In this document: positions 1 to 64,000 of the stretch, piece by piece
How the letters are laid out: the number at the start of each line of letters is the position of its first letter
Position numbering within the stretch: position 1 is the first letter of the stretch
From: Haploplasma axanthum
GTDB lineage: Bacteria > Bacillota_I > Bacilli_A > Acholeplasmatales > Acholeplasmataceae
Assembly: GCF_900660745.1 (NCBI RefSeq)
Contig: NZ_LR215048.1
Location: forward strand, 620,001 to 684,000
DNA length: 64,000 nucleotides
Direction of reading: 5' to 3'
Notes under the pieces: model-generated
Databases searched by the model: none
Seen by the model: the letters and a program-made list of their open reading frames with translations, nothing else
What the model was told of the DNA's origin: nothing
Translations under genes and position numbers: made by a program

Positions 1-147
1 ATGGTTCATTACCATAAAAGCATTACAGGGTTATTAATTGATTTACCCTTAAGAGCATTTTTAATTATTCCTAATTCAATAATAATTGCTTTATTAGTTG
101 AGGCAGTATTGACACCAATTGAATTAAGAAAAAATGTTGAAGTCTAG
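1..147 (+). CDS. C-terminal end of a membrane protein, possibly an ECF transporter S component
   Basis: The frame is open from the first base to the TAG at 145-147 and encodes 48 residues; the ATG at position 1 may be internal. The fragment is hydrophobic and contains RAFLIIPNSIIIALLVEAVL, followed by a short polar tail TPIELRKNVEV. This resembles the last helix of ECF vitamin-transporter S components (FolT-like), where an arginine and a proline lie near the final membrane segment. The resemblance is weak because most of the gene is outside the window. A terminator starts at the stop codon, so this gene is the last of its operon. Confidence 0.4.
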   Translation: MVHYHKSITGLLIDLPLRAFLIIPNSIIIALLVEAVLTPIELRKNVEV

Positions 148-171
148 CGGATTATATCCGCTATTTTTTTT
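146..171 (+). terminator. Rho-independent terminator
   Basis: AGCGGAT (146-152) pairs with ATCCGCT (156-162) around a three-base loop, followed by eight T. It ends the partial upstream gene and separates it from trmFO. Confidence 0.8.
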
Positions 172-211
172 GATATGATATAATAATTATGATAAGAAAG
201 TGGTTGATTAT

Positions 212-1513
212 ATGACTGTAAAAATAATTGGAGCGGGATTGGCTGGTAGTGAAGCGGCTTATCAACTTGCTAAACGTGGAATAAAAGTAGATTTATATGA
301 AATGAGACCTAAAAAGATGACAGATGCGCATCAAACAAATATGTTTGCTGAACTTGTATGTTCTAATTCTTTAAGAGCGATTGATATAACAAATGCTGTT
401 GGTCTTTTGAAACATGAGATGCAAGAACTTGATTCATTAATAATTAAAGCGGCAAACTTTGCTAGTATTCCAGCTGGTGGTAGTTTAGCTGTAGATAGAG
501 AAAAGTTTTCTTTATTTGTTGAAAAAGAATTAACTAATAGTGAGTTTATTACAATTCATCGTGAAGAGGTTACCAAACTTGATGAAGATGTTTATACAAT
601 AATTGCTGCTGGACCTTTAGTAAGTAGTTCATTATTTATGGAAATTGAAAAACTAATTGGTAAGCAAGATCTTCATTTCTTTGATGCTATTGCCCCTGTT
701 ATAATGAAAGATTCAATTAACATGGATATTTGTTACCTTAAGAATCGATATGATAAAGGGGAAGCAGCATATATTAATTGTCCAATGACAAAAGAAGAAT
801 ATGAAAGTTTTTATTATGAATTAATTAACGCACAAAAGGTACAACCAAAAGATTTTGAAAATAATGTTTTTGAAGGATGTATGCCAGTTGAAGTAATGGC
901 AGAAAGAGGAATTCAGACATTAACCTTTGGACCATTAAAACCTGTTGGTTTAGAGAAACCTAATGGAGAACTACCATATGCTGTTGTTCAATTAAGAAGA
1001 GATGATGCTGCTAATAGTATGTATAATATTGTTGGTTTTCAAACAAGTCTATCATGGGGAGAACAAAAAAGAATCGTTAGAATGATTCCAGGTCTTGAAA
1101 ATGCTGAAATTGTTAGATACGGTGTTATTCATAGAAACACATATATTGAAAGTCCAAATATTTTAAATGATAGTTTTCAAGTAATTAATAGTAAGAAGAT
1201 TTTCTTTGCTGGTCAAATAAGTGGTGTTGAAGGTTATGTTGAAAGTGCAGCATCAGGATTAAACGCCGCTATTCAAATGGCTTCATTAGTAAATGAAAAT
1301 AAGTTAGTACCATTTCCTAATGAAACAATGATGGGTTCTCTTGCTAAATACGTTTCTACACCAAATAAATCATTTGTTCCTATGCATGCAAATTTTGGAA
1401 TAATTCCAGAGTTAAACTATAAACATAAGAAAAAAGAACGAAAAGAGATTTATGCTAGAAGAGCAAATGATGCACTTTTAAAATTTAAGGAAGAAAATCA
1501 TGAATTATTTTGA
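212..1513 (+). CDS. trmFO: TrmFO, folate-dependent tRNA (uracil-54-C5) methyltransferase
   Basis: TrmFO makes 5-methyluridine at position 54 of tRNA using methylene-tetrahydrofolate and FAD. The protein has 433 residues, close to the B. subtilis enzyme. It begins MTVKIIGAGLAGSEAAYQ, the Rossmann FAD-binding loop typical of the family. Further family signatures include the HQTNMFAELVCSNSLR stretch and a C-terminal GQISGVEGYVESAASG block. A GTG at 200 is in frame, but the ATG at 212 gives the usual family start and has the purine-rich AGAAAGTGG upstream, so 212 was chosen. The end overlaps xerC by 14 bases, indicating one transcript. This is the conserved Bacillota position next to xerC. Confidence 0.95.
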   Translation: MTVKIIGAGLAGSEAAYQLAKRGIKVDLYEMRPKKMTDAHQTNMFAELVCSNSLRAIDITNAVGLLKHEMQELDSLIIKAANFASIPAGGSLAVDREKFSLFVEKELTNSEFITIHREEVTKLDEDVYTIIAAGPLVSSSLFMEIEKLIGKQDLHFFDAIAPVIMKDSINMDICYLKNRYDKGEAAYINCPMTKEEYESFYYELINAQKVQPKDFENNVFEGCMPVEVMAERGIQTLTFGPLKPVGLEKPNGELPYAVVQLRRDDAANSMYNIVGFQTSLSWGEQKRIVRMIPGLENAEIVRYGVIHRNTYIESPNILNDSFQVINSKKIFFAGQISGVEGYVESAASGLNAAIQMASLVNENKLVPFPNETMMGSLAKYVSTPNKSFVPMHANFGIIPELNYKHKKKERKEIYARRANDALLKFKEENHELF

Positions 1514-2429
1514 GCTTTTTGATGATTATTTGATTACAATTAAAAACTATTCAGAAAATACTAGAGTTAACTATCATAAAGATTTAGAAGATTTTGATAA
1601 TTTTTTAAAAAATGAAGAATTAGCAGAAAATGTTTTAGATGCTAGAAGAGATAGACTTGCAAGACACTATTTATCGTATTTGGAAGAACAAGGTTTTTCT
1701 AAAAAATCAATAGCAAGAAAAATCTCATCATTAAGAACGTTTTATAACTATATGAAAAAAGAAAAATATCTTGATGTTAACATATTTGAAAATATTGAAA
1801 CACCGAAGATTCCTAAGCGATTACCAAAAGTTATTAGTGATAACGAAATTGATTATCTTTTTGAAGCAATTGATAAGAATACTGTCTTAGGCTTTAGAAA
1901 TTATTTGATTTTAGATATGTTATTTAGTTGTGGTCTTCGAGCTAGCGAACTTACAAATATGGAAATAAAAGATTTGCAAATCTCAAGAAAAGAAATTTTA
2001 ATTCATGGAAAAGGATCGAAAGATCGATATGTTCCTATACATGATAATCTAGTCTTTGATCTTAAGGAATACTTAACAAGTATAAGAACAAAGTTAATTT
2101 CTAAAACAGATAAAGAAACTCAAAAAGTATTTTTAAACTATCGTGGTGAAGAATTAACGCCACGAGGATTACAAAAAATTATTAAAAAGATTTTAAATGA
2201 CGCTAATGAAACATATAAAATAACACCTCATATGTTAAGACATAGTTTTGCAACAACGCTTTTGAATCATGGTGCTGACTTAAGAGTTGTTCAAGAGTTG
2301 TTAGGTCATGAACATTTAAAATCTACTCAAGTATATACAGAAGTTTCAAATAAAGTATTAAAAGAAAAGTATGAAAAATTACATCCAAGGATGATGAAAA
2401 ATGATAAAAATCGGGAAAACAATAATTGA
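1500..2429 (+). CDS. xerC: XerC/CodV-type tyrosine recombinase
   Basis: This is a tyrosine recombinase of the Xer type, which resolves chromosome dimers at dif sites together with XerD. The N-terminal SAM-like DNA-binding domain spans about residues 1-90. The catalytic domain carries the complete active site: R147 (SCGLRASEL), K171 (HGKGSKDR), H244 and R247 (HMLRHSF), H270 (LLGHEH) and nucleophile Y279. The length of 309 residues is normal. Its place between trmFO and the rpsB-tsf block matches codV/xerC in Bacillota, so it is a housekeeping recombinase and not a phage integrase. The gene overlaps the next one by 29 bases. Confidence 0.93.
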   Translation: MNYFELFDDYLITIKNYSENTRVNYHKDLEDFDNFLKNEELAENVLDARRDRLARHYLSYLEEQGFSKKSIARKISSLRTFYNYMKKEKYLDVNIFENIETPKIPKRLPKVISDNEIDYLFEAIDKNTVLGFRNYLILDMLFSCGLRASELTNMEIKDLQISRKEILIHGKGSKDRYVPIHDNLVFDLKEYLTSIRTKLISKTDKETQKVFLNYRGEELTPRGLQKIIKKILNDANETYKITPHMLRHSFATTLLNHGADLRVVQELLGHEHLKSTQVYTEVSNKVLKEKYEKLHPRMMKNDKNRENNN

Positions 2430-3357
2430 ACAAGGAATAAGTGAATTTAAAAACTTTAAAAAAAGAAATACTGTAAGAGCGGTAATTTTAGATAATGATA
2501 AAGTTTTTATGTTATATTCAAAAACTTTTAATGACTACACCTTTCCAGGTGGAGGTATAAAAGAAGGAGAAGATATCATTAATTCATTAAAAAGAGAATT
2601 ATTGGAAGAGATTGGTGCGAAAACTGTTAAAATAGTTGATAAGATTGGATATACTGAAGAGATTAGATATGGTATAAATGGTAGTGGGTCAATCTATGAA
2701 CAAAAATCTTACTATTTTTTATGTGAAATATCAGATATTGGTATACCGGTTTTTGTTGGAAGAGAAAAAGAGCAAGGATTAATTACTAAATGGGTTATAA
2801 TCGATGAGGCAATTAATCATAATGAAAAGATTAATCTTACAAGAAAAGAACAAGGTTTAAAAACTGTTTTAGAGCGTGAAAATCAGGTTTTAAAATATTT
2901 GAAGGAGAATTTAATAATGAGAAAATTTGAAAAAATTAGTAAATATCAAAATGAAGAGTTTAATTTACCGGAAAGAGCAAGTAAAGATAGTGCGGGTTAT
3001 GATTTAGCATCAATAGTTGATGAAGTAATCAAACCAGGAGAAATAAAACTAGTTCCAACAGGCCTAAGAGCTAAGATGCCAAAGAATGAAGTTTTATTTG
3101 TATTTCCAAGATCGTCATTAGCATTCAAAAAAGGTTTAATGATGAGTAATGGAGTTGGAGTAATTGATGCTGATTATTATTATGCTGAAAACGAAGGGCA
3201 TATAAGTATTCCTTTGTATAATTTCACAAGTGCAGAAGTAATTATAAAAAAAGGTGAAAGATTAGCACAAGGAGTATTTACAAATTATTTTAAAACAGTT
3301 GATGATGAAGCAGAAGATCGTATTCGTTTAGGTGGGTTTGGAAGTAGTGGCTTATAA
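2401..3357 (+). CDS. NUDIX hydrolase fused to dUTPase
   Basis: One reading frame of 318 residues holds two nucleotide-sanitising domains. Residues about 20-165 form a NUDIX hydrolase with the full box GGGIKEGEDIINSLKRELLE followed by EIGA. Residues 173-318 form a trimeric-type dUTPase (dUTP to dUMP and pyrophosphate) with motif I AGYDLAS, motif II PRSS, motif III GVIDADYY, motif IV GERLAQGVF and C-terminal motif V RLGGFGSSG. The dUTPase half has its own Met at codon 173 (2917) with GAAGGAG nine bases upstream. The gene may therefore yield a fused protein, a free 146-residue dUTPase, or both. It overlaps xerC by 29 bases and is translated from the same message. The NUDIX substrate cannot be told. 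Confidence 0.88.
   Translation: MIKIGKTIIEQGISEFKNFKKRNTVRAVILDNDKVFMLYSKTFNDYTFPGGGIKEGEDIINSLKRELLEEIGAKTVKIVDKIGYTEEIRYGINGSGSIYEQKSYYFLCEISDIGIPVFVGREKEQGLITKWVIIDEAINHNEKINLTRKEQGLKTVLERENQVLKYLKENLIMRKFEKISKYQNEEFNLPERASKDSAGYDLASIVDEVIKPGEIKLVPTGLRAKMPKNEVLFVFPRSSLAFKKGLMMSNGVGVIDADYYYAENEGHISIPLYNFTSAEVIIKKGERLAQGVFTNYFKTVDDEAEDRIRLGGFGSSGL
2901..2919 (+). promoter_or_regulatory. Internal ribosome-binding site and start codon for the dUTPase domain
   Basis: GAAGGAG at 2901-2907 lies nine bases before an in-frame ATG at 2917. This is exactly where the dUTPase domain begins (MRKFEKISKY) within the NUDIX-dUTPase frame. Spacing and strength match the other start sites in this window. Whether it is used cannot be seen from sequence. 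Confidence 0.55.
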
Positions 3358-3371
3358 AAGTGCTTTTAGAC

Positions 3372-3400
3372 TTGCAAAAACAGTAATAATATGATATATT
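3372..3400 (+). promoter_or_regulatory. Promoter for rpsB-tsf
   Basis: TTGCAA (3372-3377), 17-base spacer, TATATT (3395-3400): a good sigma-A-type promoter in the 150-base gap before rpsB. It would give a leader of about 100 bases. Confidence 0.65.
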
Positions 3401-3436
3401 TATAAAGGCTAATAAAATACACATGAATAGGTTTAT

Positions 3437-3464
3437 TTGAATCAAGTGCCTACGGGTGGTTCAA
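3437..3464 (+). promoter_or_regulatory. Stem-loop in the rpsB leader, possible autoregulatory site
   Basis: TTGAATCA (3437-3444) pairs with TGGTTCAA (3457-3464), eight pairs including one T-G, around a 12-base loop containing CC-TAC-GG. It lies between the promoter and the rpsB ribosome-binding site (GCGGAGGT, 3493-3500) and is not followed by a T run, so it is not a terminator. Control of rpsB by S2 binding to its leader is known in other bacteria; that this hairpin does so here is a guess. Confidence 0.4.
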
Positions 3465-3508
3465 AAATAATATTCAGAGGAAAAAAACGAAAGCGGAGGT
3501 ATTATTTT

Positions 3509-4576
3509 ATGGCAGTAGTAACAATGAAACAATTGTTGGAATCAGGTGTTCATTTTGGACATGCAACAAGAAGATGGGATCCAAGAATGGCTCCATACAT
3601 TTTCACTTCAAGAAATGGAATCCATATTATTGATTTGAAATTGACAGCACAAAAAATTGAAGAAGCATATGCAGCATTATTAGCAATCGTGCAAGATGGC
3701 GGATCAGTTTTATTTGTTGGAACAAAGAAACAAGCACAAATGGCTGTTAAAGAAGAAGCAGCAAGAACAGGTCAATTCTATGTTGATCAACGTTGGTTAG
3801 GTGGAACATTAACTAACTTTAAAACAATTCGTAAAAGAATTAAAAGATTACACGATTTATATAAAATGGAAGAAGAAGGAACTTTTGAAAAATTACCTAA
3901 AAAAGAAGTTTTAAAATTAGTTCACGAAAGAACTAAATTAGAAAAATTCTTAGGTGGTATTAAGAATATGAAGAAACTTCCAGAAGCTTTATATATCGTT
4001 GATCCTAAAAAAGAAAGAAATGCAATTTTAGAAGCAAGAAAATTAAACATTCCAGTATTTGGAATTGTTGATACAAACTGTAATCCTGATGATGTTGATT
4101 ACATTATTCCAGCAAATGATGATGCAATTAGAGCAGTAAACTTAATTACTCACGTAATGGCTAATGCAGTTATTGAAGCACAAGGTGGATATGTAGAAAA
4201 AGTTGAAGACGAAGAAGTTGTTCAACAAGATGATTCAAGAGAACAAAAAGGTTCAAGACCAGCAAGAACTGAAAGACCATACAAAAAAGATGGAAATAGA
4301 GAACCAAGAAAAGAAGTAAGAACAGAAGTTAAAAAAGAATTTAAACCAGTTAAAAAGGTTGAAGAAAAAGTAGTTGAAGAAGTTAAGGTAGCTCCAGTTA
4401 AAGAAGTAAAAGCAGAAGTTAAAAAAGAAGTTAAACCAGTTAAAGTTGCTAAAAAAGCAGATGTTGATTATGCAGCAATGACTGTAGCTGATTTAAAATC
4501 ATTAGCTAAAGAACGTGGATTATCAGGTTATTCAGCACTTAAAAAAGCAGAATTAATTGATTTACTAAGCAAATAA
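3509..4576 (+). CDS. rpsB: 30S ribosomal protein S2 with a long C-terminal extension
   Basis: Residues 1 to about 225 are a standard S2, starting [20 protein letters not shown] and including the [13 protein letters not shown] block and the [14 protein letters not shown] block. The ATG at 3509 was chosen because GCGGAGGT lies eight bases upstream; the frame stays open upstream but lacks homology there. The protein is 355 residues, about 100 longer than usual. The extra part is a charged Lys/Glu/Val-rich linker (about 226-317) followed by a small C-terminal domain (318-355) containing [19 protein letters not shown] and KKAELIDLL. That pattern matches SAP / Rho-N nucleic-acid-binding modules. 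It is co-transcribed with tsf through a partial terminator. Confidence 0.95.
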
Positions 4577-4615
4577 AAACGTAACTTAAATTACTTGATA
4601 GATATATAAAGAATG

Positions 4616-4644
4616 ATAAAAGGGACGTGTTCCCTTTTATTTTA
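4616..4644 (+). terminator. Terminator or attenuator between rpsB and tsf
   Basis: ATAAAAGGGA (4616-4625) pairs with TCCCTTTTAT (4631-4640) around CGTGT, followed by four T. It lies in the 90-base gap between rpsB and tsf, and no clear new promoter follows. It probably lowers tsf expression relative to rpsB by partial termination. Confidence 0.7.
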
Positions 4645-4666
4645 AAAAAAAACGGAGGAAAAGAAC

Positions 4667-5548
4667 ATGGGACAAATAAGTGCACAATTAGTTAAAGAAC
4701 TAAGAGAAAAAACTGGCGCTGGTATGATGGATTGTAAAAAAGCATTAATGGAAACAAATGGCGATATTCAATCTGCGATTGATTATTTAAGAGAACGCGG
4801 TATAGCTCAAGCAGCTAAAAAATCTGGACGTGTTGCAGCAGAAGGATTATGTGAAGTTGTTGTTGATGGAAATAATGCAGTAATCTTTGAATTAAATTCA
4901 GAAACAGATTTCGTTGCTAAAAATAAAGATTTTCTAGAATTACTTGATAAAGTTGGAAAAGCATTAATTAATTCAAACGTAACAAATACAGAAGAAGCAT
5001 TAGCTTTAACTGTTAATGGTGAAACTGTTGAAACTTTCTTAATAAATGCAACAGCAAAAATTGGTGAAAAAATTACTTTAAGAAGAGTAACAAAAGTAAC
5101 TAAAGATGCTAGCCAAGGATTTGGAGCTTACTCACATATGGGTGGTAGAATTGTATCACTTGTTTTATTAGCAAAAGATAATGAAGTAGTTGGAAAAGAT
5201 ATCGCAATGCATATTGCTGCAAATAATCCAAGATACTTAAATAGTGCAAGTGTTGATGCTGCTACATTAGAACATGAAAAACAAGTTTTAACAAACCAAG
5301 CATTACAAGAAGGAAAACCTGCTAATATTGTTGAAAAAATGATTGTTGGTAGATTGAATAAATATTTAAAAGAAATCTGTTTAGTTGATCAACCATTTGT
5401 TAAGGATCCAGATTTAACTGTTGCCCAATATTTAAAAAATAACGGTAACGATGTAATTTCATTTGTGAGATTAGAAGTTGGAGAAGGAATCGAAAAAGTT
5501 GAAGAAGATTTTGCCGCAGAAGTTGCTGCAGTAACAAAAGGTAACTAA
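4667..5548 (+). CDS. tsf: Translation elongation factor Ts
   Basis: EF-Ts exchanges GDP for GTP on EF-Tu. The 293-residue protein has the N-terminal UBA-like domain with the signature [16 protein letters not shown] and the core motif [10 protein letters not shown] that contacts EF-Tu. The length is normal for Bacillota. The start ATG has ACGGAGGA upstream. The stop codon TAA runs into the AAGGAGG that serves pyrH, so tsf and pyrH are translationally close (10-base gap). Confidence 0.97.
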
Positions 5549-5558
5549 GGAGGCCAGT

Positions 5559-6272
5559 ATGTACCAACGTGTAATATTGAAATTAAGTGGAGAAGCGATG
5601 AAGGGTGATACTAGTTATGGTATTGATCCTAAAACTGTTAAGAGTATTGCTTTAGAGATAAAAGAAATTTATGCACTAGGGGTACAAATCGGCGTTGTAA
5701 TTGGTGCTGGGAACTTATGGCGTGGTGTTACTGGTGAAGAACTAGGTATGGACCGCGCACAAGCAGACTACATGGGAATGCTTGGAACAATCATGAATGG
5801 ATTGGCATTACAAGATGCACTTGAAGGTATTGATGTACCTTGTCGTGTGTTAAGTGCGATACCAATTCCTGAAGTTGCAGAACCTTACATTAGAAGAAGA
5901 GCAATAAGACATTTAGAAAAAGGTAGAGTAACAGTATTTGTTGGAGGAACGGGTTCACCATATTTCTCAACTGATACAGCTGCTGGATTGCGTGCGGCAG
6001 AAATTGATGCTGAAGTAATTTTAATGGCTAAAAATAATGTAATGGGTGTATATGATAAAGATCCGAAAAAACATAAAGATGCTAAACTATACAATGAATT
6101 AACACTACAAGAAGTTTTAGAAAAGAAACTTATGGTAATGGATTCAACTGCTGCATCAATTTGTAAAGATAATAAAATTAATATTATTGTTTTTGATATG
6201 AATCAAAAAGGTAATATTAAGAAAGCAGTAACAGGTCAAAAGCTAGGCACACTAGTTAAATGGGAGGAATAA
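5559..6272 (+). CDS. pyrH: UMP kinase
   Basis: PyrH phosphorylates UMP to UDP. The protein has 237 residues in the amino-acid-kinase fold. It begins with the ATP-site lysine motif [13 protein letters not shown], followed by the glycine-rich [12 protein letters not shown] and the UMP-binding [14 protein letters not shown]. The order tsf-pyrH-frr is the usual Bacillota arrangement. AAGGAGG lies seven bases upstream of the ATG. Confidence 0.97.
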
Positions 6273-6276
6273 TAAT

Positions 6277-6834
6277 ATGTTAGATGAACAAGTAGATTTA
6301 GTTTTACTGACAACTGAAGAAAATATGCAAAAATCAGTTGAAAGTTTAGAAAGAGAACTAGCAAGTGTTAGAACAGGAAGAGCAAATCCTGCTTTACTTG
6401 ATTCTATATCTATAGATTATTATGGAGCATTAACTCCATTAAAACAAATTGCTTCAATTGGTGTGGTAGAAGGTACACAACTTTTAATTAAACCATTTGA
6501 TAAGTCAACGATTAAACAAATCGAACATGCTATAAATGCATCTGATATAGGAATTGCTCCTCAAAGTGATGCTACAGGTATTAGACTTGTTTTACCTTCA
6601 TTGACAGGTGAAAGAAGAAAAGAAATTAGCAAAAAAGTTGAAAAAATTGGTGAAGATATGAAAGTCGCAATCAGAAATATTAGACGTACTGCTAATGACG
6701 AAATAAAAAAACTTGATATGCCTGAAGATGCTGAAAAATCAGCGTTAGATGAAGTTCAAAAATTAACTGATAAGTATGTTAAAGTTTTAGAGGAAGTAAC
6801 AGCCGCTAAAATTAAAGAAGTACAAACAATATAA
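6277..6834 (+). CDS. frr: Ribosome recycling factor
   Basis: RRF splits post-termination ribosomes together with EF-G. The 185-residue protein contains the family motifs ASVRTGRANPALLD and LPSLTGERRKE, and the C-terminal triple-helix part with AIRNIRRTANDEIKKL. The start was placed at 6277 after GGGAGGAAT, four bases after the pyrH stop. It is the last gene of the rpsB-tsf-pyrH-frr run and is followed by a strong terminator. In many Bacillota uppS and cdsA follow directly; here uppS is missing and an SPFH-domain gene intervenes. Confidence 0.96.
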   Translation: MLDEQVDLVLLTTEENMQKSVESLERELASVRTGRANPALLDSISIDYYGALTPLKQIASIGVVEGTQLLIKPFDKSTIKQIEHAINASDIGIAPQSDATGIRLVLPSLTGERRKEISKKVEKIGEDMKVAIRNIRRTANDEIKKLDMPEDAEKSALDEVQKLTDKYVKVLEEVTAAKIKEVQTI

Positions 6835-6840
6835 TAAATG

Positions 6841-6870
6841 AAAGACCTTAAATTATTAAGGTCTTTTTTT
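6841..6870 (+). terminator. Rho-independent terminator after frr
   Basis: AAAGACCTTAA (6841-6851) pairs perfectly with TTAAGGTCTTT (6856-6866) around a four-base loop, followed by a T run. Confidence 0.9.
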
Positions 6871-6917
6871 AAAAATAGTGTATAATGTTTTTATAATAAT
6901 TTGAGAGGATGAGTTGA

Positions 6918-7934
6918 ATGGTAATTTTAATAGCTAGTATCGTAGTTTTTATAGCATCACTTGTAGCACTAACAATACTAATACGTATTAGATGGAATGA
7001 TAATAAGAAATCTTCAGGTTGGGGTAAAAAAGGTTTTTATTTGTTGCCTTTATCGTTATTATCATTTTTAATACTAATTTTTGGAATGTTTTCTAAAGTT
7101 AATGCAAATGAGGTAGGAATAATTTACCACGATAAGTATGGTATTTTGGATGAAGTTAAATATGAAGGATTTCAAAGAAAATCAATATTTGAACATATAA
7201 CAACAATAAGTACAACTAATAAAACGAAATTTCTTGAAGTATATGCACAAACTAAAGATAGTATAAATGCACAATTCGAAATAACAATAACTTATAAAGT
7301 TGAATCTAAAAATGCGGGAAAATTTTATAAAGCTGTTGGTGATAAAAAAATAAGTGATGAACAATTGAATACTTTAATAAAAGAAAGTCTTCAAAGCATA
7401 AGTACTGCATATGATATATTTCAAATAATGGGTGGGGAACTTGATGAAGTAAGAAGTAAAGTTGCTGACTCACTAGAAATTAAATTAAATGAAAGATATC
7501 ATATAACTTTAGTTTCTTTATCAATTGATGATGTTGATGCAGGAGCTAGAGTGGAATCAATAATTCAAGAAAAAGCAGAAGCTATTCAAAAAATTGAAAT
7601 TGCTGAACGTGATCAACAAAGAGCAACAATTGAAGCACAAACAGAACTTTTACGTGCGAAAAATAAAGCGGAAGTTGATATTGCAATTGCTAAAGGTAAA
7701 GCAGAAGCAGATGAGTTATTAAATGCGGTTGCTGTTAACGCAATTTTAAAAATGTATAATAGTCAATTTGAAACGGAAGCGTTAAAAGCTGATTTTGAAG
7801 ATAATAATAAAGGTGGATATTTGAAAATTCAAGAAGTTGGTGAAATTGTTGTTAAACAATTATACTATGATGTTTGGGATGGTAAATTACCAACTGTAGT
7901 AACTGATGGATCAGGAATTATTATTCAACCATAA
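6918..7934 (+). CDS. Prohibitin-like SPFH (band 7) membrane protein
   Basis: The 338-residue protein has two N-terminal membrane segments (about 1-25 and 40-60), an SPFH domain starting at VNANEVGIIY, and a helical Glu/Ala/Lys-rich region (about 225-285). It ends with KQLYYDVWDGKLPTVV, which resembles the WDGKLP signature of prohibitin-type members. Such proteins form large membrane rings and often act with membrane proteases. The first membrane segment is extra compared with ordinary bacterial prohibitins. The gene stands alone between two terminators. Its direct substrate or partner is unknown. Confidence 0.85.
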   Translation: MVILIASIVVFIASLVALTILIRIRWNDNKKSSGWGKKGFYLLPLSLLSFLILIFGMFSKVNANEVGIIYHDKYGILDEVKYEGFQRKSIFEHITTISTTNKTKFLEVYAQTKDSINAQFEITITYKVESKNAGKFYKAVGDKKISDEQLNTLIKESLQSISTAYDIFQIMGGELDEVRSKVADSLEIKLNERYHITLVSLSIDDVDAGARVESIIQEKAEAIQKIEIAERDQQRATIEAQTELLRAKNKAEVDIAIAKGKAEADELLNAVAVNAILKMYNSQFETEALKADFEDNNKGGYLKIQEVGEIVVKQLYYDVWDGKLPTVVTDGSGIIIQP

Positions 7935-7937
7935 AAA

Positions 7938-7976
7938 AAAGAGAATTTGTAAGATAACTTACATTTTCTCTTTTTA
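7938..7976. terminator. Bidirectional terminator between convergent genes
   Basis: AGAGAATTTGTAAG (7940-7953) pairs with CTTACATTTTCTCT (7958-7971), with A-rich and T-rich flanks on opposite sides. It can serve the SPFH gene on the plus strand and the small gene ending at 7981 on the minus strand. Confidence 0.85.
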
Positions 7977-7980
7977 AATA

Positions 7981-8229
7981 TTAGTCTACAAGAACAGTTG
8001 GTCTGCCACTTAAAATAATTGTCACAAGGTCAATTATCCAAAGTAGAGGTACACCAAGGAAAATCCATAGAAGTCCAACAATAGTTAATGTACCATTGTT
8101 TTTTGAAATACCCTTCACTAAACGATAAATTCCCCAAATGAAATCTAAACCTGGTAATGCTAAGATTGCTTTCACAAGTACTGGAAGATCATCCATAAAA
8201 GCAACAAATCCATTTTTACCTTTTGCCAT
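7981..8229 (-). CDS. Small conserved-looking membrane protein, function unknown
   Basis: The gene encodes 82 residues on the minus strand with a good ribosome-binding site (AAAGGAG nine bases before the ATG). The sequence has a short basic N terminus, one hydrophobic stretch near VLVKAILALPGLDFIWGIY and a stronger one, LTIVGLLWIFLGVPLLWIID, ending ILSGRPTVLVD. Two membrane segments are likely. I do not recognise a named family. It is monocistronic, sharing a terminator with the convergent SPFH gene. Confidence 0.75.
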   Translation of the reverse strand: MAKGKNGFVAFMDDLPVLVKAILALPGLDFIWGIYRLVKGISKNNGTLTIVGLLWIFLGVPLLWIIDLVTIILSGRPTVLVD

Positions 8230-8376
8230 AATTTTTCTCCTTTATTCTTAAATTATATAGATACATTATACAATAGGTGAAATAAAAAAGGTATTTATAC
8301 GCATATAAAGAAAAAAACTTTAAAAAAAATAATAAAAAGGTTATAATATCAATAATAAAGTTATGAGGAGGAAAAT

Positions 8377-9297
8377 ATGAAAAAAAGAGCAATAACAGGG
8401 CTTATAATGGCACTCGTTTTTATTCCGTTAATTATTTTTCCTGAATTAGTTATTCCATTTCAAATATTAATGACAATTGGCGTAATAATTGCAGGACATG
8501 AAATGGTAGAAATGTTTAATAAAGAAAAACCGATGGGGACTAGAATTAAAGTTATTACTATACTGTTAACCTTAATACTTTTTATAGCAACATCGTTTTA
8601 TACAACAAAACTTGAGAATTTAAATATTATTAATTATATAGGACCGAAATTTATTATTGCAGTTTTCTTGATTGTAATAATTGTATTAGGATTATTAGTA
8701 TTTAAAGACGACTTTAAAGGTAATGATATTGGTAAAGTAATCTTAACGGTTTTCTACGTTGGTTTGGGAGCTAGTTCAATAGTAATACTTAGAGTCTTAG
8801 GATTAAGATTTATTACATATCTATTTTTAACAACAGTTCTAACTGATGTATTTGCATATACAATTGGTGTTAAATTTGGAAAACATAAAATGGCACCAAA
8901 TATAAGTCCTAAAAAATCATGGGAGGGTGCAATTGGTGGAACGGTAGTTGCAACAATTATTGCTGGAACCTATGGTTTATTATTTGGAAAGATATTTCCA
9001 TCAGGATTATTTAATCCAGAAGGTTATAAAACTCTTGTAGATGGTATTAGTGGATTAGGAAATTTAGATCTTTTAGGACAAGGATTAATAATTTTCCCAT
9101 TAACTATTTTATTATCAACAGTTGGGCAAATTGGAGACTTGGTTGCTTCAAAATTAAAAAGAACTTATGATGTTAAAGATTTTGGAAACATTTTCCCAGG
9201 GCATGGTGGTGTGTTAGACAGATTTGATTCATCATTCTTCGCATCAATGTTTTTAGTGACAATGATTATGTTTTTAACAGCAACATCATTATTTTAA
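8377..9297 (+). CDS. cdsA: Phosphatidate cytidylyltransferase
   Basis: CdsA makes CDP-diacylglycerol from phosphatidic acid and CTP, the entry point to phosphatidylglycerol-type lipids. The 306-residue protein is strongly hydrophobic with about eight membrane segments. It carries the family signature near residues 257-284 (SKLKRTYDVKDFGNIFPGHG, then GVLDRFDS) as well as KFGKHKMAPNISPKKSWEG. GAGGAGG precedes the start. It pairs with rseP, as in other Bacillota, but dxr, normally found between them in species with the MEP pathway, is absent. Confidence 0.96.
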   Translation: MKKRAITGLIMALVFIPLIIFPELVIPFQILMTIGVIIAGHEMVEMFNKEKPMGTRIKVITILLTLILFIATSFYTTKLENLNIINYIGPKFIIAVFLIVIIVLGLLVFKDDFKGNDIGKVILTVFYVGLGASSIVILRVLGLRFITYLFLTTVLTDVFAYTIGVKFGKHKMAPNISPKKSWEGAIGGTVVATIIAGTYGLLFGKIFPSGLFNPEGYKTLVDGISGLGNLDLLGQGLIIFPLTILLSTVGQIGDLVASKLKRTYDVKDFGNIFPGHGGVLDRFDSSFFASMFLVTMIMFLTATSLF

Positions 9298-9310
9298 TGG
9301 GGGAATTAAC

Positions 9311-10840
9311 ATGGATATAATTATTTTTATATTAGTATTAAGTTTAATAGTTGTTATACACGAATTTGGACATTTTTATTTCGCAAGAAAAGCTGGGATT
9401 TTATGTCATGAATTCGCTGTTGGTATGGGTCCGGTTCTATATCAAAAACGAAAAGGTGAAATTGCTTATTCAATAAGAGCAATTCCACTTGGTGGATTTG
9501 TTGCTATGGCAGGAGAAGAAATGTCAGATGCTTATATTAAAAAGGATCAAAATATTGGAATAAGAATCAATGAAGAAAAAGAGATAACTGATATTGTTTT
9601 AGATAATGATGTTAAATATGATCTTTTGGGAAAAGTTGTTGATTTTGATTTATATGGTGAGAACAACAAAGAATTATTTATAACTCTTGATGTAAATGGA
9701 GAAGTTATCAATTATAAAGTTCAAAGAAATGCAAAATATCGATTTAAAAAAGATAAAGAATTATGGATTACGCCAGCAGAAAAAAGTTTTGAAACAAAAA
9801 CATTATGGCAAAGATTTTTAGTTATTTTTGCTGGGCCAGCGCTAAACTTTATTCTAGGATTCGCAATTTTATTCATTTTAGCTTTTTTTATTGGTAAACC
9901 AAGTAATAAAGCAATTGTTGGAAACGTAGATAGTAGTATTGTTGGAGAACAAATTAAAAAAGGTGATTTGATTAGTTCTGTAAATGGCAATGAAGTTACT
10001 AGTTGGGGAGATATTGGAAAATATATCTATGAAACTAAAAATAATAAAGCAATATTTACAGTTAATGGTGAAAATGTAGAAATTGATTTGTTTATTGCAA
10101 TTCAAGGATTAGGTTTTGCTAACGAACAAGGAAATAATGATTTAGTTGCTGGGCAAATATTTGGAAGAGCGAAAGATTTAAAGGAAAAAGATAAAATAAT
10201 TAGTATTTTCATGGGTGAAAAGAAAAATCAAACCGATGCTTATGTAACTGTAGGTACTTGGAATGAGTTAATTAATTATGTGTTAAATAATAAAGACTCT
10301 AAAAAAGTATTTTTAACAGTTGAACGTGATGGAAAGCAAATTGAAATTAACTATGATAATATTCCTGCGAAGACACTTGAAAAATTAGGAAATGATTATA
10401 TTGCTTATGGAGCTGGGATAACCAGAGAAAGAAATTTTGATTTATTATATCCTTTTTACTATCCATTCCAAAAAATTGGAAGTGATATTAAAGAAATGGT
10501 TACAACTTTAGGACTATTGATTAGTCCAAATTCTGGTGTAGGATTAAAAGATCTTTCAGGACCAGTAGGAATTTTCTCTTTAGTTAGAGATGCAAGAAGT
10601 CAAGGTGTGATATCATTTTTCACTTTAGTTGCATTTTTAAGTGTTAATATTGGGTTTTTAAATTTACTTCCGATACCTGCTCTTGATGGAGGAAGATTAG
10701 TATTTTTAGGATATGAAGCAATAACAAGGAAAAAAGTTTCTAAGAAAATAGAAAATACAATCATAAATATTACGTTTATATTATTATTAGTGTTAATTGT
10801 ATTTGTAACATATCAAGATATTTTCAGGTTATTTAAATAA
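9311..10840 (+). CDS. rseP: RseP/RasP-type site-2 intramembrane metalloprotease
   Basis: The enzyme cleaves membrane proteins such as anti-sigma factors and signal-peptide remnants inside the bilayer. The zinc motif HEFGH is at residues 17-21 in the first membrane helix, and the third ligand region NLLPIPALDGGRL is near residues 449-461. Between them lies a PDZ-like part (about 195-350). At 509 residues it is some 80 longer than B. subtilis RasP. The extra sequence is mainly at about 70-150 (charged, beta-rich) and in a second PDZ-like segment. It follows cdsA by 13 bases, and a terminator follows. Confidence 0.93.
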   Translation: MDIIIFILVLSLIVVIHEFGHFYFARKAGILCHEFAVGMGPVLYQKRKGEIAYSIRAIPLGGFVAMAGEEMSDAYIKKDQNIGIRINEEKEITDIVLDNDVKYDLLGKVVDFDLYGENNKELFITLDVNGEVINYKVQRNAKYRFKKDKELWITPAEKSFETKTLWQRFLVIFAGPALNFILGFAILFILAFFIGKPSNKAIVGNVDSSIVGEQIKKGDLISSVNGNEVTSWGDIGKYIYETKNNKAIFTVNGENVEIDLFIAIQGLGFANEQGNNDLVAGQIFGRAKDLKEKDKIISIFMGEKKNQTDAYVTVGTWNELINYVLNNKDSKKVFLTVERDGKQIEINYDNIPAKTLEKLGNDYIAYGAGITRERNFDLLYPFYYPFQKIGSDIKEMVTTLGLLISPNSGVGLKDLSGPVGIFSLVRDARSQGVISFFTLVAFLSVNIGFLNLLPIPALDGGRLVFLGYEAITRKKVSKKIENTIINITFILLLVLIVFVTYQDIFRLFK

Positions 10841-10856
10841 AATATTTAAATAATAA

Positions 10857-10895
10857 GGAGAAAATTGGCTAAAAATAGCGGTTTTCTCTTTTTTT
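10857..10895 (+). terminator. Rho-independent terminator after rseP
   Basis: GAGAAAA (10858-10864) pairs with TTTTCTC (10882-10888), with an inner GCTA/TAGC helix, and a run of T follows. It insulates the housekeeping operon from the rRNA operon. Confidence 0.8.
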
Positions 10896-10927
10896 TACGA
10901 AAAAAACACATTTAATATAAAAAAGTG

Positions 10928-10956
10928 TTGACTTTACTATTACGGTAGTGTAGAAT
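10928..10956 (+). promoter_or_regulatory. rRNA operon promoter P1
   Basis: TTGACT (10928-10933), 17-base spacer, TAGAAT (10951-10956). It is the upstream one of two tandem promoters before the 16S gene. Confidence 0.75.
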
Positions 10957-11023
10957 AATACAAGTCGAAAGCAGGAAGCAAGAAACAAACGAAAATAAAA
11001 AAACATTTTCTTTGAAAAAGTAC

Positions 11024-11052
11024 TTGCAATCCTAAATCGAACGTGATATAAT
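11024..11052 (+). promoter_or_regulatory. rRNA operon promoter P2
   Basis: TTGCAA (11024-11029), 17-base spacer, perfect TATAAT (11047-11052). It is the stronger-looking promoter. A CGGTT/AACCG hairpin and the 5' arm of the 16S processing stem follow in the leader. Confidence 0.85.
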
Positions 11053-11161
11053 AATTTCGTTCGGTTCTGAAACCGACAAAGAAAAATCTTTGAAAACTGA
11101 ATGATGATGAGAGCGTAATAAAGAATAAAAAAATAGAGCAATAATCAAATTCAAAATAAAT

Positions 11162-12686
<1,525 letters not shown>

Positions 12687-12861
12687 AAGGAGCATAACAG
12701 TAAGAATAACTTACAAAAACTCTACTCTCTCGTCATATTCAGTTTTGAAGGATTTTCCTTCAATATATTTAATAAAAGTAATAAGTTCTTTGAAAAGTAG
12801 ATAAATTCTGTCGTAACAAATAATAAAAAAGTTTAATTAGCAATAATTAAGCGCGTAAAAA
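12687..12861 (+). other. 16S-23S internal transcribed spacer without tRNA genes
   Basis: This 175-base spacer holds no tRNA, unlike many Bacillota operons. It contains the 3' arm of the 16S processing stem (12727-12746). It also has the 5' arm of the 23S stem: GATAAATTC (12800-12808) and GTAACAAATAA (12813-12823), which pair with GAATTTATC (15731-15739) and TTATTTGTTAC (15715-15725). A TCTTTGAAAA motif is repeated in the 16S leader and in this spacer. Confidence 0.85.
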
Positions 12862-15702
<2,841 letters not shown>

Positions 15703-15754
15703 ATAACTTACGTTTTATTTGTTACAATTTGAATTTATCTAGTTTTGAGAGATT

Positions 15755-15864
15755 GTCTGGTGACGATGGCGAAATGGACACACCTGTTCCCATCTCGAAC
15801 ACAGAAGTTAAGCATTTCAGCGTCGACAATAGTCCTATGGGGCGAAGATAGAACGTTGCCAGGC
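15755..15864 (+). rRNA. rrf: 5S ribosomal RNA
   Basis: GTCTGGTGAC (15755-15764) pairs with GTTGCCAGGC (15855-15864) as helix I. The interior has the conserved CCTGTTCCCATCTCGAACAC and GAAGTTAAGC. The helix is extended by AGAGA/TCTCT outside the mature ends. The T-rich stretch that follows (TTATTATTTTTATTTTTTT) probably makes this the terminator of the rRNA transcript. Confidence 0.93.
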
Positions 15865-15899
15865 TCTCTTATTATTTTTATTTTTTTAATAAAAGTGTA

Positions 15900-15929
15900 T
15901 TGACAACATAAGATACATTATATTATAAT
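15900..15929 (+). promoter_or_regulatory. Promoter for tRNA-Asn
   Basis: TTGACA (15900-15905), 18-base spacer, TATAAT (15924-15929), ending nine bases before the tRNA. The tRNA can therefore be made independently of the rRNA operon. Confidence 0.8.
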
Positions 15930-15938
15930 AACTATGCT

Positions 15939-16015
15939 GCCTACTTAGCTCAGTCGGTTAGAGCACTTGACTGTTAATCAAGGGGTCCAAGGTTCGAGTC
16001 CTTGAGTGGGCGCCA
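15939..16015 (+). tRNA. tRNA-Asn (GTT)
   Basis: 77 bases with encoded CCA. Acceptor GCCTACT pairs with AGTGGGC, the anticodon loop CTGTTAA holds GTT at 15973-15975, and the T arm contains GGTTCGAGTCC. Confidence 0.96.
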
Positions 16016-16026
16016 CTTGATAATTT

Positions 16027-16050
16027 AACAACCTAATGGTTGTTTTTTTT
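16027..16050 (+). terminator. Rho-independent terminator after tRNA-Asn
   Basis: AACAACC (16027-16033) pairs with GGTTGTT (16038-16044) around TAAT, followed by a T run. Confidence 0.9.
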
Positions 16051-16089
16051 ATATAAAAATTGATATACTATTAATGGAGGCGATCATAT

Positions 16090-16395
16090 ATGAAATTTAT
16101 AAATGAAGGTAATAGAATATATAATAAAGATGAGAATGGAAAATTATTAGCAGAAGTTACATTTCCATTTATTGAAGAGAAAGTTATAAATATTGATCAT
16201 ACATTTGTTGATCCATCTCTTCGAGGTGCTGGAATTGCAGGAGAATTAATGATTGAAGTATATAATTATGCAAAAGAAAAAGGATATACTGTTGTTAATA
16301 CGTGTCCATATGCTGTTGCATGGTATAAAAAACATACTGATAAGCACGATGTTTTAAACAAGGAAATTGAACTACCAGAGGCATGTAGAATATAA
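16090..16395 (+). CDS. GNAT-fold N-acetyltransferase of the short YjdJ-like type
   Basis: The 101-residue protein matches the small GNAT family of YjdJ-like proteins. It has the acetyl-CoA loop DPSLRGAGIAGELM (about residues 38-51) and the C-terminal VVNTCPYAVAWYKKH typical of these single-domain members. The substrate is unknown. GGAGGCGAT precedes the ATG. The stop TAA overlaps the next start (TAATG), so it is translationally coupled to the nucleosidase-like gene. Confidence 0.85.
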   Translation: MKFINEGNRIYNKDENGKLLAEVTFPFIEEKVINIDHTFVDPSLRGAGIAGELMIEVYNYAKEKGYTVVNTCPYAVAWYKKHTDKHDVLNKEIELPEACRI

Positions 16396-17003
16396 TGCGT
16401 TTATATGTACTAGCAATGGATGATGAAGCAAAAGATTTATTACCTTTTTTTGAATTAGTTCAAACTATTCCATATAAATTATATAAAAACAAAAATAATT
16501 TGTTGGCAATAACAATGATTGGTAAGGTTAATGCTAGTTTTGTTCTATCAACAGTATTAGCTACTTATAAAGTAACTGAAGTAGTAAATTTAGGCTTTTC
16601 AGGTGCAAATGGAGATTTTAATATAGGAGATATCTATATTATTGAAGAAGCAAGATATCATGATGTTGACGTGACAATGTTTGGTTATGAACATGGACAA
16701 GTTCCTAAAATGCCAGCAAGCTACTTTAGTGACCAAAATTTAGTATCTAGGTTTGATTATCCTAAGACTAAAATTTATACTGGGGATTGTTTTATGACTA
16801 CTATGAAAGAGGGAAATTATCTTGTTGATATGGAAGTAACAGCCTTGTTTCAAGTTGCATATAGAACAATGATACCAATAATTTCAATAAAGGTTATTTC
16901 TGATGTTATTGGGAGAGAAAAGCATTTAGATGATTATGCAACCTTTGAAAAAACAGGAAGTTCAAAAATTCTTGAAATCTATAGACGAATTGAAAAACTT
17001 TAA
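16395..17003 (+). CDS. 5'-methylthioadenosine/S-adenosylhomocysteine nucleosidase-like protein
   Basis: The protein has 202 residues of the PNP/UDP phosphorylase fold. The N terminus LYVLAMDDEAKDL puts E11 where MTAN enzymes have their first catalytic acid. VVNLGFSGANGDFNIGDI matches the conserved glycine region, DMEVTALFQVA corresponds to the MTAN DMEGAA motif, and ISDVIG supplies the catalytic Asp. The chemistry would be removal of adenine from methylthioadenosine or SAH. The protein is somewhat short and the DME motif is diverged (VTA instead of GAA), so activity on another nucleoside is possible. It is coupled to the GNAT gene upstream. Confidence 0.75.
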   Translation: MRLYVLAMDDEAKDLLPFFELVQTIPYKLYKNKNNLLAITMIGKVNASFVLSTVLATYKVTEVVNLGFSGANGDFNIGDIYIIEEARYHDVDVTMFGYEHGQVPKMPASYFSDQNLVSRFDYPKTKIYTGDCFMTTMKEGNYLVDMEVTALFQVAYRTMIPIISIKVISDVIGREKHLDDYATFEKTGSSKILEIYRRIEKL

Positions 17004-17015
17004 GGAGGATTTTAT

Positions 17016-17561
17016 ATGAAAAAAGGCTTAATATTATTAAATAATAATGTTGAAGATATTGAATCACTTGCAACAAGAGATCTTTTGATAAGAAGTGGTT
17101 ATAATATAACAACCTTTACATTAGAAAAAGAGTTAGATATTAAAACTGCGTATAATATGAGTATCAAAGTAGATAAATTGATTAAAGATATTGATGAAGT
17201 AAATTTTGATTTTTTAGTTCTTCCAGGCGGTAAACATGTTTCGGAGTGGGTTAATCAAAAAACACCGTTAAATAGACTAATAAACGAGTTTAATGACAAT
17301 GGTAAGTTGATTGCTGCAATATGTGCTGCACCATTATTCTTAAGTAAAGCGGGAATCTTAAAAGACAAAGATTATACGGCTTTTCCAAGCGTTGTAAACG
17401 ATATTGAAGCTATATATCATTCTGATGCAAAAGTTGTTAAAACAGGTAATGTAATCACTGCTAGATCTGCAGGAGTCACATTTGATTTTGCTTTTGAAAT
17501 TGTAAATTATTTAGATGGAAATGATGCAGTAAATAAATTAAAGAAAAATATTATCTATTAA
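17016..17561 (+). CDS. DJ-1/PfpI family protein
   Basis: The 181-residue protein shows the DJ-1 layout: VEDIESLATRDLL with E16 as the conserved acid, FLVLPGGKHVSEW, and the nucleophile elbow LIAAICAAPLFLSKAGIL with C103. ARSAGVTFDFAFEIV near the C terminus completes the fold. Members act as deglycase/glyoxalase-like or chaperone-like stress proteins; the role here is not shown. It starts 12 bases after the nucleosidase-like gene with AAGGAGG and is probably the last gene of that three-gene operon. Confidence 0.85.
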   Translation: MKKGLILLNNNVEDIESLATRDLLIRSGYNITTFTLEKELDIKTAYNMSIKVDKLIKDIDEVNFDFLVLPGGKHVSEWVNQKTPLNRLINEFNDNGKLIAAICAAPLFLSKAGILKDKDYTAFPSVVNDIEAIYHSDAKVVKTGNVITARSAGVTFDFAFEIVNYLDGNDAVNKLKKNIIY

Positions 17562-17627
17562 AAAAGATATTGCCTTATTAAGCCTTTTACTATTATTAAA
17601 AAAAAATAAAAAAAAGTGCATAAGTAG

Positions 17628-17655
17628 TTGACAATTGTAAATATTTTGGTATAAT
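17628..17655 (+). promoter_or_regulatory. Promoter for the tRNA cluster
   Basis: TTGACA (17628-17633), 16-base spacer, TATAAT (17650-17655), about 20 bases before tRNA-Glu. Confidence 0.8.
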
Positions 17656-17674
17656 AATAAATGTGCTTATAAGT

Positions 17675-17750
17675 GGCCCGTTGGAGAAACGGTTAACTCA
17701 CATGCCTTTCACGCATGCATTCACGGGTTCGAATCCCGTACGGGTCACCA
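17675..17750 (+). tRNA. tRNA-Glu (TTC)
   Basis: 76 bases with encoded CCA. Acceptor GGCCCGT pairs with ACGGGTC. Anticodon stem CATGC/GCATG closes the loop CTTTCAC, with TTC at 17708-17710. Confidence 0.95.
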
Positions 17751-17769
17751 ATAAAGGATTTAATTATAA

Positions 17770-17846
17770 GCACCCATAGCTCAATTGGATAGAGCGTTTG
17801 ACTACGGATCAAAAGGTTAGGGGTTCAACTCCTCTTGGGTGCGCCA
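17770..17846 (+). tRNA. tRNA-Arg (ACG)
   Basis: 77 bases with encoded CCA. Acceptor GCACCCA pairs with TGGGTGC, and the anticodon loop CTACGGA holds ACG. The first A would be deaminated to inosine by TadA to read CGN codons. Confidence 0.95.
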
Positions 17847-17854
17847 TAAGAGTT

Positions 17855-17931
17855 CGGGAAGTAGCTTAGCTTGGTAGAGCGCCTGGTTTGGGACCAGGAG
17901 GTCGCAGGTTCAAATCCTGTCTTCCCGACCA
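17855..17931 (+). tRNA. tRNA-Pro (TGG)
   Basis: 77 bases with encoded CCA. Acceptor CGGGAAG pairs with CTTCCCG. Anticodon stem CCTGG/CCAGG closes a loop with TGG. Confidence 0.95.
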
Positions 17932-17948
17932 TTAAAAATTAAATATAT

Positions 17949-18023
17949 GCGGGTGTCGTATAATGGCTATTACCTTAGCCTTCCAAGCTAAAGACGTGGG
18001 TTCGATTCCCATCACCCGCTCCA
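17949..18023 (+). tRNA. tRNA-Gly (TCC)
   Basis: 75 bases with encoded CCA. Acceptor GCGGGTG pairs with CACCCGC, and the anticodon loop CTTCCAA holds TCC. Confidence 0.95.
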
Positions 18024-18037
18024 TATTAAAATTTGAT

Positions 18038-18062
18038 AGATGCTTAAAAGCATCTTTTTTTT
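18038..18062 (+). terminator. Rho-independent terminator after the tRNA cluster
   Basis: AGATGCT pairs with AGCATCT around a short A-rich loop, followed by eight T. Confidence 0.92.
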
Positions 18063-18140
18063 GTATTAGATATTGATAAATAAAATTGATGTAGTAATAT
18101 AATAGGTAAAGGGTTTAATTAATATTAAGGGGGAAAAGGA

Positions 18141-18344
18141 ATGAAATTTATAACTTATAAATCATTTGGTATTGAGTATAGTATAAATGTTGATAGTATT
18201 GAAAGAATTGAATATGATACTAGAGGTAATGAGTATAAAATCAAACTGAAAAATGATGATACACCATTTGTAGTGAATAGATTTGATGCTGATGATTTTG
18301 AAGATTTTTCAATAAGAATGAGACAAATTATCAAAAGTAATTAA
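18141..18344 (+). CDS. Small protein of unknown function
   Basis: The 67-residue protein starts after AAGGGGGAAAAGG, a strong ribosome-binding site, and is followed by its own perfect terminator, so it is probably a real gene. It is soluble and charged, beginning MKFITYKSFGIEYSINVDSI and ending FSIRMRQIIKSN. The pattern suggests a small beta-sheet protein with a C-terminal helix. I do not recognise a family. Confidence 0.7.
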   Translation: MKFITYKSFGIEYSINVDSIERIEYDTRGNEYKIKLKNDDTPFVVNRFDADDFEDFSIRMRQIIKSN

Positions 18345-18350
18345 TTAGAG

Positions 18351-18380
18351 AAGTAAGTTAGAGATAACTTACTTTTTTTT
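18351..18380 (+). terminator. Rho-independent terminator
   Basis: AAGTAAGTTA (18351-18360) pairs perfectly with TAACTTACTT (18365-18374) around GAGA, followed by T. Confidence 0.92.
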
Positions 18381-18408
18381 ATTTTTCCAAGAAATTAGGA
18401 ATTAACTA

Positions 18409-18464
18409 TTGACATGTGGATCAATAAAAGATATAATATGAACATGTGAACAAGTATTCATATG
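18409..18464 (+). promoter_or_regulatory. Promoter and SmtB/CzrA-type operator of the metal efflux operon
   Basis: TTGACA (18409-18414), 17-base spacer, TATAAT (18432-18437). Just downstream lies the imperfect inverted repeat CATGTGAACAA-GTATTCATATG (18443-18464). It has the TGAACA...TATTCA form and 12-2-12 geometry known for SmtB/CzrA operators. The position over the transcription start suggests simple repression that metal would relieve. Confidence 0.75.
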
Positions 18465-18478
18465 TATGAGGTGATTGA

Positions 18479-18796
18479 ATGAATGAAAAGTTGAGTAATA
18501 TAAAAGAAAGTATGATTAATAAAGAACTAAAGGATAGGGTAAGTAATTTGTTTAAAGTTATTTCTGATCCAACTAGAATTTCAATTCTATTTGCATTAAA
18601 AGGTGAAGATTTAACTGTTACAGAATTAACAATTATTTTAGATATGACACAAAGTGCAGTTTCACATCAACTTAGAGTTTTAAGAGATGCTAATCTTGTT
18701 ATTAATAAGAAAATAGGAAAAGAAGTAATTTACCGTCTTGCAGATGAACACGTGCACATGATATTTAATCAAGCAATTGAACACGTTATAGAATAG
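18479..18796 (+). CDS. ArsR/SmtB-family metal-sensing repressor
   Basis: The 105-residue winged-helix protein has DPTRISILFALKG and the recognition helix MTQSAVSHQLRVLRDA (about 56-71). The C-terminal alpha-5 helix carries D89, H91, H102 and E105. This is the same spacing and the same residues as the zinc site of SmtB (D104, H106, H117, E120), so the sensed metal is probably Zn(II) or a similar ion. No Cys-rich alpha-3N site is present. E105 is the last residue of the protein. It is followed 11 bases later by the ATPase gene it most likely controls. Confidence 0.92.
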   Translation: MNEKLSNIKESMINKELKDRVSNLFKVISDPTRISILFALKGEDLTVTELTIILDMTQSAVSHQLRVLRDANLVINKKIGKEVIYRLADEHVHMIFNQAIEHVIE

Positions 18797-18807
18797 GAGA
18801 AAGAAAG

Positions 18808-20787
18808 ATGAAAAAAGAAAAACACAATCATGATCATCACGATCATGAACATAATAATGAGCATGAAGAAGGACATAGTCATGAAGATCATCACGGACAT
18901 GATCATAAACATGGTAAGCATACATTAATAATTTCTGCGGTATTATTCTTTGTAGGTGTAATACTACATATTGTATCTAGATTTATAACAAATGATACTA
19001 TTATGATGATACTTAATTTAATAGCATTAGTATTTGCAGGTACACATGTTATTTTTGAAGGAATTGAAGATACAATAAGTTCAACGATAAGAAAGAAAAA
19101 GTTCACACCAAATGTTCATATCTTGATGACACTAGCTGCAATAGGAGCTGTAATAATTGGTGATTATAAAGAAGCGGCATTATTAATTATAATTTTTGCG
19201 GGTGCACATTATTTAGAAGAATATGCTGAAGGGAAAAGTAAAAAAGAGATTAAGAAGCTTCTTAAACTTAATCCTACAAAAGCAAGAAGAATTCTTGAAG
19301 ATGGTAGTATTGAAATAATTGATGTTAATGAATTAAAAATTGGTGATAAATTAAAAGTTCTAAATGGTGATCAAATTCCAACTGATGGAATAATTATCTC
19401 TGGTGAATCTGATATCAATGAAGCATCAATTACGGGTGAGAGTATACCAAGACTTAAAAGTATAAATGATGAAGTATTTGGTAGTACAATGAATGGTAAT
19501 GGAACATTTGAGATGCAAGTTACTAAAGATAGTGAAAATACAGTATTTTCAAAAATTGTTAAACTAGTTGGTGAAGCTCAAACAAATATTTCTAAAACAG
19601 CGGTTCTAATTAAAAAGATTGAACCTATATATGTTACAGCAGTGATTCTACTTACACCTTTTATTTATTTATTCGGAAGATATATATTAAACTGGGGTTC
19701 AGTAGATAGTTTCTATCGTACAATGGTCTTTTTAATTGTTGCTTCTCCATGTGCGCTTGCTGCAACTGATATACCAGCAACATTATCAGCAATCTCAAAT
19801 CTAGCGAAAAATGGTGTTTTATTTAAAGGTGGATCATATTTATCTAATCTATCAGAAATTGGTGCAGTTGCATTTGATAAAACTGGAACATTAACTGAAG
19901 GTAAACCGGTTGTTACTGATGTCTATTTTGCAAAAGAAGTAAATGAACTTGATAAACAAAAATATCTTGATATTCTAGTTTCAATGGAAAGTAAATCAAA
20001 TCATCCACTAGCAACAGCAATTATTAATTATTTTGATGTAACTAAAAAAATTGAAGTTGAAGCAGAAAATATTATAGGCGTTGGACTTATTGCAAACTAT
20101 AAAGATAAACAATATAAGATTGGAAAACCAACATCGTACAAAACAATTTCTAAAGAATTAGTGAATGTTACGCATGAATATTCTAATGAAGGTAAGACTG
20201 TTGTTTACTTCGGTGTTAATGAAGAAGTAGTATTACTTATTGCTATTCAAGATATTCCAAAAGAAAGTTCAAAAGTAGCAATTGATTTTTTAAACAAAGA
20301 AAATGTAAGAACAGTAATGATTACTGGTGATGCAGTTAAAACAGGTGAAGCAATAGGTAATAAACTAGGTATTAACGAGGTTATTGGTAATGTCTTGCCA
20401 GAAGATAAGGCAAACATCATAAAGGACTTAAAAACAAAATATGGCGTTGTAGCAATGCTTGGTGATGGAGTTAACGATGCACCTGCGCTTGTAACTGCTG
20501 ATATTGGGATTGCTATGGGCGATGGAACAGATATAGCAATAGATGTTGCTGATGGTGTTTTAATGAAGAATGATTTAACAAAATTTGTTTACACATATAA
20601 AACTTCAAAGAAACTTAGAAGAATTGTATGGGAGAATATAATCTTTTCAATGTTAGTAGTCTTATTCCTAATAACAATTAATTTTTTCGGAAAAATGGAG
20701 ATGCCACTTGCGGTATTAGTGCATGAAGGAAGTACTATTGTAGTTATTCTTAATGGATTAAGATTGTTAAAACGTATAAAAGTGTGA
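18808..20787 (+). CDS. P1B-4-type heavy-metal efflux ATPase with His-rich N terminus
   Basis: The 659-residue ATPase starts with a His/Asp/Glu-rich tail (residues 1-37, about 14 His) instead of a CXXC domain. It has the transmembrane metal motif SPCALAATDIPATLSAI in place of CPC, phosphorylation site DKTGTLTEGKP, MITGD, GDGVNDAPAL, and HEGSTIVVILNGLRLL near the C terminus. SPC plus HEGS is the signature of the P1B-4 group, which includes B. subtilis PfeT (ZosA) and exports Fe(II), Co(II) or Zn(II). With an SmtB-type repressor in front, Zn or Co export is plausible, but the ion cannot be fixed from sequence. The gene ends with TGA. Confidence 0.92.
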   Translation: MKKEKHNHDHHDHEHNNEHEEGHSHEDHHGHDHKHGKHTLIISAVLFFVGVILHIVSRFITNDTIMMILNLIALVFAGTHVIFEGIEDTISSTIRKKKFTPNVHILMTLAAIGAVIIGDYKEAALLIIIFAGAHYLEEYAEGKSKKEIKKLLKLNPTKARRILEDGSIEIIDVNELKIGDKLKVLNGDQIPTDGIIISGESDINEASITGESIPRLKSINDEVFGSTMNGNGTFEMQVTKDSENTVFSKIVKLVGEAQTNISKTAVLIKKIEPIYVTAVILLTPFIYLFGRYILNWGSVDSFYRTMVFLIVASPCALAATDIPATLSAISNLAKNGVLFKGGSYLSNLSEIGAVAFDKTGTLTEGKPVVTDVYFAKEVNELDKQKYLDILVSMESKSNHPLATAIINYFDVTKKIEVEAENIIGVGLIANYKDKQYKIGKPTSYKTISKELVNVTHEYSNEGKTVVYFGVNEEVVLLIAIQDIPKESSKVAIDFLNKENVRTVMITGDAVKTGEAIGNKLGINEVIGNVLPEDKANIIKDLKTKYGVVAMLGDGVNDAPALVTADIGIAMGDGTDIAIDVADGVLMKNDLTKFVYTYKTSKKLRRIVWENIIFSMLVVLFLITINFFGKMEMPLAVLVHEGSTIVVILNGLRLLKRIKV

Positions 20788-20789
20788 TT

Positions 20790-20817
20790 AAATACGCTAA
20801 AAAAGCGTATTTTTTTC
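20790..20817 (+). terminator. Rho-independent terminator after the ATPase gene
   Basis: AATACGCT pairs with AGCGTATT around an A loop, followed by seven T. Confidence 0.92.
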
Positions 20818-20914
20818 TTTAATAGTTTTTTTTAGATAAAAATAGAAACTATAATTTTGAAAAAAACTTAATATAAGATATAATATAATTATAAAAAGTA
20901 CTGGAGGGATGAAA

Positions 20915-21328
20915 ATGTGTTTTTTTAAGAAACGTAAAGCTAAGAAAGAAGCGAAACGTCAAGCTGAGTTGGAAGCTTTAAAAGCAAATGAGAAAAAAGC
21001 TATTGAAGATGAAAAAAAGGTTCCAAAAGTAGAAGAGAAAAAAGTTGAAGTTAAAAAGGAAGAACCAAAAGTTGTTGAAACTAAAGATGATGATAAAGAT
21101 TCAAATAAAGTAGTCAAATATCATGTTTCGCAAAATAAAGATGATAAAAGTCCTAACTTTAAACAATGGAGAGTTAGAAAACAAGGTTCTCAAAAAACAA
21201 TTAAATACTTCAATACTCAACTAGAAGCTATTGAATTTGCTGAGGATTTAGCTGAAAAAGCTGGCTCATCAATTGTTATTCATAAAGTTGATGGATCAAT
21301 CAGAAAACAAGATTATACAAAAAAATAA
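20915..21328 (+). CDS. DUF2188-domain protein with basic coiled N terminus
   Basis: The protein has 137 residues from the ATG at 20915, chosen because GGAGG (20903-20907) is seven bases upstream; an ATG six bases earlier is too close. It begins MCFFKKRKAKKEAKRQAE, then a Lys/Glu-rich, probably extended or coiled segment to about residue 65. The C-terminal part (about 70-137) resembles DUF2188, with QWRVRKQGSQKTIKYFNTQ, EAIEFAEDLAEKAGSSIVIH and GSIRKQDY. DUF2188 proteins are small and of unknown function. It is monocistronic and ends in a terminator shared with the convergent gene. Confidence 0.8.
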   Translation: MCFFKKRKAKKEAKRQAELEALKANEKKAIEDEKKVPKVEEKKVEVKKEEPKVVETKDDDKDSNKVVKYHVSQNKDDKSPNFKQWRVRKQGSQKTIKYFNTQLEAIEFAEDLAEKAGSSIVIHKVDGSIRKQDYTKK

Positions 21329-21352
21329 ACACGTAACTGTGTTTATTTTTTT
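21321..21352. terminator. Bidirectional terminator between convergent genes
   Basis: AAATAAACAC (21323-21332) pairs with GTGTTTATTT (21339-21348), with A and T runs on either side. It overlaps the ends of both neighbouring genes. Confidence 0.85.
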
Positions 21353-22083
21353 AGTGGGATAAATCCTTCAAAAACGATGTTGTCATAATGTTTTAGCGCT
21401 AAATCATAATCATTTTGATTTTTAGCTGTATATGAGATTACTGTAAGTCCTTTTTTCTTTGCTTTATCAGCATATTTGTTCGGAAGATTATCGATGTTGT
21501 AACTAATAAAATCCGGTTTAGTAAAATGATTGAAGAATAAACTTTTCATTAAATACTTTAAGGGTTTTGACATTGTAGAAAGTTCATTAAAGTAAGAAGT
21601 TATTTGTCCTCTTATGTAATTCTTACGATATTTTTTTAAAATACTTAAAACTAAGGGATTAAATGAGAAAATAGCAAATTCACCATCATAGTTATCTAAG
21701 AGTGTAGTTAAATTTTTAAAGAAGGTTTTAAAGTTTCTATTTTGTTTTATTTCAATTAGTAAAGGAACTTTACCATCTACAAGTCTTAGTAAATCTTCGA
21801 ATAAAGGAATTATCTCATCAGTATTTAAAAGCTTTAAATCTTTAACTGTATTTAAATTACAAGTTTTAATCTCAAGATCAACACCTGTCATTCTAAGTAA
21901 GTTATCATCATGGAAACAAACAATAGAACCATCAGTTAAAAAAGTGATATCAAGTTCAATAGCATAATTTTTATTAATTGCTTCTTTATAAGCAATGATT
22001 GAGTTTTCGGGAATTTTGTTATTATTGTTATGTAATCCTCGATGAGCGATTTGCCATTCTTTTAAAAAATTCAAGTTTTTCAT
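21343..22083 (-). CDS. Glycerophosphodiester phosphodiesterase family protein
   Basis: The product is a 246-residue GDPD TIM-barrel enzyme that would hydrolyse glycerophosphodiesters to glycerol-3-phosphate and an alcohol. Catalytic and metal residues are in place: H14-R15 (IAHRGLHN), E26-N27 (PENSIIAY), E43 and D45 (AIELDITFLTDG) and H58 (VCFHDD). The frame extends upstream to a TTG at 22122, but that codon lies in the likely -10 region. The ATG at 22083-22081 has AAAGGA ten bases before it and gives the usual family start. No signal peptide is seen, so it is cytoplasmic. It is the only gene on this strand near here. Confidence 0.9.
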   Translation of the reverse strand: MKNLNFLKEWQIAHRGLHNNNNKIPENSIIAYKEAINKNYAIELDITFLTDGSIVCFHDDNLLRMTGVDLEIKTCNLNTVKDLKLLNTDEIIPLFEDLLRLVDGKVPLLIEIKQNRNFKTFFKNLTTLLDNYDGEFAIFSFNPLVLSILKKYRKNYIRGQITSYFNELSTMSKPLKYLMKSLFFNHFTKPDFISYNIDNLPNKYADKAKKKGLTVISYTAKNQNDYDLALKHYDNIVFEGFIPLKK

Positions 22084-22156
22084 TTTTAACATATCCTTTT
22101 TTGTGCTATAATAATTAAACAAGAAAAAACAACAAAAGTCAAGTAAACTTGATATG

Positions 22157-22185
22157 TTGACAAAATGTGTTAAATATCATAAAAT
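22157..22185 (+). promoter_or_regulatory. Promoter for acyl carrier protein gene
   Basis: TTGACA (22157-22162), 17-base spacer, TAAAAT (22180-22185). Confidence 0.75.
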
Positions 22186-22214
22186 ATCTAGGAGTAATAA
22201 AGGAGGAGAGAAAA

Positions 22215-22445
22215 ATGATTTTTGAAAGAATTAAAGAACTAGTTGTTCAAGAAATGAACATTCCAGCTGAAAAAGTTTCTTTAGAGTCAAGAATTGCTGA
22301 GGATCTTGGAGCAGATTCAATCGATGCTATTGAGTTAATCATGGGTGTTGAAGAAGAATTTGACATTGAAATCAGTGATGATGAAGCAATGAACATTAAA
22401 ACAATCGGAGATTTAGTAGCTGTAATTACAAAGTTAAAAGCTTAA
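22215..22445 (+). CDS. acpP: Acyl carrier protein
   Basis: The 76-residue protein starts at MIFERIKELVVQEMNI, with AAAGGAGGAGAG upstream of the ATG at 22215; longer in-frame starts lack homology. The phosphopantetheine serine is S35 in EDLGADSIDAIELIM, a slightly variant form of the DSL motif (DSI). Acidic helices II and III follow as in normal ACPs. The gene stands alone with its own promoter and terminator, not next to fatty-acid synthesis genes. In organisms that take up fatty acids, ACP can still serve acyl transfer to phospholipids. Confidence 0.95.
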   Translation: MIFERIKELVVQEMNIPAEKVSLESRIAEDLGADSIDAIELIMGVEEEFDIEISDDEAMNIKTIGDLVAVITKLKA

Positions 22446-22456
22446 TTTGCGGTTTA

Positions 22457-22480
22457 AGCCAAGATGATTCTTGGTTTTTT
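22457..22480 (+). terminator. Rho-independent terminator after acpP
   Basis: CCAAGA (22459-22464) pairs with TCTTGG (22469-22474) around TGAT, followed by six T. Confidence 0.88.
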
Positions 22481-22499
22481 CTTAAATTGAAATATAATG

Positions 22500-22528
22500 T
22501 TGACAATAAAAAAGAATAATGATACAAT
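22500..22528 (+). promoter_or_regulatory. Promoter of the SAM-regulated metNIQ operon
   Basis: TTGACA (22500-22505), 17-base spacer, TACAAT (22523-22528). Transcription would start just before the riboswitch. Confidence 0.8.
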
Positions 22529-22540
22529 CTTAACAATTAA

Positions 22541-22640
22541 ATAGTTATCAAGAAGACGGGAGAGATATAGCTCTGTGAACGTCTACCAACCTGTAAAAAT
22601 ACAAAGGTGGTAAAGCTATAAGCGATGAGTGTTACTTAAC
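22541..22640 (+). promoter_or_regulatory. SAM-I (S-box) riboswitch aptamer
   Basis: The segment aligns with the S-box core: GTTATCAAGAAGACGGGAGAG, then AGCTCTGTGAACGTCTACCAACC, a short hairpin, AAAGGTGGTAAAGC and GCGATGAG. P1 is formed by GTTATC with GATGAG. Most S-boxes have GCAACC pairing with GGTGC. Here both ends have changed to CCAACC and GGTGG, so the pair is kept. That covariation supports the assignment. It precedes a terminator and the methionine ABC operon, as expected for a switch that stops transcription when SAM is plentiful. Confidence 0.88.
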
Positions 22641-22653
22641 AAAGTATTTATAT

Positions 22654-22685
22654 AATCCTTATCGTTCTTGATAGGGATTTTTTAA
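22654..22685 (+). terminator. Riboswitch-controlled terminator
   Basis: AATCCTTATC (22654-22663) pairs with GATAGGGATT (22670-22679), then six T. The loop and 3' arm (TTCTTGATA) are also complementary to TATCAAGAA at the 5' edge of the aptamer, giving the alternative antiterminator pairing. Confidence 0.85.
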
Positions 22686-22711
22686 TTTTATAATCTAGAA
22701 AGGAGCACAAA

Positions 22712-23710
22712 ATGATAGAGTTAGTTAATGTTAGTAAAATATATAAACTTGAGAATAAAAAAGAATCATTAGTATTAAAAGATGTTTCTTTATCAATTAA
22801 TGAGAGTGAAAGCATTGGAATAGTTGGTTATAGTGGTGCAGGTAAATCGACATTAATTAGACTATTAAATGGACTTGTAAAACCAAGTAGTGGAAATGTT
22901 TTGGTTGATGGAATTGATATTAATAGTTTAAAGAAAAATGAATTAAACTTTTTAAGACATAAGATAGGAATGATTTTTCAAGACTATAATTTATTAAGTT
23001 CATTGAAAGTTATTGATAATGTTTTATTGTCATTGAAGATTTCAAAGTATAGCGATTCAAAAAGTGAAAACCTTGAACGAGCAAAAGAAGTATTAAATCT
23101 TGTTGGTCTTTCTGATAAGTTAAATGAATACCCTAAAAACTTATCTGGTGGACAAAGACAAAGAGTTGCAATAGCAAGAGCTATAGCAAGTAAACCAAAA
23201 TATTTACTATGTGATGAAATAACATCCGCGTTAGATAATAATACTGCTCTTGAAATAATCGAGATTTTAAATGATATAAAAGAGAAAACTAATGTAACAA
23301 TCATTTTTATAACACATCAATTAGAAATGGTTAGAAAGTTATGTGATAGAGTTGTTGTTATGGATAGTGGTGAAATTATTGAAGATCAAAAAGTTTTAGA
23401 GTTATTTATTTCACCAAAGACAAAAACAGCAAAAACATTGATTAATTTAAAAACAGAACTTGATGAATACAATGATAATACATTTATTTTAAAGTATAAG
23501 AATTCTGCAAATAAAGAAAGAATTCTTAGTGAAACAATTAAAAAGTTTGAAATTGATTTTAATATATTAAGTGCTAAAACATTAGATATTGGTAAAAATA
23601 TAGTTGGATATCTTATTTTAGAAATAACAGGTAATAGAGTAGATGAAGCAATTATATATTTAAAGAATAAAGGAATTGAGGTGGAAAAATATGAAGTTGA
23701 CACCTATTGA
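22712..23710 (+). CDS. metN: Methionine ABC transporter ATP-binding protein MetN
   Basis: The ATPase powers methionine import with MetI and MetQ. The 332-residue protein has Walker A GYSGAGKST (39-47), the signature LSGGQRQRVAIARA (from about 144), Walker B YLLCDEITSALD and the switch His in IFITHQLEM. A C-terminal part (about 255-332) has the size and pattern of the NIL/ACT-like domain that senses methionine in MetN. The S-box upstream fixes the substrate as methionine, not another amino acid. It overlaps metI by 20 bases. Confidence 0.94.
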   Translation: MIELVNVSKIYKLENKKESLVLKDVSLSINESESIGIVGYSGAGKSTLIRLLNGLVKPSSGNVLVDGIDINSLKKNELNFLRHKIGMIFQDYNLLSSLKVIDNVLLSLKISKYSDSKSENLERAKEVLNLVGLSDKLNEYPKNLSGGQRQRVAIARAIASKPKYLLCDEITSALDNNTALEIIEILNDIKEKTNVTIIFITHQLEMVRKLCDRVVVMDSGEIIEDQKVLELFISPKTKTAKTLINLKTELDEYNDNTFILKYKNSANKERILSETIKKFEIDFNILSAKTLDIGKNIVGYLILEITGNRVDEAIIYLKNKGIEVEKYEVDTY

Positions 23711-24356
23711 TAAAGAAGAAATAATAGCTGCTTTTGGTGATACTGTATATCTATTATTTATAACAGCGATTTTTGTTATTATCTTTGGAATTCTTATTGG
23801 TTTTACTTTATATTTCACTGAAAGAAAAACTGATGAAGTACAGAGTGGTTTTATAAAAATTACTAATAGAGTTATAAGTTTTATTATTGATATAGCAAGA
23901 TCTATTCCATTTATTATACTAATGGTTGTTTTAATTCCAATAACGGTTATTATTGTTGGAACAATGCTAGGAGCAAAAGCTGCTCTTCCAGCACTTATTA
24001 TTAGTGCAACGCCGTTTTATGGAAGAATTGTTTATATGTCACTTAGAGATGTTAATAAAGGTAAATTAGAAGCTTTGAGGGCAATGGGAGCTTCAAATTT
24101 AACGGTAATTCTTTATATGACAAAAGAAGCATTGCCATCATTAATATCAGGACTTACTGTGACTCTTGTAACACTTGTTGGATTTATAACATCAGCTGGA
24201 GCAATTGGTGCTGGTGGATTAGGTGATTTAGCTGTTAAAAGAGCATTTGGCAATAATTTACAAGTTGCATATATTTGTGTACTGTTAGTTTTAATAATTG
24301 TATTTGTTATTCAACTAACAGGAGATTATTTAAGTAAAAAAATTGATAAAAGATAA
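23691..24356 (+). CDS. metI: Methionine ABC transporter permease MetI
   Basis: The 221-residue permease has five or so membrane segments. It carries the EAA-type loop GKLEALRAMGASNLTVILYM, and GAIGAGGLGDLAVKRAFG is typical of MetI. The ATG at 23691 follows GAGGTGG by six bases and gives the normal family start; an upstream in-frame start lies inside metN and lacks a binding site. It overlaps the end of metN and is followed by metQ after 15 bases. Confidence 0.93.
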   Translation: MKLTPIDKEEIIAAFGDTVYLLFITAIFVIIFGILIGFTLYFTERKTDEVQSGFIKITNRVISFIIDIARSIPFIILMVVLIPITVIIVGTMLGAKAALPALIISATPFYGRIVYMSLRDVNKGKLEALRAMGASNLTVILYMTKEALPSLISGLTVTLVTLVGFITSAGAIGAGGLGDLAVKRAFGNNLQVAYICVLLVLIIVFVIQLTGDYLSKKIDKR

Positions 24357-24371
24357 AAGGAGAAAAAGAAA

Positions 24372-25178
24372 ATGAAAAAAAGTATTTTAGGAGTATTATT
24401 ATTAGTTTTAACAATCACATTAATAGGATGTGGTAAGAATAAAGAAAAAACAATTAAAGTGATTGCTACAGAAGAACCACATGCTGAGATTTTAAGAGAA
24501 GCAAAACCATTATTAAAAGAACAAGGATATAATTTAGAGATTACAGTTACTAATAACTATGAACTTGGAAATCCAGCGGTTGAAAATGGTAGTGCTGATG
24601 CAAACTACTTCCAACATATTCCATATTTTAATCAACAAAATAAAAATGGTAATTTAGTTAATGTTGGAGCAATCCATTTAGAACCAATTGGTTTATATGC
24701 AGGAACAGTAAATAACATAGATAATCTAAAAGATGGTGATGAAATAATAATAAGTGATAATGCACCAGATTACGGAAGAATTGTTGCATTTTTAGCAAAC
24801 ATTGGTTTAGTAACTACTATTGATGGTTTTGATCAATTAAAAGAAATAGATAGTCCTGAAAAAGGAATTGAAACTAAAAAAGTTAATTTTAAGTTTAAGA
24901 TTATTGCTGCTAAACTTTTAGTAACTGCAAAGAATAATAACGAAGGTGCTTTATTTTTTATTAATGGTAACTATGCAATAACTGGTAATTTAGATGTTAA
25001 AACGGCATTAGTAACTGAGCTATCAACAAATAATCCATATGCAAATATTGTAGTTGTGAAAAAAGGAAATGAAGACGATCCAAAAATAAAAGCATTATTA
25101 GAAGTATTACAATCAGAACATATAAAAAACTTTATAAATACTAAATATAATGGAACAGTAATTCTTGTCAAAAAATAA
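24372..25178 (+). CDS. metQ: Methionine-binding lipoprotein MetQ
   Basis: This is the substrate-binding component of the methionine importer. A lipoprotein signal peptide ends in LIGC with the lipidated C20. The mature part belongs to the NlpA/MetQ family, with KVIATEEPHAEILREAKPLL, SADANYFQHIPYF and the IGLYAG stretch. The length of 268 residues is normal. It is the last gene of the operon and is followed by a terminator. Confidence 0.94.
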   Translation: MKKSILGVLLLVLTITLIGCGKNKEKTIKVIATEEPHAEILREAKPLLKEQGYNLEITVTNNYELGNPAVENGSADANYFQHIPYFNQQNKNGNLVNVGAIHLEPIGLYAGTVNNIDNLKDGDEIIISDNAPDYGRIVAFLANIGLVTTIDGFDQLKEIDSPEKGIETKKVNFKFKIIAAKLLVTAKNNNEGALFFINGNYAITGNLDVKTALVTELSTNNPYANIVVVKKGNEDDPKIKALLEVLQSEHIKNFINTKYNGTVILVKK

Positions 25179-25190
25179 AAATTATGATAT

Positions 25191-25217
25191 AAACCACTTT
25201 AGAGTGGTTTTTATTTT
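25191..25217 (+). terminator. Rho-independent terminator after metQ
   Basis: AAACCACT (25191-25198) pairs with AGTGGTTT (25203-25210), followed by a T-rich tail. Confidence 0.85.
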
Positions 25218-25287
25218 AGATGAGATATGGAACGAAGTTAATAGTTTATGATATAATATAACTTGTTATATAAAAGAGGTGTATAGT

Positions 25288-27693
25288 ATGAATTACGATT
25301 ATAAAAAGATTGAAAAGAAATGGCAAAATTATTGGCATGAAAATCAATTGTTTAAAACAGAAAATGAAAATTTGAAACCTAAAAAATACATATTAGACAT
25401 GTTTCCATATCCAAGTGCTTATGGATTGCACGTTGGACATATTAGTGGTTATACAGCAACTGATATTTTAAGTCGTTATTATAGAATGAAAGGTTTTAAT
25501 GTTTTACATCCTTTTGGTTGGGATGCATTTGGACTTCCAGCAGAACAATTTGCTTTAAAAACTGGAAAAGATCCAGAAGAATTTACTAAACAAAACATTG
25601 AAACATTTAAAAGACAATTAATTGAATCTGGAAAAGGGATTGATTGGAGTAGAGAATTATCAACTGCTGATCCTAATTATTTCAAATGGACACAATGGAT
25701 ATTTAAAAAATTATATGAACATAATTTAGCAGAAATTAAAGATATAGAAGTTAATTGGTGTGAAGAACTTGGAACAGTACTTGCTAACGATGAAATTTTA
25801 ATTGTTGATGGCATGATGGTATCTGAAAGAGGAAATTATCCAGTATATAAGAAAGCTATGCGCCAATGGGTACTTAAGATCACTGAATATGCAGATAGAC
25901 TATTGGATGATTTAAAGCTTGTAGACTGGCCAGAAAACTTAAAAGAAATGCAAAGAAACTGGATTGGAAAAAGTACAGGAGCAATCATTAATTTTGATTG
26001 TTTAGGAAGTGAAATTAGTTTTGATGTTTTTACAACAAGACCTGATACAATTTATGGAGCAACTTACTGTGTATTAGCACCTGAAAATCCATTGGTTTTA
26101 GATATTGTAACTTCAGATGAAGAAGAAAGTGTTAGAAACTATATTATAACAACAAAGCAAAAATCTGATTTAGAACGTCAAACAAATAAAGAAAAAACTG
26201 GTGTGTTTACCGGTGCATATGCAATTAATCCAGTAAATAATAAAGAAATTCCGATTTGGATTGCAGATTATGTTTTACCACATTATGGAACAGGTGCTGT
26301 AATGGCTGTGCCTGCTCATGATGATAGAGATAATGAGTTTGCTATTAAATATGGATTAGATATTATTGAAGTAATTCAAGGTGAAACAGATGGTGCATTT
26401 ACCGGAGATGGAGTTCATTACAATAGTGGAATAATTGATGGCTTAAATAATTCTGAAGCTAGTGAAAAAATTATTTCTTATTTAGAGAAGATTAAAAAAG
26501 GATATGCGAAAAATAACTATAAACTGCGTGACTGGGTATTTTCACGTCAAAGATATTGGGGAGAACCATTTCCGGTAGTCTTTGATGAAAATAATAATAT
26601 TTACGTATTAAAAGATGAAGAATTACCATTAGAGTTACCGAAGATGAAAAATATTAAACCAAGTGGAACCGGAGAATCACCACTAGCAAACGCACATACG
26701 TGGTTAAATATTGAATATGATGGTATGAAAGTAAGACGTGATACTAACACAATGCCTCAACTTGCAGGTAGTTCATGGTACTATATCGGTTATATTTTAA
26801 AAGAACATTTAGGAATGATTCCACTTAACACAGAAGAAGCTAAAAAAGAATTAAAAAAATGGCTCCCTGTTGATTTATATGTTGGTGGTACAGAACACGC
26901 TGTTGGGCATTTACTATATTCAAGATTTTGGCATAAATTTTTATATGATTTAGGAATTGTTGATACAAAAGAGCCTTTCTTAAAATTAGTGAATCAAGGA
27001 ATGATTTTAGGACCAGACAATACTAAGATGAGTAAATCACGTGGTAATGTCATTAATCCAGATGATATAATCTTTGAATTTGGTGCAGATACCTTAAGAG
27101 TATATGAAATGTTCATGGGACCAATTGAAGCAGAAAAAGCCTGGTCAACTGAAGGTGTTGCAGGAATCAAGAGATTTTTAGATCGCATGTTTAGAATGTA
27201 TTCATTTGAAATTGTTGATAATGTTGATGAGTTAAATATGATTCATCACCAAACAATTAAAAAAGTAACTGAAGATATTGAGAAAATGGGATACAATACT
27301 GCAGTTAGTGCCTTAATGGTTTTTGTTAATGAAGTATATAAGGTTAAAAAGATGAGTAAGAAACAAGCAAGAGATTTCTTGAAACTATTGAATCCATTTG
27401 CTCCTCATATAACTGAAGAGATTAATAAGGAAATATTGAAACAACATGAAACATTACTTTATTCAGAGTGGCCAATATATGATGAAGCATATTTAGTCTT
27501 AGATGAGGTTGAAGTAGTTGTTCAAGTTAATGGAAAACTAAGAGCAAGATTAAGTGTTGCTAATAACACAAGTAAAGAAGAATTAGAAAATATCGCACTT
27601 AATAATGAAAATGTTTCTAAGCATTTAGAAGGATTAACAATTAGAAAGATTGTTGTAATTCCAAACAAACTTGTTAATATAGTTGCAAACTAA
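25288..27693 (+). CDS. leuS: Leucyl-tRNA synthetase
   Basis: The class I synthetase has 801 residues. The HIGH motif appears as HVGH (48-51) after FPYPSAYGL and KMSKS is at 580-584. The editing domain (CP1) is present, with the TTRPDT(I)YG motif and the AVPAHDDRD block. A GTG at 25279 is in frame but lies inside the ribosome-binding site AGAGGTG; the ATG at 25288 is six bases after it and was chosen. The 110-base upstream gap has no T-box, unlike pheST in this window. Confidence 0.97.
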
Positions 27694-27702
27694 TTTTTAA
27701 GG

Positions 27703-27736
27703 ATAAGAATAGTCGAAATGATTATTCTTATTTCTT
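27703..27736 (+). terminator. Probable terminator after leuS
   Basis: ATAAGAATA (27703-27711) pairs with TATTCTTAT (27723-27731) around 11 bases, followed by TTCTTT. The loop is large and the T run short, so efficiency is uncertain. Confidence 0.55.
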
Positions 27737-27796
27737 TCAAATAATCCCTGAAAAGCAGTTATATTATGCTATAATATTTTATAAGGAGTTGATTCT

Positions 27797-28594
27797 ATGT
27801 ATAAACGATTTAAAGCAAGTTTAACAAAACCTAGTATGGTTTTTTTATATATAAAAGATTCGTTTTGGAAAGTTTTTTCATATCTTTTGATAATGACAGC
27901 TCTTCTTACAATTCCAGCAATTGTTGTTTCTATTAGTAAACCTGAGATGTTATTCCCAAGTTATAATGAAATAAATAATGGAATAAATAAAGAATTTGTA
28001 AATGCAAATTTAAAAATTGAAAATGGTAAGTTAATTAATGAGAATGCAACAAGTAAAAACTTTGTAATTGATGATTTCACATTTGTTGTTGGAACAATTC
28101 CAAGAACAAATACCCCATATATTATTTTATTTGAAGAAAGTAGGGTTACTCTCTATATGAGTGCATCTACAATGGCAATTGAAATATCAAGTTTTAAATA
28201 TGAGAATAGCGAATTGAATAATATCGTTTTTTCAACTGATGAAGCAAATATTGTAACTAAAGAGACAATTAAACTCTTTGATTCAAGTTTAATTGTGGTG
28301 TATGTTTCACAAATTTTTATTGGTTATTTACTAGATTATTTATTGATTGCTCTTGTATTAACAGCATTATCAATGATGATGCGAAGATTACCTTTAAGTT
28401 TTGGTAATATTTTTAAAACGAATATTTATCTATTAACAGGGTGGGTTATTTTCAATTTGATAATAACATTGTTTGGATTTAACGACCTATATTATTTTAC
28501 TATAATAGTTGCGTATGTTTATCAAATGATTGCATATCGAATGATTAGAGTTGTTAAGACAAATGGTTCAAAGAAGGAAAATGATGATGAATAA
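27797..28594 (+). CDS. DUF1189-like membrane protein
   Basis: The 265-residue protein has one N-terminal membrane segment (about 28-48), a long non-cytoplasmic stretch of about 110 residues, and four more membrane segments in the C-terminal third. The N-terminal pattern (short basic start, then FWKVFSYLLIMTALLTIPA) and overall layout resemble DUF1189 proteins such as B. subtilis YvdJ, whose function is unknown. AAGGAG precedes the ATG, and a TATAAT (27770-27775) precedes it. The stop overlaps the polC start by eight bases, so the two are co-translated. Confidence 0.7.
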   Translation: MYKRFKASLTKPSMVFLYIKDSFWKVFSYLLIMTALLTIPAIVVSISKPEMLFPSYNEINNGINKEFVNANLKIENGKLINENATSKNFVIDDFTFVVGTIPRTNTPYIILFEESRVTLYMSASTMAIEISSFKYENSELNNIVFSTDEANIVTKETIKLFDSSLIVVYVSQIFIGYLLDYLLIALVLTALSMMMRRLPLSFGNIFKTNIYLLTGWVIFNLIITLFGFNDLYYFTIIVAYVYQMIAYRMIRVVKTNGSKKENDDE

Positions 28595-31500
28595 GTATGA
28601 TTTATTTTTGAAACAAAAAAATTATGATAACGAAATAATAAAAAACTCAAAATTAAAGATAGTTGATGTATATCCAAAAAAAGATGAGTGGGTTTTTTTC
28701 ATAGAATTTAATGATTTTATTGATGCAGATTTGTTATTTTCTTTTAGTAAAACAGTTAAAGAATATTTTAATAATGCAGCAGTCAAAAAAATTGATATTA
28801 AAGTAGTTCATAATAACAAAAATAATTTCTCTAAATATGCATTAAATTATTGGGATAGTTCAATTCATTATTTATGTAATATTAAACCATCTTTTTCTGC
28901 ATTAGAAAATTATAACGTTACTTATGAAGAAAATAAGTTTTTAGTACATATTGATAAAGATAGTGTTTGGGTTAAAGAATATTTTAATGAAATATATAAT
29001 GTTTTTAGAGATATTAAAATTGAATCAAAAATCGAATGTTTTATTGATGAAAACTTATCAACAATTAAACAAAAGATTGATGAAAGAATTGAAACAAGAA
29101 CTGAAAGACTAAATGAAAATAATTATGTTCCTTCAAAGAGGGAAGTAAAAGAAACGAAAGTTTTAAACCGAAATCAAAAAGCTCAAAAAGTTAGAATAAA
29201 TACAATTCCAATGGATCAGTTTGGAATTGATAAATATAAAAATCAAAATGGAAATACAAGATTTGTTATTGAGGGAGAAATTGTTGAAGTTGAAGTTAAA
29301 GAATTAAGAACAATTAAGCTTTTAGAAATGACAATTGCTGATCAAAATGATGCAATAACAATAAAAAACTTTATTAATAATGATCGTGATTTTGAATTTG
29401 GTAAATCCTTAAAGGCCGGAATGTTTGTAGAGGTTGAAGGAGAGGCACAATTTGATACTTATGTTCACGAAGTGGTAATAATGGGGCGAAAGATTTCTAT
29501 TATTGAAGGAATTGAAAAACAAAATAGACTTGATAAATCAAAAGAAAAAAGAGTGGAATTACATCTTCATACAAAAATGTCAGATATGGATGGTGTAACG
29601 GAAGTTAAAGATTATGTTGATAGAGCACTTGAATGGGGACATGAAGCAATCGCATTTACTGACCATAATGGTGTTTATGCTTTCCCAGATATTTTAAAAG
29701 CTACGAAAGGGAAACCAATTAAACCAATCTATGGTGTTGAATTAGATATGGTTGATACTGAAAAATTTGTTGTTGTTTCAAATGGTGAAGAATCAAGAAA
29801 TCTTTTGGAAGAAACATATATCGTTTTTGACTTGGAAACAACAGGTCTATCAACAACCAATGATTTAATTATTGAAATAGGAGCAGTAAAAGTTAAAAAC
29901 ACAGAAATTATTGATAGGTATCAAACATTTGTTAATCCAAATATGTTGTTATCAGAATTTACTAAAGGATTAACTAATATAACTGATGAAGATGTTGTTA
30001 ATGCACGTCAAATTGAGGATGTTTTACCGGAGTTTATTAGTTTTATTGAAGATGGAATTTTAGTTGCTCATAATGCTGCATTTGATATTAAGTTTATTAC
30101 AGAAAAAGCAATGAGAATGGGATTAAAGATTGATAATACATATATTGATACATTGAACCTTGCTAGATATTTTTATAATAAAGATTTAAAGAGATTTAAT
30201 TTAAAAGCATTATCTAGATTTTTTAAAGTAGAACTTGAAAATCACCATAGAGCTGATCAAGATGCTGAGGCGACAAGCAAAGTTTGGATTCAAATGCTAT
30301 ATAATCTTCGTGATTGGGGAATTAAAACAACTACCGATTTGTATAATTCAATAGATAAAAATGAATCATATAAACATCTAATACCTTCACACATTACCGC
30401 ACTTGCTAAAAATCAAACGGGATATAAAAATATATTTAAGATTGTAAGTAAGGCATTAACAAAGAATTTCTATAATGGACCAAGAACAATTAAAGAAGAA
30501 CTTAATGATTTAAGAGAAGGTGTTTTAATTGGGAGTGCTTGTGACTTTGGAGATGTTTTTGAAGCTGCATTAAACGGAAGAGATATTGAATTAGATAAAG
30601 CAATTAGTTTTTATGACTACATTGAAGTACAACCACCAAGTTCATATATGCATCTAATGGAAAATAATAGCAATGATGGTAAAGTAATTATTGAAGCTAC
30701 AATTACAAAAATAATTAAATCTGCTAAAAGACAGAATAAAATTGTTGTAGCAACAGGAAATGTTCATTACTTGGATGATGAAGATGAATTGTATCGTAAG
30801 ATTTATGTTAGAACTCCGGTTGTGGGTGGCGGCTTACATCCTTTGCATGGAGCTGAAAAATTACCTAAACAATATTTTAAAACAACAAATGAAATGCTTG
30901 AAGAGTTTAGTTTTTTAGATTTGGATTTAGCAAAAGAAATTGTTATAACTAATACAAATTTAATAAATAAACAAATTGAAAGTATTAAAGCTTTCCCAGA
31001 CGAATTATATTCATTGCCAGATGATGCATTTACTGGTATTGGAGTTGAAAGTATTGAGAAAGAAACAAAACGACTTGTTTATGAAACAGCTCATAAGCAG
31101 TATGGTGAAAAACTTCACCCAATTGTTGAAGCGAGAATTGAAAAAGAATTAGATAGTATTATTGGGAATAAATTTGCCCCAATTTATTACATATCACATT
31201 TACTTGTTAAAAAATCACTAGATGATGGATATCTAGTAGGTTCTCGTGGATCTGTTGGTTCAAGTTTTGTAGCTACATTAATGAGTATTACTGAGGTAAA
31301 TCCATTGAAACCTCACTATCGTTGTAAAAATGGTGATTTCACAGTTTTCAATTTAACAAAAGAAGAATTATTTACATACGGAATAAGTGAGAAAGAAAAA
31401 GAGTTTCAAAAATATTTTGAAAATGTTCAATCAGGATTTGATTTACCTGATCAAGTTTGTCCAATTTGTGGTGAGAAACTTATTAAAGATGGTCATGATA

Positions 31501-33035
31501 TTCCGTTTGAAACTTTCCTAGGATTTAAAGGAGATAAAGTTCCAGATATTGATTTAAACTTCTCAGGAGATTATCAATCTAAAGCTCACTCATATGTTAG
31601 GGAGTTATTAGGTGAGGATTATTCATTTAGAGCTGGAACTATTGGAACAGTTGCTGATAAAACAGCATATGGTTATGTTTTAGGTTATTTAGAAGACAAT
31701 AATATTATGCTTAGAAAAGCACAAATAAAAAGATTAGCTGATAAAATTAAAGGTGTAAAAAGATCGACTGGACAACACCCAGGTGGGATTGTTGTTGTTC
31801 CGAAAAATAAAGAGATTTTTGATGTTACACCAATTCAATATCCAGCTAATGATACATCAAGCGACTGGTATACAACACATTTTGATTATCACTCATTTGA
31901 GTCTAATTTACTGAAGTTGGATATATTAGGGCACGATGATCCAACAATGATTAAGTTCTTAATGGATTATGTTAAAGAACATCAAGATGATTTTCCTTTT
32001 AGCGATGCAAGAGATATACCATTAGATGATAAAGAAGTTTTAAGAATGTTCCAAGAAACAAAAATATTAGGTCTTAAAACCGATGATATTATGAGTGAAG
32101 TTGCTTCATTCGGTATTCCAGAGTTTGGAACACCATTTACACGCGAAATGTTAAATGATACTAAACCTAATAGTTTTGCAGGGCTAGTAAAAATATCTGG
32201 TTTATCCCATGGAACTGATGTTTGGCTTAAAAATGCTAAAGATTTAATTGCTGGGACAACCGAATATGAAAAAATATCTTTTGATGATATTATTGCTTGT
32301 CGTGATGATATTATGGTTCAATTAAGTGATATGGGATTAGAACCTTTAAAAGCATTTGAAATTATGGAGTTTGTTAGAAAAGGGAAACCAAGTAAAGATA
32401 CTAAAAAATGGAATACTTATGTCGAAGAAATGGAAAAGCATGATGTTCCAAAATGGTATATTTGGTCTGCAAGTCAGATTAAGTATATGTTTCCTAAAGC
32501 ACATGCTACTGCCTATGTAATTATGGCGATTAGAATTGCATGGTTTAAGTTTTATAAACCACTTCTGTTCTATAGTGCATTTTTCTCTAAACGTGCTGTA
32601 CAGTTTGATTATGAAGCAATGGTTTCAGGAGCTAACGCGATTAGAAATCGAATTAATCAATTAGAACAAATACCAATGTATCAAAGAAAAGTTAAAGATA
32701 ATGATTTATTAGTAACATTAGGAGTTGCACTGGAAATGACTAGAAGAGGATTTAGATTCTTACCTGTTGATATTGATAAATCGGAAGCAACAACGTTTGT
32801 TATTGAGGAAAAAGGAATTAGAATGCCGTTTGTTTCTGTAGATGGACTTGGCGAACAAGTTGCTTATGGAATTGTAGAAGCAAGAAACGAAAAACCTTTC
32901 AACTCAGTTTCTGATGTTCATAAGCGAACAAAGATCAATAAAACTGTTCAAGTGTTATTAAAAGATTACGGCGCTTATGGAGAATTAAATACGGAAAATG
33001 ATGTGATTGATATAGGATTATTTGCAGAAATTTAA
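28587..33035 (+). CDS. polC: DNA polymerase III alpha subunit, PolC type
   Basis: This is the replicative polymerase of Gram-positive-type bacteria with built-in proofreading. Of three consecutive ATG codons (28581-28589) the third gives the best spacing to GAAGGA; the length is then 1482 residues. Order of parts: N-terminal domain, OB fold (about 220-300), PHP domain starting RVELHLHTKMSDMDG, and a DEDDh exonuclease inserted with VFDLETTGLS. The second PHP half, a zinc finger (CPICGEKL near 957) and the palm motif PDIDLNFSGDYQ follow. These are the classic PolC features. The gene overlaps the DUF1189-like gene. Confidence 0.97.
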   Translation: MNKYDLFLKQKNYDNEIIKNSKLKIVDVYPKKDEWVFFIEFNDFIDADLLFSFSKTVKEYFNNAAVKKIDIKVVHNNKNNFSKYALNYWDSSIHYLCNIKPSFSALENYNVTYEENKFLVHIDKDSVWVKEYFNEIYNVFRDIKIESKIECFIDENLSTIKQKIDERIETRTERLNENNYVPSKREVKETKVLNRNQKAQKVRINTIPMDQFGIDKYKNQNGNTRFVIEGEIVEVEVKELRTIKLLEMTIADQNDAITIKNFINNDRDFEFGKSLKAGMFVEVEGEAQFDTYVHEVVIMGRKISIIEGIEKQNRLDKSKEKRVELHLHTKMSDMDGVTEVKDYVDRALEWGHEAIAFTDHNGVYAFPDILKATKGKPIKPIYGVELDMVDTEKFVVVSNGEESRNLLEETYIVFDLETTGLSTTNDLIIEIGAVKVKNTEIIDRYQTFVNPNMLLSEFTKGLTNITDEDVVNARQIEDVLPEFISFIEDGILVAHNAAFDIKFITEKAMRMGLKIDNTYIDTLNLARYFYNKDLKRFNLKALSRFFKVELENHHRADQDAEATSKVWIQMLYNLRDWGIKTTTDLYNSIDKNESYKHLIPSHITALAKNQTGYKNIFKIVSKALTKNFYNGPRTIKEELNDLREGVLIGSACDFGDVFEAALNGRDIELDKAISFYDYIEVQPPSSYMHLMENNSNDGKVIIEATITKIIKSAKRQNKIVVATGNVHYLDDEDELYRKIYVRTPVVGGGLHPLHGAEKLPKQYFKTTNEMLEEFSFLDLDLAKEIVITNTNLINKQIESIKAFPDELYSLPDDAFTGIGVESIEKETKRLVYETAHKQYGEKLHPIVEARIEKELDSIIGNKFAPIYYISHLLVKKSLDDGYLVGSRGSVGSSFVATLMSITEVNPLKPHYRCKNGDFTVFNLTKEELFTYGISEKEKEFQKYFENVQSGFDLPDQVCPICGEKLIKDGHDIPFETFLGFKGDKVPDIDLNFSGDYQSKAHSYVRELLGEDYSFRAGTIGTVADKTAYGYVLGYLEDNNIMLRKAQIKRLADKIKGVKRSTGQHPGGIVVVPKNKEIFDVTPIQYPANDTSSDWYTTHFDYHSFESNLLKLDILGHDDPTMIKFLMDYVKEHQDDFPFSDARDIPLDDKEVLRMFQETKILGLKTDDIMSEVASFGIPEFGTPFTREMLNDTKPNSFAGLVKISGLSHGTDVWLKNAKDLIAGTTEYEKISFDDIIACRDDIMVQLSDMGLEPLKAFEIMEFVRKGKPSKDTKKWNTYVEEMEKHDVPKWYIWSASQIKYMFPKAHATAYVIMAIRIAWFKFYKPLLFYSAFFSKRAVQFDYEAMVSGANAIRNRINQLEQIPMYQRKVKDNDLLVTLGVALEMTRRGFRFLPVDIDKSEATTFVIEEKGIRMPFVSVDGLGEQVAYGIVEARNEKPFNSVSDVHKRTKINKTVQVLLKDYGAYGELNTENDVIDIGLFAEI

Positions 33036-33079
33036 AGAATAGTTTATAATAATAGTATTAGAATGAAAGGATGTGGTAA

Positions 33080-33808
33080 ATGATGAATTCATCAAACCCA
33101 GTATTTCGTAGTGTTGAAAAAGATGAAGTAAGAGATAGAAGTTTTGGAGCGACTTATACAGGTGTTTCTATTAAAACTGTTGTATTAGTATTAGTTTCAT
33201 TCTTAGCAGCATTTTTCGCAGCAACATTAATTAAAGACAATAAAATTGAACCAGTTATTACAATAATCTCTGTATCAGGGATTGTAGCATTTATTTCAGT
33301 TTTAATTGGAACAATGATTCCAAGAATTTCAATGCCATTTTCAATTTTGTATGCAGCAGCACAAGGATTCACTTTAGGAACATTAACGGTATTATTAGAG
33401 TTAGTATTTCCAGGTAATCAAATTGGTTTAACAGCTGTTATTGCAACAGGATTAATTTTTGCAGTAATGCTTGGTCTATATTCAATTAGAGCAGTTAGAG
33501 CTACTAATAAATTTAAAAAAATTATGTTTGGAACATTATTTACTTTATTAATCTTAAGTATTATTGGAATCTTTGTTCCATCATTAGATTTATTTAGTTC
33601 AGGAAATATTTTCATTGCTGGTTTATTAGTATTGTTTGGAGCATTTATGTTAGTCTTAGATTTCGATCGAGCAGAACAAATTGTTGAAATGGGTGCATCA
33701 AAACAATATGAATGGACTGTTGCTCTTGGATTAATGGTTACATTAGTTTGGATTTATGTTCAAGTATTAAGAGTTATTGTAATTGTATTAGGAAGAAGAA
33801 ATAATTAA
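33080..33808 (+). CDS. Bax inhibitor-1/YccA-like membrane protein
   Basis: The 242-residue protein has seven membrane segments after a short N-terminal tail beginning MMNSSNPVFRSVEKDE. The layout, the ASKQYEWTVALGLMVTLVWIY block and the acidic LDFDRAEQIVEMG loop match the YccA/BI-1-related family common in Mollicutes and Actinobacteria. Members of the wider family leak calcium in a pH-dependent way (B. subtilis YetJ), but the function of this subgroup is not known. AAAGG lies nine bases upstream. It is monocistronic, ahead of the T-box. Confidence 0.85.
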   Translation: MMNSSNPVFRSVEKDEVRDRSFGATYTGVSIKTVVLVLVSFLAAFFAATLIKDNKIEPVITIISVSGIVAFISVLIGTMIPRISMPFSILYAAAQGFTLGTLTVLLELVFPGNQIGLTAVIATGLIFAVMLGLYSIRAVRATNKFKKIMFGTLFTLLILSIIGIFVPSLDLFSSGNIFIAGLLVLFGAFMLVLDFDRAEQIVEMGASKQYEWTVALGLMVTLVWIYVQVLRVIVIVLGRRNN

Positions 33809-33837
33809 AATCGTTGATAAGAAATAGTAATATAGAG

Positions 33838-34020
33838 ATTTATTTAATAGCGAGTGCATGATGGTGGAAGTTGCATAAGTAATTCTATATGAATTCATCT
33901 TTGAGTGGTGCTAATCACACCCGGGAATTCCCGTTATAGAATATTAAGTGCTAGAGTAATCTAGAACTAAGGTGGTACCGCGATTATTCGTCCTTAGATA
34001 TTTTCTAAGGACTTTTTTAT
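33838..34020 (+). promoter_or_regulatory. T-box leader controlling pheST
   Basis: The T-box sequence AAGGTGGTACCGCG is at 33969-33982. Stem I includes the AG-box-like AGCGAGTGCATGATGGTGGAAG region. A specifier loop with GAA-TTC-ATC puts the Phe codon TTC at 33894-33896. The terminator is GTCCTTAG (33990-33997) with CTAAGGAC (34005-34012) plus a T run. CTAAGG just before the T-box can pair with TCCTTAG to form the antiterminator when uncharged tRNA-Phe binds. The downstream genes agree with a Phe specifier. No convincing promoter is visible in front of it. Confidence 0.92.
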
Positions 34021-34036
34021 TTTAAGGAGGGAAAAT

Positions 34037-35053
34037 ATGAATAATAGTTTAGAAGAATTAAGAAAAGTAATAATTGAAAAAATTGAAAGTGTTTTAACAC
34101 TTGATGATATTGAAAAACTACGTAATCAATATTTAAGTAAAAAAGGTGAACTTAGTCAGCAAATGGCTAAAATGAAAGATTTACCTAATGATGAAAAACC
34201 TTTATTTGGTAAATTGATTAATGAAGTTAAAGAACTTGTTGAAAATAGAATTATATCAAAAATTAATGATCTTAAAGAAAAAGAGTTATTAAAAAAACTA
34301 GAAAATGAAAAAATTGATGTTACAATTCCAGCGGATGAAATATCACTTGGAACAATTCATCCATTAAATCAAGTTATTGAAGATTTAGAAGACTTCTTTA
34401 TTGGTCAAGGTTATGAAGTTAAAGAGGGACCAGAAGTTGAAAGTGATTTTTATAATTTTGAAATGATGAATTTTTCAAAAGGACATCCCGCAAGAGATAT
34501 GCAAGATACTTTCTATATTACAGAAGAGACATTACTTAGAACACATACATCACCTGTTCAAGCAAGAGCAATGCTAGAAAAAAATGGCAAGCCAGTTAAA
34601 GCTGTTTGTCCAGGAAAAACATATAGAAGAGATGAAGATGATCCAACTCATTCACATCAATTTATGCAGTTTGAAGGAATTGTTGTTGATAAAGGAATAA
34701 GCTTTGCAAATTTAAAAGATACATTATTAAATATGACAAGACATTTATTTGGAAATGATCGTGAAATTAGAATTAGACCTTCTTATTTCCCATTTGTTGA
34801 ACCAGGTGTTGAAGTTGATGTTGTGTATATTAAACCTGATGGAACAAAAGGATATATTGAAATTTTGGGTGCTGGACTTGTTCATCCAAATGTTTTAAGA
34901 ATGGGTGGTTATGATCCAGATGTTTATAGTGGATTTGCATTTGGAATTGGAATTGAAAGAATTGCAATTTTAAAATATGGTGTTGAAGATATTAGAAATT
35001 TTTATATAAATGATATTAGATTCTTGCAACAATTTAAGGGGGATTTATCATGA
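34037..35053 (+). CDS. pheS: Phenylalanyl-tRNA synthetase alpha subunit
   Basis: This is the catalytic subunit of the alpha2-beta2 PheRS. The 338-residue protein has an N-terminal coiled coil (about 1-85) that contacts tRNA. The class II core follows, with HPLNQVIEDLEDFFIGQGYE (motif 1 region), YRRDEDDPTHSHQFMQFEG (motif 2) and GFAFGIGIERIAILKYG (motif 3). The stop TGA overlaps the pheT start (ATGA). Expression is set by the upstream T-box. Confidence 0.97.
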   Translation: MNNSLEELRKVIIEKIESVLTLDDIEKLRNQYLSKKGELSQQMAKMKDLPNDEKPLFGKLINEVKELVENRIISKINDLKEKELLKKLENEKIDVTIPADEISLGTIHPLNQVIEDLEDFFIGQGYEVKEGPEVESDFYNFEMMNFSKGHPARDMQDTFYITEETLLRTHTSPVQARAMLEKNGKPVKAVCPGKTYRRDEDDPTHSHQFMQFEGIVVDKGISFANLKDTLLNMTRHLFGNDREIRIRPSYFPFVEPGVEVDVVYIKPDGTKGYIEILGAGLVHPNVLRMGGYDPDVYSGFAFGIGIERIAILKYGVEDIRNFYINDIRFLQQFKGDLS

Positions 35054-37392
35054 AAATAGTTGAAAATAATTTAAAACAATTTATTGATGTTCCAAATAAC
35101 ATTGATGAAGTAACTAATGCATATATAACTGAAGTTGAATCGTTTGGTTTATTATCAAATATTAACAATGTATTAATCGGTCATGTTCTAGAAAAAGAAA
35201 AACATGAAAATGCAGACTCATTGTCAGTAACAAAAGTTGATTTAGGAAATGGTAGAATTGAACAAATAGTTTGTGGAGCTAAGAATGTTGCAAAGGGTCA
35301 ATATGTTATTGTAGCAACAGAAGGAGCAGTATTGCCAGGGGATTTTGTTATAAAAAAATCTAAAATTCGTGGAGTAGAATCAAATGGGATGATTTGTTCA
35401 TTAAAAGAATTAGGGTTTGATGAAAAATTGATTCCAGAAGAATTTAAATCAGGAATATATTATTTTGATGAACCAAAAGAAGTTGGAACAAATGCACTTT
35501 CTCACTTAGCGATGGATGGTTTTGTTCTAGAGTTATCACTAACACCAAATCGCTCTGATCTTTTATCACATTATGGATTTGCACAAGATTTAGCTGCTGC
35601 AACTAATAAAAAGATTGTTCTTCCTAATTTCAATGTTAAAGAAAATGAAACTAAAAATCCATTAACAGTTAAAATAGATTCTAAAAATACAAATAAGTAT
35701 TTTGCAAGATATTTAAATAAAGTGGAAGTTAAAGATTCTCCATGGTGGTTAAAATCATTTTTATTAGCAGTTGATTGTCAGCCAATTAATAATGTTGTTG
35801 ATATAACAAACTACATTTTATATACATATGGAACACCAATGCATGCATTTGATGCTAAGAAGTTTGGAACTAAGGAAATCGTTGTAAGTGATAATACTAA
35901 AAAACTAAAAGTTAAAACACTTGATGGCATTGAACGTGAATTAACAGGTGATGAAATTGTTATTACAAACGGAAAAGAAGTTATGGCACTTGGTGGTGTC
36001 ATGGGACTTGAAAATTCAATGATTGATGATAATACTGATTCAATAATTCTTGAAATAGCAAGCTTTAAACCTGAAAGTATTAAAAATACAAGTAAAAAAA
36101 TAGGGTTAAAAAGTGATTCATCACTAAGATTTGAAAGAGGTATTGATGAAGAAATAATTGAACAAGCCTTAAGACATGCAAGCTATTTACTTGAAACACT
36201 TGCAAATGCAAGTATTACAAAAGGAATAGTTAGTGATGTAAAAAATAGTTTTAAAAATCCATTTATTGATTTAACAGAAGAAGAGATATCAAGAAAAATA
36301 GGTCATAAATTAAGTGGGAAAGAAATCGTTGCAATTTTAGAAAGACTTAATTATGAAGTTAAAGTAAATAAAAATGTGTTAACAGTTAAAGCTCCAAGCT
36401 ATCGTCATGATATTTTAATGAAAGATGATTGTCTAGAAGAAATAGTTAGAATTTATGGTATGAATAATATACCTAATCAACCATTAACTGTTTCAGGTGT
36501 AGGAGCATTAACCAAAAAACAAAAAACAAATAGAACCTTACGTCATTATTTAGCTAATATTGGTTTTAATGAAGTGGTAACATATAGTTTAAGAAAAGAA
36601 AATGAAGTTACAAGATTTAATGAACTTGGTAATGTAATTAGTATTTTAAAACCACAAAATGTTGAACGTAAAGCCCTACGACAAAGTTTAATTAATGGTT
36701 TAATTGATGTTGTAAAATACAATAAAGATCATGGTGTTGATGGTGTTAATCTTTTTGAAATGGGACATGTTTATGCTGATAAGATTGAAAGAAATTATTT
36801 AACACTTATGGCTTCAAGTTCAACAATTAATAATTTATGGAAAAAAACTAATATTAAACTTGATTTCTATTTTGTTAGTGGAATTTTAAAAAATATAATG
36901 GGCTTACTTAAAGTTGATTATGAACTAGTGCCAAGTAATAATCAATCATTTCATCCATATCAACAAGCAAGTATTGTTGTTAATAAACAAACTGTTGGTA
37001 TTATAGGTAAAATTCATCCTAAACTAAGTGTTAAAGATAATTTTGTGTTTGAAATTGATTTGGATAGTCTTGAAAAACAAAGTAAGTTTAAATATCAACA
37101 AGTAAGCAAATATCCAAGTGTTGAAAGAGATTTAGCAATTGTCTTGAAAGATGATATTAAGGTTGGAGATGTTGTTAAATTAATTGAACAAACAGTTAGA
37201 AAAAATATTATTAAAACTGAGGTTTTCGATATTTATAAAGGCAGTCATATTGAAGAAGGATATCAAAGTGTTGCTGTTAGAATGGTTTTTAATGATGAAA
37301 ATAAAACCCTAGAAAGTGCTGATGTTGATAAACTTGTTAATAAAGTTGCTAAAAGAATTGAATTTGAATTTCAAGGGAAAATAAGAAGTTAA
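35050..37392 (+). CDS. pheT: Phenylalanyl-tRNA synthetase beta subunit
   Basis: The 780-residue protein contains an N-terminal EMAP/tRNA-binding domain (about 38-150, LIGHVLEKEKHENADSLSVT), the B3/B4 editing domain, the B5 domain and a class II-like core. It ends with the ferredoxin-like anticodon-binding domain (about 690-780, KYPSVERDLAIVL). The length is close to the usual 800. It is translationally coupled to pheS by a four-base overlap. Confidence 0.97.
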   Translation: MKIVENNLKQFIDVPNNIDEVTNAYITEVESFGLLSNINNVLIGHVLEKEKHENADSLSVTKVDLGNGRIEQIVCGAKNVAKGQYVIVATEGAVLPGDFVIKKSKIRGVESNGMICSLKELGFDEKLIPEEFKSGIYYFDEPKEVGTNALSHLAMDGFVLELSLTPNRSDLLSHYGFAQDLAAATNKKIVLPNFNVKENETKNPLTVKIDSKNTNKYFARYLNKVEVKDSPWWLKSFLLAVDCQPINNVVDITNYILYTYGTPMHAFDAKKFGTKEIVVSDNTKKLKVKTLDGIERELTGDEIVITNGKEVMALGGVMGLENSMIDDNTDSIILEIASFKPESIKNTSKKIGLKSDSSLRFERGIDEEIIEQALRHASYLLETLANASITKGIVSDVKNSFKNPFIDLTEEEISRKIGHKLSGKEIVAILERLNYEVKVNKNVLTVKAPSYRHDILMKDDCLEEIVRIYGMNNIPNQPLTVSGVGALTKKQKTNRTLRHYLANIGFNEVVTYSLRKENEVTRFNELGNVISILKPQNVERKALRQSLINGLIDVVKYNKDHGVDGVNLFEMGHVYADKIERNYLTLMASSSTINNLWKKTNIKLDFYFVSGILKNIMGLLKVDYELVPSNNQSFHPYQQASIVVNKQTVGIIGKIHPKLSVKDNFVFEIDLDSLEKQSKFKYQQVSKYPSVERDLAIVLKDDIKVGDVVKLIEQTVRKNIIKTEVFDIYKGSHIEEGYQSVAVRMVFNDENKTLESADVDKLVNKVAKRIEFEFQGKIRS

Positions 37393-37489
37393 AAAAACAT
37401 TGTTTTTAAGGAATAAAATTGATATAATTAAATTAAAGTTTCTATTGTTAATAATAGAATGCTAATCATAATATAGAGGGGGAATTAAA

Positions 37490-38932
37490 ATGTTTTTAAT
37501 GGAAACTGGTACTGTAGTAGGAATTGTAGTTGGGATAGTTGCAGTCATTGTTTTATTCGTTTTATTATCTTATAAAAAAGTAAGACCAAATAAAGCTTTG
37601 ATTATTACTGGACCAAGAAAACAAAAAATTGTTGTTGGTAAGGGAGCTTTTGTAATACCTTTCTTACAAAGAAGTGATGAAGTAACACTTGATTTAATTC
37701 AAACTGATATAAAAACTGGAACATCTGTTCCAACAAAAGAATTTATTGATGTCTTTGTTGATGGTGTTGCCAGTGTTAGAATTAAAACTGATGAAGATTC
37801 ATTAAAACTTGCAGGACAAATTTTACTTAGCCGTGGTGTTGAAGAAATTAAAGTTGCAGCAAGAGAAGTTTTAGAAGGTAATATGCGGGAAATTGTTGGT
37901 CAAATGAATTTAGTTGATTTAGTTCAAAATCGTGAAAAGTTCTCAGATATGGTTAAGACATCTGCTGAACTTGATATGGAAAGAATGGGATTAGAAATTA
38001 TTAATATTACAATTCAAAACTTTAGTGATCAAAATAATGTTATTAAAGATTTAGGGATTGATAATGTTACTAGAATTAGAAAAGAAGCAGCAATTGCAAA
38101 AGCTAATAATGAAAAAGAGATTTCAATCGCAGTATCAAGAGCTAAAGAAGAAGCTAATAATGCCAGAGTTGAAGCAGAGTTAAAAATTGCATATCAAGAT
38201 AATGAATTAGCGTTAAAAGTTGCAGCTTTAAAAGAACAATCAGATCGTGCTAAAGCTGCCGCAGATGTTGCATATAAACTTGAAGAAACAAGAAGATTTA
38301 AAGAAGTTAATATTGCTTATCAAGAAGCAGAAATTGCTAAGAGAGATAAAGAAATTGAACTTGAAACAAAAGAAGTTGAAGTTGCTGAAAGAAAATTAGA
38401 AGCTACAGTTAAGAAATCAGCTGAAGCTGAAAAATATGCTGCAGAGCAAAAAGCTGAAGCACAATTGTTCGTAAGATTAAAAGAAGCACAAGCTAAACTT
38501 GAAGAACAAAAAGCAGAAGCAGAAGCGAGAAAGATTTCAGCTATTTCATTTAAAGAAGCGGAACTTGCAAGATCTGAAGGGATTTTAGCGGTTGGTAATG
38601 CTGAGGCAGAAGCAATTAGAAAGAAAGCAGAAGCGATGAATTTAATGGAAGATGCATCTAAACTTGAGTTAGTTCTAAGTTCTAAAGTATTACCTGAAAT
38701 TGTTGCAGCTGCAGCTAAACCTCTTGAAAATGTTGATAGAATTACTTTATGGGGTGAAGGTGGTTCCACAAAACTTGTTAGTGATATTATGGCAACAAGT
38801 TCTAAAGTGTTGGAATCTGTTAAAGAATCAACAGGTATTGATTTATCAAGCACAATTTCAACTATGTTAGGTGTAAAAGCTGCATTACCTAAAGAAAGTA
38901 ATGAGCCTAAAAACGATAAAAAACAAAAATAG
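37490..38932 (+). CDS. floT: Flotillin family protein
   Basis: The 480-residue protein has one N-terminal membrane segment (about 8-28), an SPFH domain starting RPNKALIITGPRKQKIVVG, and a long Ala/Glu/Lys coiled coil (about 195-400) with repeated EAE-type patterns. This is the FloT/YuaG architecture of proteins that organise functional membrane microdomains. AGAGGGGG precedes the ATG. It is monocistronic with its own terminator. The window thus encodes two SPFH proteins of different subfamilies (the other at 6918-7934). Confidence 0.92.
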   Translation: MFLMETGTVVGIVVGIVAVIVLFVLLSYKKVRPNKALIITGPRKQKIVVGKGAFVIPFLQRSDEVTLDLIQTDIKTGTSVPTKEFIDVFVDGVASVRIKTDEDSLKLAGQILLSRGVEEIKVAAREVLEGNMREIVGQMNLVDLVQNREKFSDMVKTSAELDMERMGLEIINITIQNFSDQNNVIKDLGIDNVTRIRKEAAIAKANNEKEISIAVSRAKEEANNARVEAELKIAYQDNELALKVAALKEQSDRAKAAADVAYKLEETRRFKEVNIAYQEAEIAKRDKEIELETKEVEVAERKLEATVKKSAEAEKYAAEQKAEAQLFVRLKEAQAKLEEQKAEAEARKISAISFKEAELARSEGILAVGNAEAEAIRKKAEAMNLMEDASKLELVLSSKVLPEIVAAAAKPLENVDRITLWGEGGSTKLVSDIMATSSKVLESVKESTGIDLSSTISTMLGVKAALPKESNEPKNDKKQK

Positions 38933-38939
38933 TTATTTG

Positions 38940-38968
38940 AAAGGTAAGATTTTATGCTTACCTTTTTT
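38940..38968 (+). terminator. Rho-independent terminator after the flotillin gene
   Basis: AAGGTAAG (38941-38948) pairs with CTTACCTT (38957-38964), followed by T. Confidence 0.88.
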
Positions 38969-39008
38969 CTTTTTAAAGTATAATAAAAGTAGAGATGAGG
39001 TAATAAAC

Positions 39009-40148
39009 GTGAAGAAACTTTCGAAGCAAACAGCAAGAGAAATTGAGAGAGAAATTAATCGTATTACTGGAGAAAAGATTAATGTTATGAATGATGAAGG
39101 AATAATCATTGTTAGTAGTGATCCTACAAGAGTTAATACTTTTCATGGTGGAGCAAAAAGAATCATTGATGAAAAACTAGAAGAACTTGTTGTTGAATTT
39201 GACGGAGAATATGACGGAGCTAAACGAGGCGCTAATTTTCCTGTTATTGTTGATAATGAAATCATAGGTGTTGTAGGTATAACAGGGCCATATGAAGAAA
39301 TTGAAAAGTATGGTAAGTTGATGAAGAAAATGATTGAAATCTTTATGCTTGAAACATATTTGAATGAACAAAAAGTAGCAATAAAAAATATTAAACAGTA
39401 TTTTTTAAATGAATGGATTAATTCGGAATCAGTAACAAATAAAGGTTTGATAAACAGAGGAAAAGAATTAGAACTTGATCTAAGCATAAAAAGAAGAGTT
39501 ATTTTATTATTTATTGAAATCCAAAAACAGTTAACACCATATGATGAGATTATGTATTTAGAAAAAATTGAAGAAAAGATTTACGAATTGGTGAATAAGA
39601 TTTCGAAGGAGACTTTAATCTTAAATGAAAAACGTCTTTATACTATTTTAAGTCCAATAACAAACGATCATGATATTTTGAAATTTTGTGAAGATTTAAA
39701 AGAAATGTTAGAGTCAACACTTTTTATTAAAGTTAAATTTGGTATTGGAACTAACAACTTCAAACTTTCGCCTAAAGAGCAAAGAAAAACTGCAAAACAA
39801 GCATTACAGAAAACACTTAATGATTCTAAAAGGGATATTGTTGTACATAGTGATTTAACATTTGAAAGTTTAATAACTTCAATTTCGCTTTCTAATCAAG
39901 AAAAATATTTTAATGACGTAACAAGAAAATTAGATAATAATGATATAAAAAATATAATAAAAATATTAAAAGTATATTACCAAAACGATGGGTCACTTAA
40001 AAATACATCGATTGAACTTAATTGTCATATCAATACTTTACAATACCAACTTAAGCTTATTAAAGAAAAAACAGGGTATGATCCAAGAAGTTTAAAAGAT
40101 TCTGCAGTGTTTGTTTTACTTATAGAAATATACGATAATTTGTTTTAA
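39009..40148 (+). CDS. CdaR-type transcriptional regulator of sugar acid/glycerate use
   Basis: The 379-residue protein starts at a GTG (39009) with GATGAGG eight bases upstream; the frame extends further but through the flotillin terminator. The N-terminal diacid-recognition domain has SKQTAREIEREINRITGEKI, IIVSSDPTRVNTFH and NFPVIVDNEIIGVVGITG, as in CdaR. A middle GGDEF-like region follows. The C terminus holds a PucR-type helix-turn-helix (YYQNDGSLKNTSIELNCHI, then NTLQYQLKLIKEKTGYD). E. coli CdaR activates galactarate, glucarate and glycerate genes. Here the next genes are a GntP permease and glycerate kinase, so glycerate is the likely inducer. Confidence 0.88.
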   Translation: MKKLSKQTAREIEREINRITGEKINVMNDEGIIIVSSDPTRVNTFHGGAKRIIDEKLEELVVEFDGEYDGAKRGANFPVIVDNEIIGVVGITGPYEEIEKYGKLMKKMIEIFMLETYLNEQKVAIKNIKQYFLNEWINSESVTNKGLINRGKELELDLSIKRRVILLFIEIQKQLTPYDEIMYLEKIEEKIYELVNKISKETLILNEKRLYTILSPITNDHDILKFCEDLKEMLESTLFIKVKFGIGTNNFKLSPKEQRKTAKQALQKTLNDSKRDIVVHSDLTFESLITSISLSNQEKYFNDVTRKLDNNDIKNIIKILKVYYQNDGSLKNTSIELNCHINTLQYQLKLIKEKTGYDPRSLKDSAVFVLLIEIYDNLF

Positions 40149-40258
40149 ACAACATAATAAAACGCTTTCTTTTGTTTTGTAAGACATATATATATAGAAA
40201 AACATAAATTATAATATATGTATGATAAACATTTAAAAAAGAAAAAAGGAGGCATAAA

Positions 40259-41559
40259 ATGGTTATTAGTTGGATTGGGGCAATTCTAGGATTAGCGATT
40301 GCTATATTTTTAATTTTAAAAAAAGTAAGTCCGGTTTATTCGCTTTTTTTAGGAGCAGTTTTAGGAATAATTGTAGGAGCATTAATTGGTGATGCGAGCA
40401 AGTTTGACTTTGGTGGAACTGTTACAATAGTTATTGATGGTACTAAGAGTGTAATGGGGACAGTAGTTAGAGTAATTGCTGCAGGTGTTCTTGCAGGAGC
40501 AATGATGGAAACTGGTGCTGCAGAAGCAATTGCTAGAGGAATGGTTAAAGGCTTTGGTGATAAATGGGCTTTGGTTGCACTTGCGCTACAACAATGATTT
40601 TAACAGCAGTTGGTGTATTTATTCCGGTCGCAGTTTTAATTGTTGCACCAATCGCACTATCAGTTGGTAAAAAGAGTGGGATCTCTAAGATTGCGTTATT
40701 AGTTGCATTATCAGGTGGCGGTAAAGCTGGAAATGTTATATCTCCAAATCCTAATACAATAACTGCAGCAGATGGATTTGGTATTTCATTAGGAGATGCT
40801 ATGGTAAATGCATTTATTCCAGCAGTTTTTGGAGTTATTGTTGCAATTTTACTTGCAATGGCACTTAGAAAAAAAGGTGATCTAGTTAAAGAAAATGAAG
40901 TTCCAGAAGAAGATGTTGAAAGAAAACTTCCAAGTATTGGTAAGTCATTGGTTGCGCCAATAATTGCAATTGTTCTATTACTTGTTGGACCAATTGGTGA
41001 TATTACAAATTGGAGTTTCTTAAAAGCCATCACATTAGACGCAATGTATATCTTACCGCTTGCAGGGATTATTGGAATAATTGCAATGGGTGAGTCAAAG
41101 AATTTAATTAACTATACAACAAAGGGTTTAAATAGAATGACTGGTACAGTAATGATTTTAATTGGTGCTGGTGCATTAGGTGGTCTAATTTCAAAATCAG
41201 ATTTAGGTTATCAAATAACTAATATCATTGCAAAACTTGGAATATCAGGTGATTTATTAGCACCAATTGCTGGTATTTTAATGGGTGGAGCCCTAGCTTC
41301 TACTTCAGCAGGTGTTTCAGTAGGTATTGAAGGTTTCGGACAATCTATTTTAGGTACAGGAACAAGTCCTATCAATGCAGCCGTTATGATGCATACAGGG
41401 GCAACAGTAATTGATCAATTGCCACATGGTAATTATTTCCATGTTACTGGCGGAAGTATGAACATGGATATTAAAGAAAGATTTAAGGTTGTAGGATTTG
41501 AAGCATTAGTTGGTTTAACAATGACAATTGTTGCTGTATTAATTAACTTTATATTTTAG
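40259..41559 (+). pseudogene. GntP-family permease (glycerate/gluconate type) with a frameshift
   Basis: The gene is split over two frames. Frame one (40259-40597) encodes the N-terminal 112 residues, ending WALVALALQQ before TGA. A second frame, overlapping from 40564, continues with ATTMILTAVGVFIPVAVLIV to 41559. Joining them at the GCG/GCT around 40588-40592 by adding one base gives a continuous GntP protein of about 433 residues, the normal length. The C-terminal part holds GGALASTSAGVSVGIEG and VIDQLPHGNYFHVTGGS, typical of the family. The break is not in a homopolymer and shows no slippery heptamer. It is either a true mutation or a sequence error. RBS AAAGGAGG precedes the start. Confidence 0.85.
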
Positions 41560-41570
41560 GAGGATGAATA

Positions 41571-42710
41571 ATGAAAATAGTTATTGCACCAGATTCGTTT
41601 AAAGGGAGTTTGACTGCTAAAGAAGCAAGTCAAGCAATACATGATGGTTTTATAAAAGTATTTCCAAATGCAGAATATGTACTTGTACCAATGGCTGATG
41701 GTGGAGAAGGAACTGTTCAATCATTAGTTGATGCAACAAATGGAAAATTATTAGAAAAGAAAGTTTGTGGACCACTTGAAAAAACAGTAACTGCTAAGTA
41801 TGGTATCTTAGGAGATGGAAAAACTGGGGTTATTGAAATGGCAGAGGCTAGTGGTATTGGTTATGTAACAAAAGAGACTAAAAATCCTTTAGTTACTACA
41901 ACATATGGTACTGGTGAGTTAATAATGGCTTGTGTTGAACAAGGTGTTAAAAAGATTATTATTGGTATTGGTGGTAGTGCCACTAATGATGGTGGTAGTG
42001 GAATGGCAGAAGCTTTAGGTGTTAAATTCTTAGATAAAAATGGTAATCAAATTCCAAGAGGTGGAGGCGGATTGTCAAAACTAGATAGAATTGATATGTC
42101 AAATATTGATCCAAGATTAAAAGATGTTGAATTAATTATTGCATCTGATGTTACAAATCCATTATGTGGAGAAAAGGGAGCATCTCATGTATTTGGCCCT
42201 CAAAAAGGTGCTACTAAAGAAATGATCCAAATTTTAGATAGTAATTTAAAACATTATGCTGATGTTATTAAAAAACAATTAGGTAAGGACGTTGCTGATG
42301 TTCCAGGTACAGGTGCTGCAGGAGGTTTAGGAGCAGGATTATTAGTTTTCACTAATTCGAAGATGCAAAAAGGTATTGATATTGTTGTTAATTATGTAAA
42401 ACTTGAAGAAAAACTTAGAAATGCTAAACTTTGTGTTACTGGTGAAGGTGGAATCGACTTCCAAACACAATTTGGTAAAGCTCCATTTGGGGTTGCACAA
42501 GCAGCTAAGAAAGTTTCTAAAGATTTACCGGTTATTGCAATTGCTGGTTCTTTGGGTAGAGAATATCAAGAACTGTATGATAAAGGTTTTGATGCAATAT
42601 TTGGAACAATAGAACAAGTTCAACCGCTTGAAGAAGTTATTGCTGCTGCAAAAGAATCTTTAATTAGAACAGCAGAAAATGTTGCTAGAGCAATAAAGAT
42701 TACTATATAG
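41571..42710 (+). CDS. Glycerate kinase
   Basis: The 379-residue protein of the GarK/GlxK family phosphorylates glycerate with ATP to a phosphoglycerate that enters glycolysis. It begins MKIVIAPDSFKGSLTAKEA and contains PMADGGEGTVQSLVDAT, the glycine-rich IIIGIGGSATNDGGSGMAEA and GTGAAGGLGAGLL. All are standard for the family, whose members mostly make 2-phosphoglycerate. TAGGAGG precedes the ATG, and it starts 11 bases after the permease stop. With the CdaR-like regulator it forms a compact glycerate module, now dependent on whether the permease is functional. Confidence 0.95.
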   Translation: MKIVIAPDSFKGSLTAKEASQAIHDGFIKVFPNAEYVLVPMADGGEGTVQSLVDATNGKLLEKKVCGPLEKTVTAKYGILGDGKTGVIEMAEASGIGYVTKETKNPLVTTTYGTGELIMACVEQGVKKIIIGIGGSATNDGGSGMAEALGVKFLDKNGNQIPRGGGGLSKLDRIDMSNIDPRLKDVELIIASDVTNPLCGEKGASHVFGPQKGATKEMIQILDSNLKHYADVIKKQLGKDVADVPGTGAAGGLGAGLLVFTNSKMQKGIDIVVNYVKLEEKLRNAKLCVTGEGGIDFQTQFGKAPFGVAQAAKKVSKDLPVIAIAGSLGREYQELYDKGFDAIFGTIEQVQPLEEVIAAAKESLIRTAENVARAIKITI

Positions 42711-42718
42711 AAATAATT

Positions 42719-42752
42719 GACTAACTGGAATTTACTAGTTAGTCTTTTTTTT
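42719..42752 (+). terminator. Rho-independent terminator after glycerate kinase
   Basis: GACTAACT (42719-42726) pairs with AGTTAGTC (42737-42744), followed by eight T. Confidence 0.9.
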
Positions 42753-42806
42753 AGCTTAAAAGAATAAACTTAATGCTATAATTAGTACAGCGAAAGAGAG
42801 GAATAC

Positions 42807-43493
42807 ATGATGAGTAAATTTTTGAAGAATTTTAAAAATCAGTTTACAGGTTTGTTAGGATTAGTCGTTGTTATTTTATTAGCGGCATATTTAGTTTATA
42901 GTAATTTTAGTGGTGGTACAGTAATAAATGTTATTAGATATTCACTTCCACATATTTTACTTGGAGTTGCAGTTATAATTGCAGTTATAAAAAAGAAACA
43001 TTTAATTGCATTTTTAATACTAATGATAGAATATAGTTCTGGTGCACTTGCATTTATTAATTATATAATTGCTTTTAAATTTGATGGTGGATTTAGATGG
43101 AGTTTATTAGTTGCATTTGTTATATTTGTATTTTTATTATTACAAGTAGTATCTCATGCATTTGATACAACAGGCTCAGGAAAAGCTCCTTGGACTAATG
43201 TAGCAGTAACAATTTTTGTTGCCTTTATAGTTGCATTTTATTTTGAAAAAAGTTTCTATGGAGCATTGATTGTTCTTTTCTATCCGATAATTGGATATAT
43301 TGCAGGATCGCCTCTTATTTCTTCATTATTATTGACACAAGTCTTTATTGAATCACCATTTAAGCTGATTGAGAATATACAAAATAATAATAACGATAAT
43401 AAAGTAGGTTTGATTGTCTATTCTGTGTTTGGAACGATATTCTTAATTATCTCAATTTATCATGTGATAGATAGAATTAAAAAAGAAAAATAA
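42807..43493 (+). CDS. Multi-pass membrane protein of unknown function
   Basis: The 228-residue protein is mostly hydrophobic with about seven predicted membrane segments. These include GLLGLVVVILLAAYLVYSNF near the N terminus and VGLIVYSVFGTIFLIISIYH near the end. The soluble parts are short: HAFDTTGSGKAPWTN in the middle and an Asn/Asp-rich stretch (IQNNNNDNK) before the last segment. I recognise no family. GAGAGG precedes two adjacent ATG codons (42807, 42810). It is monocistronic, between two terminators. Confidence 0.75.
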   Translation: MMSKFLKNFKNQFTGLLGLVVVILLAAYLVYSNFSGGTVINVIRYSLPHILLGVAVIIAVIKKKHLIAFLILMIEYSSGALAFINYIIAFKFDGGFRWSLLVAFVIFVFLLLQVVSHAFDTTGSGKAPWTNVAVTIFVAFIVAFYFEKSFYGALIVLFYPIIGYIAGSPLISSLLLTQVFIESPFKLIENIQNNNNDNKVGLIVYSVFGTIFLIISIYHVIDRIKKEK

Positions 43494-43497
43494 ATTT

Positions 43498-43530
43498 AAG
43501 CCTTAAGGTATCTAACCTTAGGGCTTTTTA
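43498..43530 (+). terminator. Rho-independent terminator
   Basis: AAGCCTTAAGGT pairs with ACCTTAGGGCTT, with one T-G pair, around ATCTA, followed by T. Confidence 0.88.
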
Positions 43531-43605
43531 AATGCAAATTACTAGTCGAAAATGCTTACATGAATTATAATTCATATACAAAGATATAGAAGGAAGTGAT
43601 TTCTT

Positions 43606-44301
43606 ATGAAGATAGAAATATGGAGTGACTTTGTTTGTCCGTTTTGCTATATTGGAAAAAGAAAATTAGAAAAAGCATTAGATAAATTCCCACATAAAGA
43701 TAAAGTTAAAATAGAATTTAGATCATATGAGTTAAACCCAGATGCTCCAAAGGTACCTGATGGAATGGGATATGAAGCATTTGCAAAACTTAAGAATATG
43801 AAGATTAATGAAGCTAAAGAATTTATGGATTCAGTAGCTAAAACAGCTAAAAACTATGATTTAGATTATCACATGGATAAAATAGTATTAGTTTCAACTA
43901 AAGACGCACATAGATTAGCTAAATGGGCAAAAAGATTTAAAAAAGATAAAGAATTAACCGAGGCATTAATGCATGCATATTTCACAAAAGGTGTAAATAT
44001 TGCTGATTTTAATGAGTTAACAAAAATAGTTGAAAAACTTGGATTAAATAAGAAAGATGCACTGGAAGTATTAAACTCAAATAGATTTGAAAAAGAAGTT
44101 CTAGCAGATATTGAAGAAGCTAATACTTTAGGTATAAGAGGAGTTCCTTTCTTCGTTTTTGATCGAAATTATGCAGTAAGTGGAGCACAACCAGATCAAA
44201 TGTTTGAACAAGCATTAGAAAAATCATATGAAGAGTCATATAAGTTTAAAGATTTAAATGTGAGTAACACAGAAGTTTGTGATACTGATGAATGTAATTA
44301 A
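43606..44301 (+). CDS. FrnE-like DsbA-family thiol oxidoreductase
   Basis: The 231-residue cytoplasmic thioredoxin-fold protein has CPFC at residues 11-14 (IWSDFVCPFCYIGKR) and a helical insertion typical of FrnE. The cis-Pro loop is IRGVPFFVFD, followed by AVSGAQPDQMFEQAL. Near the C terminus there is a second cysteine pair, C225 and C230, in VCDTDEC. A CX4C pair in addition to CXXC is known from Deinococcus radiodurans FrnE, where it takes part in disulfide exchange. It has no signal peptide. A role in oxidative stress is inferred from the family. Confidence 0.88.
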   Translation: MKIEIWSDFVCPFCYIGKRKLEKALDKFPHKDKVKIEFRSYELNPDAPKVPDGMGYEAFAKLKNMKINEAKEFMDSVAKTAKNYDLDYHMDKIVLVSTKDAHRLAKWAKRFKKDKELTEALMHAYFTKGVNIADFNELTKIVEKLGLNKKDALEVLNSNRFEKEVLADIEEANTLGIRGVPFFVFDRNYAVSGAQPDQMFEQALEKSYEESYKFKDLNVSNTEVCDTDECN

Positions 44302-44349
44302 TAAAAATATAGTATAATATATCTATATTAATTTGAAGTAGGTAGTATT

Positions 44350-45135
44350 ATGCAAAAAGCAATTAAAAAACCAACAAAGAAACACAATGATAACTTAATT
44401 GAACACAAGGAAAATGATCTTATTAGACTTAATAAATTTATTAGTGATTCAGGATACTGTTCTAGAAGAGAAGCTGATAAACTGATTGAAGAAAATAAAG
44501 TAACAATTAACGGTAAGATAGCATTGTTAGGAACTAAAGTTGGTAAGAATGATGTAGTTAAAGTTGGTAATGATTTAATATCTGAAAAAGCAAAAAATAT
44601 TTATATTATGCTTCATAAACCGACTGGCATAACTTGTACAAATGATTTGAGAGTTGAAGGAAATATTAGAAAATACGTTGATTATCCAGAACTTATTTTC
44701 CCAATTGGAAGATTAGATAAGGATTCTTCAGGTTTAATTTTACTTACAAATGATGGAGATATTGTTAATAAGATTTTGAGAGCTGAACATGGTCATGAAA
44801 AAGAGTATGTTGTTACTGTAGATAAGGATTATGATTATCATTTTACTAAAGCATTATCAAATGGAGTAAAGATATATAATCAAGTTTCTGATAAACTGCA
44901 AGTTACCAATAAATGTGAAGTTAAAGCATTAGATAATCGAACATTTAAAATTATCTTGAAACAAGGACTTAATCGTCAAATTCGTAGAATGACTGAAACA
45001 TTAGGATATAATGTTAAATCTTTGAAAAGAATTAGAGTTATGAATGTTAGATTGGGAGATTTAAGAGTTGGAGAGTGGCGTTATTTAAATGATAACGAAT
45101 TAAAAGAAATAAATAAAATGATAAATCAAAACTAA
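44350..45135 (+). CDS. rluF: RluF-like pseudouridine synthase
   Basis: The 261-residue protein has a Lys-rich N-terminal tail, an S4 RNA-binding domain (about 25-85, RLNKFISDSGYCSRREADKL) and an RsuA-family catalytic domain. The conserved Asp is D123 in FPIGRLDKDSSGLILLTNDG. Further features are GLNRQIRRMTETLGYNVKSL and RIMNV-like VRVMN ends. VNKILRAEHGHEKEYVVTVDK and LGDLRVGEWRYL are closest to RluF, which modifies 23S rRNA position 2604 (or 2605) in E. coli. The exact target here is inferred. Confidence 0.88.
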   Translation: MQKAIKKPTKKHNDNLIEHKENDLIRLNKFISDSGYCSRREADKLIEENKVTINGKIALLGTKVGKNDVVKVGNDLISEKAKNIYIMLHKPTGITCTNDLRVEGNIRKYVDYPELIFPIGRLDKDSSGLILLTNDGDIVNKILRAEHGHEKEYVVTVDKDYDYHFTKALSNGVKIYNQVSDKLQVTNKCEVKALDNRTFKIILKQGLNRQIRRMTETLGYNVKSLKRIRVMNVRLGDLRVGEWRYLNDNELKEINKMINQN

Positions 45136-45158
45136 TCTTCGGGTTAGTTTTAGTTTTT
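45128..45158 (+). terminator. Rho-independent terminator after rluF
   Basis: AAAACTAA (45128-45135) pairs with TTAGTTTT (45144-45151) around TCTTCGGG, then a T run. It includes the stop codon of rluF. Confidence 0.8.
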
Positions 45159-45173
45159 TCGGAGGTAAGTATT

Positions 45174-46535
45174 ATGTATAAAGAATTGATTAGCAAACAA
45201 AAGATCTTTTTTAATTTAGGTAAAACGTTAAGTTATGATACTAGAATTAAGTATTTAAAAAAACTTAAAGAAGAGATAGTTAATAATGAAGCAGAGATTG
45301 AAGATGCTTTATATAAAGATTTAGGTAAATCATCAGGTGAAAGCTATATGACTGAAATAGGACCTGTTTTAAAAGAATTGAATTTTCAAATAAAACATCT
45401 TAAAAAGTTTATGAAACCTAAAAAAGTCGGTTCACCACTTGCTCTATTTCCAGCAAAAAGTTATATATATCCAGAACCACTTGGAACAGTATTGATTATT
45501 TCACCATGGAATTATCCTTTTTTACTTCTTTTAGATCCATTAATTGGAGCAATTGCTGCAGGAAATACTGTAATTGCTAAACCATCAGAGTTTTCAACAG
45601 CAACAACAAAAATAACCCAAAAGATACTTCAAAATGTTTTTGAAGATGAATATGTTACTGTTGTTGAAGGTGAAGTATATGAGACAACAAAATTACTAGA
45701 AGAAAGATTTGATTATATCTTTTTTACTGGTAGTACAAATGTTGGGAAAATCATTATGAATGCAGCAAGTAAACATTTAACACCTGTAACGCTTGAACTT
45801 GGTGGGAAGAGCCCTGCTGTTATCTTTAATGATGCAGATATTAAGCTTGCAGCAAAGAGAATCGCTTTTGGAAAACTTATAAATGCTGGACAAACATGTA
45901 TCGCACCAGACTATATACTTATAGATAAAACTAAAAAAGAAGAGTTTATAACTTATTATAAAATGTATATTGAAGAGTTTTACACTGATACTCCGCTTGA
46001 AAATGATTTGTATCCTAAAATAATTAGTAAGAAGCATTTTGATAGATTAATAAGTCTATATAAAGATGAAGATATTCTTTTTGGTGGTAAATATAATGAT
46101 GTAAAAATAGAACCAACATTATTAGATATTAAAGATGTAAATGTTAAAATCATGCAAGAAGAAATATTTGGACCTATATTGCCAATTCTCACATTTGAAA
46201 AAGTAAATGAAGTTTTTGAATATCTTAGTAAAGAAGAAAAACCATTAGCTTTTTATGCTTTTACAAGAAACAAAGAAATAAAAAAAAGAATCTTAACAAC
46301 TACTTCATCAGGTGGATTAATATTTAATGATACATTAATGCATTTTGCTAATAACAACCTTCCTTTTGGTGGTGTTGGTTATAGCGGAATGGGAAAATAT
46401 CATGGAATTGATACATTTAAAACATTTTCACATTATAAAGCTGTTGTTGATAGAAAGACTTGGTTAGATATTAATATTAGATATCAACCAATAACAGAAA
46501 AAAAGAAAAGAATAATTAAAAAAATTAATAAATAG
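45174..46535 (+). CDS. Class 3-type aldehyde dehydrogenase
   Basis: The 453-residue NAD(P)-dependent aldehyde dehydrogenase resembles the short class 3 group (like B. subtilis YwdH), with no N-terminal extension. Features are LGTVLIISPWNYPFLLLLDP, FTGSTNVGK for cofactor binding, general base E208 in LELGGKSPAV and nucleophile C242 in AGQTCIAPDY. The substrate is probably a medium- to long-chain or aromatic aldehyde, but this is not shown. CGGAGG precedes the ATG. Its own terminator seems now to lie beyond the insertion sequence inserted 21 bases after the stop. Confidence 0.92.
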   Translation: MYKELISKQKIFFNLGKTLSYDTRIKYLKKLKEEIVNNEAEIEDALYKDLGKSSGESYMTEIGPVLKELNFQIKHLKKFMKPKKVGSPLALFPAKSYIYPEPLGTVLIISPWNYPFLLLLDPLIGAIAAGNTVIAKPSEFSTATTKITQKILQNVFEDEYVTVVEGEVYETTKLLEERFDYIFFTGSTNVGKIIMNAASKHLTPVTLELGGKSPAVIFNDADIKLAAKRIAFGKLINAGQTCIAPDYILIDKTKKEEFITYYKMYIEEFYTDTPLENDLYPKIISKKHFDRLISLYKDEDILFGGKYNDVKIEPTLLDIKDVNVKIMQEEIFGPILPILTFEKVNEVFEYLSKEEKPLAFYAFTRNKEIKKRILTTTSSGGLIFNDTLMHFANNNLPFGGVGYSGMGKYHGIDTFKTFSHYKAVVDRKTWLDINIRYQPITEKKKRIIKKINK

Positions 46536-46555
46536 ATAAAAAGAGAGTTATTAAA

Positions 46556-46597
46556 AATAAACTGGGGTCATTGTATACCTATGTAATTATCTGGGGT
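46556..46597 (+). repeat. Left end of the insertion sequence, paired CTGGGGT boxes
   Basis: Outer box in AATAAACTGGGGT, inner box in TGTAATTATCTGGGGT, 22 bases between boxes. It matches the right end in inverted orientation. Confidence 0.85.
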
Positions 46598-46664
46598 TAT
46601 AAATAAAGAAAATCCTTCTTGTGTTATTATAGTTTTGCACACTTAATAATCAAGGAGGATTTTC

Positions 46665-47963
46665 ATGTATGATAATATCATAAAAGTATTAGAAATTGAA
46701 CACTTAAGTCATAAAATTGAATCTATTGATGCAGTATCAACTGATGGAATTGTTAGTTTTCATATTAAGCTTAAAAAAGAAACTATTCCATGCCCTTTAT
46801 GCAATGGAATTACCACTACACATGACTACCAAAATAAAAATATAACTCATAGTATTTCTACAAATAGAAAATCTTATATTATTTATCGTAGTAGAAGATA
46901 TCGATGTTTAATATGTAAAAAACGTTTCTTTGAACCTAACCCTTTTACTATTAATAAAGATAGAATTAGTCATTATACTAAATTATCTATTTTAGAACAC
47001 TTAAAGAATCCTTCTAATACATTTACTAGTGCTTCTACTATCTTTAATGTTTCTACTAAAACTGTTATTGATATTTTTGATGATTATGTTGATCCAAATA
47101 GAAATAAACTACCTAAGTTTTTATGTATCGATGAATTTCATGTTTCAAAAAGGACTAAACATCCTTATGCTTGTCTATTCTTAGATTTTGAAACAAAAAA
47201 AATAATTGATGTTTTAAAAACTCGTCATAAATCATATCTATTAGAATATCTATCTAGTCTTAAACATACTGAATTAGATAGTGTTAAAGTAGTTATTATT
47301 GATATGTGGAAGCCTTATAAAGACGTTATATCTAAAGTTATGCCTAAAGCTTTAATATCTATTGATTCTTTTCATGTTATTAAACATATTAATGATATCG
47401 TTAATAAGCATCGTATTAAAGTAATGAATAAATATGCTGGTAATATTGAGTTTAAAACTTATAAGAATGATAAATATTATATGTTAAAGAAGTTTCATTA
47501 TTTCTTTACTAAAGAATACGATAATATCTATAATGGTTATATTTCTATTCCTAAGTTTAGAATTAGTCTTAATAAATCTTCTATTAAAGATTTTCTTTTA
47601 TCCATTGATGATGATTTAACTGAAGTTTATAAAATCAAGGAAGAATATCGTGAATTTAATAGAAACTCTAATTTTGATGATGCTAAAGAATTATTATCTG
47701 ATTTAATTACTAAATATCGTAATCACAGGTTAGAAGATATTAGATCTTTTGGTAAATTACTTTCTAATTGGAAAGATGAGATTATTAATTCCTTTATTAA
47801 ATCTGATTCTAACAGAAGATTATCTAATGGTCCAATTGAAGGTACTAATTCTAGAATAAAGACTATTATTAAGACTAGTAATGGGATTAAAAGTTTTAAG
47901 AGATTAAGAGCTAGAATCATTTATTCTATTAATAAAGATGTGGCTCTTAAAATACCTGAATAA
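46665..47963 (+). CDS. ISL3-family transposase
   Basis: The 432-residue DDE transposase is intact. The N-terminal zinc-binding part has IPCPLCNGITTTHDY and RRYRCLICKKRFFE, followed by a helix-turn-helix (about 105-145). The catalytic triad is visible as D156 (LCIDEFHVSK), D213 (VVIIDMWKPYKD) and E392 (NGPIEGTNSRIK), the standard spacing of ISL3. CAAGGAGG precedes the ATG, and a promoter-like TTATTATAG lies upstream. No frameshift is seen, so the element may be active. Confidence 0.93.
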   Translation: MYDNIIKVLEIEHLSHKIESIDAVSTDGIVSFHIKLKKETIPCPLCNGITTTHDYQNKNITHSISTNRKSYIIYRSRRYRCLICKKRFFEPNPFTINKDRISHYTKLSILEHLKNPSNTFTSASTIFNVSTKTVIDIFDDYVDPNRNKLPKFLCIDEFHVSKRTKHPYACLFLDFETKKIIDVLKTRHKSYLLEYLSSLKHTELDSVKVVIIDMWKPYKDVISKVMPKALISIDSFHVIKHINDIVNKHRIKVMNKYAGNIEFKTYKNDKYYMLKKFHYFFTKEYDNIYNGYISIPKFRISLNKSSIKDFLLSIDDDLTEVYKIKEEYREFNRNSNFDDAKELLSDLITKYRNHRLEDIRSFGKLLSNWKDEIINSFIKSDSNRRLSNGPIEGTNSRIKTIIKTSNGIKSFKRLRARIIYSINKDVALKIPE

Positions 47964-47981
47964 TAATATATAAGTGTGTAA

Positions 47982-48020
47982 AAAAAATCGACTTCCATAT
48001 ATAAATGGTTGTCGATTTTT
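47982..48020 (+). terminator. Terminator inside the insertion sequence
   Basis: AAAATCGAC pairs with GTCGATTTT, with an inner CCAT/ATGG helix, flanked by A and T runs. It lies between the transposase stop and the right end. Confidence 0.85.
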
Positions 48021-48028
48021 GTTATTAG

Positions 48029-48074
48029 ACCCCAGATTATTACAAAGGCTATTTTCTCAATACCCCAGTTTATT
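48029..48074 (-). repeat. Right end of the insertion sequence, paired CTGGGGT boxes
   Basis: The inner box is ACCCCAG (48029-48035) and the outer ACCCCAGTTTATT (48062-48074), 26 bases between boxes. It is the reverse complement of the left-end pattern. Confidence 0.85.
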
Positions 48075-48084
48075 ACTAAGAGCC

Positions 48085-48118
48085 AAAAAGAGTTTGTATT
48101 GAACAGACTCTTTTTATT
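48085..48118 (+). terminator. Rho-independent terminator, probably of the aldehyde dehydrogenase gene
   Basis: AAAAAGAGT (48085-48093) pairs with ACTCTTTTT (48107-48115). It lies just outside the right end of the insertion sequence, with no gene directly in front of it. It was probably the terminator of the 45174-46535 gene before the insertion. Confidence 0.75.
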
Positions 48119-48172
48119 TATAAAAATTCGAATAATCACAAGAAAAAAAGTTTAAAATACTATATATATAAA

Positions 48173-48209
48173 TGAAAACGTTTTATTAAAAGAAAAAATA
48201 GTATATAAT
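48173..48209 (+). promoter_or_regulatory. Promoter with cre/LacI-like palindrome before the RpiR-type regulator
   Basis: AAAACGTTTT (48175-48184) lies in TGAAAACGTTTTAT, a near match to the CcpA cre consensus, at the expected -35 position. TATAAT follows at 48204-48209. The palindrome could be a CcpA-type site or the operator of the regulator itself. A related sequence sits before anmK. Confidence 0.55.
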
Positions 48210-48248
48210 AAGTGTTAATGTAACGTATAACAAGAAAAAGGTGATTTT

Positions 48249-49127
48249 ATGAGTCTTATGATCAGTATGATTAAGCAAAGAGAGGTACTAAGTATTTCTG
48301 AACGTGCAGTATTAGATTATTTAATTGCTAATAAAACAATACTTAAAGATTTATCAGTTGAAAGTGTTGCACAAGGAGCATTTACTTCTCCAGCTTCAGT
48401 TGTAAGAATGTGTAAAAAACTTGGATATAAGGGTTTTAAAGAATTTAAAGTTGATTTTTTATTAGCTAATTCAAAGATTGAAATTCCAAATAATAAAGAA
48501 TATGAAGATGTTATATTGGGCAAAAATCTTGAGATTAGTAAGGGGCGTAGAGCAATTGAGAATAATATTAAAGCACTAGAAGATACATTAAAATTATATT
48601 CGGATCAATCAATTAGTAAAGCGGCAGAAATTATTATGACTTCAAGAAAAACTTTATTGTTTGGAAAAGGTTCTTCATATTTAGCTTGTAAAGATTTTCA
48701 AATGAAACTTAGAAGAATTGATAAGTTTTGTATAGCACAAGAAGATTCACATGAACAGTTAGTTGATGCAACTTTTTTAGATAAGCGGGATGTTGTTGTT
48801 TTAATTTCGAATTCTGGAGAAACACAAGAGATTATTCAAGCAGCAATTGTTGCAAAAGAAAATAATGCTCAAATAGTTAGTATAGTTAAGGCAGGGAAGT
48901 CTTTTTTGGCTGAATTATCAAATATAACATTATACACATCTGCTTTAGAGGGTGATTTTAGAAGTGCAGCAATGACTTCAAGAATTTCGCAAATGGCAAT
49001 TATTGATGCTCTATTTTCAACATGTGCATTCTATGATTTGGATAGATCAGTAAGAAAATTAGAAAGAACATATCAGACATTTAAAAAGTATAAGAACAAA
49101 ACAAATAATTTTTCAAAAAAGAATTAA
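48249..49127 (+). CDS. RpiR/MurR-family transcriptional regulator
   Basis: The 292-residue protein has an N-terminal HTH_6 domain (about 1-77, SERAVLDYLIANK and TSPASVVRMCKKLGYKGFKE) and a C-terminal SIS sugar-phosphate-binding domain (about 125-255, VVVLISNSGETQEIIQAAI). Regulators of this family that sit beside MurNAc genes (MurR) sense MurNAc-6-phosphate. That is the product of the kinase encoded by the next gene, so MurNAc-6P is the likely effector. AAAGGTGA precedes the ATG. Its own terminator separates it from anmK. Confidence 0.9.
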   Translation: MSLMISMIKQREVLSISERAVLDYLIANKTILKDLSVESVAQGAFTSPASVVRMCKKLGYKGFKEFKVDFLLANSKIEIPNNKEYEDVILGKNLEISKGRRAIENNIKALEDTLKLYSDQSISKAAEIIMTSRKTLLFGKGSSYLACKDFQMKLRRIDKFCIAQEDSHEQLVDATFLDKRDVVVLISNSGETQEIIQAAIVAKENNAQIVSIVKAGKSFLAELSNITLYTSALEGDFRSAAMTSRISQMAIIDALFSTCAFYDLDRSVRKLERTYQTFKKYKNKTNNFSKKN

Positions 49128-49154
49128 AGGATAATAAAATCTATATTTTTAAGT

Positions 49155-49184
49155 AAAGTATCATAATAATGTGATACTTTTTTT
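49155..49184 (+). terminator. Rho-independent terminator after the regulator
   Basis: AAAGTATCA (49155-49163) pairs perfectly with TGATACTTT (49172-49180), then T. Confidence 0.9.
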
Positions 49185-49222
49185 CTTTATGTGAAAAAAA
49201 AGCTAAAAATACGAAAAAACAC

Positions 49223-49250
49223 GAAAACTGATAACGTTTTCATCTATAAT
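49223..49250 (+). promoter_or_regulatory. Operator-like repeat and promoter before anmK
   Basis: TGATAACGTTTTCA (49229-49242) matches the cre consensus at 13 of 14 positions. It is also the right half of GAAAAC-N7-GTTTTC (49223-49241). TATAAT follows at 49245-49250, so the site covers the spacer between -35 and -10, a place for repression. It could bind CcpA or the RpiR-type regulator encoded just upstream. Confidence 0.6.
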
Positions 49251-49269
49251 AAATTGAGATGGTGATAAT

Positions 49270-50409
49270 ATGAAAAAAATTGGTGTAGGTATAATGAGTG
49301 GAACATCATTAGATGGTATTGATGTTGCAGTAGTAGAAATTAATCATTATAAAGAGAATACAAAGATAACTACAATTGCTTGTGAAACAATTTTATTCGA
49401 TTCAGAAGTTATTAATAAAATAAAGGATGTAATTGATCTTGAAAAATCAAATGTTCAAAAAATTACAAGCTTAAATTATGAATTAGCGATTGTATTTTCA
49501 AATGCAGTTATTGAAACCTTTAATAAGAATAATTTAGATATCAAAAATATAGATTTTGTTGCGAGTCATGGTCAAACAATTTGGCATCAACCTAAAAATG
49601 AAAATGGTTTTGTTAAATCAACCTTACAAATTGGAGAAGGTGCAATATTAGCAGATAGATTAAAAACTACTGTTGTTTCAAATTTCAGAGCTGCAGATAT
49701 CGCTGCTGGTGGAGAAGGTGCACCACTTGTTTCATATGTTGATAAGTTACTTTTCTATGACAAGAATAAGAATATTGCTTTACATAATTTAGGAGGGATT
49801 TCTAATTTGACTTTATTGGCAAAAAATGATTTAGTGGCTTATGATACTGGCCCTGCAAACATGATGATAGATTATGCAATGAAAAAATTATTTAATCAAG
49901 ATTATGATTATAAGGGGTTATGTGCAAGCAAAGGAAATTTAATTCCTGAAATGTATGAAGAAATTATGAATTTAAATTATTTTAAATGTCCATACCCAAA
50001 GACAACAGGAAGAGAACTTTTTGGTGATAAGTATACTGAATTATTGGTCAATAAATATTCTAAACATGATAGGTATGATATTATTAATACTTTGACTATG
50101 GTTACTATTAACAGCGTTGCAAATGAATATAAAAAGTTAATTGATAAATATGGAAGACTTGATGAAATTATCTTTTCTGGTGGTGGAGCACATAATGAGT
50201 TTGTGATTCTAAATATAAAAAAACGTTTAGTCAATGCGCGTGTTTCACTTATAGATGAATATGGAATATCGAGCGATTATAAAGAAGCAATTGCATTTGC
50301 AATATTAGGAAATGAAACATTACACAAATTTCCATCAAATGATATTAAAGCAACTGGTGCAAAAAAAAGAAGTATTTTAGGGCAAATAAATTATTATTAT
50401 GAGGAGTGA
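49270..50409 (+). CDS. anmK: Anhydro-N-acetylmuramic acid kinase
   Basis: AnmK converts 1,6-anhydro-MurNAc, the end group left by lytic transglycosylases, to MurNAc-6-phosphate using ATP. The 379-residue protein is of normal length. It begins MKKIGVGIMSGTSLDGIDVA and has VASHGQTIWHQP, AADIAAGGEGAPLVSYVD, NLGGISNLTLL, AYDTGPANMMID and FSGGGAHNEF, all conserved in the family. GAGATGGTG precedes the ATG. It is the first gene of a tightly packed run of five (to 59100). The etherase MurQ, needed to go on to GlcNAc-6P, is not in this window. Confidence 0.96.
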   Translation: MKKIGVGIMSGTSLDGIDVAVVEINHYKENTKITTIACETILFDSEVINKIKDVIDLEKSNVQKITSLNYELAIVFSNAVIETFNKNNLDIKNIDFVASHGQTIWHQPKNENGFVKSTLQIGEGAILADRLKTTVVSNFRAADIAAGGEGAPLVSYVDKLLFYDKNKNIALHNLGGISNLTLLAKNDLVAYDTGPANMMIDYAMKKLFNQDYDYKGLCASKGNLIPEMYEEIMNLNYFKCPYPKTTGRELFGDKYTELLVNKYSKHDRYDIINTLTMVTINSVANEYKKLIDKYGRLDEIIFSGGGAHNEFVILNIKKRLVNARVSLIDEYGISSDYKEAIAFAILGNETLHKFPSNDIKATGAKKRSILGQINYYYEE

Positions 50410-50414
50410 AATTT

Positions 50415-51623
50415 ATGAAACTTTTTTATTATAAAAAACCAACAGAACCAATCAATTATTTTGATAGTAATGAACAAGTAATAATTCCTGAAAAATATCA
50501 CGAAAAGAAAGTAAGAGCATTTTGGGTATCAAATGTTGTTAATATTGATTTTCCAGTTTTAAAAGATTATAAAGAGTATAAAGATAAGATTAATGAAATG
50601 TTTAAAATAGCAAAAGAGTTTAATATTAATACTATTTTTTATCAAGTTAGACCTATGAATGATGCATTCTACGAATCAAAACTAAATCCATATAGTAGAT
50701 ATTTAACTGGGGAAGAGGGATTAAAACCTAGCTTTGATGTTTTTGAATATATCATAAAAAAAGCAAAAGAACATAAAATTGCAATTCATGCATGGTGTAA
50801 TCCATATAGAGTATCAATGAAGTTAGATATAAATAAGAATGAATATTTGAAGACACTTGATGATTTGAATTTTGCAAAAAAGAATCCAAATTTGGTTATA
50901 ACTGATAGTAATAATCAATTAATTCTAAATCCTGCACGGGAAGAAGTTAAAAAATTTATAATTGAATCTATGTTAGAAATAATTGATAAATATGATGTAG
51001 ATGGAATTCATTTTGATGACTATTTTTATCCTTATTCTTCTCTAAGTGCTCATGATAATGATCTAAATGATTATGAAGAAGCAAAGAATGATTATTCTAC
51101 AATTGCAGATTTTAGAAGATATCATATATCGGATATAATAAGAAGATTAAATGAAAAAATTAAAAAACGTGATAAAAATATAATGTTTGGAATTTCGCCT
51201 TTTGGTATTTGGAGAAGTAAACAAAATGATGAGAGGGGATCTAATACAGCTGCTAATACTAGTCAAAGTTATGATACACAATATGCAGATTCATACAATT
51301 GGATCAAAAATGGATATATTGATTATATTGTTCCACAACTTTATTGGGAATTTGGTCATCCGGTTGCACCATATGCTGATTTAGTAGATTGGTGGACGAA
51401 TATAATTAAAGATACAAAAGTTAAGTTATATATAGGGCATGCACTTTATCGACTTGGAAATGAAGGAGAATTTGAGAATCCAATAGAAATAGTCAATCAA
51501 ATAAAGTATGCAAATAAGTATAAAGAAGTAAATGGAAATGTCTTTTTTACATATCATACATTTAAAGAGATTGAGAATAAAAAAGGTGTTTTAGAAGTAA
51601 AGAAATTATTAAAGGGAGAATAG
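50415..51623 (+). CDS. Cytoplasmic GHL10 (DUF187) glycosidase-like protein
   Basis: The 402-residue protein is a single GHL10 domain (YngK-related glycoside hydrolase-like family) with no signal peptide or membrane segment. Motifs are VRAFWVSNVVNIDFP, FYQVRPMNDAFYESKLNPYS, IHAWCNPYRVS, DGIHFDDYFYPYS with D201 and D202, FGISPFGIWRSK and VPQLYWEFGHP. The acidic pair in HFDDYFY is the probable catalytic region. The ATG at 50415 follows GAGGAGTG by seven bases, just after the anmK stop. It resembles the second GHL10 domain of the next protein more than the first. Its position suggests it acts on imported fragments to feed AnmK; that is inference. Confidence 0.85.
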   Translation: MKLFYYKKPTEPINYFDSNEQVIIPEKYHEKKVRAFWVSNVVNIDFPVLKDYKEYKDKINEMFKIAKEFNINTIFYQVRPMNDAFYESKLNPYSRYLTGEEGLKPSFDVFEYIIKKAKEHKIAIHAWCNPYRVSMKLDINKNEYLKTLDDLNFAKKNPNLVITDSNNQLILNPAREEVKKFIIESMLEIIDKYDVDGIHFDDYFYPYSSLSAHDNDLNDYEEAKNDYSTIADFRRYHISDIIRRLNEKIKKRDKNIMFGISPFGIWRSKQNDERGSNTAANTSQSYDTQYADSYNWIKNGYIDYIVPQLYWEFGHPVAPYADLVDWWTNIIKDTKVKLYIGHALYRLGNEGEFENPIEIVNQIKYANKYKEVNGNVFFTYHTFKEIENKKGVLEVKKLLKGE

Positions 51624-51624
51624 A

Positions 51625-54600
51625 ATGAAAAAAATATCAAAGTTAATAATGGTTTTTATGGTGTTAGTAATGTTAACAAGTATTTTATCGCTTAACATAC
51701 ATGCAAATGAAAATATGATTCAACTTGAAATAGGAACATCTAAAATAACATATGCTGATAATACGCCTGTTATGGTTCCAAATAACTATATAGAAAAAGA
51801 TAAAGAATTTAGAGGTGTTTGGATAGCAACTGTTTGGAATATTGATATGCCAGCAACAGCTAAAGATATTGAATTGTATAAAGCAGCATATAGGGAAAAA
51901 CTTGATTTAGCACTAAGTTACAATTTTAATGCGATATTATTTCAAGTAAGAGGGATGAATGACATATATTATGAATCTGAATACGCAGCTTTTTCAAAAT
52001 CTTTAACCGGTAATGAAGGAGAAAATCCTGGTTGGGATGTTATGCAGTTCTTAATTGATGAAACACACAGTCGAGGAATGGAATTTCATGCATGGATGAA
52101 CCCTTATAGAGTTGTTAGTTCTGGAGAATTTAATCCTTCATTATTACATCAAGATAATTTTGCTAGACAAAGACCGGATTTAGTTATAAAAAGCGGTGAT
52201 GCACATATTTTAAATCCAGGTGAACCAGAAGTTCAAGAATATATAAAAGATGTTGTTAGTGAGTTGTTTGTAAAGTATCCAAGTGTTGATGGAATCCATT
52301 TTGATGATTATTTTTATTTTGGAGGTAATGCTGAAGATCAATTAACATATACAAAATATGGAAGTCAATATTTAACAATCCAAGATTTTAGAAGAGATAG
52401 TATTAATAAAATGATTAAAAGTATTTATGAAGAAGTAAAGAACTTTAATTTAATAAATAGTAAAAATGCAAAGTTTGGAATATCGCCATCTGGTATATAT
52501 AAGAACAAGACAGCAAGTCAACCAGACGGATCAAATACTGGGGGTCAAGAACATTATAATTCGCATTTTATTGATACAAAAAAATGGATTGAAGAAGGAT
52601 GGTTAGATTATGTTACACCACAAATATATTGGCAATTTTCAAATACGCTTGCTCCATACGCAGAAGTTGTTAAGTGGTGGGTTGATGCTGTAAAAGATAC
52701 AAACGTTGATTTAATCATAGGACATTCAGTCTCCGAAGGAACATGGAATTCATATGAACGTGCGGCACAAGTTCTTTTTAACTCGCAGTTTGAAGAAATA
52801 AAAGGATCGATATTTTATTCATTAAGAAATATTGATTCTATTGGACGATTTGAATATATTAAAAACAACTTTTGGAAAAATAGCATTCCAACCAATTATG
52901 CTAATAGTAATTTAGATGTTCCAAATTATCAAGTTATAGGAGAAAAAAATGAAGATGGAACATATAAAACTAGTGTCTTAATTGAATTTAGTTCTAACTA
53001 TGAGATTGAGTATAAGATAGGAAATGGCAATTGGCAAGTATATAATAGTCAAATTTTCTTGGATCATCATGGTGAAGAAAGTATATATTATAGAGCAAAA
53101 GATAACGAAAATACTAGTGTCGTTAGAAGAATAGCAATAGTCATTAATAAGAATAATAATAATCTTCCTGTCATTATAGTAAATGGAGAAAAAGAAGGAA
53201 ATGATTATGTTGGTGAAGTTGAAATAGTAATAACTGCTGAACCGAATAGTCAAATTGAATATTATATTATGAGAGGATTGGGAAGTGTTGCAGAATATAT
53301 TCCATATACGGGACCAATAAAATCAAATGTAGTATACAATCATCGTGTTTTTGCTAGAACGATTGAAGGAAATACTCCCTCAGCAGAAGTAATAAAAGAG
53401 TTTAAGATTATTGCTAAATCTTATGATGCACCAACAATCATAGTTACAGGGGATGGAATTGATCCAAATTATACTAATGCAAGAATAACGTTTGAAAGTG
53501 ACGCCCTTGAAATTCAATATCGAATTAATGGAGGAACATGGAAAACATATGTTAATGGTATTGATATTGTTAATAAAGGTGAATATTTAATTGAGGTTAG
53601 AAATAATGATGGAAAAAAAGAAGTTGTTTCTAAAAGAATTTATATTGATGAAGCAGAATTAGATGATGTAAATATAATAATTGAGGGTGTATTTAATAAT
53701 AATAAATATACAAGCTATACAGAAGTTAGTTTTAGTGAGGTAAATTCACCTAATGTTGTTATGTTTAGATATAATTATTCAAATAATTGGTCTAATTGGA
53801 TGGAATATAAAGAAAAGATAGTAGCAAAAAAGAATGGATTATATTTCTTTGAATTTTATGTTTTGAATAAGAATAACAATCAAAAAACTGAGACAATGGA
53901 AGAATATTTTAGAGTTGAAGTTGAATATGATTTACTTGTTGATAAAGTAATTAGAAATGATATTGAATTAAAAAAGATAAACGGTGAATCCATACTTTTA
54001 CCAACAGACTATATTGAAAAAGATAAGCAAATTAGAGCAATCTGGTTTTCAACAGTTAGCAATATTGATCTACCAAGAATGGGAACTGACAGTGTCGATG
54101 AATACAAAAATAGAATTATAGCAAGTTTTGATAGAATTAAAGAAACTAATCTTAATACTATTTTCTTCCAAGTTCGTCCGATGAATGATGCATTATACTA
54201 TTCAGAATACGCACCTTATTCTAGATATATAACTGGAGTAGAGGGAAAAAATCCAGGTTTTGATATTTTAGAATTTGTAATTAAAATTGCACATGAAAGA
54301 GGTATAGAGTTACATGCATGGTTAAACCCTTATCGTGTATCAAATGGTAGTGGAAGTATTGCTGCACAATTAGCATCTTTACATGATAAAAATTTTGCAA
54401 AACAAAATCCAGATTTAGTTTTAGCAGATTCAAAAGGACAATTAATTCTTAATCCAGGTGAACCAAAAGTACAAGAATATCTTGACAATGTAATAAAAGA
54501 AATAGTAACTAAATATAATGTTGATGGTATTCATTTTGATGACTACTTTTATAGCTATAGTGGAACACCAGAAGAAAATGATAGACAAACATATATTAAC

Positions 54601-55320
54601 AATAGAACAAACAATGAATCTCTTGGTGATTGGAGAAGAAGAAATGTAAATACTGTAGTACGAGATGTATCAAATATTATTAAAGAACAAAATACCTTAT
54701 TAAACAAAAAAATAAAGTTTGGTATTTCACCATTTGGAATATGGCGTAATAAATCAAATGACCCTAATGGTTCTCCAACAAATGGTCTTCAAAGCTATGA
54801 CTCACAGTATGCTGATACCAAAAAATGGATTGAAGAAGGTTGGCTAGATTATGTTACCCCACAACTATATTGGAGTTTTGATACAAAAGCTGCACCGTTT
54901 GCTGATCTAGTTGATTGGTGGTATGAGTTAACGGAGAAGAATAATGTTGGATTAATTATTGGGCAAGGATTATACAGATTAGATTCAAGTGAAGCAGCAT
55001 TTTGGAATTATGAAAATGAAATGATTGAGCAATTAAGGTTTTTAAGTAGTTATGAAAATTTATTAGGAACATCATTCTTTACATACACGACAATTACAAA
55101 AACGAATGTTAAAGGAATTACTACAACACTTGATTTCTTAAAAAACTATTATTGGAAAACAACTGCTGATTTCCCATGGGAAACTAATATATCAACAATA
55201 GATTCTAATAAAAATAATAAAAAAATACTTATTATAAGTATTGCTGGTGGAGTATTTATTTTAGCAATTACCACAATAACTATTATTTTAGTTAGAGTTA
55301 AGAGAAAAGAAAATGTTTAA
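51625..55320 (+). CDS. Membrane-anchored protein with two GHL10 glycosidase-like domains
   Basis: The 1231-residue protein has a signal peptide (cleavage near IHA-NE, residue 27), GHL10 domain 1 (about 52-420), a beta-rich linker of Ig-like or chitobiase-C-like repeats (about 425-770), GHL10 domain 2 (about 790-1175), and a C-terminal membrane segment (about 1198-1225) with a basic tail VRVKRKENV. It would face outside, fixed to the membrane. Both domains keep GIHFDDYFY (D227/D228, D972/D973) and PQIYW/PQLYW. Domain 1 has diverged at GISPSGIYKNK, where domain 2 has GISPFGIWRNK. It starts one base after the previous stop and overlaps the next gene by eight bases. The substrate is probably peptidoglycan glycan, judged from neighbours. 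Confidence 0.85.
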   Translation: MKKISKLIMVFMVLVMLTSILSLNIHANENMIQLEIGTSKITYADNTPVMVPNNYIEKDKEFRGVWIATVWNIDMPATAKDIELYKAAYREKLDLALSYNFNAILFQVRGMNDIYYESEYAAFSKSLTGNEGENPGWDVMQFLIDETHSRGMEFHAWMNPYRVVSSGEFNPSLLHQDNFARQRPDLVIKSGDAHILNPGEPEVQEYIKDVVSELFVKYPSVDGIHFDDYFYFGGNAEDQLTYTKYGSQYLTIQDFRRDSINKMIKSIYEEVKNFNLINSKNAKFGISPSGIYKNKTASQPDGSNTGGQEHYNSHFIDTKKWIEEGWLDYVTPQIYWQFSNTLAPYAEVVKWWVDAVKDTNVDLIIGHSVSEGTWNSYERAAQVLFNSQFEEIKGSIFYSLRNIDSIGRFEYIKNNFWKNSIPTNYANSNLDVPNYQVIGEKNEDGTYKTSVLIEFSSNYEIEYKIGNGNWQVYNSQIFLDHHGEESIYYRAKDNENTSVVRRIAIVINKNNNNLPVIIVNGEKEGNDYVGEVEIVITAEPNSQIEYYIMRGLGSVAEYIPYTGPIKSNVVYNHRVFARTIEGNTPSAEVIKEFKIIAKSYDAPTIIVTGDGIDPNYTNARITFESDALEIQYRINGGTWKTYVNGIDIVNKGEYLIEVRNNDGKKEVVSKRIYIDEAELDDVNIIIEGVFNNNKYTSYTEVSFSEVNSPNVVMFRYNYSNNWSNWMEYKEKIVAKKNGLYFFEFYVLNKNNNQKTETMEEYFRVEVEYDLLVDKVIRNDIELKKINGESILLPTDYIEKDKQIRAIWFSTVSNIDLPRMGTDSVDEYKNRIIASFDRIKETNLNTIFFQVRPMNDALYYSEYAPYSRYITGVEGKNPGFDILEFVIKIAHERGIELHAWLNPYRVSNGSGSIAAQLASLHDKNFAKQNPDLVLADSKGQLILNPGEPKVQEYLDNVIKEIVTKYNVDGIHFDDYFYSYSGTPEENDRQTYINNRTNNESLGDWRRRNVNTVVRDVSNIIKEQNTLLNKKIKFGISPFGIWRNKSNDPNGSPTNGLQSYDSQYADTKKWIEEGWLDYVTPQLYWSFDTKAAPFADLVDWWYELTEKNNVGLIIGQGLYRLDSSEAAFWNYENEMIEQLRFLSSYENLLGTSFFTYTTITKTNVKGITTTLDFLKNYYWKTTADFPWETNISTIDSNKNNKKILIISIAGGVFILAITTITIILVRVKRKENV

Positions 55321-56329
55321 TAAAATTAAAGATATTTTAAATGATGGAATAGAAAATGGGGATTTTCCAGGTGGAAACTTTTGCTTGATAGAAAATAATC
55401 GAATCAAATGTGCTTATTTGGGATATAAGAAAATAGTTCCTAAAAAAGAGAAGTTAGTATCAAATGAAATATATGATATAGCATCATTATCAAAGATTAT
55501 AGTAACAACTACCTTGATTTTTAGATTGATTGAAAGAAACATGATTACATTAAAAACACAAGTTAAAGATATATTAAAAGAATATTTACATGATACAACG
55601 ATATTAGAATTGTTGTTGCACACATCAGGACTAGCACCTGTGGTTCAAAACAGCTATGAAATTAAAACTAAAGAAGAATTGATTAATCAAATATATTGTG
55701 AAAAAATGACGTATGAGCCATTTAGCAAAATAGTTTATTCAGATACTGGGTATATATTACTTGGATTTATTATAGAAAGAGTTGTAGGAGATACAATAGA
55801 TAAAATTGCAGAAAAAGAAATTTTTGTGCCTTTGAAAATGACTAAAACATCATATTTTCCAATCAAAGAATTATGCGCTCCAACCGAATTGGTTGAAGAT
55901 ACATTATTGCAAGGAATTGTTCATGATGAAAGAGGAAGAATCCTTGGTGGTTTAAGTGGTCATGCTGGAGTTTTTTCAACTGCTGAAGACATAAGTAAAT
56001 ATATACTTAGTATACTTAATGATGATTTAGTTATGTCAAATAAAAATAAAGAACTTATTTTTGATACAACATTAATATCAAAAAACATGCAAGATGAGAT
56101 AGTATCTAGAACATTGGGATATCAAAAATTTTCATTCTTACCAGAGCATTACAATGATTTAATAACACATACTGGATTTACTGGTTGTAATATGTGGATT
56201 GATAGAAATGAAAAAAGAGGGTTTGTATTACTGACAAATGCAATTCATCCAAAAAGAGAAAATAATAATATTTTTAAATATAGAATGAAAATATTGAATT
56301 TATTTTATAAGGAGGAGGTTAAAAAATGA
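55313..56329 (+). CDS. Beta-lactamase-fold serine hydrolase, cytoplasmic
   Basis: The 338-residue protein belongs to the class C beta-lactamase/penicillin-binding-like family. The SXXK motif is S58-L-S-K61 (DIASLSKIIVTTT), the Tyr motif is Y142-S-D (KIVYSDTGYILLG), and HTG is at 286-288 (ITHTGFTGCNMW). It lacks a signal peptide. In B. subtilis a protein of this fold (YbbE/AmiE) is reported as a MurNAc-L-Ala amidase in a muropeptide-recovery cluster. The genomic company here makes a similar role plausible, but esterase or peptidase activity cannot be excluded. It overlaps its neighbours at both ends (8 and 4 bases), so it is translationally coupled. Confidence 0.85.
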   Translation: MFNKIKDILNDGIENGDFPGGNFCLIENNRIKCAYLGYKKIVPKKEKLVSNEIYDIASLSKIIVTTTLIFRLIERNMITLKTQVKDILKEYLHDTTILELLLHTSGLAPVVQNSYEIKTKEELINQIYCEKMTYEPFSKIVYSDTGYILLGFIIERVVGDTIDKIAEKEIFVPLKMTKTSYFPIKELCAPTELVEDTLLQGIVHDERGRILGGLSGHAGVFSTAEDISKYILSILNDDLVMSNKNKELIFDTTLISKNMQDEIVSRTLGYQKFSFLPEHYNDLITHTGFTGCNMWIDRNEKRGFVLLTNAIHPKRENNNIFKYRMKILNLFYKEEVKK

Positions 56330-59100
56330 AAAAAATAGTTTTAAGTATTGGGATTTTAGTATTCTTTTCGATTTTATTAGTTGGTTGTTCTAAGGATAAA
56401 ATTGAAATTAAGTTAAAAAGTGACAGTGTCCAAATTAAAGTTGGTGAAGAGAAAAACGTTGAGTTTACAACAAGTGATGAATTAGGACTTAACTTTGAAA
56501 GTGGTGATGAAACTGTTTTAACAGTTAATGAAAGTGGAGTATTCAAAGGAATTAAGAAAGGGAAGACCTTTATTAAAATTACATCTAAATCAAACTTGAA
56601 GAAAACAGTAAAACTTGATGTTGAAGTATATGAAGGGGAAATTGAAATTTTATTAGTGCTAAAAAGAATGGGTTTAGGAATAGATACTTCTAAAAAAATC
56701 GATTTAACTACGAATGATCCATTAGGACTTATTTATGAAACATCTGATGAAACAATTGTAACAGTAAACTCCGAAGGTGAAGTAAAAGGAATAAAACAAG
56801 GAAGAGCGATTATAACTATACTATCTAAATCTGATTCAAAAGTTAAAGAAAGTATTGAAGTCTTAGTAACTGAAGAAGTTGCAGTTAAACAAGGTGCAAA
56901 AGCTAATGATGAGTTAGTAATTAATGATAAAAAATATATATATGGTGAAAATCTTTTTGCTACTATTAATGATGCTGTAAATACTATTTCCAGTGGAATA
57001 ATTATTGTTGATACAGGTGCATATAAAGAAAACATTACTTTTGAATCAGACTTTGAATTAATTTCAAATGGAAAAGTTACTTTAGAGGGAGAGTTCAAAG
57101 GGAATAATATTTCACTTAGATTTAAAGGATTTACTTTTGTTGGAAATACAAATATAAAACTTGATAATAAGTCAGAATTTATTTTTGAAGAAAATGAGGT
57201 TAGTGTTGATAAAGATTTTATTATAATGAACAACTCTAGTCAAATAAAGATTGTATCAAATAATATTGAAGCAAAAAACAGTACTGCAATAACTATTAAT
57301 GATTTTGATGTACAAGGAGATTATTTGATAGAAGATAATGTAATTACAGATAGTCAAATTGCAATTTTAATAAAAGCGATTGATAAACTGGAAAGAAAAG
57401 CAAATATAAAATTATATAGAAATAAAATTGACAATGTTAATACAGCTTTTGATGTTGATTTAGGAAATAAGAATAAAACAGGTAATTACATTGCATATGG
57501 AAGATTTAATGAAGTAACTAACTATGATGTAGCAATTAACAATCGCACTGAAGATAAATTTGAATGGACACTAAATTATTGGGGTAATACAGCATTAGAT
57601 ATGTCCAAATTTATCAATGTTGATAATACAATGCTTAGAGAACCGTATAAAAATGCAATTGATATTCTTAGTAAAAAAGATTATAAACCGAATGTTCCCG
57701 TTAAAGTAATCATTGAGAACCCAATTGGAAGAATTGAATTAGGTGAAAGTTACAAGTTTGATGTAATAACAATTCCATATACTGCAAGTAAAACAACAAG
57801 ATGGGTTGTATCTAAGCAAGGATTGATTGAAGCATCAGCAACAACAAATACATTCAATCCGATTCAAAGTGGTGAGTTAAATATAAAAATCTCATCAGCT
57901 GCTAATTCTAATATATTTGATACGGTTGATTTGATAGTTACAACTGATCCAGGGATACATTTAACACCATCAATTGATAAACAAGATATTCTTGTTGGTG
58001 ATGATTTTACACTTACAGCTGAACCATTCCCGTATAATTATGCAAATAAACAAGTCAAATTTATATCATCAGATGAAAATATTGCTACAGTTGATGAGGG
58101 AAAAGTAAATGTTATTGGTGCTGGTGACTTTAGTATAACTGTAAAATTGCTTGATGATAAATCAGTATTTGAAATAATAGAATTTACAAGTTATGATGAG
58201 TTGGATGATAATAATATCATAGATTTTCTAGTGAAAAGGCAAATGTTATACTCAAAAATTAGATCATTTCAAGTATTTGGAACTAGTCATAATTTTACTT
58301 CAACACACTATGATAGTGTATCAAGACTTACTTACGGAGAGATAAAAAGAAACACAGATATGATCATTCCTGTTACAGCAGATCTACGACCAGGAACAAA
58401 AAAGAATTCTAATATTAAAGAAGAGTATAAGTTTAATGATGATAATGTTGTTTGGATTGTAATGCATGAAACAGGAAGCACATCAACAGCTTCTGGGGCT
58501 TATTCACATGCTAAGTATTTAATGACACAAGCGACAACAGGGGTTCAAAGAGTTGCTTCATGGCATGCAACAATTGATAGTAAAGAATTATATCAACATA
58601 TACCTTTTGATGAAGTTGCTTATCATGCTGGAGATGGTAGTGTACTTCCTGGTATGAGTAGTACATATCTTGGTGGTGGAAATAGAAATGGAATTGGAAT
58701 TGAAATGGCAGTGAATGATGACGGCAATATTATGAAAACATGGCAACGTGCTGCAAAATTTGCCGCTGAGTTATTAGTTCAATATAATTTACCAACAACA
58801 CAAATTTCATATCATCAAGATTTTAGTGGAAAACTTTGCCCACAATCTATGATTAGAGCAGATTTACAAGGATTATTTGAAGAATTTGTTGAAAATGAAT
58901 ATGAGTTGTTAAAAAGATTTCCAAATGTAAAAAGTATTGAATTAGTATCAAGTAATGAAGAATACCTTGAAAATACTGGGGTTATTGTTAAGAATCCAAA
59001 TAAGACAATGACAATTGAGTATGATCTTATTATTAAGTTTGATAATGATACTGAGATGATTAAAACATTTAAAACTTATTTACCAGGTATGTGGAAATAA
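56326..59100 (+). CDS. Large lipoprotein with Ig-like, beta-helix and peptidoglycan amidase domains
   Basis: The 924-residue protein has a lipoprotein signal ending LLVGC (C21). Two BIG2-type Ig-like domains follow (about 25-100 and 105-185, e.g. VNESGVFKGIKKGKTFIKI). After them come a beta-helix region resembling pectate-lyase-like repeats (about 205-400) and further Ig-like parts (about 465-640). The C-terminal part is an Amidase_2/PGRP-type N-acetylmuramoyl-L-alanine amidase (about 700-865). Zinc ligands are in place: H714 (IVMHETGS), H830 and C838 (YHQDFSGKLCP), with catalytic K836. It would cut peptide stems from peptidoglycan at the outer face of the membrane. GGAGGAGG precedes the ATG, which overlaps the previous stop. 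Confidence 0.9.
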   Translation: MKKIVLSIGILVFFSILLVGCSKDKIEIKLKSDSVQIKVGEEKNVEFTTSDELGLNFESGDETVLTVNESGVFKGIKKGKTFIKITSKSNLKKTVKLDVEVYEGEIEILLVLKRMGLGIDTSKKIDLTTNDPLGLIYETSDETIVTVNSEGEVKGIKQGRAIITILSKSDSKVKESIEVLVTEEVAVKQGAKANDELVINDKKYIYGENLFATINDAVNTISSGIIIVDTGAYKENITFESDFELISNGKVTLEGEFKGNNISLRFKGFTFVGNTNIKLDNKSEFIFEENEVSVDKDFIIMNNSSQIKIVSNNIEAKNSTAITINDFDVQGDYLIEDNVITDSQIAILIKAIDKLERKANIKLYRNKIDNVNTAFDVDLGNKNKTGNYIAYGRFNEVTNYDVAINNRTEDKFEWTLNYWGNTALDMSKFINVDNTMLREPYKNAIDILSKKDYKPNVPVKVIIENPIGRIELGESYKFDVITIPYTASKTTRWVVSKQGLIEASATTNTFNPIQSGELNIKISSAANSNIFDTVDLIVTTDPGIHLTPSIDKQDILVGDDFTLTAEPFPYNYANKQVKFISSDENIATVDEGKVNVIGAGDFSITVKLLDDKSVFEIIEFTSYDELDDNNIIDFLVKRQMLYSKIRSFQVFGTSHNFTSTHYDSVSRLTYGEIKRNTDMIIPVTADLRPGTKKNSNIKEEYKFNDDNVVWIVMHETGSTSTASGAYSHAKYLMTQATTGVQRVASWHATIDSKELYQHIPFDEVAYHAGDGSVLPGMSSTYLGGGNRNGIGIEMAVNDDGNIMKTWQRAAKFAAELLVQYNLPTTQISYHQDFSGKLCPQSMIRADLQGLFEEFVENEYELLKRFPNVKSIELVSSNEEYLENTGVIVKNPNKTMTIEYDLIIKFDNDTEMIKTFKTYLPGMWK

Positions 59101-59154
59101 TTGAAAGTTTTTTTTAGAAGTTGAAAAAAAAAACAAAAGAGTTGAAAAGAATTA

Positions 59155-59201
59155 GAAAAGCGCTGTCACTACAAAAAAATGATAGCGCTTCATGCTATAA
59201 T
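59155..59201 (+). promoter_or_regulatory. Promoter with paired AGCGCT operator-like sites
   Basis: Two palindromic cores AGCGCT (59159-59164 and 59184-59189) lie 25 bases apart in AAAGCGCTGTCA and TGATAGCGCTTCA, both LacI-family-like. Together AAGCGCTGTCA and TGATAGCGCTT also form an 11-pair inverted repeat. TATAAT follows at 59196-59201, with no good -35 box. The sites cover the -35 region, suggesting control of the ABC transporter by a LacI-type regulator not in the window. No T run follows, so a terminator is unlikely. Confidence 0.6.
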
Positions 59202-59228
59202 TTCAGTGATAAAAGGGAGGATTCAAAT

Positions 59229-60569
59229 ATGAAAAAAATAGTATCAATTTTAGTAATAATTTTAATTAGTGTTGTTGCTGTTTCTTGTAGAAAAGAAGAG
59301 GAAGTAAAGACAATTGTAATAATGCATGGATCAGTTGGTGAAGTTGATCCATTCCATATTGATTACAGTACAAGATCAGATCGTGAAGAGAAGCAAGCAT
59401 TGCAAAGAAAAGTTGAAGAAGAATTTAATATAAAAATTGAATATAAACCATATCCAAGCAATGCGGGATGGGGACCAGCAAGAGTTAATGCAATAATTGA
59501 AGCATATCAAGCAAAGAAACCATTAGCCGATATATATTGGACAACAACAAGTTGGACAAGTAGATTAGCAGATTCATATGCTATTTCTCCAGTTGATGAG
59601 TGGATGCAAGAATATGGAAGCAATATTGATCAAACTGTTTATGAAATAGGTAGTTATAATGAAAAATTATATTCTTTCTTTCCTGAAAAAGCTACTGGAC
59701 AATTAGGTCTATATTTTAATGAAAATTTACTTAGAGATAAAGATATTGAAAATCCTGTTGACATATTCATAAGAGGTGAATGGACATGGAGCAAGTTTAA
59801 AGAATGGGCAGAACAAGCTCAAGCGAAAATGAGTAAAGAAGCAAGCAATGAACAGTATGTACTTGGCGGTATGTTACCTATATGGACTCAATCACTTATC
59901 CCATTAAATGGAGGAACATTGATTAATAAAGAAACAAAAAGAGTTGCATTTACACAGGCACCAGCACTAGAAACGTATGCGTTCATGCAAGAATTGTGGA
60001 ATAATCAATTATTTGAACCTAAAGGTGAATATGATACTGGAAGTGCTGAATGGAATAGTGGACGTGTATTAATGCATCCAGGTGCATTTTGGTTTTTAAA
60101 TGCAGATAACAGATGGAAAGGATTAAGTTTTGATTTAGGTTATGTTCCTTATCCAGTTAGTGATAGTTTTAAAAGCAAAGGTGGCGAATATATAACATAT
60201 GTTTCAGGTGAAGCAGTATATAATGTCGCTAATAGTGAAGATAAAGAAAGACAAAAGCTAGCATTTCAAGTTTGGAATGCACTACAATTATGGAAAACAC
60301 CTGAATTCCAAGAAAGAGAATTTAGTGCAAAACTTAGAAGTAATTTCGGTGGTAATGATAAATACGTAAATGCATTTTTATCAGTATACAACAATGTTTA
60401 CTTGGAGCTAGTTGATGATTTAGGAATAAGTGCTTATGGTGATGGGGGATGGAGAAGTACAATCGGTGCGGCAATTAAAGGTACAGATGGTAAAGAACCA
60501 AGATCTGCAGTTGAATCAATTGCGCCTATATATCAAGAAGCATTAGATTCATTTTTTGCAAAAAAATAA
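59229..60569 (+). CDS. Sugar-type ABC transporter substrate-binding lipoprotein
   Basis: The 446-residue family 1 extracellular solute-binding protein has a lipoprotein signal ending VAVSC (C20). The start is the ATG at 59229 after AAAGGGAGG; the frame is open further upstream but through the promoter. Features include VEEEFNIKIEYKPYPS, ADIYWTTTSWTS, WTWSKFKEWAEQAQ and a Trp-rich middle, typical of oligosaccharide binders of the CUT1 class. The ligand is not defined by sequence; next to the peptidoglycan-cutting genes a muropeptide or aminosugar is plausible. Confidence 0.88.
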   Translation: MKKIVSILVIILISVVAVSCRKEEEVKTIVIMHGSVGEVDPFHIDYSTRSDREEKQALQRKVEEEFNIKIEYKPYPSNAGWGPARVNAIIEAYQAKKPLADIYWTTTSWTSRLADSYAISPVDEWMQEYGSNIDQTVYEIGSYNEKLYSFFPEKATGQLGLYFNENLLRDKDIENPVDIFIRGEWTWSKFKEWAEQAQAKMSKEASNEQYVLGGMLPIWTQSLIPLNGGTLINKETKRVAFTQAPALETYAFMQELWNNQLFEPKGEYDTGSAEWNSGRVLMHPGAFWFLNADNRWKGLSFDLGYVPYPVSDSFKSKGGEYITYVSGEAVYNVANSEDKERQKLAFQVWNALQLWKTPEFQEREFSAKLRSNFGGNDKYVNAFLSVYNNVYLELVDDLGISAYGDGGWRSTIGAAIKGTDGKEPRSAVESIAPIYQEALDSFFAKK

Positions 60570-60583
60570 ATAAGAACATATTC

Positions 60584-60614
60584 AATTCCTCTCCAAAGTG
60601 TTTGGGGAGGAATT
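60584..60614 (+). other. Strong hairpin between the two binding-protein genes
   Basis: AATTCCTCTCCAAA (60584-60597) pairs with TTTGGGGAGGAATT (60601-60614), 14 pairs with one T-G, three-base loop. No T run follows. Such hairpins after binding-protein genes often protect the upstream mRNA, giving more binding protein than permease; here this is inferred. The 3' arm also contains GGGGAGG, which would be sequestered. Confidence 0.75.
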
Positions 60615-60633
60615 ATTAAAGAGGAGTGCTGAA

Positions 60634-63545
60634 ATGAAAAAGATTATAATAATTACACTATCAATATTGGTTACTTTTTTTGTTTTTGCAACCGTTAAAA
60701 ATATAATAGATAACTCATCAAAAAATTATCTTAAACAAAACATTGTGAATAAAGAGGATATTGATTTTTCAAGTTTTGAAAATAGTAGTTCAAGTGATTA
60801 TTATCACTATATAAAAAAATATGATATGAAGTATCCTGCAAATGAAGAGATTTTAATTGAAGGCAAAAATTTTACTGATGCAACATCGGATATAGAAATA
60901 TTGTCAAAGTTTGAAGGAGAAAATGATGTTATTTTAACTTCTGATGAAGGAGATATTATATGGAGTTTTAATGTTGAAAAAGATGGATATTATAATATCG
61001 GTATTAATTATTATCCGTATGAAGGTAATGGTTCGAATATTGAAAGAACGTTACTAATTAATGATGAAATTCCTTTTAATGGAGCTGAAAATTTAGTTTT
61101 ACATCGCTTATGGGGAAGTGAAACTGAAATAAAACAAGATTTGTATGGTAATGATATTAGACCAAGTCAAGTTGAAAAACCAAATTGGATTAAGAGTTAT
61201 TTTAAAGACTCTGTTGGTTATGTTAATGGTAAGTATGCTTTCTATTTTAAACAGGGTGAAAATACAATAACTTTAAGAAGCTTAAGTCAACCCATGGTTA
61301 TTAAAAACTTAATAATAGAATCAATTGAAGAATTGAAGACATACGAAGATTTGAAAAAAAGTTATGAAGAAAAAAATATGAGTTAATAAATGAAAATGTT
61401 AAGTTATTTGAAGCAGAAAATCTGAAAAATACAACATCACCCACATTATATCCATTAAATGATACTGGTGCTTCAACATCACCAACAGACCCAAAATATA
61501 TAAAATTAAATATTATAGGTGGAGATAATTGGAGAATTTCTGGTGATAGAATCACTTGGAATTTAAGTGTTGAAAAGTCTGGTCTATATAATGTTAGTTT
61601 AAGAGTTAGACAAAATCTTGCAACTGGAATGGTTGTGACTAGAAACATATATATTAATAATGAAATTCCTTTTAAAGAATTAGAAAATTATACGTTTAAA
61701 TTTAATAGTTCCTGGAGAATACAAACGCTTGGAACAGATAAAGAGGCGTTTAAATTTTACTTTGAAGCTGGAAAAGAATATGAATTTTCTATGGAAACAT
61801 CGTTAGGATCATATGGACCAAAGATTGCTCAAATTGAAAATGTTATTTCAAATTTAAGTAAAATTTATCGTGAAATACTTGTTTTTACAGGACCAGAACC
61901 TGATCCAAATAGAGACTATCAGTTAACAACAAGAGTTCCAAATCTAATTTCAAGATTAAATGCAGAATTGGAAGAACTACACAAGATAAGAGATAAAATA
62001 ATCGAAATATCTGGTTCGAAAAGTGAAAAAACAGGTATTTTGGATACTATAATTTTACAAATTGAAGATTTTTTAAAGAAACCAAGTCAAATCCATAAAA
62101 AACTAACAACATTCAATAATAATGTATCATCGCTTGGGACACTTATTATTCTATTGAGTGATCAGCCACTTGAGCTTGATTACATAGCAGTTCATGGTAG
62201 TGATGGGAAACTACCTAAAAATTCTGTAAATATATTTAAACAAATGTTTTTTAGTATTAGAGCATTCTTTGCATCATTTACTACAGATTATTCATCAGTT
62301 GGAAAAACAACTAAAGATGCAAATGAAACAATAAATGTATGGCTCACAGTTGGTAAAGATCAAGCAAATATTTTGAGAAAACTTATTGATGAAAAATTTA
62401 CACCAATGCATGACATACAAGTTGATTTAAAACTAGTAAGTAGTGCATCATTATTACCTGCAACTTCCTCTGGAAAAGGACCAGATGTTGCAATGGGAGT
62501 AGGAACTAATGTTCCTGTAAATTATGCACTTAGAAATGCAAGTTATGATTTAACAAAATTTAGTGATTTTAAAGATATTATTAAAAGATTTAATAGAAGT
62601 GCTTATGAATCATTTGAATTTGGTGATGGTACTTATGCACTTCCAGAACAAGAAATATTTATGATGATGTTTTATAGAACTGATATTTTTGATGAACTTG
62701 GATTGAATGTTCCAAATACATGGCAAGATGTTATTAAAATGATTCCTGATTTACAAAAATATAATTTAGAATTCTTCTTACCAGTTCCAAGAACACAAGG
62801 TGCAGTTGTTAATCTACCACCAAATCCGATATTCTCAACTATGTTTTATCAAAATGGAGGAAGCTTCTATATTAACAATAATACAGAAAGTGGATTTAAT
62901 GAGGGATTAGGTCCAGAAGTATTTGAGACTTGGACTCAGTTTTATACTGATTATTCTTTTCCAGTTGAAGCTAATTTTGCAAATAGATTTAGAAGTGGAC
63001 AAATGCCATTAGGTATTACATATTACAATACTTATAATACATTAAGTGTTTTTGCTCCTGAAATACGAGGAAAATGGGGATTTTTACCAGTGCCTGGTAC
63101 TGAATATATTGATGAGAATGGTGAAAAACAGATTAGAAGAGATACAGTTTCAACTAATACTGGAGCAATGATTTTGAACAATTCGAGTAAAAAAGATGCA
63201 TCATGGGAATTTTTAAAGTGGTGGACATCTACAGATACACAAGTTAGATTTGGACGCGAAATGGAAGGTATTTTAGGTGCTGCTGCAAGATACCCGACAG
63301 CAAATGTTGAAGCATTTGAAAGTCTACCATGGAAACGTAATGAACTTGAGGTTTTAAAAGAACAATGGTCATGGGTACGAGGAATACCTGAAGTTCCAGG
63401 ATCATATATGACAGGTAGACATTTGGATAACGCGTTTAGAATGGTAATTAATGAAACTGCAAATCCGCGAGAAGTTATATATGATTATGTTCAAATTATT
63501 AACGAAGAAATAAATAAAAAACGTAAAGAATTTAATTTGAATTAG
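60634..63545 (+). pseudogene. Substrate-binding protein with tandem beta domains, frameshifted in an A7 run
   Basis: Frame one starts at the ATG 60634 (GAGGAG seven bases upstream) and encodes an N-terminal membrane segment and a beta-sandwich domain with WSFNVEKDGYYNIGINYY and LLINDEIPF, ending at TAA near 61386. A second frame, open from 61368, continues with YELINENVKLFEAENL, then a similar domain (WNLSVEKSGLYNVSLRV, IYINNEIPF). A coiled segment and a family 1 solute-binding domain follow to 63545 (ALPEQEIFMMMFYRTDIFDE, AMILNNSSKKDASWEFLKWW). One extra A in the seven-A run at 61370-61376 restores one protein of about 970 residues. It may be a true mutation, a read error, or rescued by transcriptional slippage. 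Confidence 0.8.
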
Positions 63546-63554
63546 GAGGATAAT

Positions 63555-64000
63555 ATGCAAATTGAAAAAACGACAAAAGCGCCATTAACTAAAAGACAAC
63601 ATTTAGTTAAAGAAATAAAACAAAATAAACATAATTACATATTACTTGCTCCATACTTTATTCTATTCTTTGCATTTACTGTTATACCAGTATTAATGTC
63701 AATGGGGATTAGTTTCACATACTTTAATTTATTAGAAAGTCCTAAGTTTGTGGGATTTGATAATTATATGAACTTATTTTTAGATGATGATGTATTTATA
63801 ATTGCACTAAAAAATACTTTTATTTTAGCAATTGTAACGGGACCGGTTAGTTATTTAGCTGCATTTATATTTGCATGGCTGATTAATGAGTTAGGACCTA
63901 AACTACGGGCATTCATGACAGTTATTTTCTATGTTCCATCAATTTCAGGAAGTGCCTTTCTTATATGGTTAATCATTTTTTCTGGTGATGTTCATGGATA
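63555..64000 (+). CDS. ABC transporter permease, MalF/CUT1 type (partial)
   Basis: The gene starts at ATG 63555 after TAGGAGG and runs off the window end after 148 codons. A basic cytoplasmic tail (KTTKAPLTKRQHLVKEIKQN) leads to membrane segments: NYILLAPYFILFFAFTVIPV, then after FVGFDNYMNLFLDDDVFI the start of the permease domain ALKNTFILAIVTGPVSYLAA, and FMTVIFYVPSISGSAFLIWL. This matches sugar permeases of the MalF class. It begins nine bases after the binding-protein gene, so it belongs to the same operon. Confidence 0.9.
   Translation, partial: MQIEKTTKAPLTKRQHLVKEIKQNKHNYILLAPYFILFFAFTVIPVLMSMGISFTYFNLLESPKFVGFDNYMNLFLDDDVFIIALKNTFILAIVTGPVSYLAAFIFAWLINELGPKLRAFMTVIFYVPSISGSAFLIWLIIFSGDVHG

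Follow-up and report, generated by a model that had tools for sequence, protein, structure and literature searches.

We describe a locus of Haploplasma axanthum, a member of the Acholeplasmataceae that appears to live without a cell wall, in which two adjacent genes encode three GHL10 domains, one inside the cell and two outside. These domains probably (we put the chance at about three in four) represent the polymer-cutting core of a catabolic locus for the glycan of peptidoglycan, through which this bacterium would use other bacteria's walls as food. The sequence establishes the identity of the domains, their compartments, the content and order of the genes, their conservation and the lack of the tested wall-synthesis genes; the substrate, the cleavage chemistry of each domain, the specificity of the transporters, the order of the steps and the nutritional purpose we infer. 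Wall-less bacteria are often pictured as simple scavengers, and the literature on this order concerns the loss of wall genes. A conserved muramyl-sugar locus of about 38 kb, kept despite lost wall synthesis, would explain the diets of some Acholeplasmataceae. It would also allow GHL10 chemistry to be studied cleanly, as no host wall interferes, and the combination of a cytoplasmic and a tandem protein would represent an ancient, testable division of labour inside one enzyme family.

GHL10 domains and their neighbours

The window, i.e., the whole stretch of DNA that was analysed, comprises 64,000 nucleotides (Table 1). The Pfam family PF02638 matches the single-domain protein (402/405 aa) once (E 6e-65, 220 bits) and the 1231-residue protein twice (E 3e-127, 424 bits), as compared to a cut-off of 27.9 bits, whereas no NCBIfam model matches the single-domain protein. 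Chance similarity as the source of the GHL10 assignment is ruled out by the scores together with synteny. An AGGAG ribosome site precedes the ATG at position 50415, and the start chosen in the first-pass annotation, including its D201/D202 numbering, is therefore right. That annotation had described a signal-less single-domain GHL10 protein directly before a two-domain protein with a signal peptide and a C-terminal membrane anchor. Both parts agree with our results, the former with the Pfam matches and their coordinates, the latter with the hydrophobic segments, which are absent from the single-domain protein and comprise residues 7-25 and 1203-1221 of the tandem protein. Among relatives, a hydrophobic N-terminus was found in none of 21 single-domain copies and in all 20 tandem proteins, so the arrangement of one domain inside and two outside is a conserved property.

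Table 1 Features of the GHL10 locus, with positions in the window
Feature	Position	Strand	Basis and remarks
MurR/RpiR-family regulator (HTH_6 + SIS), first gene of the cluster	48249..49127	+	Pfam, NCBIfam; first in relatives' clusters too
AnmK, anhydro-N-acetylmuramic acid kinase	49270..50409	+	PF03702 E 6e-93; NCBIfam equivalog NF007142, 482 bits vs cut-off 435
Single-domain GHL10 protein, 402 aa from ATG 50415, no signal peptide (cytoplasmic)	50415..51623	+	PF02638; Cwp19 (5oq2) E 1.5e-82; fold match TM 0.82/0.91; no membrane segment
Tandem GHL10 protein, 1231 aa	51625..55320	+	Order: signal sequence, domain 1, middle region with OmpL47-type domain, domain 2, C-terminal membrane anchor
GHL10 domain 1, residues ~41-403, acid pair D227/D228	51745..52833	+	Cwp19 fold match TM 0.78/0.84
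GHL10 domain 2, residues ~788-1162, acid pair D972/D973	53986..55110	+	Cwp19 sequence match E 1.9e-88
C-terminal membrane anchor, residues 1203-1221, followed by a basic tail	55231..55287	+	Hydropathy; aligned relatives likewise hydrophobic at the C-terminus
Beta-lactamase-fold PF00144 protein, no signal peptide, AmiE/YbbE-like by position, predicted cytoplasmic	55313..56329	+	Pfam; sub-threshold PBP4B/AmpH matches; no membrane segment
Lipoprotein with Big_2 and C-terminal Amidase_2 (N-acetylmuramoyl-L-alanine amidase)	56326..59100	+	PF01510 E 8.5e-18, PF02368; lipobox LVGC
ABC solute-binding protein 1	59121..60569	+	PF13416; kept in relatives' clusters
ABC solute-binding protein 2, split by a frame change near 61360-61376	60598..63545	+	SBP_bac_1 on the 3' part; tblastn frame switch; A-run

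The motifs HFDDYFY and PQ(I/L)YW are seen in each of the three domains, and the acid pairs D201/D202, D227/D228 and D972/D973 lie at the residues first assigned to them. In a genus mate, domain 1 has IQFDDYFY instead of IHFDDYFY (L037 10869-14624). The pocket of Cwp19 is formed by W36, Q77, W127, R132, D195, D196, Y197, S250, Q295, Y297, G328, F367 and S368 (PMC5765458). All of these residues, including D196, are identical in the three window domains, except that F367 is replaced by Y in domain 1 and S368 by T in the other two. Tyrosine occupies the F367 position in 16 of 17 domain 1 sequences, while the cytoplasmic copy and domain 2 have phenylalanine. A comparison of structures, as suggested by the first-pass annotation, gave Cwp19 as the best match of the AlphaFold models of both the cytoplasmic protein (mean pLDDT 87) and domain 1 (mean pLDDT 75). 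These two thus share the Cwp19-like TIM barrel by fold, and domain 2 does so by sequence.

AnmK and the first GHL10 gene are 5 bp apart, the two GHL10 genes 1 bp, and the next two genes overlap slightly. The PF00144 protein stands at the place of AmiE in the cluster; it matches no AmiE-specific model and has no close solved relative. The real start of solute-binding protein 1 is probably an internal ATG ahead of a lipobox that ends in AVSC. Solute-binding protein 2 is encoded by a single open reading frame of ~970-990 aa in relatives. Its break in the window lies at an A-rich stretch and may reflect a pseudogene, slippage or an assembly error; the locus may hence be decaying in this genome, unless the assembly is at fault. 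Just upstream of the cluster, at 46665-47963, lies a transposase-like gene (ISL3-like by eye).

A conserved muramyl-sugar cluster

The GHL10 genes belong to the opening part of a cluster of ~38 kb that extends past the window and encodes MurR, AnmK, the GHL10 proteins, two amidase-type enzymes, ABC transporters, a DUF5696 protein, NamZ, NagZ, a MurNAc/GlcNAc kinase, MurQ, NagA and NagB. The 20 kb that follow the window (L006) contain the genes for NamZ, NagZ, the kinase, MurQ, a GNAT protein, NagA, NagB, a GH20-like protein (PF00728/PF18088, L006 15666-17399), an esterase and a NAGPA protein. The MurQ etherase (TIGR00274, 386 bits vs cut-off 302) and the NagZ-type hexosaminidase (NF003740, 220.8 bits vs cut-off 207) exceed the cut-offs of their models, as do NagA and NagB. 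NamZ was recognized by PF07075 and PF20732 and by a match to 4k05 (E 4e-83), and a MurNAc/GlcNAc kinase of known structure (8zo3) is a relative of the BadF-type kinase of the cluster. For uptake, the cluster encodes ABC permeases and binding proteins, while no PTS gene for MurP-type uptake was found among the scanned subset of cluster proteins. The DUF5696 protein (877 aa, L006 3567-6200), which is conserved between two permease pairs, is probably tied to uptake.

GHL10 matches occur in 53 of the 150 genomes of the order, 42 of them above the family cut-off, and the usual layout is an open frame of ~400 aa adjoining one of 1200-1400 aa. The surrounding DNA was examined in about 20 genomes, in which the order of genes is nearly constant; small gaps are contig ends or single missing genes. 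The recurrent 5' part consists of MurR, AnmK, (GH4), GHL10, tandem GHL10, the beta-lactamase-fold protein, the Amidase_2 protein and solute-binding proteins 1 and 2. It is followed by permeases, an NHL-type protein, a 213-aa membrane protein, DUF5696, further permeases and a 217-aa membrane protein, and then by NamZ, NagZ, the kinase, MurQ and usually NagB. Conservation of the triad spans Acholeplasmataceae and, outside the order, a few families of Bacilli. The same layout is found outside the order but within the class (families f16 and f24; genomes G217, G390 and G413), and other families of the class have a looser version. In GHL10 loci of other lineages, a gene for AnmK, MurQ, NamZ or NagZ lies within 10 kb in 11 of 75 cases, a count that includes several close kin and stands without a background rate.

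Two genes of relatives are absent from the window genome. A GH4 enzyme whose nearest relatives are 6-phospho-beta-glucosidases is encoded between AnmK and the cytoplasmic GHL10 protein in many relatives (L040 14434-15741), though not in the genus mate of the window genome; it might split phosphorylated disaccharides. The other gene encodes a surface protein of ~800 aa with no clear family, between Amidase_2 and solute-binding protein 1 (L040 2290-4764).

The host, its likely substrate and the proposed pathway

The window genome is 99.66% complete and contains no FtsW/RodA, PBP transpeptidase, MurG or Mur ligase, each of which was found in walled genomes that served as positive controls. A single Mur-ligase-type domain was considered as a Mur ligase and rejected, as it is FolC, encoded beside ValS. 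Judged by this tested set of genes, the host appears to be wall-less. Within the 150-genome sample, FtsW/RodA had no match in the family of the window genome (f1), and FtsW/RodA and PBPs were confined to families f3 and f4. Acholeplasmatales are treated as largely peptidoglycan-deficient, and peptidoglycan is described as lost several times in this region of Bacilli (PMC10868615); the terms 'muramic', 'recycl' and 'hydrolase' are all absent from the main text of that study. Given a host that apparently has no wall of its own, foreign peptidoglycan is the most likely target.

Outside the membrane, the lipoprotein amidase would remove the peptides, and the anchored tandem GHL10 protein would cleave the GlcNAc-MurNAc strands, leaving, by analogy with Cwp19, at least some 1,6-anhydroMurNAc ends. 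The oligosaccharides would enter via the solute-binding proteins and permeases. Inside, the imported chains would be shortened by the cytoplasmic GHL10 protein, and NagZ and NamZ would take off GlcNAc and MurNAc from the ends, while the beta-lactamase-fold protein may strip leftover peptide. AnmK would then phosphorylate anhydroMurNAc, and the BadF-type kinase MurNAc and GlcNAc. MurQ would yield GlcNAc-6P, which NagA and NagB would pass on to glycolysis, with MurR as the putative regulator of the locus.

Two points stand against a feeding locus: secreted amidases and GHL10 proteins also serve ordinary turnover in walled bacteria, and the substrate range of GHL10 is not fixed, as DogH of Deinococcus reportedly acts on starch (PMC9967864). 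If divergent enzymes still made a thin or cryptic peptidoglycan, the locus could recycle it in the style of Bacillus subtilis, whose murQRP-amiE-nagZ-ybbC cluster overlaps in content (PMC5061867); in addition, G004, a genome of the walled type within the order, combines FtsW/PBP with a related GHL10 locus. However, the window genome without FtsW/RodA, PBP, MurG and Mur ligases, the family without an FtsW/RodA match and the peptidoglycan deficiency described for the order make such remnant turnover highly improbable. It is also very unlikely that a host glycan other than peptidoglycan, mucin-type or chitin-like, is the target and that the MurNAc genes serve a side stream only. NagA, NagB and the GH20-like gene would suit GlcNAc polymers generally. 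Yet AnmK, MurQ and NamZ are specific to muramyl sugars and, from family to family, belong to the cluster's core, and the amidase is conserved beside the GHL10 genes.

Within the preferred reading of feeding on foreign walls, the source of the anhydro ends that AnmK would use has to be considered. AnmK is encoded by 36 of the 150 genomes of the order, all 36 of which have a GHL10 match of at least 100 bits; conversely, 36 of the 38 genomes with GHL10 at this score encode AnmK. FtsW and AnmK co-occur in G004 only and in none of the genomes that are at least 90% complete (Fisher p = 0.005, a descriptive value that ignores kinship). No SLT or MltG was found in any of the 150 genomes and no GH25 or GH73 in the 61 genomes searched, including the window genome. 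Because these four tested families are absent, the GHL10 proteins are the best candidate source of the anhydro ends. Cwp19 is a demonstrated GHL10 lytic transglycosylase with 1,6-anhydroMurNAc as its product (PMC6016235). By analogy with it, and by the linkage to AnmK, the GHL10 domains studied here may produce such ends.

Escherichia coli DigH, also a PF02638 protein, degrades denuded glycans and is described as a hydrolase that frees anhydro-muropeptides from existing strand ends (PMC12288456). Thus, both characterised GHL10 enzymes in our comparison act on peptidoglycan glycan, and hydrolysis of the DigH type and transglycosylation are equally compatible with the window sequence. All three domains could be hydrolases of denuded glycan, with AnmK consuming anhydro ends premade by the transglycosylases of other bacteria, which would leave the feeding role unchanged and alter the chemistry. 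We regard this as a serious contender, at somewhat less than even odds. The domains are 30-38% identical to DigH, and the presence of NamZ and NagZ implies that reducing-end sugars are handled too; however, the closer match, Cwp19 (39-42% identity), itself makes anhydro ends, and none of the other lytic transglycosylase families tested occurs in the genome, while AnmK is always kept with GHL10. The first-pass annotation had raised the possibility that an enzyme encoded beside AnmK makes or frees anhydro-muramyl ends of peptidoglycan. The activities of Cwp19 and DigH, the co-occurrence of AnmK and GHL10 and the absence of other tested cutters lend good support to the direction of this proposal, which had overlooked or misjudged the apparently wall-less host, the catabolic cluster of ~38 kb, the sisterhood of the domains and the genus-level nature of a motif difference. 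A tentative extension, against which the odds lie, is that many wall-less Acholeplasmataceae are wall eaters in which GHL10 transglycosylases of both compartments themselves make the anhydro ends for AnmK, and in which a pathway best known from the recycling of a cell's own wall was turned into a feeding route, perhaps with attacks on living bacteria nearby.

Neither the enzyme families nor the general pathway is new. Cwp19 of Clostridioides difficile (PDB 5oq2/5oq3; PMC6016235, PMC5765458) is secreted, cuts peptidoglycan and has the domain family, the fold, almost all pocket residues and the acid pair (D195/D196) in common with the window domains. It has, however, one GHL10 domain with CWB2 wall-binding repeats on the surface of a walled cell, as compared to two membrane-anchored domains and a third in the cytoplasm of an apparently wall-less bacterium. 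DigH (YddW; PMC12288456) acts on amidase-stripped glycan, and the window operon likewise encodes an amidase, but DigH is a single-domain envelope protein in cell separation. The MurNAc recycling cluster of B. subtilis, murQ-murR-murP-amiE-nagZ-ybbC(namZ), also groups homologues of MurQ, MurR, AmiE-fold proteins, NagZ and NamZ (PMC5061867). There, MurNAc is imported by the MurP PTS of a walled cell, whereas the locus described here has ABC transporters, AnmK, a BadF-type kinase and GHL10 proteins, in a genome that lacks the wall-synthesis genes tested. Reliance on the muropeptides of other bacteria is known from Tannerella forsythia (PMC5388701), which is walled, auxotrophic for MurNAc and rebuilds peptidoglycan of its own; in contrast, the route proposed here leads to GlcNAc-6P. 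A search of the literature turned up no wall-less bacteria with a conserved locus for such a triad of cytoplasmic and tandem GHL10 proteins. The search, with most subscription papers outside its reach, also returned no paper that links Acholeplasma with MurQ.

Descent of the three domains

In a careful tree, from which the rows of the Acholeplasma oculi genus (g4) with its strongly diverged domain 1 were excluded, the cytoplasmic copies (support 100/96), domain 2 (100/99) and domain 1 (80/32) form three lines. Together they represent one clade (99/94), separate from Cwp19 and other GHL10 proteins. Domains 1 and 2 pair as sisters (100/97), with the cytoplasmic copy as their outgroup. The cytoplasmic copy had been considered nearer to domain 2, which raw identity bears out (47.1% vs 39.3% to domain 1) but descent does not, as its placement as sister of domain 2 was rejected (AU p=0.017). 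A smaller tree with DigH concurs, in which the domain 1 line is supported by 100/96. The duplications are therefore older than the families sampled in the order.

The QVRGMNDI and GISPSGIY motifs of domain 1 had suggested that it may bind or cut a different linkage. They are confined to the genus of the window genome (two of 12 aligned sequences), and a conserved specificity switch was thus rejected. Other domain 1 orthologues mostly have QVRPxND and a second motif ending in W.

The count of three GHL10 domains holds for the locus, but the genome encodes a fourth GHL10 protein ~156 kb away (L007 9654-11261; G000:C1 ~829.7 kb), which is secreted and groups with clostridial GHL10 proteins. Its gene adjoins an IS110-like gene, and the protein has a dockerin-like terminal repeat by eye, with no Pfam match; a 1610-aa NAGPA/metallophosphoesterase protein encoded nearby has a similar C-terminus. 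Dockerin-like ends would be odd in a wall-less bacterium. In some relatives, the secreted protein has three GHL10 domains, or an extra secreted single-domain GHL10 protein is encoded next to it (L038 5643-11561; L051 7690-14452).
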